Source: a virus
Virus record (IMG/VR): IMGVR_UViG_3300021957_000191
Span: 1 to 30,264 of that record
Length of the DNA stretch: 30,264 nucleotides
Reading direction: 5' to 3' (one strand)
Shown here: positions 1-30,264 of the stretch, piece by piece
How positions within the stretch are numbered: position 1 is the stretch's first letter
Layout of the letters: each line of letters begins with the position of its first letter
Notes under the pieces: model-generated
Told to the model about the DNA's origin: nothing
The model's database searches: none
What the model saw: the letters and a program-made list of their open reading frames with translations, nothing else
Program-made: the position numbers and the translations under genes

Positions 1-3000
1 AGTGCCATCGATATCACTTAACGCCTTATATGAAATTTGATTTGCTATACCAGTGCCTGTTCCTGCACCAGTTGCATTAAAAATTATTCCTACTTTGTTT
101 TCTACAGCACCGATCAATGTAAAATCAGTTGTTCCTACAGTAGTAATTTCATATGTTTCACCTACTGTAAAGTATCCTGCTGTTAAAGGTATACGTTGTC
201 TTCCATATACTTGTACTTGATTGTTATCAGGGTTACCTGCAAAAATAAAGTTTTGATCATTACTGATTGCAAGACTTCTTCCTGATCCTTTTGATGATGT
301 AAATTCTTGTAGTTCTAAGATATCATCTGTCAATACAGAATTATTTAAAGTGTAAATTCTAAGTGTTGATGTACTACCTGTTGTTTCAGGTTCACTGATT
401 ACAAATAGATTTTCAGAATATGCAATTGCTGTACCGAATGATGCAGATTCTGTTATTTGATCTCCAGTGTCTTCATCAAATGTATTTGTCTGAGGGTTTA
501 AACCGTAACGATAAACTTTACCTGCGGCTGAGTCACCAATTAAGTAACCCATTCTTGGAGTGTATGCTACTGAACTACCGAACTCTTGTCCGTCAGCACG
601 ATTTAGATTATTTGTTAAACTGTAGTTAATCGACTTGCGATACACACCCCAACTACCGTCACTTGCTTGGTCTACCCAAACAGTATTTTTTGAGAACTCT
701 GCTTCATTTAAATCTAAGTCTGCAATGTCTGATGGTTTTGCTACACGTTGTTCAACGAATGTAAATCCAAGTCCTGTAGGGACAAGTGTAACAGGCGCAG
801 TTTCTAATGTCAAGTTAATTCTAATTTCTCTTGTGTTAACAATTCTAGTTGCAAGATAATAACCATCAACGTTAGGACTAACATTGACAAATGTTACTGG
901 ATCAAGTTTTGATAAGTTATGTCTTTCAGCAAATGTAATTGTAACAGTGTTATCATTATTTGGTGTTATGCCTGATACTCTGCCTACTGGTTTGATTGCA
1001 TATACTCTCCATTGTTCTTTGAAGTTAGCAATCCACATGTAATCTCTTACATAAAATTGTTGAATCGGAATACGTTTGCCATTAACATTCACTGCTCTAC
1101 TTTGTAAAGAAGAATAATTATAGGCTGCCATTTTGACATCATCGTAGTTTACGTAACCTGCTGTTGGGTATAGACTTAATGGGTCTTCTTGTTGCAGTGT
1201 TGATAAAAGATTAGGACCTTCAATTGGTCTTGCATAGTTAAACAAGTTATGAACTGATACTTCTTGTTGAGCGCCTATTGTAGGAGTACCTTCTGTTAAA
1301 GATACGATACCAGGATTGCCTGTTAGTTTTGCTTGATCTAATCTAAAGTCAACAAAGTTACTGTTTAATGTTCCACCGAACTGTCCTGAAAGAATTGCCC
1401 AGTTTTCATAAACATCATAATCAATTCCACCAGTTGGTAATTGAGTTCCTTTAAATGCTGATACTGCGTTAGTTGTACCCTTAGATTGAATTAAGTTCTT
1501 GTAAACATTTACCTGTGTAATGTCTGATAGATTTACACTTGACAAATAATCTCTAGGTCTAAATCCTATTAGAGAGAACGATAATTGATCTGCATCATTT
1601 TCTAAGTTTGCTGTGTTACTGTTGTAATACAGTGTGCTTTCGTATGAACGTGTAGCAGAGTTAGGTAACAAGCCTTTTTGTATATCATTGTAATCTGTTT
1701 CTGTCCAATCAAGTTCAATAAATGTAGCACTTGGTTCGATTGTTTTGTTTGCTACATAATATTTGTTCTTGTATTTTACAATCTCGCCTTTTGCATATTT
1801 GTATGCAGTCTTCCATTCATAAACATTATCTTGGTTAAGAATAAATCCAGATGCATTAACTGTTCCGTTCCATTCAGCAGTCTTAGTACCACGCAAGTAA
1901 ATACGTTGCTGTCTTAGACCTGTAATCAAGTTATAAATGACATCATTAAACACTGTGTTATTGTCAAAGATAATACCATGTTCAATACTGCTCAAATTAA
2001 ATTGACCATAAGACATGACATCACCTTGATTCAAAGTTTTAACTTGGAACTTAGTGTCTAATCTTTCTATTGCCATATCTTTTGTTGCAATAGGATATAA
2101 GTTTTGATTTAGTAAGAAGTTATCTTGCTCAATAGTTAATGGTTGAACAATATCACTTTCTTTTTCTACTTTTAAATCTTGTGCTGATGGGTTGACAGTC
2201 AACAAAGATCCTTTCTCCCAATTGAACTGTGTCCAATAGAGATATTCTTTAATCATTGTGTTCCAAGTTATCTCTGCACCACTTTCGATGTTGTCGAATA
2301 TCATGCCTTTACGAGTTAACCATGAACCGTAACTTGCTAAGAATTGTGATAAGCCTTGGAATGTATAATACTGAGTACCATAAGGTATGATTTGCTCATC
2401 TCTTGCTGTTGTAGTATAATCATTAGCAATTTTAACACTGTAATCGTCTACGTCAATATTAGTATTGTTTCCGTTACTGAGTGGAGTATCAATTGTAAAA
2501 TATGCTTGATCTTGTGAGTTACCAAATACTTTCCAACCGTTCTCTACAATCTGAATAATAACACTTGAGAATTTTATTTGATCGTTTGGTTGATTATCAT
2601 GTAGTAAAACAGAATAACTTTCATCTGGTATTAATAGTGATGAATTGTCTGAGTTAGGTGTTGCTTTTTCTACAAAGAATTTCAATAATGTTTTATCACT
2701 GAAGCCAGCAAGTCTGTAAACTAAACGAACATCTAAGTTGTCTAATAAAGATGTAATTTCTGTAGTTGCATCAACACCCTGTTGTTTCTCAAAATCAACA
2801 ATCCAGTTTATGTAACTTGTTTTTGCTACGCCATTACCATATATTTCAATATTACCAATATTTAAATGACTTCTATCATTTACTAGATATTGTTTGAATT
2901 CTGTGTTATACTTATAATTGTCTAAATCTGCTCCTAAGTTAAAGAACTGAGCAGGCTTAGTTAATGCAAATATTCGCATCAAGTCAAATGGGTAAGATGA

Positions 3001-6000
3001 ACTTCTTCTATATGCAAATTCAGACGGTGCATCGTCTCCTACTTTCCAATCACGTTTGAATATGTTAGAATCATATGAACCTATCATTGCATCAAACGGA
3101 GATAAAAGATCACCGTGATCGTCTACTGGGATAATTTTACTTAAGCCAGGACGTTTTAATTCGTCAACTGTAATACTAGTTGTTCCACCTGTATTATAAA
3201 TAATACCTGCTTCAATGTCTCCCCACATGATTCCGTTATCACTTGTATAAGGAGCGGGTCCATAACGACTAGTCCACCAAGCGGGCATTTCTGAAAAGCC
3301 TAACATTTCCCATGGTGCTATGTTTGGTTGTGATGTACCATAGAAGTATTCATAGATACCTCTCCAGTAACCTTGATAGATTGGCTTGTCATTTAGTTTA
3401 TTACCTGACTGCCAATAGTTCCAACTGAACTCGTTGTTGCTTGTGTAACCTGTTTGTTTTTTATAATCAATTCTATTTTGTCCAGCCCAGTTTAAAAACT
3501 GCGAACTGTAAATTTTTAAATAGTCTTCTGTTGAGTATGTTGATTCTCTAAAGAATCCAGGTAAGACTTCATATGCTTCAATAGGAACAATAGTACTTAA
3601 TTTAATATTGTTGTAGATTCTAGTTTCAAATTCTAATAATGCTTGATCTCTAAAATCAGTAAGTCCTGTCTCTGGAGTATAATCAAGTGAATACAAAGAT
3701 GTATACGATCCGTCATGCCCTCTCAACATATATGTTGACCTTTGATAGTTTGGATCTAAAACAACTGCTGGTTTCCATTTAGGATACATTCCCAACTTAG
3801 TTGGTGTATTAGGTACATAGTTACCATATGTTTGATTATATTCTTTAATTGTAACAACATCACCTGCTTCTAAATCTTTTGTTACTGTCAATGAAGGTGC
3901 AGTTGTTGATACAACATAATCTACGTCTCTAATCAACTGAGTTGTCTCTGCAACGCCACTAGTTGTTCTTGTAAGATAAACTAGAACTCCTTTGTAGTTT
4001 GCTTCTGTAAAGTTATACGTTTGTGCTAGAGGGTAAATAGACTCTTGCAATGCGTTTGCAAACGTATACGTGTTTGACTTGTATGGTGCTTGTGATGGCA
4101 ACATGTCTGACCAGAAGAATGAATCTCCTTCTGATTTAGCAGTTACCATTTGTTCTAATGCTGTGTCTAATATATAACTAGGCTCAAATCTACGTTCCCA
4201 ATCTATATCATTTACAGTCTTAACAAGTTGCTGTTTATACTGTGTATACTGACTAGAATTAAATTGGAGTGAATTGAATAAGTTATGTTCTGACTTACGT
4301 AAAAACACACTCGGCAATACCAATGATGCAGAGTTTTGTATAATTTTTGTGCCATAAGGTACTAAGTTCCCTAAGTCTCTTAAATTATTAGATCCAAAGA
4401 TATCACCAGTTGAATTTGGATTGTTAATAAAGATATCTTGGTATTGTGATCTAATGTCACCTATGTCTGCAATTTCTAAATCTGTGTTAAAAGGATTGTT
4501 GCTTAAATTAATAGGTATGCTATAATAAGCAGTCGTTGATGTCTGATTGCTTAGTACCAAAATTTGTACTGGTGTATCTGCTAATGGTGCAGTGTTTAAT
4601 GTAATTTTTGTTGCTGTGCTAGATACATCAATAGTATATGCAGTTTCTAATTGATATACATTGTTTACATATACTTGTATACGAGGCCATGAATCGTCTG
4701 CTTCTGGAATTACAGCAACATCACACGTGAATTCTGCTGTGGACCCTTTAGTATATTCTAGTTCAAATACTTGATATTGAACTGAGGGGGCAAGTGCTGT
4801 TTGCCAACCCAATTCACGTGTTTTTTCTGTACGTGTAGAATAATTATACACGTAACCTGTATTAACTTTTTCAGTAACCGGAGTTGTTCCAGTTACATAT
4901 GAAAATGAATCAACGTTAAGTGAGCAATCAAAACTAATATCACCGACATTATCTACTGCTGAGTATCTTAATGGGAAACCTAATACTGCATCATTGATGC
5001 CAGTTCCTCTACCGTAAGCAAAGAGTTTGTTTCCTAAGAATGATGTACCTTGATAGATTGTTGTATCTCCCAATGAGATTCCATTCTTATCAAAGATGTC
5101 AAACTGTGGTGCTTGATTGACTGTTAGTTTTTGTTGTGCTTCTTCCCATGTAGTGCCGTCAAACCAGAATGTAGAACCTTGATAATTATATCCTCTTAGT
5201 GCTACTGTTTGATCATCAACTAAACATAAGGAGTCTTCTGCTTCAGTCAATGTGATAACTGGTGCTGAACCGAATGTAATTGTTGAGAAGCCAACAACGT
5301 AAATTTTGTTTCTAACTTCTAAGTTAGTGTCAGCAGTAAAGACAATTCTTGTGCCTGAAAACAACTCATAGTTGTTGACTGTTGTATCACTACCTACGAT
5401 TGAAACATTAGATTGACTAACTACAGTTGAAGATGCAAACTCGACTGTTAAGACAGTATTAGTTCCTGATTCTTCAACATTTGTAATTCGTGTATTGTTT
5501 GGTAAAGCAAAATTAGAATCTGTAACATACATGCTTACATCAAATTTAGTAAAGATGTCTGCTGTAGGAATAGTAATCGTTGTACTTGTTCCTGTTACTC
5601 CTGCAATTGTTGCAGTATAACTTGTATACGTTTCAATGTCAGGATAGTATTGCTGTTTATTTGCAACTTGATCGAATGCATTTGTTGTTCTTGTATCGAT
5701 AAAGTCTACTGGTGCTTTTGCAACTGTACCTGCATCAAACAGTTTTAAGTTTGGATAAAACTCAATGATCGGACGTTTTGCTTTTGCATTACCCGTAGCA
5801 TAAGTTGTTACGATAGAAGGGTCTTCGTTGTAATTAGCAGTAGCATTGATAACATCAATGTGGAACCATCTGTTAGAACGTGACCATGCATTTCTATTGA
5901 TAGAGTTTCTACCTATAGTAATATAATCTTGGTTAATAGGAATAAACAATTCAGTATCAAAGTTACCAATTGAATAAGGTAATGAATCATATGGAATATA

Positions 6001-7743
6001 GTTTGTTCCAGTAAAGTCTTCTGGTACTGTTAGATCAGTTGTCGGAATCAAGTTAATAGATTCTCCTACACCCTGAATATAGTATTCACCACTTAGATAT
6101 TTTGACGGAATAACATCTCCGTTAAATTGTACTTTTAATCCGTTCGTAAAGACAACACCATTAGTAGATGTGAATGTCTTTTGACCTAGAATGTCTTCAT
6201 CAACATCTAAAGTGTTTGTTAAGTTACTTTCGATTAACTTAATACTACCCACTTTATTTGCATTTGTACCGTCTTGGTAGTATAATGTATCAAGTATTGC
6301 TGACAGATAAGGTACTTTAGTAATCTCACCTGCTAATGATCTATAAAAGTCTAAGCCAATGTAAGATGTACCGAATTGAACAGTAATCTTTTCTTCTGAT
6401 GGTATCACACCAGCGGGAATCAAACGAATAGTTGGATCTGTTGAGTCTCCAACATAAGTAATTGTATAATAATTTTCACTAACGTTTGTATAGAAGCCTT
6501 CTTCCCATAAACCTTCGTTAATGTTTGCAACCATTGAACCTGTTTCAGCAACTAATGGTAATGTTGTACCGTTAAGAGTTGCTGAAATTGTAAATGATGT
6601 TGAATCAATAATGTCTTTTATATAATAAATTGTATCAACGTCAAGTCCACCAATCAAAGGATCTGCTTCAGGTACTGCTGTAAATGTAACAGTCTGATTT
6701 GCAACTAAGTCTGTTGTAGTTCCAGATGACAATTTAAGTTGTGATGTAGTTGTCTCGTCAATTGCTAAAGTAACTGGAGCAACGATTTCAGGCGTTGCTA
6801 AATTGACATCATAGTTTGCTCCATTCTCATCAAAGAAAGATTGAACAAAGCCTACTTCATTTGGTTCTCCTGTTTGATAGAACATAACAGTAAGACCTTC
6901 TAATGAAGTTACACCATCGATGTTTCCTACTTGACTAACTGTTAAGCCATTAACTTCTGAGAATAGTTTTGTACTTACAACACTAACTGTATTGTTGCCC
7001 GGGAATAAAAATTCATTTTGTGCTTCTCTACTAGGAACTGTAAATGTTACATAACCAGTACTTGCACCATTGTTGTTAACACCTAAAATCTCTCTAGTAT
7101 TTTGTGCTCCGTCTAAGCCTGTTACTCCGGGTACGCCTTGTATCCAAAACTGAGTTTCTTGGTTGACTGCAAATCTATAAGACCCGCCACGTAGTAATGT
7201 CAGTGTAGGATTGAGAGATCCTGATGCGGCACCTAATGCTTTAATATTGTAAGCATTTGATGTATCTGTTACAATGTAATCAGATTCTGAGAATACTGTA
7301 GCACTAGCAACTGTTACTGCTGGAGGCCCTTCTGGTATCCAATAGTATTGGTTAAAGTTTATTAACTTATCGAAATCTGTAAAAGAGTCCCATGAATAAA
7401 ATTGACTGTTAAACAAACGTGAGTTATCTAATGTTACTCCACCTTTAAGTTGCAATGCATCTATAAGTTCAGGATAAGTTAAAAAGTCTTTAGCAGTAGA
7501 TTGATTCTTATTTAAGAATGCAGTACCGGGTGCTAGTTGATAATCTGTTCTTGTTTTGTTTGGTTCAGTTACATAATAATCTTTTGCATTAACACCGTAC
7601 CCAAACTTACTTCCAACGTACCCTTGCAACGTTTCTGTTTTGGGTTCGTTTACTAATTGATCTAATGTTGCACCTAAGAATTGTGCATTGGTAGAGGTTT
7701 TAAATATCTCAGGTAAAAACTCTAATGTTCTGATCTTTGCCAT
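1..7743 (-). CDS. Giant virion structural protein, probably tail/baseplate-associated (C-terminus cut by window edge)
   Basis: The frame is open from the ATG at 7743 to base 1, giving at least 2581 residues without a stop. The protein begins MAKIRTLEFLPEIFKT, followed by FLGATLDQLV. I recall this type of start from very large structural proteins of T4-like marine phages, but cannot name a T4 counterpart. The body is rich in Asn, Thr, Tyr and Ser and looks like beta-rich fibre or baseplate protein. Residues about 2381-2520 hold three units of the type FGxxxAY...GxxxVYRYG, resembling FG-GAP beta-propeller blades. Residues about 2522-2567 hold a VGTTDFTLIGA...ATGAGTGTG motif of a kind seen in marine phage tail proteins. 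It is the last visible gene of the minus-strand baseplate operon, 15 nt after gp6. The nearest Shine-Dalgarno-like AAGG lies 13 nt upstream of the ATG and overlaps the gp6 stop. Existence of the gene is certain; its exact role is inferred. Confidence 0.85.
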   Translation of the reverse strand, partial: MAKIRTLEFLPEIFKTSTNAQFLGATLDQLVNEPKTETLQGYVGSKFGYGVNAKDYYVTEPNKTRTDYQLAPGTAFLNKNQSTAKDFLTYPELIDALQLKGGVTLDNSRLFNSQFYSWDSFTDFDKLINFNQYYWIPEGPPAVTVASATVFSESDYIVTDTSNAYNIKALGAASGSLNPTLTLLRGGSYRFAVNQETQFWIQGVPGVTGLDGAQNTREILGVNNNGASTGYVTFTVPSREAQNEFLFPGNNTVSVVSTKLFSEVNGLTVSQVGNIDGVTSLEGLTVMFYQTGEPNEVGFVQSFFDENGANYDVNLATPEIVAPVTLAIDETTTSQLKLSSGTTTDLVANQTVTFTAVPEADPLIGGLDVDTIYYIKDIIDSTSFTISATLNGTTLPLVAETGSMVANINEGLWEEGFYTNVSENYYTITYVGDSTDPTIRLIPAGVIPSEEKITVQFGTSYIGLDFYRSLAGEITKVPYLSAILDTLYYQDGTNANKVGSIKLIESNLTNTLDVDEDILGQKTFTSTNGVVFTNGLKVQFNGDVIPSKYLSGEYYIQGVGESINLIPTTDLTVPEDFTGTNYIPYDSLPYSIGNFDTELFIPINQDYITIGRNSINRNAWSRSNRWFHIDVINATANYNEDPSIVTTYATGNAKAKRPIIEFYPNLKLFDAGTVAKAPVDFIDTRTTNAFDQVANKQQYYPDIETYTSYTATIAGVTGTSTTITIPTADIFTKFDVSMYVTDSNFALPNNTRITNVEESGTNTVLTVEFASSTVVSQSNVSIVGSDTTVNNYELFSGTRIVFTADTNLEVRNKIYVVGFSTITFGSAPVITLTEAEDSLCLVDDQTVALRGYNYQGSTFWFDGTTWEEAQQKLTVNQAPQFDIFDKNGISLGDTTIYQGTSFLGNKLFAYGRGTGINDAVLGFPLRYSAVDNVGDISFDCSLNVDSFSYVTGTTPVTEKVNTGYVYNYSTRTEKTRELGWQTALAPSVQYQVFELEYTKGSTAEFTCDVAVIPEADDSWPRIQVYVNNVYQLETAYTIDVSSTATKITLNTAPLADTPVQILVLSNQTSTTAYYSIPINLSNNPFNTDLEIADIGDIRSQYQDIFINNPNSTGDIFGSNNLRDLGNLVPYGTKIIQNSASLVLPSVFLRKSEHNLFNSLQFNSSQYTQYKQQLVKTVNDIDWERRFEPSYILDTALEQMVTAKSEGDSFFWSDMLPSQAPYKSNTYTFANALQESIYPLAQTYNFTEANYKGVLVYLTRTTSGVAETTQLIRDVDYVVSTTAPSLTVTKDLEAGDVVTIKEYNQTYGNYVPNTPTKLGMYPKWKPAVVLDPNYQRSTYMLRGHDGSYTSLYSLDYTPETGLTDFRDQALLEFETRIYNNIKLSTIVPIEAYEVLPGFFRESTYSTEDYLKIYSSQFLNWAGQNRIDYKKQTGYTSNNEFSWNYWQSGNKLNDKPIYQGYWRGIYEYFYGTSQPNIAPWEMLGFSEMPAWWTSRYGPAPYTSDNGIMWGDIEAGIIYNTGGTTSITVDELKRPGLSKIIPVDDHGDLLSPFDAMIGSYDSNIFKRDWKVGDDAPSEFAYRRSSSYPFDLMRIFALTKPAQFFNLGADLDNYKYNTEFKQYLVNDRSHLNIGNIEIYGNGVAKTSYINWIVDFEKQQGVDATTEITSLLDNLDVRLVYRLAGFSDKTLLKFFVEKATPNSDNSSLLIPDESYSVLLHDNQPNDQIKFSSVIIQIVENGWKVFGNSQDQAYFTIDTPLSNGNNTNIDVDDYSVKIANDYTTTARDEQIIPYGTQYYTFQGLSQFLASYGSWLTRKGMIFDNIESGAEITWNTMIKEYLYWTQFNWEKGSLLTVNPSAQDLKVEKESDIVQPLTIEQDNFLLNQNLYPIATKDMAIERLDTKFQVKTLNQGDVMSYGQFNLSSIEHGIIFDNNTVFNDVIYNLITGLRQQRIYLRGTKTAEWNGTVNASGFILNQDNVYEWKTAYKYAKGEIVKYKNKYYVANKTIEPSATFIELDWTETDYNDIQKGLLPNSATRSYESTLYYNSNTANLENDADQLSFSLIGFRPRDYLSSVNLSDITQVNVYKNLIQSKGTTNAVSAFKGTQLPTGGIDYDVYENWAILSGQFGGTLNSNFVDFRLDQAKLTGNPGIVSLTEGTPTIGAQQEVSVHNLFNYARPIEGPNLLSTLQQEDPLSLYPTAGYVNYDDVKMAAYNYSSLQSRAVNVNGKRIPIQQFYVRDYMWIANFKEQWRVYAIKPVGRVSGITPNNDNTVTITFAERHNLSKLDPVTFVNVSPNVDGYYLATRIVNTREIRINLTLETAPVTLVPTGLGFTFVEQRVAKPSDIADLDLNEAEFSKNTVWVDQASDGSWGVYRKSINYSLTNNLNRADGQEFGSSVAYTPRMGYLIGDSAAGKVYRYGLNPQTNTFDEDTGDQITESASFGTAIAYSENLFVISEPETTGSTSTLRIYTLNNSVLTDDILELQEFTSSKGSGRSLAISNDQNFIFAGNPDNNQVQVYGRQRIPLTAGYFTVGETYEITTVGTTDFTLIGAVENKVGIIFNATGAGTGTGIANQISYKALSDIDGT

Positions 7744-7758
7744 AATTTACTTATAACC

Positions 7759-10700
7759 TTAAGACTGCATTGTTGCAGGAGTTAGTGCGGGTACAATTAC
7801 TATATCATTCGTAGTAGCCGCGTTTACAAATATTTCATAAGGTCTACATTTAATTTCATAAAGATCACCGAATAGTTTTTCAGGATCATCTGAAACAAGT
7901 ATAACCGAACTCACTAGTTCTCCTATTTGTTCATGTAGATACGCACTTAATTCTGAGAAGAAGAAAGTATCGCCAAAGTTCCAATTGTTGATATCAAAAT
8001 AACTGTCCATTGCTGATAACACAGAACTTCTAATTTCACTATCTGATGCATTTGTTGACTGTGATTTTACCACTTTAATAGTTGCTCTCAATGATTGATC
8101 TGCTTTTATACCGAACAAGGGTTTAAATGTAACACTATTTAATATAACTGAATCCGACAACATTTTATAATCTTGTACTTTGGGATATGCTGTATTCAGT
8201 TCGTTAAGTGTTGGTTGATCAGGCTTGGCTACTGTGTCAGTAGTGTCTTTAATATAATTGTTATATGCTGTATAATATGCTTGTGTTACCAAGTATAAGT
8301 CAATAATATTTGTTGTTGCTGGATCAATACGAGTTGTATTATTAGCATTATGTCTATATTGATAATCTATTCCTTGTCTACCTGATTTAACTGAATAATC
8401 TAACTGTTCAGTCATAATATAATTAGGAGTTGTAATAGTAGGATCTTGCACTGACTTATAAAATTTATTATCAGTAAATGCATAAAATAATTGTCCTACA
8501 GGGAATTCGTATTTTACAATTTCAATTTGATTTTTAGTTCCGTATGTATAAACGATATCACTACTAGGTACAATTAACTGTCTTGTCAAGTTAACTGGAT
8601 CAGTGATTGTTCTAAAGAATACATACACCCCTGTGTTAGCGCCGTTATTTACAAAACCAGTAATGTCATTAAAGAAGTCTGGGTCTAAAATTAATTGACC
8701 ATTGTTGACATCAGTAGCGGCAACTTCAACTTGGAAGTCATTTACATAACCATCTGACTCAACTGTTTGTCCCAAGATATTAACTTTAGTATCTGCGCCT
8801 AACGCAGTTGAAGTATTAAAGACTGTGTTGATACCTAATACATTAATAAAGTCTTGTATAATTTTACCAGTAAACGGATCGTACACTAATTCATCTTTAT
8901 TATAAGTGAAACGTGTATCTGCAACACTACCAAAGTAATATGTCAATGATCTATAAGTTATTGTATAACGATTGTTTCCTAAACTTGTAAATTTAACAAA
9001 GTAGTTTGCGTTTGATGACGCACCGATTGACCAACGTTCTTGGTTGATCAATAATGAATTATTAAAGATTAAAGTAAAGTCTTGTTGTAATTCGATTTTA
9101 AGAATTGCTTCTTGTATAACTGCACTTGATAATGAGTTATCAAAGACAGGAATAATCTCTGTAAGTGTTACTCCGTCAGGTACATAACCGTTTAAAGTAA
9201 CTGGGCCTTTGCCGTTTGCGAATGTTCCTTCTCCGTTATTGTTACCATCACCAACAACATTTAATATTGTTGACCATATATAACTTCTTTCTCCGCCAGT
9301 AGGTACGCCAGCAACTAAACGATTATTATTATCAAAATAGAATCCAACTGGAGCATCAAATTTTAACAATGCCCCTTGAGTTGCATACTTTGCATTAGTA
9401 GTTGTGAATGTTCCTAATGGTTGAGGTTGCTCTATAGTTCCAGTAAGTGAATAAAAATATCCTGTTTCACTTGATGAGTCTACAGAACTTGTTTTCCAAT
9501 ATAATACTGGACTGCCTGCATTTGGATATGCATAACGTGTATAGTTTTGAATGTAATACTGATTAGCACGATTCAATGCAAGTACTGCGGCTAAATCATC
9601 TGTAAAGAATTGAATAATGTCTGATGTGTTGTTTACTTGTAATGTTAAGAAGCCATCAGCAGACTCTTGGTACAATGCTCCGTCATCTCCGAAAGAGTTT
9701 GTACTTGAATACTTGCCTGTTGGGTCAAGTAAATCTAAGTTTTTAGATACACCAATAGAACTTCTATTAACTGCTTTAGATTTAATAATAGAGTTATAAA
9801 GAGTATAAGGGAAGTTTGTGTAATCTTCTCCGTTAACCATACGATTTTGTGTATAGTATCTTGTTGGTGCTCTTTGCTTGATAGCCGCTATAGGTTCTCT
9901 TGCTTGTGCATTTGTTACAGCAACAGGCAATGCAAAGTTCATTGTTAATGTTTGTGTGCTACCTACTCTGTCAACGTATGTAATAGACACACTGACACCG
10001 TTCATTTCAGAAGGGTCAATAACATATGTTAGTGCATTACTTGATCTTACATATGCTCTAAAGTTGCCTACGGGCATCTCTGAGAATACTCCGTCACCAA
10101 ATACATATGTAACTTGATCGTTAACACGTGAGCCTACAGAAAAGATTTTCTTATCACTTGATTCTGTTTGTAAGTATGCATCTGCATAAACATTTTCTAC
10201 TTCTTTCCATGATCCGAATGTGTTGTCTGCATTTGTCTGATACAACCATGTATCAGTTTCGTTGACACCTTCAACATCAATGTTAATTGTTTGGTTAGAA
10301 ATCTGTTGTTGAAAGTTAAAGTTGTATGGAGTTAATGTTCCTTGTTTAAAGAAGAACATAAACCCTGTGTTTGGACTACCAAAACCTAATCTGTCATTTC
10401 TATATAACATATTAATTTTATTAGTCGGTGCTGGTGGAATCTCGTAAACGTAATCTTCATCTAATGAAGTTGCACTTACTAATTCAAAGTTCATTCCTTG
10501 AGCATCAACCTGCGTAGTGAATGGGACAATTGGCATTGTTCCGTCTGGAAGACTGATTGCATATTCACTTGTTGTTACACCTAAAATATCAGATGTGTTT
10601 CCCGGTCTACCTATTTTTTGTGAATCAACCATAGCCGCATTGAATACTGTATTCATCTGATCTAACCAATTTTGATTAGAAGGATCATTCCAACTTATTG

Positions 10701-11121
10701 GTGTATTACTTAAGTTGACACCATTTGCATCTCTGACGTTTTCAGTTGTTCTAACTGATGTTACTTTTAAGAAGCCAGATGCACAAGAATTTCTTTTAGG
10801 TGTATACCCAACTAAGTCTGCAAGTTTTACTACAGAGTCTCTACGTTCGGCCGTGTCAATGAAATTTTCACGTGTGTTTAAATCATTTCTAAAAGCAAGA
10901 CCTTGACCCATAAAAGCCATGACATCAAGTAGAGCAATGAACTCTGAACTTTCAATATAATCGTTATAGGTTTCAGGATAATAAAGTCTAATATAGTCGA
11001 TAAAACTTTTTCTTAGAGTTTCATAATCATATGAACGGAAGTCTGCCTCACGAAAGGTTTCGTAGATTGCTTTCCAATCATTTACTCCAAAGAGTCCTGA
11101 TTGCCTTGAACTTGTAGCCAT
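7759..11121 (-). CDS. gp6: Baseplate wedge subunit gp6-like
   Basis: The 1120-aa product matches the T4 gp6 wedge family over its N-terminus: FGVNDWKAIYETFREADF, then SFIDYIRLYYPETYNDYIESSEF and LLDVMAFMGQGLAFRNDLN, then RRDSVVKLADLVGYTP. T4 gp6 dimers link neighbouring wedges and form the inner ring of the baseplate. The protein is well above the T4 length of about 660 aa; the extra length is in the middle. I place the start at the ATG at 11121 (MATSSRQSG), not at the in-frame TTG at 11139. An AGGGA ribosome site lies 7 nt before this ATG, and a late-promoter element at 11140-11148 would start transcripts at or beyond the TTG. It lies 49 nt after gp25 and 15 nt before the giant structural gene, within the same baseplate operon. 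Confidence 0.9.
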   Translation of the reverse strand: MATSSRQSGLFGVNDWKAIYETFREADFRSYDYETLRKSFIDYIRLYYPETYNDYIESSEFIALLDVMAFMGQGLAFRNDLNTRENFIDTAERRDSVVKLADLVGYTPKRNSCASGFLKVTSVRTTENVRDANGVNLSNTPISWNDPSNQNWLDQMNTVFNAAMVDSQKIGRPGNTSDILGVTTSEYAISLPDGTMPIVPFTTQVDAQGMNFELVSATSLDEDYVYEIPPAPTNKINMLYRNDRLGFGSPNTGFMFFFKQGTLTPYNFNFQQQISNQTINIDVEGVNETDTWLYQTNADNTFGSWKEVENVYADAYLQTESSDKKIFSVGSRVNDQVTYVFGDGVFSEMPVGNFRAYVRSSNALTYVIDPSEMNGVSVSITYVDRVGSTQTLTMNFALPVAVTNAQAREPIAAIKQRAPTRYYTQNRMVNGEDYTNFPYTLYNSIIKSKAVNRSSIGVSKNLDLLDPTGKYSSTNSFGDDGALYQESADGFLTLQVNNTSDIIQFFTDDLAAVLALNRANQYYIQNYTRYAYPNAGSPVLYWKTSSVDSSSETGYFYSLTGTIEQPQPLGTFTTTNAKYATQGALLKFDAPVGFYFDNNNRLVAGVPTGGERSYIWSTILNVVGDGNNNGEGTFANGKGPVTLNGYVPDGVTLTEIIPVFDNSLSSAVIQEAILKIELQQDFTLIFNNSLLINQERWSIGASSNANYFVKFTSLGNNRYTITYRSLTYYFGSVADTRFTYNKDELVYDPFTGKIIQDFINVLGINTVFNTSTALGADTKVNILGQTVESDGYVNDFQVEVAATDVNNGQLILDPDFFNDITGFVNNGANTGVYVFFRTITDPVNLTRQLIVPSSDIVYTYGTKNQIEIVKYEFPVGQLFYAFTDNKFYKSVQDPTITTPNYIMTEQLDYSVKSGRQGIDYQYRHNANNTTRIDPATTNIIDLYLVTQAYYTAYNNYIKDTTDTVAKPDQPTLNELNTAYPKVQDYKMLSDSVILNSVTFKPLFGIKADQSLRATIKVVKSQSTNASDSEIRSSVLSAMDSYFDINNWNFGDTFFFSELSAYLHEQIGELVSSVILVSDDPEKLFGDLYEIKCRPYEIFVNAATTNDIVIVPALTPATMQS

Positions 11122-11139
11122 AGTTTTTCCCTGTTTCAA

Positions 11140-11148
11140 GTATTTATC
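11140..11148 (-). promoter_or_regulatory. Candidate T4-type late promoter for gp6
   Basis: Read on the minus strand this is GATAAATAC, one base off the T4 late consensus TATAAATA in its first eight bases. It sits in the 49-nt gap between gp25 and gp6, 18 nt before the gp6 ATG. The predicted transcript start is near 11133-11135. gp55, the sigma factor that reads such elements in T4, is encoded in this window. Assignment rests on motif and position only. Confidence 0.55.
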
Positions 11149-11170
11149 TTTATGGAAAAACCGACTTTTT

Positions 11171-11620
11171 TTATGCTACTGCGGCAGTGTTTGTCTGAGA
11201 ATCAAAGAATAATGCTAGATCTCCAGCATTATTGTACGGAGTAATAGATAATTGCACTTCTATTAAAATGCCATTATCTTTGGGATATACTTGTATTGTA
11301 TTAAGAACTAGTCGAGGATCTAAGCCTGCTACTCGTCTAATTTCATTCTGAATTGCAGTTTGCACATCTGATGTGTTAGGTTCAAATATAAAGTCCCACA
11401 TTGTTGTGCCATATGCTGGATTACCTACTTTTTCTCCACGTCTAATATTAAGTGCATTTACTAAATCTTGTATAACAAGTTGTTCATCAGTTAATCTAAA
11501 CTTTTTACCGAATACTATAGGATCAGTTATGCCGTTTGCTTGGCCATCAATTCCAGGTACAGGGTTAACTGTTCTAGTTTTGTCTGCATTTATTGTTGAA
11601 AATCCTACGTAAGTTGCCAT
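11171..11620 (-). CDS. gp25: Baseplate wedge subunit gp25 (GPW/gp25 family)
   Basis: The 149-aa protein carries the GPW/gp25 signature: FRLTDEQLVIQDLVNALNIR, then RRGEKVGNPAYGTTMWDFIF, then IRRVAGLDPRLVLNTIQV, ending in a beta strand typical of the family. Family members are conserved across contractile tails and hold the wedge to the central hub and sheath; the T4 protein is about 132 aa. The gene starts 4 nt after the gp5 stop. There is no Shine-Dalgarno sequence at normal spacing: the nearest GGA is about 18 nt upstream. Instead a CATAAATA element ends 5 nt before the ATG. Translation may depend on coupling to gp5, or the mRNA may be nearly leaderless. Confidence 0.93.
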   Translation of the reverse strand: MATYVGFSTINADKTRTVNPVPGIDGQANGITDPIVFGKKFRLTDEQLVIQDLVNALNIRRGEKVGNPAYGTTMWDFIFEPNTSDVQTAIQNEIRRVAGLDPRLVLNTIQVYPKDNGILIEVQLSITPYNNAGDLALFFDSQTNTAAVA

Positions 11621-11624
11621 AATA

Positions 11625-14600
11625 CTATTTATGTTTCCAGGTCATAGAGATAGTATCCCATTTCCAAGAACTGGCGCCACCTTGATAACTATAGAGACCA
11701 TAGTTAGTGTAGATACCAGTCTCACTATAACTATCAACCTCTGGTGGTAGTGCATCTGATGCATCATCACCAACAACACTTTCTACTGAGTTGTTCGGTT
11801 CGTAAGGTACTCCGTTTGATTCAGGCATGTAGTCAGTCGTATAAGGTTCAATTTGATATTGAGATTTACTTGTAGGTACATAAGTTTTTGCTATAGTTGC
11901 TAGTATGTTTGAATATGAAGTACCGTATTGAGATGTGTTAGTAGCAACTGGATCAATACCTTGTAATATAACCGCGTTAACCTCGTCAAAGTTCCCCTGA
12001 ACTGGGTTATTTGGATCTTGCACTCCGTTGTTTGTTGATGAATTGTTAAACCCTATTCCGCCCTGACTAGTAGTACTAGATGATGCTTCAAGTAAAGTTT
12101 CAATATCACTAAACGGATTAGTCGTTTGTGCCACTGTATCATTTAATACAACACCATCAAATAGTTGTTCTGCTTGTTGTATCTTATCAACTAGGTCTTT
12201 GTATGCAGGATCTGTTACTGCTGAATCATATGCTGATTGAGCGGCCGCTATTTCAGGTGAACCTGCAGGGAAGTTTGATTGTGCCGCAAACAATGTAGAT
12301 TTTTTCTTAGCAATATCTTTAGACAAACTACTCAATTTTGCTACGTCTTTGGATAATGTTTTCTTTAATGCTGATAGTGCACCAAAGGCGCTTAGTGCCG
12401 CGGCTGGTATTTCACCTAATAAGTTTGGTCTAGGTACAATCGGATCTCCTAACACTTTATCAACTAATCCTGTAATTGTAGATCGATCATATGTGTTGAA
12501 TGCAACAACAGGCAGTTTAATAGTTGAACCGCCACCTGCAGTCAATGATGACAATGCAGATTTTAATGCGGCTGCCGCCCCCGGGCTTAATGCGGCTGAT
12601 AATGGACTCTCTATTGCTCCTGTTAACTGATCTGTAAGAGAGTTAAATGAGTTTTTAATATCTCCTAATGCTGATTGTCCTTCAAATGCTATATCACCTG
12701 CATCTAGACCATCAAATGCTTTCGCCGCTAAATCTCCTAATCCATCTGTCACAGTACCCAAACCGTCTGCTATTGGATTGACTGCACCTTTAGCATTATC
12801 AATAACAGAACCGGCGAGTTTTTGTCCACCTGGCAGTTGACTTATCCCTGATGCAACTGCACCTGATATTCTGGATGTTGCTCCTGTTTGAACTTGACTA
12901 GCCGCGGCTTGTAATCCACCTGAGTTAGTAAGTCTCTGTGTACTTTCACCGAGAGCAGATACACCGTCTACTGCATTATTAATTGCACCGACTGCGTTTG
13001 GTGCCGCTCCTTCTATTAAGTCAGAAACTGCACCAGTACCTGATGTTAAGGCTCCTGAGAATGCATCACCTACTGCACCTGCACCTACTGCACTTTTAAG
13101 ACCAGCACTAATTGAAGCCGGGTCTGCTAAATCTGCTGAACTCATGCCGGCACTTAATCCTGCTACTTTGGCTGCGGCTGCTCCAGCAGTTGCAACTAAA
13201 TCTACTGGTACATTAGCAGGTAATGTAGGGAATGAATTTACTATAGACTTGAACGATGATGCTGATGCTCCGATATTTAAATCAGCACCGACACCAGGTA
13301 AATTTAATCCACTAACATTAAGTGTATCTAATGCTGATGTAATACCACCTGTTGCACCTGATAAATTAGATGCTAACATTGCTGATGCACCTGCTTTCAT
13401 TGAGCCTAAAATACTTCCAGCATCGCCGGATGTGTCTAAGGCAGATCCTGCTGATGCAAAGTTGTTTACTACATCTTTTACTCCAGCAACATTCTTTCCT
13501 AAATTACCTTTATCTGATAATGCTGTTGCTGTACCTTGTACTATGGCTCCCATACCACCTGATGATTCTTTACCTGTAATTACTCCTAGAGTCTGTAATG
13601 ATTTTTGTCCTTTTTGCAAGTTTGATACAGTTGATCCTGCTTGTGCGGCTGGTGAACCTATAAACTGTTGCAAAGAATTTACTCCGCCCTTTCCACTAAA
13701 TGATGACGAAGGCATAATAGATGATAGTGTTGATGTTAACGCCTTACCGCCTATTGTAACATCACTTAATCCTCCTGCTTTAGCAGAAATTAATGTGTTG
13801 ACCATAGTATCTGCGCCGGGTTTAAGAACTCCACCTGCCGCTAATTGAGACGGGGTAGCACCAAACTTTCCTATAACTGCTGTTGTCCCTGCAGAAATGG
13901 CTCCGCCAAATCCACCAGTTAAATTTGTTAATGCTGTAGCGGCTCCACCGCCAATGCCACCAATGCCAAAAGTTGATTGTGTTGATGCGGCTATGCCTGA
14001 TAACATATTTGTAGTAGCATTTTTGTCTAATGAATCACTAATTGCTCCTACTTCACTTACTGCTGAAGCACCTGATGGATTTGTTAACGAAGTCGGTCCA
14101 CCTAAGTCTCCTGATAATTCACTGTTTAAATCTGATATAGTGTCTGACGGTGGAGTAGGAAGTGATCCTTCAGCACTTGGATCTACTTGTACGTCTGCGC
14201 CTTGATTTGCATTCATCCAAGGCATGTGTGCAGGTGCACGTGATGTAACACTCGGTATTTTAGCAAGAGCGGCTGCCCAACCTTTAACATCATCAAAGAT
14301 AGTATCCGGGTGCATTATTATTTCAATAGGTTCTACAACTTCAGCAGTTAAACTTGCGGCTCCGTCATTTAAATGTATCTTTGAACCTTCATTAAAAATT
14401 TCTGCGGCTGATTTAACTCCTACTTGACCTGTTGCATCTAATGCCATTGCCGCATCTGTTTTTATTTTTATATCTTTGAGAGCAAATAGATTATAATCTT
14501 CTCCTACTCTTTGTTTGAATACTTTGTCAGTATTCATTGTGGTGTTTTCAGATGCATTAATGTTTACATTTTTAGCACTTAAATTAAGTGTTTCATCTGC

Positions 14601-15614
14601 GTGTAAATTAAGATCACCTTGAGTACGTAAGTTAATAGAGTTTGTACTAAAGACATCTACTGTGCCTTCTTTACCTAACTCAATATATGATTGACCATTT
14701 GAATGTAGGATAGATAGCATCTGTCCGTCATCACTCATTAGTATTTGATGACCTAATGCTGTACGTAATCTAATTAGTTGGTCTCTGCCGATGATGTCTC
14801 CATCATCCATAACCATCGAATGTCCGCCTCGTCTTGTTACTACTTTAAAATCTTCTGGTTCATCGCCTAACTTACTAGGGATATTTTCATCAGTGGCGCC
14901 ACCTTGATAAACAGGACGACCCGGAGTACTTACTCCCCAACCAACTCTACTTGATGCTTCTCTTGTTGCACTTGTACTGATAGGACCTCTGTACTTGTCT
15001 CTGAGGATACCCTGTTGTTGCATAATAGATGCAGTATAACTATGTACAGGTTTTGCATCTGTTAGATAATTAACACTATCAGAAATGTTAGGGTTGTTTG
15101 TATTAAGATTAGTAGTAGGTAATCTTGCGGCTCCACCGTATGATGTTGCTTCTGTTTCATTAAGAGTTACGTTTTCTGATGCACCGATAGCAGGTATCAT
15201 TGATAATGTTTCTGGATTAGGTATTGTTCCTATATAGAATCCATAGTTAGGATCTCCATTAACAAACAGACAAATGACTTTTGTTAGTTTATCCGGTGGT
15301 GCGTTCCATTGACCATATGAACTAGGGTTTTGAGTGTATGAACCATATTCACCTGTTCCGTCAGCACCGTCAGGTCCAATTGGTGCAGTTTGACCTGCGA
15401 ATCCTGCAAGTCTACCTACCCATATCCAGTTTTCATTATTGTATGCATCTTTGTTAAGATTTTCTGAAGGATACACTGCAACTCTGCCTTGATGCGTAGG
15501 ATCAACTGAACTCATAACAGTACAAATAATAGGTACATCAATTACTGATGCAACGCCCGCACCAGCAGTGTTTCTTTTTAGTTTGCCTCTGGGTTTAAAT
15601 ACGTCAATAGCCAT
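11625..15614 (-). CDS. gp5: gp5-like baseplate hub/central spike protein, enlarged and apparently without lysozyme domain
   Basis: The product has 1329 aa; T4 gp5 has 575. Residues about 25-130 look like the gp5/VgrG OB-fold (VIDVPIICTVMSSVDPTHQG, then WIWVGRLAGF and VICLFVNGDPNYGFYIGTIP). Residues about 255-375 are a spike-type beta-helix start (RRGGHSMVMDDGD, then QLIRLRTALGHQILMSDDGQ, then repeating NLHADETLNLSAKNVNINAS). Only about 125 residues lie between these parts and no lysozyme motif is visible there, so the T4 cell-wall lysozyme seems absent. Residues about 470-1080 are a long Ala/Gly/Ser-rich tract, followed by a probable coiled coil (about 1081-1200) and an aromatic C-terminus. 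The ATG shares one base with the stop of the preceding gene (TAATG). Hub identity is well supported; the function of the Ala/Gly/Ser tract is unknown. Confidence 0.82.
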   Translation of the reverse strand: MAIDVFKPRGKLKRNTAGAGVASVIDVPIICTVMSSVDPTHQGRVAVYPSENLNKDAYNNENWIWVGRLAGFAGQTAPIGPDGADGTGEYGSYTQNPSSYGQWNAPPDKLTKVICLFVNGDPNYGFYIGTIPNPETLSMIPAIGASENVTLNETEATSYGGAARLPTTNLNTNNPNISDSVNYLTDAKPVHSYTASIMQQQGILRDKYRGPISTSATREASSRVGWGVSTPGRPVYQGGATDENIPSKLGDEPEDFKVVTRRGGHSMVMDDGDIIGRDQLIRLRTALGHQILMSDDGQMLSILHSNGQSYIELGKEGTVDVFSTNSINLRTQGDLNLHADETLNLSAKNVNINASENTTMNTDKVFKQRVGEDYNLFALKDIKIKTDAAMALDATGQVGVKSAAEIFNEGSKIHLNDGAASLTAEVVEPIEIIMHPDTIFDDVKGWAAALAKIPSVTSRAPAHMPWMNANQGADVQVDPSAEGSLPTPPSDTISDLNSELSGDLGGPTSLTNPSGASAVSEVGAISDSLDKNATTNMLSGIAASTQSTFGIGGIGGGAATALTNLTGGFGGAISAGTTAVIGKFGATPSQLAAGGVLKPGADTMVNTLISAKAGGLSDVTIGGKALTSTLSSIMPSSSFSGKGGVNSLQQFIGSPAAQAGSTVSNLQKGQKSLQTLGVITGKESSGGMGAIVQGTATALSDKGNLGKNVAGVKDVVNNFASAGSALDTSGDAGSILGSMKAGASAMLASNLSGATGGITSALDTLNVSGLNLPGVGADLNIGASASSFKSIVNSFPTLPANVPVDLVATAGAAAAKVAGLSAGMSSADLADPASISAGLKSAVGAGAVGDAFSGALTSGTGAVSDLIEGAAPNAVGAINNAVDGVSALGESTQRLTNSGGLQAAASQVQTGATSRISGAVASGISQLPGGQKLAGSVIDNAKGAVNPIADGLGTVTDGLGDLAAKAFDGLDAGDIAFEGQSALGDIKNSFNSLTDQLTGAIESPLSAALSPGAAAALKSALSSLTAGGGSTIKLPVVAFNTYDRSTITGLVDKVLGDPIVPRPNLLGEIPAAALSAFGALSALKKTLSKDVAKLSSLSKDIAKKKSTLFAAQSNFPAGSPEIAAAQSAYDSAVTDPAYKDLVDKIQQAEQLFDGVVLNDTVAQTTNPFSDIETLLEASSSTTSQGGIGFNNSSTNNGVQDPNNPVQGNFDEVNAVILQGIDPVATNTSQYGTSYSNILATIAKTYVPTSKSQYQIEPYTTDYMPESNGVPYEPNNSVESVVGDDASDALPPEVDSYSETGIYTNYGLYSYQGGASSWKWDTISMTWKHK
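11626..11633 (-). promoter_or_regulatory. Candidate late promoter abutting the gp25 start codon
   Basis: CATAAATA on the minus strand, one mismatch to TATAAATA, overlaps the gp5 stop codon and ends 5 nt before the gp25 ATG. If used with T4 spacing, transcription would start at about the A of the ATG. It could also be a chance match in AT-rich DNA. Confidence 0.35.
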
Positions 15615-17797
15615 TATGTTTCGTTAGTTCCTTCTGTGTTTTCACCTTCTGCTTTTTCTTCTGCACCTGCTTCTTCACCTGTTGTTGCTTCTTCTTCAGG
15701 ATCTGCAAATGTATTAATTGCACAAGATAACTGTTGCGTAAATTTACCTTCAGCAAATGTACTATCTATAGTTATGATTTTATAACTTACCCCTTTAATA
15801 ACTTTTTCAAGTTCGGCTGGATATCTAAAAAACAAAATAGAATCATTAAGATCCATTACTCCTGTTTCACCATTATAATCAATTGCTTCTTTAAAGTCAA
15901 TTTCAATGAATACTTGTCCACCGTTAGCAGTTACTCTAAAGCCGTCATCTCCATAAAACTTTGAATAAACATCATCAGGACTACCTCGATGTTCTTGTAT
16001 TAGAAAATCTGGGTCACCTAATATTTTAATTTTTGCAGTAGCATATGAGTCTGGAGAATACAAACTTGTTATGTATTCGTTTTGTGATGCTCTACCACCG
16101 CCCAATGCATTAAGTCTCGGCATCGATGTGTTTTTGTTTGTTGCTGTTCCAGTCTGTGCCGCACCATCAGTAGCAATACCAGGAGTATCTCCTTCACTGT
16201 TTAAGTTTGCATTACCTAACACTTCATTATAAAATAGATTATCTAGTTTCTGTGAGTATTCTAGTATTTCTCTGTTTTCTCCTGTCCACCAGTATTCATA
16301 TCTTTTATGAGGACCATAGTAATCCATACCCGGATTTGTTACAGCAGTTGAGATAACAGGAGTATCGTATTTTTCTATTCTAAATATTGTTTCGTATGCC
16401 CAATCAACAACAATGCTATCCCATTTAGCCTTTTGAATAACAGGTGTTACTTTGTACCAAGAAACTTTAGTATCACTATTTGAATCTATTGCAGGTTGTT
16501 CTCCAGTTTCTAAGTTAGGAGTAGCCTGACTTTTGTAAATGACTTTTAATGCATCATACATGTATCCACTGCCTTTGAGAACTTCATCAAAGATTTCTAT
16601 AAATGTAGTATCACCATTGAATAATATTTTTCTGTGTGCATCATCTGGAATTGCTTTAGCGGCTTCTGCGTCATTTGCTTCATCTAAGTTTAATGCACCG
16701 CCATCTGGGCCACACCATTTACTTTTGTCTGTATCAGTAGGTAAAATAAGTCTTGCATCTTTAATAGCATCTGAACCGTCACCTACATATTCTACTGCAT
16801 AAACGTTTGCGAACTCATCCTCACCGTTTGTAACTTTGTCTTGTTCTACTTTATTGACTTGCGTAAATAAACCATTTTGTCCTTGCATTGCTCCGTCAAA
16901 TGTTTGACCAGATATTGTTCTTGTAGAATCTATTCTACCTCGTTTTGTACCGAATGCTTTGCCAGGTGCTAATGCTACACCTGATAGTGCATATCTTGTT
17001 GCACCGCCTTCAATTGAAAATTTAATACCGGTGATACTAATATCATAATATGTTTGAAAGACAGAGTTACCAGATGCATTAGGATCTAATGGTCCACCTT
17101 CAAATTCTTGGTCACCCGAAATTAAATTACCTTCAGCATCATACCCTAAAAATTTAACACCTATAATAAAAAACTGTCTGCTTGGGTTTTCAACTGTTCC
17201 GTTACCTGAATAACCAGTTTCATTATAGTAGGCTTGTAATTGATCACTTGCTCTTTTTAATTTTGTATTAAAAGAAAATCCATATGGCTCTATGATATCA
17301 AATGATACTGAATACATATTAGTAGATGATTGCGTAGCCGCACCGTTGACTGCTTGTTTTAACTGAAAGTTATCGATGTAATAATCTAAATCAAATCCAG
17401 GTGCTCTTTGTGATTCATCGTTATTGATACCACCTGATTGTGCAATTAAATATGCACCACCTGTATTTTCTTCTCCTACTGCATCTGCTAATGCGTTGAT
17501 TGTTCTTCTACCGGTTGCTTGAAAAGCATCGTATGCATCAGGTGTAATCATATACAAACTTAATTGATATGTATAAGAAGACATTGCACCTAATGGATTT
17601 TTTAAACGTCTACCGGGTGCATCTGTTGATGCGGTGTTTGGATTGCTTTGTGCGTTGCCACCGCCCTTTAAATTAGGACTATTTTTTTGTTCTGTGCCAG
17701 CCGTTGATTCTGTAAAATTAGTTTGTGCAGAGTTATTCCCTGCTGATGTAGTTGATACACCTCCGTCGTCAGATGATTTGTTTTCACCTGTACTCAT
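15614..17797 (-). CDS. Baseplate structural protein, possible gp27-like hub component
   Basis: I do not recognise this 727-aa protein with certainty. Residues 1-60 are a Ser/Thr/Asn-rich, probably disordered leader. From about residue 65 (LKNPLGAMSSYTYQLSLYMI, then TPDAYDAF) it looks like a folded beta-rich structural protein. The last 30 residues or so are a Glu/Gly/Thr-rich acidic tail. It lies between gp53 and gp5, with one-base TAATG overlaps on both sides. In T4 the gp5 spike sits on a gp27 trimer (391 aa), and no other gp27 candidate is visible, so a hub role is a reasonable inference from position. The ATG at 17797 is preceded by a short CTGGG. Alternatives are a phage-group-specific baseplate protein or a peripheral wedge protein. 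Confidence 0.6.
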   Translation of the reverse strand: MSTGENKSSDDGGVSTTSAGNNSAQTNFTESTAGTEQKNSPNLKGGGNAQSNPNTASTDAPGRRLKNPLGAMSSYTYQLSLYMITPDAYDAFQATGRRTINALADAVGEENTGGAYLIAQSGGINNDESQRAPGFDLDYYIDNFQLKQAVNGAATQSSTNMYSVSFDIIEPYGFSFNTKLKRASDQLQAYYNETGYSGNGTVENPSRQFFIIGVKFLGYDAEGNLISGDQEFEGGPLDPNASGNSVFQTYYDISITGIKFSIEGGATRYALSGVALAPGKAFGTKRGRIDSTRTISGQTFDGAMQGQNGLFTQVNKVEQDKVTNGEDEFANVYAVEYVGDGSDAIKDARLILPTDTDKSKWCGPDGGALNLDEANDAEAAKAIPDDAHRKILFNGDTTFIEIFDEVLKGSGYMYDALKVIYKSQATPNLETGEQPAIDSNSDTKVSWYKVTPVIQKAKWDSIVVDWAYETIFRIEKYDTPVISTAVTNPGMDYYGPHKRYEYWWTGENREILEYSQKLDNLFYNEVLGNANLNSEGDTPGIATDGAAQTGTATNKNTSMPRLNALGGGRASQNEYITSLYSPDSYATAKIKILGDPDFLIQEHRGSPDDVYSKFYGDDGFRVTANGGQVFIEIDFKEAIDYNGETGVMDLNDSILFFRYPAELEKVIKGVSYKIITIDSTFAEGKFTQQLSCAINTFADPEEEATTGEEAGAEEKAEGENTEGTNET

Positions 17798-18117
17798 TAT
17801 ATACCCAGCACACTTTTAAGAGTGTCCATTGTAGGGACATAAATGTTCTCTCCTGATTTGAAGTTGAAGTACGGGTCGGGTCCTAGTAAGTTAGGGTTAC
17901 GAGATGAGAACACCCACCATAAACGAGAATCGTTATATAGATGTTGTGCTAACAAATCAGGTCTAAATTCATACTGTGGTGTAATTTTAAATGAAGCATC
18001 TGACTGCAATCTTGGTATTGCAGGATATGAAGACATAACTCCTAAGAATTTTCCTCCGTCTAATACTTCTGTTCTGTTGTACGGGCTTGTGCGAGGGTAT
18101 ATATTGTTACTAGGCAT
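17797..18117 (-). CDS. gp53: Baseplate wedge subunit gp53-like
   Basis: The 106-aa protein (MPSNNIYPRTSPYNRTEVLD) contains FRPDLLAQHLYNDSRLWWVF, then NPNLLGPDPYFNFKSGENIYVP. This LysM-like pattern (a Tyr-Asn-Asp-x-x-Leu-Trp-Trp helix, Asn-Pro, then a final beta strand) is typical of the gp53/XkdP-type baseplate proteins that join wedges to the hub. T4 gp53 is about 196 aa, so this is a compact form. I start it at the ATG at 18117, which shares one base with the stop of the upstream gene (TAATG), not at the in-frame TTG at 18123. The same overlap links it to the next gene, so the set is probably translated by re-initiation. Confidence 0.8.
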   Translation of the reverse strand: MPSNNIYPRTSPYNRTEVLDGGKFLGVMSSYPAIPRLQSDASFKITPQYEFRPDLLAQHLYNDSRLWWVFSSRNPNLLGPDPYFNFKSGENIYVPTMDTLKSVLGI

Positions 18118-18893
18118 TACCAAACTCCCGGTTTGTTATTCTGCGATCCTCGTAACAATTTACCAGTTGCATATTCGTTAACACTAAAGTCATTACTAAT
18201 TGTATTTCTGCTGACAACAGGTACACATGTAAGTGTCATCGTAATCTTTGTTGGTACATATGTGATTGCTTGATCTGCTGTATCAGAAAATGTTGCTGGA
18301 GGTCTTCCTCCACCTGGTTTCAATTGACCACCGATCAAATCTAAATTAGATGTACCGGATGCCGCATCTGAATTTGTTGCTCTAATATAGTCAACATTGT
18401 TAGGCAAGTTATATGTAAAATTAGTAATAGCAACTGGGTGATTGTCTAGTTGAAATGCTCCTAGCCCAAAAAGAAATCCTAATGGGGGAGGTGTTCCGTT
18501 AGTTGGATTTTCATCTTGTCCATAAAACATTTTAGTCATTGTCTTAAAGAAATGAATAGATGCTAATAGATAGTTTGCTTCAAACGTATCCTGTGCTGTA
18601 AAGTCAGCAGTAATGTTTACAGACTCTACTGAACTATTCATGTACTGTTGAATTCTGTAGTTTGTGTGAGTCGGTAACACTCCGTCGTAGTTTGCTATAT
18701 ATGATGTTGCTACTTGAGGAGTGTATGGAAAAACAACACCGTCTGTTTTTACAAGAGGTGCCATAATGCCCGGTACTGATGCTTTGTACAAATAATTAGC
18801 AGTTGGTGCTAATGACATGCGTACTCGCCAATCTGCTACTCTAATGTCCGCGGCTGAGTTCGTTGTTGATTCAGATGCTAATGGTTCTGACAT
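18117..18893 (-). CDS. gp48: Baseplate tail-tube cap/initiator, gp48- or gp54-like
   Basis: The 258-aa protein contains VRMSLAPTANYLYKASVPGI, VVFPYTPQVATSYIANYD, RIQQYMNSSVESVNITADF and FEANYLLASIHFFKTMTKMF, a pattern I associate with tube-like beta-barrel proteins at the start of the T4-like tail tube. T4 gp48 caps the baseplate and gp54 starts tube polymerisation; I cannot separate the two from sequence alone, and the gene symbol is the likelier choice. I start it at the ATG at 18893 (MSEPLAS). A GGAG lies 9 nt upstream; the longer reading from the TTG at 18908 would put this site inside the gene. It is the first gene of the minus-strand operon, with late-promoter motif GATAAATA about 65 nt upstream. 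Confidence 0.75.
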   Translation of the reverse strand: MSEPLASESTTNSAADIRVADWRVRMSLAPTANYLYKASVPGIMAPLVKTDGVVFPYTPQVATSYIANYDGVLPTHTNYRIQQYMNSSVESVNITADFTAQDTFEANYLLASIHFFKTMTKMFYGQDENPTNGTPPPLGFLFGLGAFQLDNHPVAITNFTYNLPNNVDYIRATNSDAASGTSNLDLIGGQLKPGGGRPPATFSDTADQAITYVPTKITMTLTCVPVVSRNTISNDFSVNEYATGKLLRGSQNNKPGVW

Positions 18894-18933
18894 GTATGCT
18901 TTCTCCAAATATTTCCCAAGACTTATCTATTTG

Positions 18934-18941
18934 TATAAATA
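18934..18941 (+). promoter_or_regulatory. Exact T4 late-promoter motif TATAAATA, inside a dyad
   Basis: TATAAATA on the plus strand is a perfect match to the T4 late consensus. It points at gp55, whose ATG is 137 nt downstream. It lies within the inverted repeat CTATTT-GTAT-AAATAG (18927-18942), so the minus strand also has a weaker TACAAATA. It may give late autoregulation of the sigma factor gene, or antisense transcription across the control region. Confidence 0.4.
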
Positions 18942-18957
18942 GTAATCTCACATGATA

Positions 18958-18965
18958 TATTTATC
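18958..18965 (-). promoter_or_regulatory. Candidate late promoter of the baseplate operon
   Basis: GATAAATA on the minus strand, one mismatch to the T4 late consensus TATAAATA. It is placed about 65 nt upstream of the first operon gene and points into it. Confidence 0.5.
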
Positions 18966-18992
18966 TATTGCAAAAACCGCTAAATTTTACCC

Positions 18993-19056
18993 GTTCGACT
19001 TGCTTCTGGGAAAAGAATCGTATAGAATAGATATATCGACTCCACAGTTGTCGAAC
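18993..19056. repeat. Inverted repeat flanking the gp55 promoter
   Basis: GTTCGAC (18993-18999) and GTCGAAC (19050-19056) are exact inverted copies on either side of the sigma70-like promoter. A third TCGAC (19036-19040) forms a shorter dyad with GTCGA (19050-19054). These could be operator half-sites or leader hairpins upstream of the gp55 ribosome site (AGAGGA, 6 nt before the ATG). Confidence 0.35.
19000..19028 (+). promoter_or_regulatory. gp55: Candidate sigma70-type promoter for gp55
   Basis: TTGCTT (19000-19005), a 17-nt spacer, then TAGAAT (19023-19028), pointing at the gp55 ATG at 19079. TATAGA at 19021 is an alternative -10 with a 15-nt spacer. The same TTGCTT-17 nt arrangement recurs in front of gp47. 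This would be host RNA polymerase transcription of pre-late genes. Confidence 0.5.
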
Positions 19057-19078
19057 TAACTAAACTAGAGGATTATTA

Positions 19079-20032
19079 ATGCCAGCACCGCGAAAAACAA
19101 CAAATTATCTTAATAATAAGGATATTCTTAAAGAGATCCATAAAAGTAAAACATCTTACTGTTACTATACTAAGAAAGATTATCATCAGTTTGATTTAAT
19201 CACTGACCTTGATCTTGCTACTGAAGGACAGTCAGGTATTGAAAAGAGTCTAGCATGGGCAGTTAAGCCTGAACAGATTCAACAAGCAAAAGAAAACAAA
19301 GCCGCTCGTCTTTCAGCAGAGCAAGGGTTGACAGGTAAAAATAAAATCGACCCAGCAACTATTGAGGTTGACGGTCTAATGTTTAGAGTTATGACTTGGG
19401 ATCATATTCCTGTTGCTCAAAAGCAACCTAGAAAAGTTGTTAAGAAAAAGAAAGCGGTTGACATTATTGATTTTGAAGATGACTTAAGTGCAAACAAAGA
19501 CTTATTTGATGACATTGAAGATAAGAAAACAAAGAAAGAAGTTCAAGACCTAGTTCATGTGAAAGTTAACTTCCCTCCTTTTCAACATTTTCGTTTAGAT
19601 GCTGAAACAATGTCTACTCACTTAGTTGGTAAATCGCATTGGAAAGGTGGTCTTAAAACAGGTAAGTTTACTGCAACAGACGGTAACCTTACAGATAAAC
19701 TAGCACGTATGTATATTATGCTGTGTGAAAAGTATGCTATGAAGTTTAACTGGCGTGGCTACACATACAATGATGAAATGAGACAAAGTGCTATCCTTCA
19801 ATTGACTTACGTAGGCTTAAGATTTAACGAAGCCAAGTCAGCAAATCCGTTCGCATACTATACTGCGGCAATCACAAACAGTTTCTGTCGAGTTCTTAAC
19901 TCTGAGAAACGTAACCAAAACATCAGAGACGATATTTTAGAAATGAATGGGTTAAATCCTTCATTCACTCGTCAAATGAAGGACTACAACGGTCTGGGTT
20001 ACGAGAAGAAAGCAGAAGCATACTCTGAATAA
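19079..20032 (+). CDS. gp55: Late-transcription sigma factor gp55-like with long N-terminal extension
   Basis: The C-terminal part (residues about 170-305) resembles the T4-like late sigma gp55: LARMYIMLCEKYAMKFNWRG, YTYNDEMRQSAILQLTYVGL, ANPFAYYTAAITNSFCRVLN and SEKRNQNIRDDILEM. This is the reduced sigma region 2 that recognises TATAAATA-type late promoters with host core polymerase. T4 gp55 is 185 aa; this protein has 317. The additional residues 1-165 hold a second block (NKDILKEIHKSKTSYCYY, then YHQFDLI, then GLMFRVMTWDHIP) and a Lys/Asp/Glu-rich linker (about 116-155). The ATG has an AGAGGA ribosome site 6 nt upstream. It is followed by a terminator hairpin and then gp47-gp46, the cluster order familiar from marine T4-like phages. 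Confidence 0.88.
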   Translation: MPAPRKTTNYLNNKDILKEIHKSKTSYCYYTKKDYHQFDLITDLDLATEGQSGIEKSLAWAVKPEQIQQAKENKAARLSAEQGLTGKNKIDPATIEVDGLMFRVMTWDHIPVAQKQPRKVVKKKKAVDIIDFEDDLSANKDLFDDIEDKKTKKEVQDLVHVKVNFPPFQHFRLDAETMSTHLVGKSHWKGGLKTGKFTATDGNLTDKLARMYIMLCEKYAMKFNWRGYTYNDEMRQSAILQLTYVGLRFNEAKSANPFAYYTAAITNSFCRVLNSEKRNQNIRDDILEMNGLNPSFTRQMKDYNGLGYEKKAEAYSE

Positions 20033-20043
20033 CACTTTCGGGC

Positions 20044-20071
20044 AAGCAAGGCATCCAAATGTCTTGCTTTT
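20044..20071 (+). terminator. Rho-independent terminator after gp55
   Basis: An 11-bp stem (AAGCAAGGCAT / ATGTCTTGCTT, one G-U pair) with a CCAA loop lies 12 nt after the gp55 stop. The T run at 20068-20071 is short and partly in the stem. The 3' arm also contains the -35 box of the next promoter. Confidence 0.65.
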
Positions 20072-20092
20072 CCTGCCTATGTCATGTATAAT
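20064..20092 (+). promoter_or_regulatory. Sigma70-type promoter for gp47-gp46-radical SAM-nuclease operon
   Basis: TTGCTT (20064-20069), a spacer of exactly 17 nt, and a perfect TATAAT (20087-20092). Predicted transcript start is near 20099, about 20 nt before the gp47 ATG. This is the best host-type promoter in the window. Confidence 0.7.
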
Positions 20093-20119
20093 AGATGTTG
20101 AATACTGGGAAAACTAATT

Positions 20120-21136
20120 ATGAGTAATCTTTTTAAAAAGGCAGCCGTATTCACAGATATACATTTCGGTATGAAAAGCAATAGCATTCAACATAACCGA
20201 GATTGTAGTGATTTTGTGGATTGGTTCATTGAGAAATCAATAGAAGAAGGATGTGAAACGTGTTTGTTCTTGGGTGATTGGAATCATCATAGAGCAAGTA
20301 TCAACATGCACACCTTACAATTCGGACTCAATGCATTAGAGAAATTAAACAATGCATTTGAGAAAGTATACTTCATTACAGGCAACCACGATCTGTATTA
20401 CAGAGACAAACGAGACATTCATTCAGTCGAATGGGCTAAACATCTTAAGAACGTAGTCATTGTCGATCACTTTATCGAAGAAGGCGACTGTGTTATTGCT
20501 CCTTGGTTGTGTGGTGACGATTATAAACTACTTAAAAAGAAGAAAGGTAAATATCTCTTTGCTCACTTAGAGTTGCCATACTTCTATATGAATGCTATGA
20601 TAGAAATGCCCGATCACGGAGAAACAAATGCTGATCATTTAGGACATTTCGATAAAGTCTTCTCAGGGCATTTCCATAAACGTCAAGCAAAGAAAAATAT
20701 TTGGTATATGGGTAATGCATTCCCGCATAACTATGCAGATGCAGGTGATGATGCTAGAGGCATGATGGTACTTGAATGGGATAAGGAACCAGAGTTTCAT
20801 TCATGGCCCGATCAACCTGTATATAGAGTTTATAAACTAAGTGAAGTATTAGATAACCCAGACGGGTTGCTAATTAAGAATGCTCATGTTAGAGTACACT
20901 TAGACATTGATATATCTTATGAAGAATCTAACTTTATAAGAGAACAATTGATACCGGAACATGGACTCAGAGAAATGTCTTTGATTCCTGTTAAGAATGA
21001 TGAACATGCACAAGACTTAGCACCCGGAGAGATATCATTTGAAAGTGTCGATTCGATTATTATCGAACAAATTAAAAACATAGAATCTGATTTCTATGAC
21101 AAAGGTGTACTACTGGAGATTTATCAGTCTATATGA
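20120..21136 (+). CDS. gp47: Recombination nuclease subunit gp47 (Mre11/SbcD family phosphoesterase)
   Basis: The 338-aa protein has the calcineurin-like phosphoesterase motifs in order: FTDIHFG (D13, H15), FLGDWNHH (G52-D53), ITGNHD (G88-D91), FAHLELPYF, and SGHFHKR (H184, H186). These bind the two catalytic metal ions. With gp46 it forms the Mre11-Rad50-like complex that in T4 resects DNA ends for recombination-dependent replication and helps degrade host DNA. Length equals that of T4 gp47 (about 339 aa). The stop overlaps the gp46 start (ATGA), which favours coupled translation and 1:1 complex formation. The ribosome site (GGGA, about 11 nt upstream) is weak. Confidence 0.95.
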   Translation: MSNLFKKAAVFTDIHFGMKSNSIQHNRDCSDFVDWFIEKSIEEGCETCLFLGDWNHHRASINMHTLQFGLNALEKLNNAFEKVYFITGNHDLYYRDKRDIHSVEWAKHLKNVVIVDHFIEEGDCVIAPWLCGDDYKLLKKKKGKYLFAHLELPYFYMNAMIEMPDHGETNADHLGHFDKVFSGHFHKRQAKKNIWYMGNAFPHNYADAGDDARGMMVLEWDKEPEFHSWPDQPVYRVYKLSEVLDNPDGLLIKNAHVRVHLDIDISYEESNFIREQLIPEHGLREMSLIPVKNDEHAQDLAPGEISFESVDSIIIEQIKNIESDFYDKGVLLEIYQSI

Positions 21137-22899
21137 TCAATTTAAAACATGTAACTCTCAGAAACTTCCTAAGTGTGGGCTCTGTTACTCAAGCAGTTGA
21201 TTTAGATAACAAAGAACTCACTCTTATCTTAGGGGACAACTTAGACTTAGGCGGAGATGGTGCTAGAAATGGTACTGGTAAGACTACACTCATTCAAGCC
21301 GTCAGTTATGCATTGTATGGTGTTCCGCTTAATAACATCAAAGCAAACAATTTAATCAATAGAACAAACGGCAAAGGCATGATGGTCACACTAGACTTTG
21401 AAGCCAATGGTGTTGAGTATCGTATTGAACGTGGTCGTAAGCCTCATGGCATGAAGTTCTTTATCAACGGAACAGAAGAAGATGATAACGAAGCACAAGG
21501 CGAGAATAAAGAGACTCAGAAACTTATAGAAGACATCATAGGCATGTCTTCAGTTATGTTTAGAAACATCGTTGCACTCAATACATACAGTCAACCGTTC
21601 TTAAGTATGACACAAGGACAACAACGTGATATCATTGAGCAATTGCTCGGTATCACACTGCTATCAGAAAAAGCAGAGAAGATAAAAGTAAAGATTAAAG
21701 CCAATAAAGAAGAAATACAAGCAGAAGAATTTAAAGTACAAGCAATAGAAGAAGCAAACAAACGAATTGAAGAACAAATCGATAGTCTTAAAAAGAGAGC
21801 AAGACTATGGGATAACAAGACAGCAGAAGACATTAACACATTAAAGAATCAAATTATAAGATTAGAAGAATTAGATATTGATGCCGAATTACTTGGACAC
21901 AATCAATTAACTGTGTACAATGCCTTAGTTAAAGATCATGCAGATATTGACAAATTAATTACTAGAACTAATAATGATGTTGTTAGAGAAGCAAAGGCTG
22001 TTAGCAAGTTTGAGAAAGAATTAGATGTACTAAAAACGAACAAATGTCACACTTGTGGACAAGACTTCCATGATGATGTGCATACACAGGTGTTAGCAGA
22101 CAAAGAAGAAAGTCTATTAGAACATACTAAACACTTAACCGAACTAGCAGAAGTACAAGTAGAACTAGAAGGTGAAAAGAATTCATTGTTTGAAATAGGA
22201 GAACGTCCTAACTTGTTTTATGCTTCAGAATCTGAGGCTATTGAACACAAAAACAAGATCAAAGACCTTAAGGGGCAAGTGTCTCGTAAAGAGACTGACG
22301 AAAATCCGTATATAGATCAGATATCTGAGATGGAAACGAATGCAATCCAAGAAGCAAACTTTGACAAAATAAACGGGTTGTCACGTGTAGGAGATCATCA
22401 GAAGTTCTTACTCGACCTATTAACAAGTAAAGATTCGTTTGTACGTAAGAAGATTATTGATCAAAACTTATCATATTTAAATTCTCGTTTAACTTCATAC
22501 TTAGATAAAATGGGTCTACCACATCAAGTTGTGTTCCAAAACGATTTAAGTGTAGAAATTACAGAATTGGGTAGAGAACTAGACTTTGATAACTTAAGTA
22601 GAGGGGAACGTAATAGATTGATCTTAGGATTATCATTTGCATTTAGAGATGTGTGGGAGAACTTATACTTCCCAATCAATACATTGTTCATTGATGAGTT
22701 GATTGACTCTGGACTAGACACAATAGGTGTTGAGAATGCTATGGCTATTCTTAAAGACATGACTCGTAATCGTAGCAAGTCTGTTTGGTTAGTATCACAT
22801 AGAGAAGAACTAGCAGGAAGAGTTGCTAGTGTCTTACAAGTTATTAAAGAGAACGGATTTACAACATACAATTCAACAAGAGATATGGAAAATCTGTGA
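21133..22899 (+). CDS. gp46: Recombination nuclease subunit gp46 (Rad50/SbcC family ATPase)
   Basis: The 588-aa SMC-like ATPase has a Walker A loop (GARNGTGKTT, residues about 43-52), long coiled-coil segments (about 165-290 and 315-400) around a zinc hook (CHTC, C305 and C308), the ABC signature (LSRGERNRLILGLSFAF, about 485-502) and Walker B (NTLFIDELIDSGLD, about 515-528). It would clamp DNA and drive the gp47 nuclease by ATP hydrolysis. T4 gp46 is about 560 aa, so all parts are present. It overlaps gp47 by 4 nt (ATGA) and the radical SAM gene by 4 nt (GTGA). Confidence 0.95.
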   Translation: MINLKHVTLRNFLSVGSVTQAVDLDNKELTLILGDNLDLGGDGARNGTGKTTLIQAVSYALYGVPLNNIKANNLINRTNGKGMMVTLDFEANGVEYRIERGRKPHGMKFFINGTEEDDNEAQGENKETQKLIEDIIGMSSVMFRNIVALNTYSQPFLSMTQGQQRDIIEQLLGITLLSEKAEKIKVKIKANKEEIQAEEFKVQAIEEANKRIEEQIDSLKKRARLWDNKTAEDINTLKNQIIRLEELDIDAELLGHNQLTVYNALVKDHADIDKLITRTNNDVVREAKAVSKFEKELDVLKTNKCHTCGQDFHDDVHTQVLADKEESLLEHTKHLTELAEVQVELEGEKNSLFEIGERPNLFYASESEAIEHKNKIKDLKGQVSRKETDENPYIDQISEMETNAIQEANFDKINGLSRVGDHQKFLLDLLTSKDSFVRKKIIDQNLSYLNSRLTSYLDKMGLPHQVVFQNDLSVEITELGRELDFDNLSRGERNRLILGLSFAFRDVWENLYFPINTLFIDELIDSGLDTIGVENAMAILKDMTRNRSKSVWLVSHREELAGRVASVLQVIKENGFTTYNSTRDMENL

Positions 22900-23912
22900 G
22901 TTTAGCACTATGGCACTGGCACATTGAGATCAGCAGTAAATGTACACTAAAGTGTCCTAGATGCCCTAGACAAGAAGTTCCTGACACATTAGTCAGTACT
23001 GAACTTAAACTAGACTTCTTTAAACAAAACTTTCCTGCGTTCTTTATATTAGAACACGTAGAAAAACTAACATTCTGTGGTGACGATGGTGATCCTATCT
23101 ATGCACATGACTTCATTGAAGTCATCCAGTATTTCAAATCTATAAAGCCTAGTATAGCAATCATTATCGTTACTAACGGATCGTACAAAAACGAAGACTG
23201 GTGGACGAGACTAGCAGAACTACTAGACGAACAAGATCAGATACACTTCAGTATAGACGGCTGGAACCATGAGAGTAATAATATCTATAGAATCAATTCT
23301 AATTGGTCTAGCATCATTACAGGCGTCTCTATCATCAACGATAAGTCTAACTGTTACACCGTATGGGACGCAATAGGCTTTAAGTTTAACGAAGATAAGA
23401 TCGAAGACATGCAAAACTATGCAAAAGAGTTAGGCTTTGATGCGTTTCAATTAACAAGAAGCACTAAGTTCGGTAAGATATACGAAGACTCTTATGGGAA
23501 AGAAGATGCTTTACAACCACGTGATGATCTGTTATCATCTAGTCATAGATTTGAAAGAGAAGTGTTTACATTTACAAACAAGACGATTAAAGAACCTTGG
23601 ATGAAGACAAACATTAAACTGTACGATGAATCTAAGTTAGTAGGTAATGAACGACCTCTATGTCATATAGGCAATAAAGGTAGTTACATTAATGCTAGAG
23701 GAGAATTTTATCCATGCTGTTGGGTCGCAACAAGATACGGACACAACAATAAATGGAACGAAATTGGCAAGAAATATAATCTCCATGAATTGAGATTACC
23801 CAAAATTGTAAAAGATAAATTCTGGGAAGCCGACTTTATACATGACTCTTATGAGTGCCAGACAAAATGTGCCCATCATAGAGTAGATAAAAATTATGCC
23901 ACCGAGTGGTAA
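22896..23912 (+). CDS. Radical SAM protein with SPASM-like C-terminal cysteines
   Basis: The 338-aa protein begins with the radical SAM signature IEISSKCTLKCPRCPRQ (C16, C20, C23; CX3CX2C), which holds the 4Fe-4S cluster that cleaves S-adenosylmethionine. Further family features are FCGDDGDPIY (residues 60-69, in place of the usual GGEP motif) and IIIVTNGS. The C-terminal part has C256, C274-C275 (near GEFYPCCW) and C321/C325, which resembles a SPASM auxiliary-cluster domain as found in enzymes modifying peptides or acting as maturases. The substrate is unknown and no small precursor peptide gene lies next to it. The start is GTG, in a 4-nt overlap with the gp46 stop, with GGAA about 8 nt upstream. 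Co-translation with gp46 suggests expression with the recombination genes; a direct functional link is not shown. Confidence 0.85.
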   Translation: MSLALWHWHIEISSKCTLKCPRCPRQEVPDTLVSTELKLDFFKQNFPAFFILEHVEKLTFCGDDGDPIYAHDFIEVIQYFKSIKPSIAIIIVTNGSYKNEDWWTRLAELLDEQDQIHFSIDGWNHESNNIYRINSNWSSIITGVSIINDKSNCYTVWDAIGFKFNEDKIEDMQNYAKELGFDAFQLTRSTKFGKIYEDSYGKEDALQPRDDLLSSSHRFEREVFTFTNKTIKEPWMKTNIKLYDESKLVGNERPLCHIGNKGSYINARGEFYPCCWVATRYGHNNKWNEIGKKYNLHELRLPKIVKDKFWEADFIHDSYECQTKCAHHRVDKNYATEW

Positions 23913-23929
23913 GGAGATAACTACTAATA

Positions 23930-24517
23930 ATGCCATCACCATCTAAGAATAAAGGATCAGGATTTGAAAGAGAAGTCGCAAGATATCTTTCAGAAACTTA
24001 CGAAGAAAGTTTTATCAGAGCGCCTGGATCAGGTGCATATGTAGGTGGCAAAAATCAAACACGTACAGAAATTTTACATGAAGGACAAATCAGAAGTTTT
24101 AAAGGGGACATTGTTCCTGGAGAAAGTTTCTATAAGTTAAACATAGAATGTAAGTTCTATGCAGATTTTCCTTTTCATCAACTTCTATCAGGCTCATGTA
24201 GAGTCTTAGAAGAATGGCTCGACCAGTTAATGGATGTGCATGATGAAGGAGATTTTGATGTACTCTTTATGAAGTTTAATCGTAAAGGTCGGTTTGTATG
24301 TGTTCCGAGTAAATACACATTCGTAAGTGACCAGTTCATTTATTACACATCAGACAAACATTCTGACTGGGTAATATTTGCTTGGGATCACTTTTTTCAT
24401 TTTAACAAAGATATATTTAAAGCATACGCAGGCGACACAGAGACCAACTCAGAACCCACCGTTGACACCAAGTCACAACTATCCTTAAACACAACCACAA
24501 CTAAAATAGACTTTTAA
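23930..24517 (+). CDS. PD-(D/E)XK nuclease, Holliday-junction-resolvase-like
   Basis: The 195-aa protein has the order of motifs of the PD-(D/E)XK fold: an N-terminal KGSGFEREVARYLSE helix (conserved Glu), an acidic position KGDIVPG (D60), and NIECKFY (E73 and K75 of the ExK pair). The arrangement resembles Hjc/RecB-like nucleases used by phages as resolvases or recombination nucleases. The C-terminal 25 residues are Thr/Asn-rich and probably disordered. A strong AAGGAG overlaps the radical SAM stop, but is 13 nt from the ATG. It is the last gene of the gp47 operon, so a role in branched-DNA processing beside gp46/47 fits. Enzymatic specificity (junction cleavage or other) cannot be read from the sequence. 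Confidence 0.75.
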   Translation: MPSPSKNKGSGFEREVARYLSETYEESFIRAPGSGAYVGGKNQTRTEILHEGQIRSFKGDIVPGESFYKLNIECKFYADFPFHQLLSGSCRVLEEWLDQLMDVHDEGDFDVLFMKFNRKGRFVCVPSKYTFVSDQFIYYTSDKHSDWVIFAWDHFFHFNKDIFKAYAGDTETNSEPTVDTKSQLSLNTTTTKIDF

Positions 24518-24522
24518 CATAT

Positions 24523-24901
24523 AGTATAGTCGTAATTTATACTCGACTCTCCTTGAGGAACCCATTGTAGTGATGGGCAACAGAACTGGAGTAGTGTCTT
24601 ACAGACATATAAACCGACAAGGCAATCGTTATGGTAGCGAACCTTGAATGAGTCTATATCTATTTTGATTTGATGATATAGAACATGCGTTGCTGAGAGG
24701 TCATGCTTATTAGTATGATTGGCTCAACTACAACCCAGCAAACTTTACAGGGCAACCGGTAGCAATCGTTAATAGTAACGTTAATGATTGGGGATAATCA
24801 ACATGGATGACAGGGGGTAATGAGAACCTGAACCGTGGTAGTGTTTGATAGCACTACCATGGCTTCTAAAAGGTAATAAGTCTTCTAACATTATCCTTTT
24901 A
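24523..24901 (+). ncRNA. Candidate large structured RNA of unknown class
   Basis: This gene-free stretch folds by eye into consecutive hairpins. Positions: 24523-24528/24538-24543; 24546-24552/24588-24595 enclosing 24561-24565/24573-24577; 24618-24622/24642-24646 enclosing 24627-24630/24636-24639; 24653-24660/24675-24682; a three-tier stem 24690-24695/24736-24741, 24697-24699/24723-24725, 24701-24706/24713-24718; 24763-24772/24781-24790; an 11-bp stem 24833-24843/24852-24862; and 24867-24877/24890-24901. Four stems contain one T-G pair each, which pairs as G-U only in plus-strand RNA. A 10-base repeat GCAATCGTTA occurs at 24622 and 24762, each time starting a similar small hairpin. No long reading frame exists. 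I found no match to tRNA, tmRNA, RNase P, intron or riboswitch consensus that I know. It could be co-transcribed with the nuclease operon. Boundaries are approximate. Confidence 0.6.
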
Positions 24902-24959
24902 AAATAATAGATTAACCGTTTAAAAAGAAATTACGAATGAACGAAGTGAATGAGTAATT

Positions 24960-24981
24960 AAGTTCTCGTAAGAGAACTTTT
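24960..24981 (+). terminator. Terminator-like hairpin ending the plus-strand unit
   Basis: An 8-bp stem AAGTTCTC / GAGAACTT with a GTAA (GNRA) loop is followed by a short T run (24978-24981). It lies between the RNA candidate and the 3' end of the minus-strand gp51-position ORF. The short T run makes it modest; the A-T-rich hairpin at 24867-24901 is an alternative stop. Bases 24902-24959 show only the weak stem AATTAC/GTAATT. Confidence 0.45.
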
Positions 24982-25005
24982 AAATAAGACCGAAAAGAAT
25001 ATAGA

Positions 25006-25194
25006 TTAGAAGAATGGCATTTGAGTTTTCTTAGTAGTTTCTAAGTGTTCCTCAACTAAATTGTTTATGGCTTTCCTTTCTGCTTGGGACATGTTAAGGA
25101 TATCTTCATATGAGGCACCACCACGCATATACCAGGCTAAAGTCAATGCGTTCGACTTTATGCCCTGAGTAAATTCTTCATATTTTGATATCAA
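25006..25194 (-). CDS. gp51: Small gp51-position protein, probably made as a -1 frameshift extension of gp26
   Basis: This 62-residue frame (LISKYEEFTQGIKSNAL, then TLAWYMRGGASYEDILNMSQ, ending TKKTQMPFF) directly follows gp26. gp26 is followed by gene 51 in T4, whose product is a baseplate hub assembly catalyst. The AWYMRGG...E-I-N pattern recalls short downstream proteins next to gp26 genes in other T4-like phages; this is from memory. No good start codon exists: the first candidate is a TTG at 25194 with the AAGGGAG Shine-Dalgarno touching it (zero spacing), and the first ATG falls inside the conserved WYMRGG motif. The frame is open upstream, through the gp26 stop region, to a slippery site. 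The expected product is therefore a gp26 fusion of 355 aa, not a free protein. Confidence 0.72.
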   Translation of the reverse strand: MISKYEEFTQGIKSNALTLAWYMRGGASYEDILNMSQAERKAINNLVEEHLETTKKTQMPFF

Positions 25195-25242
25195 CTCCCT
25201 TATCCCTTCAGGGTCGAGTGAAAGGAGTCTTAGACGAAAAAA
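25194..25242 (-). promoter_or_regulatory. Programmed -1 ribosomal frameshift signal (gp26 to gp51)
   Basis: On the minus strand, T TTT TTC (25242-25236) is in the gp26 reading frame with the X XXY YYZ phase. It is followed by a 7-nt spacer containing the gp26 stop, then a stem ACTCCTT (25228-25222) with AAGGGAGT (25201-25194, one bulged G). Its loop contains a CCC-TGAA-GGG mini-hairpin. The -1 frame reads without stop into the downstream ORF. The 3' arm also covers that ORF's only Shine-Dalgarno-like sequence. Confidence 0.75.
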
Positions 25243-26072
25243 TCCGATGCGTTCAATGTAAATGGTTGCTTATATTCATGCCCACATTCTTCACATTTGA
25301 TGTCTAATGGTTTAATTGTTGATTTCTCTCTAAGTTTAGTGTTATGATCTCTTATAGTTTCATAAGTTTTTGTATCAGCATTCTGTAGAAAATCATATAT
25401 ATGATCAGAATTCGTTACCTCTCCTTCTGGAGTAACGATCTTACTAATTGTGTTGGATAAGATTTCCATTGTTAGAATTGTAATATCTTTTAAGGCTTCA
25501 CCACTTACTGCTCCACGTTCTGTTGGATCTTCAATAGCAGATAGACCTTTATACTTTGCTTGAATGTCAAATTGCTTTAGTGCGGCATCATTCATTTTTC
25601 TATAGTCTAAGGGTGAATAGTAAATTTCTAATTCATTCATCTTTAATGGAGTTTCATAATCGCCAGGGCCTAATGATCTAAGTAAAATTTGTAAATTGAT
25701 ACCGTATGTACCTAAAGCCATACATTCTTTGTTTTCACATTCTGATTCTACATCAATTGTTTCTTGTCCACCTGCGGCTTTAATAGAAATTAGTACAGTA
25801 TCTAAATCAGTACTCAATAATGCCCAAGGGTTTTTGATGTCCGGAACACAACTTTTAATGATCTCAACCATAGCCGATCCATTAAACAATGCATCTGGAG
25901 TCTTAGTTGTAATCTCATCGATTGCTGTCATTGGATAGACAGGCAACTCTTTATTTTCTTCAGGCCATACTATGTCTTCTGGTGCGTATGCATCTCCACC
26001 TGAAGGCAAACTGATATGTACTGCCGGTCTACGAAAAAATTGTCGTAGTGGATTATTTTCATTCATTGTCAT
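25230..26072 (-). CDS. gp26: Baseplate hub protein gp26-like, possible tail assembly chaperone
   Basis: The 280-aa product resembles the T4 gp26 base-plate family of marine phages: PLRQFFRRPAVHISLPSGG, then PVYPMTAIDEITTKTPDALF, NGSAMVEIIKSCVPDIKNPW, LLSTDLDTVLISIKAA, and a C-terminal IKCEECGHEYKQPFTLNASD. Four cysteines in two pairs (C112, C117 and C260, C263) could form one zinc site. T4 gp26 is about 208 aa. The ATG at 26072 has a GGGG ribosome site 7 nt upstream; the ATG at 26066 is less well placed. The last codons GAT-TTT-TTC form a -1 slippery site leading into the gp51-position frame. It is transcribed away from the tape-measure candidate on the other strand. gp26/gp51 are needed for hub assembly in T4; the chaperone reading is an inference from the frameshift. 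Confidence 0.82.
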   Translation of the reverse strand: MTMNENNPLRQFFRRPAVHISLPSGGDAYAPEDIVWPEENKELPVYPMTAIDEITTKTPDALFNGSAMVEIIKSCVPDIKNPWALLSTDLDTVLISIKAAGGQETIDVESECENKECMALGTYGINLQILLRSLGPGDYETPLKMNELEIYYSPLDYRKMNDAALKQFDIQAKYKGLSAIEDPTERGAVSGEALKDITILTMEILSNTISKIVTPEGEVTNSDHIYDFLQNADTKTYETIRDHNTKLREKSTIKPLDIKCEECGHEYKQPFTLNASDFFV

Positions 26073-26096
26073 ATATGTTCCCCATAATAAAATACG

Positions 26097-26133
26097 GTAT
26101 TTTTAAATACTAAATACTAGTGCATATATTTAG
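26097..26133. promoter_or_regulatory. Divergent late-promoter region between gp26 and tape measure
   Basis: Plus strand: CTAAATAC at 26110-26117, about 60 nt before the ATG of the 1156-aa gene. The same octamer occurs before gp20. Minus strand: CTAAATAT at 26133-26126 and, from the dyad GTATTT-TT-AAATAC (26097-26110), TAAAAATA, both pointing at gp26. All are imperfect TATAAATA matches; which are active cannot be told. Confidence 0.4.
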
Positions 26134-26176
26134 TGTCCCAAAACCGCACTAAATTAAAAATATAGGATATTGCTGT

Positions 26177-29100
26177 ATGGATGATTTTTCTCCAGAAGAA
26201 ATGCGAGAATTTAATGAAAACTTAAATGCCATGAATGCCTCTATGGGCGGTCTGAGCCAAGGCTTACAGCAGTTATCTCAAACTATTAACAATCTTGACC
26301 AAACTTCACAGCAATCTGCTAAAGAATCAGAACAAACCTCAAAACGATCATCTGATGCAGAAAACAAAAAAAGCGAAAAGAATACAGAGGCAGCCAAGGT
26401 AATAGAAACAACTGCTGAGAAAATGAAAGTGTCGTTAAATCTTGCGACCAATGCTGTAACTAGTTTTGCAGGTGCATTAACTTCAGGTGTTGAAGGTTTT
26501 GACAAGTATACTTCGGCTGTATCGGGCTTTGGAGACTCAGCAAGAAACACAGGCGCGGCATTAGGTGGATTTGGTAAAGCCATAGGCCTTGCTGTAGATT
26601 TAGTTTCTAAGTTTACAGTCATAACAATGAAGCAGGCTGATGCACAAAATGAGTTTGCAAAACAAATGAACAGAATGGGTGCTGTAGTTGATACTACGAC
26701 CCAAGGTTTAGCAGATGCAGCCAGAGAAGCAGGGGCAAGTGCAGGAGACTTACAAGAATTAGCCGCAGTTATCACTCAAAGTTCTGAAGCATTAGCATCA
26801 TTTGGTGCAGGTACTTCTGAAGGTACAGCAAAAATGCTGAAAGTCTTCAAGTTAAGTGATGACCAAGAAAGAGAAATGCGTAGATACGGGTTAACTTTAA
26901 GAGAAGCCCAAGAACAACAAGCATATTACATTGAATTACAAAGAACGTCCGGTGTCAATATGCAGGCGCAGGAGATGAGTGAACAACAGATTCGTCTTAG
27001 ATCATTAAAGTATGCAAAAACATTAACAACACTATCAGAATTAACAGGTGTTCAAGCAGGTAGACTTAAAGAAGAACAAGCCGCAGTACAAGCAGACTTA
27101 CGAAATAAAATTCGTAATATGCGTGATCAAAATGATATTGAAAGACTCAAAAAACAATTAGACGGTGATATTACTGCTGAAAAGAGAGCATCGATAGAAG
27201 CAGAAATAAAATCAAGGAACCAAGAAATAGAAGTAAGAGTAGCCGCTGGTAACCAATTTGCAGGTTTATTAGGTCAAGACATGGCTGCCAAAGTAATGAA
27301 TGTCATTGGCACTGGCGCATTTGACGAAAACACAAAAGAATTAGCAAACTTAGGACTTAATGCCGGAGAACTTGCAAAGAGATTTGAAGGATTAACTGTT
27401 GGTTCAGATGAATACAAACAAGCAATTGCCGAAACAACAGGTGAATTAGTAGGTGGTGTTAGACGAAACGTAGATAGGTTCGGTAAGTCTATGGAACTTG
27501 CCGCTAACGCCAGTGAGATTGGAGCCGCAGTAGGCATTAATGATGCAACAACAGACAAAGCAATGAAGTTTATGTCTGAAGAAAGTGCGATAGACAGAGT
27601 ATTATCAAGTTTTGATGAAGTAGCAGAGTCTACTGAAAAAGGTGCAGACAAACAAAAAGATTTAGCCGCTGAACTACAAGTAGTTGAAACTAATGTTAGA
27701 ACAGCCGCAGATGACTTTTTGAATAGTATGAATCCATTTACAGGTGCATTAGGATTAGGCACTCTGGCGATGGCCGGATTAACAACAGCCGCCGGCGTTG
27801 CCGCAACGGCTTTATATGGCATGTCAGGCTCAGGTGGCATAGTAGATATGCTGTTGGGTGGAGGCAAAAAAGGCGGAGCAGGTGGAGCCGCAAGAAAATT
27901 CTTAACAAAAGGTGCAACTAAATTTGCCGCACCACTAGCCGCAGGAATGGCTATATATGGCGGTTATGCTCAAGCAAGTGAAGGACGAGATCAAGCAGAT
28001 AGTACACTTAATGCTACATTGCTTGATGAAAATGCCGATGCAGCCGAGAAACAACGTGCTAAAGAACAACATGAAATAGATACTAAACAAGCCAATAGAA
28101 AAGGAGCCGGCACAGGAGTCGGTGGCGCCGGTGGCGCCCTTGCAGGTGCAGCCGCAGGTGCAGCCATAGGCTCTATTGTTCCATTTATCGGAACAGCAAT
28201 TGGTGGTATTATCGGTGGAGCCTTAGGAGCATACGGTGGATCCAAAGGCGGCGGTATGGTTGGGGAAATGTTGTCTCCTGACGACCTAGACGCAACATTG
28301 AAAAGTGATGCTGAATTTCAACTTATGTCTAAGGAAGAACAAGACGAATATACCGAATTACGTAGGACAATTGAAGAACAAACGGAAAAACGTAACGCAG
28401 AAGAAAGAAGATTATCAAAACTTACTACTGATAAGATAGAAGAAAATGGACTATACACTAAAAACGGGTGGCTCCAAGACAGTGAAGTAAACTTTGAAAA
28501 GTTAGCACAAATGAGAGATGCAGGTAAATTAGAAACCGATATGCTTGAGGCTATGCTACGAGATAATGATTTAAGTGAAAAAGATACGGAACTAGTACAA
28601 CAACAGTTAGATTTACTTAAAGCAAAAGATGAAAAAGACGAAGCAAAAGATAAAAAAGAAAAAGATGTAGCAGAGGTTAAAGAGCCAGGTGAAGTGTCCG
28701 GCAGAACACTAGACATGTCTCCTGAAAATCTAGCCAAGATATTTGAAGCAGATTTAAAAGCAACAGCAAAAAACGATGCAGAAAAACAAGCAGAAGCAGA
28801 CAGCAAAAGAATCGCAGTAGTAAAAGCAAAAGAAGAATCGATTAACAAACAAATTACATCTGAAGTTATTGCTAATGCACTTAATGATACTGGAAGTGGT
28901 TCTCCCGCTTCAAAGATAGATACAGCCAAACTATTAGAAGCATCACAAGTTCAACAAAATCTGTTAGCAGATGCATCACCAACAGGAATCCCTACAGCGG
29001 ATGCATTAGAAAAAGTTGAAACACGACTTTCTACAGATGATATTTTAAAAGAAGTTCAAGTTTCAAATGAGAAAGTTGCAACTCTTATAGATTCACCTGC

Positions 29101-29647
29101 AATTAAAAAGACAGTAACCGATGAGCCAATGAATGAGGCTACACGTGAATTCGTTGATTGGGCAGATTCAGACGAAGGTAAAGCAGAGATTGCTCAGAAT
29201 GAAAAAATTCGTGCTGAGAAAATGGCAGAAATGAAAACTTCTGCTGAAAATCAGATGCTGGCAAAAGAAGATCAATACCGAGAAGTACTAGACACTGGTA
29301 AATACAAAGGTAAAGATGCTAGTGAAAGTATGATGGGGCAGGCTGAGAAATACCTTGCAAGTATCGAAGAAACTAAAAATAATCGAATGGCTATGGATCA
29401 ATCTGGCCTTCTAAATGCTCCTCAAGTTGATATTGAGCCGGAGCCAGTTGAAGAAGCACAATCTGTAGATGAGTTTAGACAAGAGCAATTCGCCCAAACT
29501 GCGCCTGAGGCAGGAGAAATGACTGAATATGAAAAACGTAGTCTAGCACTGCAAGAACAGCAGATTGCGAAACTGGCTAGGATTGACAATGCGACAACAG
29601 AGACAGCAGACGGTACCCAAAAAATTGCAACTTACTCTAGTGTTTAA
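26177..29647 (+). CDS. Putative tail tape-measure protein
   Basis: I infer this role; there is no clear family match. The 1156-aa protein is Ala/Glu/Lys-rich with long predicted helices: residues 1-75 (FNENLNAMNASMGGLSQGLQ and following), about 220-360, and a charged region about 700-960. Hydrophobic Gly/Ala-rich segments lie at about 522-553 (GALGLGTLAMAGLTTAAG), 581-601 and 643-695 (glycine-zipper-like GTAIGGIIGGALGAYGG). Long helices plus a few membrane-like segments are typical of tape measures, which set tail length and enter the host envelope. It lies between gp26/gp51 and gp20; T4's tape measure gp29 (590 aa) is also near 26-51. An AGGA site is 9 nt before the ATG. The C-terminus (LQEQQIAKLARIDNATTETA) shows no enzyme motif. 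Alternative: an internal virion protein. Confidence 0.5.
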   Translation: MDDFSPEEMREFNENLNAMNASMGGLSQGLQQLSQTINNLDQTSQQSAKESEQTSKRSSDAENKKSEKNTEAAKVIETTAEKMKVSLNLATNAVTSFAGALTSGVEGFDKYTSAVSGFGDSARNTGAALGGFGKAIGLAVDLVSKFTVITMKQADAQNEFAKQMNRMGAVVDTTTQGLADAAREAGASAGDLQELAAVITQSSEALASFGAGTSEGTAKMLKVFKLSDDQEREMRRYGLTLREAQEQQAYYIELQRTSGVNMQAQEMSEQQIRLRSLKYAKTLTTLSELTGVQAGRLKEEQAAVQADLRNKIRNMRDQNDIERLKKQLDGDITAEKRASIEAEIKSRNQEIEVRVAAGNQFAGLLGQDMAAKVMNVIGTGAFDENTKELANLGLNAGELAKRFEGLTVGSDEYKQAIAETTGELVGGVRRNVDRFGKSMELAANASEIGAAVGINDATTDKAMKFMSEESAIDRVLSSFDEVAESTEKGADKQKDLAAELQVVETNVRTAADDFLNSMNPFTGALGLGTLAMAGLTTAAGVAATALYGMSGSGGIVDMLLGGGKKGGAGGAARKFLTKGATKFAAPLAAGMAIYGGYAQASEGRDQADSTLNATLLDENADAAEKQRAKEQHEIDTKQANRKGAGTGVGGAGGALAGAAAGAAIGSIVPFIGTAIGGIIGGALGAYGGSKGGGMVGEMLSPDDLDATLKSDAEFQLMSKEEQDEYTELRRTIEEQTEKRNAEERRLSKLTTDKIEENGLYTKNGWLQDSEVNFEKLAQMRDAGKLETDMLEAMLRDNDLSEKDTELVQQQLDLLKAKDEKDEAKDKKEKDVAEVKEPGEVSGRTLDMSPENLAKIFEADLKATAKNDAEKQAEADSKRIAVVKAKEESINKQITSEVIANALNDTGSGSPASKIDTAKLLEASQVQQNLLADASPTGIPTADALEKVETRLSTDDILKEVQVSNEKVATLIDSPAIKKTVTDEPMNEATREFVDWADSDEGKAEIAQNEKIRAEKMAEMKTSAENQMLAKEDQYREVLDTGKYKGKDASESMMGQAEKYLASIEETKNNRMAMDQSGLLNAPQVDIEPEPVEEAQSVDEFRQEQFAQTAPEAGEMTEYEKRSLALQEQQIAKLARIDNATTETADGTQKIATYSSV

Positions 29648-29655
29648 CTAAATAC
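29648..29655 (+). promoter_or_regulatory. Candidate late promoter for gp20
   Basis: CTAAATAC begins at the base after the stop of the 1156-aa gene and is identical to the octamer at 26110. It is 25 nt upstream of the gp20 ATG and has two mismatches to TATAAATA. Support is its recurrence in the same relative position. Confidence 0.4.
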
Positions 29656-29680
29656 ATAGTACAAAGAGAACCGATATCAT

Positions 29681-30264
29681 ATGGCATATACAAAGAAATT
29701 TTTAAACAAGAGCGGAGTATCAAGTCCTATATCAGGGGGCAACAGCAATTCCGGATCTTGGAACGGCGTAGGAGCCTCAGAAGCAGGTTACTCAAACACT
29801 GATTTCGGTTACAAGAATTACATGAGTAGACTTCCTGAAGTTTACACAGGACATCCTAACAGAATAGAAAGATACAATCAGTATGAGATGATGGATGTTG
29901 ATGCTGAGATTAATGCATGTTTAGATATCATTGCAGAATTCAGTACACAAAAGAACGATCACAACAAGACACCGTTTAACTTTGAGTTTAGAGATGAACC
30001 CACTCCACATGAGATGGACTTACTATCTAAACAGTTACAGCAATGGTGTAAGTTAAATGAGTTTGATACTCGTATGTTTAAGATGTTCAGAAATGTCATT
30101 AAGTACGGAGATCAAGTCTTTGTAAGAGACCCAGAGAACTTTAAACTCTACTGGGTTGACATGGTTAAAGTCATTAAAGTTATTGTTAATGAGAGTGAAG
30201 GTAAACTTCCTGAGCAATATGTTATTAAAGACTTAAACATTAACTTACAGAACTTAACAGTTGC
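29681..30264 (+). CDS. gp20: Portal vertex protein gp20-like (3' end beyond window)
   Basis: The first 194 residues are visible. After a Ser/Gly/Asn-rich leader (to about residue 45) come MSRLPEVYTGHPNRIERYNQ, YEMMDVDAEINACLDIIAEF, FRNVIKYGDQVFVRD and YWVDMVKVIKV, which are characteristic of T4 gp20. The protein forms the dodecameric ring at the head vertex through which DNA passes and to which the neck and tail attach. T4 gp20 is 524 aa, so well over half should lie to the right of the window. An AAAGAGAA ribosome site precedes the ATG at 29681. Confidence 0.93.
   Translation, partial: MAYTKKFLNKSGVSSPISGGNSNSGSWNGVGASEAGYSNTDFGYKNYMSRLPEVYTGHPNRIERYNQYEMMDVDAEINACLDIIAEFSTQKNDHNKTPFNFEFRDEPTPHEMDLLSKQLQQWCKLNEFDTRMFKMFRNVIKYGDQVFVRDPENFKLYWVDMVKVIKVIVNESEGKLPEQYVIKDLNINLQNLTV

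Follow-up and report, generated by a model that had tools for sequence, protein, structure and literature searches.

The stretch of DNA analyzed here (the window) comprises 30,264 nucleotides of the IMG/VR virus record IMGVR_UViG_3300021957_000191 and carries a series of plus-strand genes for a late sigma factor (phrog_12791), SbcD-like (gp47) and SbcC-like (gp46) proteins, a radical SAM protein and a PD-(D/E)XK nuclease (positions 23930–24517; PF24608; phrog_244, ‘RusA-like Holliday junction resolvase’), whose residues D60, E73 and K75 are invariant across 12 relatives. A T4-type baseplate gene (25230–26072, minus strand; PF12322) converges on this operon. Beside it lies a minus-strand ORF of 62 aa (25006–25194) without a Pfam or PHROGs match, and ORFs of similar length recur in many relatives. 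An initial assignment of the genome to the T4-like phages needs amending: these are not ordinary T4-likes. Judged by gp46, the closest isolates belong to the PA5oct-like jumbo phages, with 49.1% identity.

The gap between the convergent genes (24518–24985, plus strand) is the site of a large structured non-coding RNA of about 450 nt. The conserved element, which is defined by its fold, profile matches, covariation and the lack of an ORF, extends from about 24521 to 24981 on the plus strand. The original prediction had placed it at 24523–24981, downstream of the nuclease operon, which proved about right; a further conserved hairpin element is found upstream, at 24440–24474 within the nuclease gene. 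Positions 24523–24981 fold with a minimum free energy (MFE) of −128.4 kcal/mol, whereas shuffles average −100.3 (sd 6.06; z −4.63) and none of 100 does as well; they contain at least 10 hairpins, where at least eight had been claimed. No reading frame is conserved on either strand, with an open core frame in at most 29 of 169 distinct sequences, and protein coding on either strand was rejected, the longest frames resembling those of shuffles. ARAGORN detects no tRNA or tmRNA gene in the 30 kb window. Upstream of the RNA there is no excess of T4 late promoters, whose sites are fewer than in shuffles.

The secondary structure was drawn on one homologous locus (L041) and counted on an alignment (A1) in which 187 full-length sequences were reduced to 105 unique and 87 non-redundant ones at 97%, with a mean identity of 0.60. 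All helices are given for the plus strand of the window. At the 5′ end, P1 (24523–24548) was drawn by eye for the marine group as an H-type pseudoknot (24523–24527/24539–24543 and 24528–24532/24544–24548); in the form written from L041 it is only 69% paired because the marine rows are misaligned there. It is followed by P2 (24549–24591; 24549–24552/24588–24591, 100% paired) with its inner hairpin P2a (24561–24565/24573–24577, 87%) and by hairpin P3 (24594–24608), which is 90.4% paired with double changes in all eight pairs. The core is closed by Pc1 (24613–24760; 24613–24616/24757–24760), which is invariant in 87/87 sequences and hence uninformative for covariation. Pc2 (24689–24756; 24689–24693/24752–24756) is 100% paired with double changes in two of five pairs and includes the near-invariant strand ACUUUACAG.GCAACCGG. 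Within the core, P4/P4b (24618–24646) is 99.8% and 100% paired, with pair 188/218 being A-U in 44 and G-C in 43 sequences, and P5a/P5 (24648–24686) is 98.6% paired with double changes in 10 of 11 pairs. The variable hairpin P7 (24695–24725), taken from the MFE fold, varies in length, aligns poorly and reaches merely 64%.

Two long-range pseudoknots mark the core. PK1 (24665–24801) joins the P5 loop (24665–24670) to 24796–24801 (87.8% paired, 6/7 double changes, with co-changes seen on the tree), and P10 (24734–24792) pairs CCC (24734–24736) with GGG (24790–24792; 98%, 3/3 double changes). Between the strands of P10 lies hairpin P8 (24762–24789; 89–92% paired, double changes in 9/9 counted pairs). 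Further toward the 3′ end lie P11 (24811–24830; 24811–24814/24827–24830), whose two outer aligned pairs are 88% and whose third pair is only 46% paired, and P9 (24836–24859; 96.4%), a hairpin of near-invariant sequence (GGTAGTG.../...CACTACCATGG). T1 (24929–24959), with 78.5% paired one of the weak helices together with P1, P7 and inner P11, nevertheless has double changes in 6/6 pairs. In the variable linker before T1, the word ACCGT(A) (24911–24920) recurs in many but not all relatives. The presumed 3′ end is T2 (24960–24981; 97.6% paired, 7/8 double changes), a hairpin with a short T run. It had been described as a terminator-like hairpin with a GNRA loop. The hairpin proper (24960–24979) reads AAGTTCTC-GTAA-GAGAACTT and the loop is indeed GNRA; the T run has only four bases and no terminator was counted there by a consensus scan demanding at least 5 T in 8.

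A lack of covariation in homologues would have refuted the original prediction; instead, covariation is strong and the hairpins are conserved. Across the alignment, 89.7% of 8,765 cells pair, compared to 76.8% in shuffled and 36.6–43.7% in slid controls, and double changes affect 78 of the 105 proposed pairs among the 87 non-redundant sequences, even though P1, P7 and T1, which are poorly aligned across clades, were included in the count. The covariation score is 0.368 (shuffled 0.149, slid 0.067–0.095), whereby the slid control favors the structure because this was drawn from one of the counted sequences. With a self-written script imitating R-scape, 18 column pairs are significant against a tree-based null, 17 of which form canonical pairs in 90% or more of the sequences, with one identity pair remaining. 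RNAalifold independently predicts the nested helices, with double changes in 38 of 52 pairs.

The structured RNA is read from the plus strand, as had been argued from four T-G pairs that are wobbles in plus-strand RNA alone. In the final structure, 24629/24637 extends P4b, 24705/24714 falls in P7, 24768/24785 in P8 and 24835/24860 at the base of P9. The argument carries over to the homologues, where G-U occupies 376 cells of the whole structure versus 187 for A-C, with ratios of 70:4 in P8, 37:6 in P3, 15:1 in P5 and 19:5 in PK1. The relation is reversed in P1 (29:40), P7a (26:46) and T2 (11:12), and for P1 and P7a the alignment of the marine-group sequences is poor.

Profiles detect the RNA in at least 339 fetched loci, at least 312 of them at full length and with at least 169 distinct full-length sequences; as loci overlap between scans, they represent fewer contigs, which reach up to 524,565 bases among the matches listed. 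The nuclease as query gives 80 loci, 79 with the RNA, and the remaining one (L020) stops within the nuclease gene; a nuclease profile yields at least 80 loci, 78 with the RNA and two cut at contig ends. A 21-base pattern from the RNA, blind to its neighbors, retrieves at least 119 loci, in every one of which profiles confirm the RNA, and a second RNA pattern adds at least 53 new loci, again with the RNA in all. Never are two copies present in any of the at least 339 loci, and five of five whole records have one site each. The terms marine and freshwater, as well as aquatic, are shorthand for sequence groups (two main ones in the case of the former) and are not derived from sampling sites.

The order nuclease-RNA-baseplate is found in 177 of the first 202 loci, with 24 missing one side and one (L185) lacking the nuclease, and in 114 of the next 131, with 17 missing one side. 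No gene is interrupted: wherever both sides are visible, the RNA lies between two separate convergent genes, with the baseplate gene downstream wherever that side can be seen. It starts a few to some tens of nucleotides past the stop codon of the nuclease gene and directly follows this gene in all loci with that side visible except L185, where a SegE-type GIY-YIG endonuclease (PF19835; L185:2656–3096, minus strand) takes its place directly before the retained RNA. This is the only such swap seen among the loci listed. Within a single clade of uncultured phages, the RNA is thus positioned invariably between nuclease and baseplate gene apart from this case, with a single copy per locus. Two further loci contain additional ORFs. 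In L110, an ORF of 215 aa with an HNH-like start (DIHHIDGNHDNN) is situated between gp46 and the nuclease, about 1.2–0.6 kb upstream of the RNA, whose location is unaltered. In L053, an inserted minus-strand ORF of 248 aa, 456–1202 nt past the nuclease stop, separates the RNA from the baseplate gene.

The PA5oct nuclease as query gives 43 loci, five of which contain the RNA according to model R1 (E 5.6e-54 or better) and 38 of which do not. Two of these 38, L473 and L477, show similar motifs (GGUACCGCACAACCGCC; GGUACAGGCCAACCGCCCC) in a gap of ca. 420 nt that follows the nuclease. These regions (L473:2020–2420 and L477:2017–2440), missed by R1, have the core word UACNG..CAACCG in common with the RNA. 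By eye, the P2 stem of L473 can be written as CCCA/UGGG vs CUCC/GGAG, and a possible Pc2 as GUUGUG/CACAAC in L473 and GUUGG/CCAAC in L477; the fold of L473 is only modestly better than shuffles (z −1.61, 8/100 as good). Both probably represent divergent relatives of the RNA, albeit unproven, and follow more distant nucleases. When five cultured phage relatives were searched over their whole records, no convincing copy turned up: SCTP-2 has only weak partial R1 matches (E 0.033 and 3.3), and in Atu_ph07 the nuclease match is oppositely oriented and no RNA is present. A DNA search of cultured phages produced no match apart from one 27-nt chance match, and among the listed matches of a pattern search in bacterial genomes (at least 117), none is the RNA.

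The element probably includes a mini-hairpin, P0, in the last codons of the nuclease gene. Marine-group phages have two copies, here GAG-ACCAA-CTC at the 3′ end of the ORF (24440–24450, plus strand) and GAC-ACCAA-GTC (24464–24474, plus strand), the latter in codon-frozen columns. The pattern GA(C/G)-N5-(G/C)TC with complementary arms occurs in 82 of 84 loci, ca. 50–90 bases upstream of the RNA and mostly within the nuclease gene; the exceptions, L102 and L158, have GTC/GAC and GGC/GCC. A looser hairpin pattern is present in 111 of 715 control windows. Since one such hairpin may readily arise by chance, the argument is carried by conservation: in 107 non-redundant genes, the P0 codons GAC (85/85), ACC (82/98) and TCA (92/97) are three of the four most frozen columns. 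P0 is kept in the non-coding DNA of L185, where a remnant of the lost nuclease gene cannot be excluded.

P9 is flanked by the direct repeats A (GGTAATGAG, 24816–24824, plus strand), located in the P11 loop, and B (GGTAATAAG, 24872–24880, plus strand), which is drawn single-stranded after P9. These segments co-evolve by identity: columns 302 and 359 covary by carrying identical bases (GG, TT, CC), their 11 and 12 changes on the tree include 10 co-changes, and no third column tracks them. A parser of A and B fitted 122 of 165 distinct RNAs (46 records remained unparsed); their variable base agrees in 119 of these 122, where 47.9 are expected, and the three exceptions all have G against A. B is contiguous, and A often carries one or two extra bases in mid-segment. 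Unusual forms change jointly, for example CTGCATGT, which is present twice in L447. Among the unparsed sequences, several, L447 included, have longer words common to A and B, such as AC(GT)AGCAATAT vs ACAGCAATAT in L381 and AGCA(TA)GCATG vs AGCAGCATG in L449; others, such as L193 and L418, match more poorly. The longest common substring of A and B is 5.20 within the same RNA and 4.43 after permutation (highest of 2000 permutations 4.71); the own match exceeds that with the nearest different relative in only 10 of 87 cases and never falls below it. All these identity statistics rest on related sequences.

Simple gene conversion is disfavored by the length of only ~6–9 nt and by the extra bases that A stably retains, an insertion that conversion would erase. 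Translational bypass between A and B was rejected, as length differences in the loop separating A from P9 follow no reading frame. No complement of the segments was found as a shared perfect 7-pair site inside the RNA, and 808 kb of loci hold 46 matches vs about 49 expected, with no cluster in the flanks. Possibly, A and B serve as a pair of recognition sites for the same partner, an idea that we take seriously without considering it probable. More tentative still is the notion of an RNA machine that carries a word twice, contiguous in B and split in A, with both copies reading a fast-changing nucleic acid partner in a guide-like manner; this partner was not identified. It is an equally speculative part of this guide-like reading that the word varies among close relatives and yet is matched within each RNA. 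A guide RNA bound by the nuclease was weakened as a candidate by L185, which has the RNA without the nuclease.

That the element constitutes a functional class of non-coding RNA appears almost beyond doubt, and it is fairly likely, in the absence of transcript data, to act in trans and not only as a 3′UTR element. Our best guess is an RNA that acts in trans and carries its recognition site in duplicate, the function being inferred. The RNA might form the 3′ portion of the gp47/gp46/(radical SAM)/nuclease transcript or arise from a promoter located within the nuclease gene, end near the T1/T2 hairpins and accumulate as a stable trans-acting RNA or RNP. The pseudoknotted core of Pc1, P4, P5, Pc2, P10 and PK1 would then serve as a rigid scaffold, and the 3′ arm around P9 could offer the near-identical segments of 6–9 nt (A within the loop of P11, B as a single strand) to a single partner, presumably a different one in different phages. 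The weak T run of T2, the missing excess of T4 late promoters, the lack of an A/B partner in the RNA or the loci and the one or two extra bases that A often has over B speak against this scenario.

A cis-acting 3′UTR of the recombination operon mRNA, mediating stabilization, autoregulatory protein binding or termination without any free RNA, would also fit an element that begins directly behind the nuclease stop, embeds P0 in the last nuclease codons and places T1/T2 before the convergent gene. Yet, a 400-nt double-pseudoknot core far exceeds the needs of stabilization or termination, and the persistence of the RNA in L185 after replacement of the upstream gene implies that it does not serve one particular mRNA; we hence regard this alternative as rather unlikely. 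Conceivably, the conserved unit might instead work as DNA, for example as a cruciform origin, recombination or packaging site that is processed by the resolvase and in which A and B are the sites. Its neighbors gp46, gp47 and the resolvase and the direct repeats around P9 would suit such a role, but G-U outnumbers A-C in the best helices and would give mismatches in DNA hairpins, and pseudoknots joining distant loops indicate RNA, which renders a DNA site highly improbable.

Just as little weight is given to a degenerate or unrecognized catalytic RNA, for which the pseudoknot topology on A1 speaks. Group I introns have the pseudoknot order P7-P3-P8-P7, which the succession of P10 5′ strand, Pc2/Pc1 3′ strands, P8 and P10 3′ strand resembles; the exon pair and the P4-P6 domain are absent here, and no gene is split that would call for splicing. 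For RNase P, ACAGAGCAACCG resembles a conserved stretch, but Pc1/Pc2 pair upstream, unlike in RNase P. Covariance models of the group I intron and RNase P find no match in the window or over the RNA in four homologous loci, and Rfam has none in the window segment even at E 5 nor over the RNA in these four loci.

Taken together, a stable trans-acting RNA or RNP with a scaffold core and an arm presenting A and B is the explanation that we consider likely overall, with transcription and function being inferred; everything else in this account is well supported. The RNA occurs in more than 160 distinct sequences at the end of a recombination operon, its alignment is deep enough to fix the fold including both pseudoknots, and the identity-coupled repeats provide a concrete handle. 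Should the partner prove to be a nucleic acid, the word targeted by the RNA would have switched about ten times in evolution. Large structured RNAs known from phages are few in number, and the function of every one mentioned here is unsettled.

With a conserved covarying structure and no ORF, the RNA meets the criterion for a large phage non-coding RNA. It probably represents a new class that matches no known RNA family, in line with the original prediction: Rfam 15 (4,227 families, GOLLD and ROOL included) gives no match at gathering score in the 30 kb window and none at 24400–25100 even at E 5, and in four homologous loci (L473, L477, L041, L185) there are two chance matches only, both outside the RNA. 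We found no description of it in the literature; a 2023 survey, which reportedly covers candidate structured RNAs in viruses and phages, may include the motif unnamed.

No relation in sequence or context to GOLLD or ROOL was found. These are likewise large RNAs with multiple pseudoknots that are encoded by phages or prophages, often near tRNA islands, and have no known function (PMC12286853). GOLLD exceeds 800 nt, compared to about 450 nt for the phage RNA here, which moreover lies at a nuclease/baseplate junction with no tRNA in the 30 kb window. The abundant non-coding RNA of about 800 nt from the lytic phage ICP1 differs in length and in its place beside a lysis cluster, and shares with the RNA here that it is ORF-less and not near tRNAs; the same source cites a GOLLD RNA as dispensable for phage production (PMC7567579). 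OLE RNA comprises about 600 nt, is found mostly in Bacillota and works in a protein complex, unlike the RNA described here, which is without an Rfam match. Both are nonetheless alike in being large and ornate RNAs whose biochemical role is unresolved.

Follow-up and report, generated by a model that had tools for sequence, protein, structure and literature searches.

How is a small open reading frame (ORF) expressed when it overlaps the end of a phage gene in another frame and has no usable start of its own? This question is raised by gene 26 in the window, that is, the whole stretch of 30,264 nucleotides analysed here (IMG/VR record IMGVR_UViG_3300021957_000191, positions 1 to 30,264). A sequence-only reading of the window had proposed that gp26 and the small ORF are joined by a programmed -1 frameshift, and the proposal is followed here in relatives of the phage. 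Elsewhere the window carries a gp6-like baseplate wedge protein (7759-11139, minus strand; phrog_10646, E 6.9e-249; its listed start is TTG), a 1329-aa ORF (11625-15614, minus strand) with a match to phrog_13211 (baseplate hub subunit and tail lysozyme) over its first 400 residues, and an AAA_23/SMC-type ATPase (21133-22899, plus strand) that is probably a gp46-like recombination nuclease subunit.

The slip site at the end of gene 26

The product of gene 26 matches the Pfam family PF12322 (E 5.6e-12, 46.2 bits against a cut-off of 24.5) and the baseplate hub family phrog_150 (E 4.7e-13), and its AlphaFold2 model has a pLDDT of 92.9 and a pTM of 0.86. Its reading frame (Table 1) ends with GAT TTT TTC GTC TAA. 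This end includes an in-phase T TTT TTC heptamer, from which the -1 frame runs without interruption to its own stop; in both respects the sequence-only reading was right. A shift at the heptamer would join gp26 residues 1-279 to the 76 codons of the -1 frame, giving a predicted long form of 355 aa beside the short form, with the junction peptide ...NASDFFRLR.... The small ORF indeed offers no usable start in the window, since its TTG (25194) lies directly against AAGGGAG and its first ATG sits within the conserved WYMRGG motif.

Table 1. Coordinates of the features discussed (window positions unless a locus is named)
Feature	Position	Strand	Remarks
gp26 (0-frame product, short form)	26072-25230	-	280 aa; Pfam PF12322 T4_baseplate, phrog_150
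Slippery heptamer T TTT TTC	25242-25236	-	in phase with gp26; from sequence and conservation in relatives
gp26 stop codon TAA	25230-25232	-	one codon past the heptamer
-1 frame ORF, predicted gp51-type C-terminal domain	25006-25236	-	76 codons, stop ending at 25006
Downstream stem-loop, likely stimulator	25193-25229	-	arms 25229-25221 and 25201-25193; from fold, family z and covariation
Divergent neighbour, tape-measure-like	26177-29647	+	1156 aa; phrog_794
Tandem gp26-family genes of one jumbo phage	L258:376-2316 (IMG/VR 3300043399_000272, 3300047548_000628)		first an in-frame gp26-gp51 fusion, second short without slip site
Ackermannviridae loci with -1 domain, no canonical heptamer	L032, L033, L034, L262-L284		NTT TTY; some with TAATG at the gp26 stop

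We consider it highly probable that one message of gene 26 is translated into both gp26 and a gp26-gp51 fusion, the latter by a programmed -1 ribosomal frameshift at the U UUU UUC that lies close to the gene's end, and the proposal has strong comparative support from the heptamer, the selection on the -1 frame, the stimulatory elements and the gene copy number. Ribosomes on UUU UUC would slip back one base, aided in the lineage of the window by a downstream stem and in cyanophage-type phages also by an upstream Shine-Dalgarno (SD)-like sequence, and the shifted ribosomes would read on through the gp51-type domain. Of the two products, gp26 would presumably be the major and the fusion the minor one.

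Might the heptamer be there by chance? Relatives were gathered from IMG/VR and from named phages, and the dereplicated set comprises 139 junctions, from cyanophages to RaK2- and Atu_ph07-type jumbo phages. T TTT TT followed by C, T or G stands at the junction in 139/139 of them: 133 have TTTTTTC, all in phase, five have TTTTTTT and one has TTTTTTG. The codon preceding the heptamer is of the form xxT in 139/139, against a background of 75%. Within the same genes TTT TTC is used at just 6 of 95 other Phe-Phe pairs (Fisher p 3e-49, a descriptive value in which related sequences are treated as independent). Chance is thus excluded. The gap between heptamer and stop is one 0-frame codon in 122 of the 139 relatives, and the -1 ORF is 56-77 codons long while the +1 frame is open for at most 30. 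At 24-32% identity, each of the ten jumbo phages examined (Phosso, Atu_ph07, Cassandra, SCTP-2, Kaldavass, XaC1, RaK2, PBECO4, Munch and Vibrio 2.275.O) carries T TTT TTC at this position together with an open -1 frame. T TTT TTC followed by an open -1 frame is also present in S-CAM1, P-RSM1, B23, BUCT608, S-PM2, KVP40 and Aeh1, T TTT TTT in Melnitz, HTVC008M, Cr30 and phiM12, and T TTT TTG in RL38J1. In the last of these, a Rhizobium phage, the gp26 junction (L031:2067-2386) falls within an annotated terminal repeat. Two divergent relatives (L290, L296) have T TTT TTA as slip site.

Coding selection, stimulatory elements and other explanations

Is the -1 frame under selection as a coding sequence? 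In 208 close pairs, single-base codon changes in the -1 frame were 2683 synonymous and 987 nonsynonymous, against 632/3456 in the 0 frame and 251/3683 in the +1 frame (descriptive counts, related sequences being treated as independent). Of the three frames, only the -1 frame evolves in the manner of a coding sequence. Its synonymous bias extends to the part that precedes any possible start (778/434 against 212/1126).

This last result bears on the possibility that the small ORF forms an independent gene, with its own start or translated by termination-reinitiation at the gp26 stop. Some relatives do have starts that overlap this stop, of the TAATG type in 16/139 and of the ATGA/GTGA type in 16, and TAATG is seen in Vibrio phage K474 and some Ackermannviridae; where the TAATG-type overlap is present, a small protein may therefore be translated separately to some extent. 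The small gene is moreover annotated separately in several records. However, the window has no such start, no ATG is found in the first 12 codons of 74/139 relatives, and 46 have neither ATG, GTG nor TTG there. The sequence-only reading had named, as evidence against itself, relatives with a clear ATG and ribosome site and no heptamer or open -1 frame; an ATG with a ribosome site occurs in the first 12 codons of 2/139 and any start with such a site in 5/139, while all 139 have the heptamer. An independent gene would also leave the invariant heptamer unexplained, would not need coding selection upstream of any start, and does not fit the relative in which both parts are one in-frame protein. 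We regard it as very unlikely.

Are there stimulatory elements beside the slip site? The window has a stem after the heptamer, as first proposed, but it consists of nine contiguous pairs, two of them G-U, behind a 6-nt spacer, and not of seven pairs with a bulge behind a 7-nt spacer. By itself this stem is not unusually stable (z -0.82). In the family, 50-nt segments just past the heptamer are unusually stable, with mean z of -2.4 in the cyanophage-type group and -2.1 in the jumbo-type group, while most other 50-nt segments have z close to zero. In 30 jumbo-type sequences, 82% of the cells of the nine-pair stem are paired, against 41-55% in slid controls, and there are 28 double changes against a shuffle mean of 11.1, with none of 500 shuffles as high; these covariation figures come from an explicit pair count, RNAalifold recovering four pairs only. 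The alignment of gp26-gp51 junctions, suggested with the original proposal, thus has the heptamer and an open -1 frame throughout and a covarying stem in the jumbo-type phages, where the stem is a likely stimulator of frameshifting. An Rfam search gave a chance match only. In cyanophage-type loci an SD-like 4-mer lies 10-11 nt upstream in 66/87 (background 12%), and the Glu codons at this element are GAG 55 times and GAA 4 times, against 535:1288 elsewhere. The element is nearly absent from jumbo-type loci (2/50). This suggests that stimulators differ by lineage, an SD-like sequence upstream in cyanophage-type phages and a covarying stem downstream in jumbo-type phages.

The same elements speak to transcriptional slippage, in which RNA polymerase would add or drop a base on the T run and so produce mixed mRNAs. 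The T run is conserved, and an identical fusion would result. Nevertheless the run is six T and then C in 133/139 relatives, shorter than is usual for transcriptional slippage, and the exact phase with its xxT codon, the SD-like element at a set distance and the downstream stem would be pointless for a polymerase. Slippage of this kind is highly improbable. A sequencing error or pseudogene, for which the frame change itself and nothing more could be cited, is refuted by the comparative data and has a negligible chance of being right, since 155 junctions from isolates and metagenomes have the same arrangement and the -1 frame is under purifying selection.

The extra domain and T4 genes 26 and 51

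What, then, is the domain that a programmed frameshift would add? In T4, residues 1-201 of gp51 match PF12322 (E 3.9e-52), so gp51 is a gp26 paralogue with a C-terminal extension. The -1 domains of cyanophages match phrog_634, 'baseplate hub assembly catalyst' (3.5e-28 for S-PM2), and also the C-terminal part of phrog_150. In hhalign comparisons the cyanophage -1 domain matches the C-terminus of gp51 (E 2.3e-7), the whole cyanophage fusion matches T4 gp51 up to residue 246 of 249 (6.9e-14), and the jumbo fusion matches the cyanophage fusion throughout (1.8e-18). The jumbo -1 domain alone has no significant hhalign match to T4 gp51, so its identity rests on the alignment of the fusions. By collinearity with the cyanophage fusions, the small ORF is predicted to be the C-terminal domain of gp51. 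The name gp51 given to it by the sequence-only reading therefore holds for the domain, but not for the position: T4 gene 51 is a full-length gene on the strand opposite gene 26, and the small ORF is not its positional equivalent. The end of T4 gene 26 was likewise ruled out as a slip site, as it has no heptamer and is followed by gene 25. Thus T4, which lacks a slip site, carries two homologous genes in opposite orientations, whereas the window has one gene with a slip site. It has been reported that the gp51 of cyanophage and marine vibriophage is without some 200 N-terminal residues and that Aeh1 is without gp51 (Sullivan et al. 2010, PMC3037559); frameshifting would account for both.

Sequence searches of solved structures gave none for gp51 or the gp26 profile, and Foldseek gave no significant match for gp26 in the PDB, while a viral structure library queried with gp26 returned other baseplate hub proteins. 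A model of the natural fusion in the jumbo-phage record L181 is good locally (pLDDT 82.6) and poor overall (pTM 0.58), and no placement of the domains is claimed from it.

Gene copy number and tail assembly

If frameshifting makes both forms, genomes without the slip site should have two genes. Among 36 records searched (the SCTP-2 copy was found by tblastn only), the slip site is present in 26 with a single copy, while T4 and four related Straboviridae lack it and carry two copies. The sole dereplicated jumbo junction without the slip site is that of L181 and L182, which do not differ over the stretch retrieved. There gp26 and gp51 are naturally fused in frame, and the adjacent short copy ends without Phe-Phe. 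Where the slip site was lost, both forms would thus come from two genes, 26 and 51 in T4. On the tree, both L181/L182 copies are in the clade of the window (100/100) and T4 26 and 51 are in the T4-like clade (100/100). The copies fall in separate clades, which indicates two independent duplications. An exception is the Ackermannviridae: three records have one copy and no canonical heptamer, yet the -1 domain is kept, with NTT TTY codons at the place of the slip site. These codons resemble the T7 gene 10 site; in some of these phages the -1 domain may instead be reached by a restart at TAATG.

These results give a scenario that we hold to be reasonably likely. The slip site would go back to the common ancestor of a very wide range of T4-related and jumbo myophages, and duplication would have replaced it at least twice independently, in T4-type Straboviridae and in L181/L182. 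Stimulators would have turned over, with SD-like elements and variable hairpins in some lineages and a conserved stem in others, and Ackermannviridae may use a T7-gene-10-like N NUU UUY. The ratio of short to long form would then be kept by interchangeable means.

What might the two proteins do? T4 gp26 and gp51 have been named hub assembly chaperones, and gp51 is described as essential, of unknown function and not in the virion (PMC3004832). The ORF next to gene 26 in the window matches phrog_794, tail length tape measure protein (E 1.8e-14), and its RaK2 equivalent is annotated as similar to tape measure protein. The T4 names and the adjacent tape-measure-like ORF make a tail-assembly-chaperone role for gp26 and the predicted fusion plausible. 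The known parallel is G/GT of lambda (Xu, Hendrix and Duda 2004; review PMC5009743), which resembles the predicted system in its -1 shift late in the first gene, in its minor longer protein and in the tape-measure-like gene next door. It differs in its slip site, has no detectable sequence relation, and lies directly upstream of the tape measure gene in the same direction, whereas gene 26 in the window is divergent from the tape-measure-like ORF. In a fold comparison with the HK97 tail assembly chaperone (2ob9), 2ob9_B scored Z 5.5, tied with unrelated proteins. By analogy with G/GT, the tape measure protein may be the binding partner of the part common to both forms, and the extra domain may bring a further tail or hub component into the assembly. 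The 2016 review names T4 as an exception to G/GT frameshifting (PMC5009743).

The sequence-only reading knew of no description of this for gp26 and gp51, a view that does not stand. Two papers (PRFect, PMC10885494; Adele, PMC12846349) credit Vladimirov, Gautam and Davidson 2022 (Virology 566:9-15) with the identification of T4-like tail assembly chaperones in a short and a long form; some T4-like phages have a slippery poly-T, and others have a separate gene for each form. Genes 26 and 51 are not mentioned by name in these citations; we strongly infer that this family is very probably meant, and the core finding, as cited there, is very probably already known. The window differs from those T4-like phages in that its lineage is of the jumbo type, has a stem downstream of the heptamer and lacks the SD-like stimulator. 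In the literature seen, which includes Vladimirov et al. 2022 through its citations, there is no description of the extension to RaK2- and Atu_ph07-type jumbo phages, of lineage-specific stimulators or of the second duplication. If true, the finding would set right how gp51 is annotated in many phage genomes, where it is listed as absent, as truncated or as a small hypothetical protein. It would also offer natural pairs, frameshift against duplication, with which to test the ratio of short to long chaperone that a contractile tail needs.
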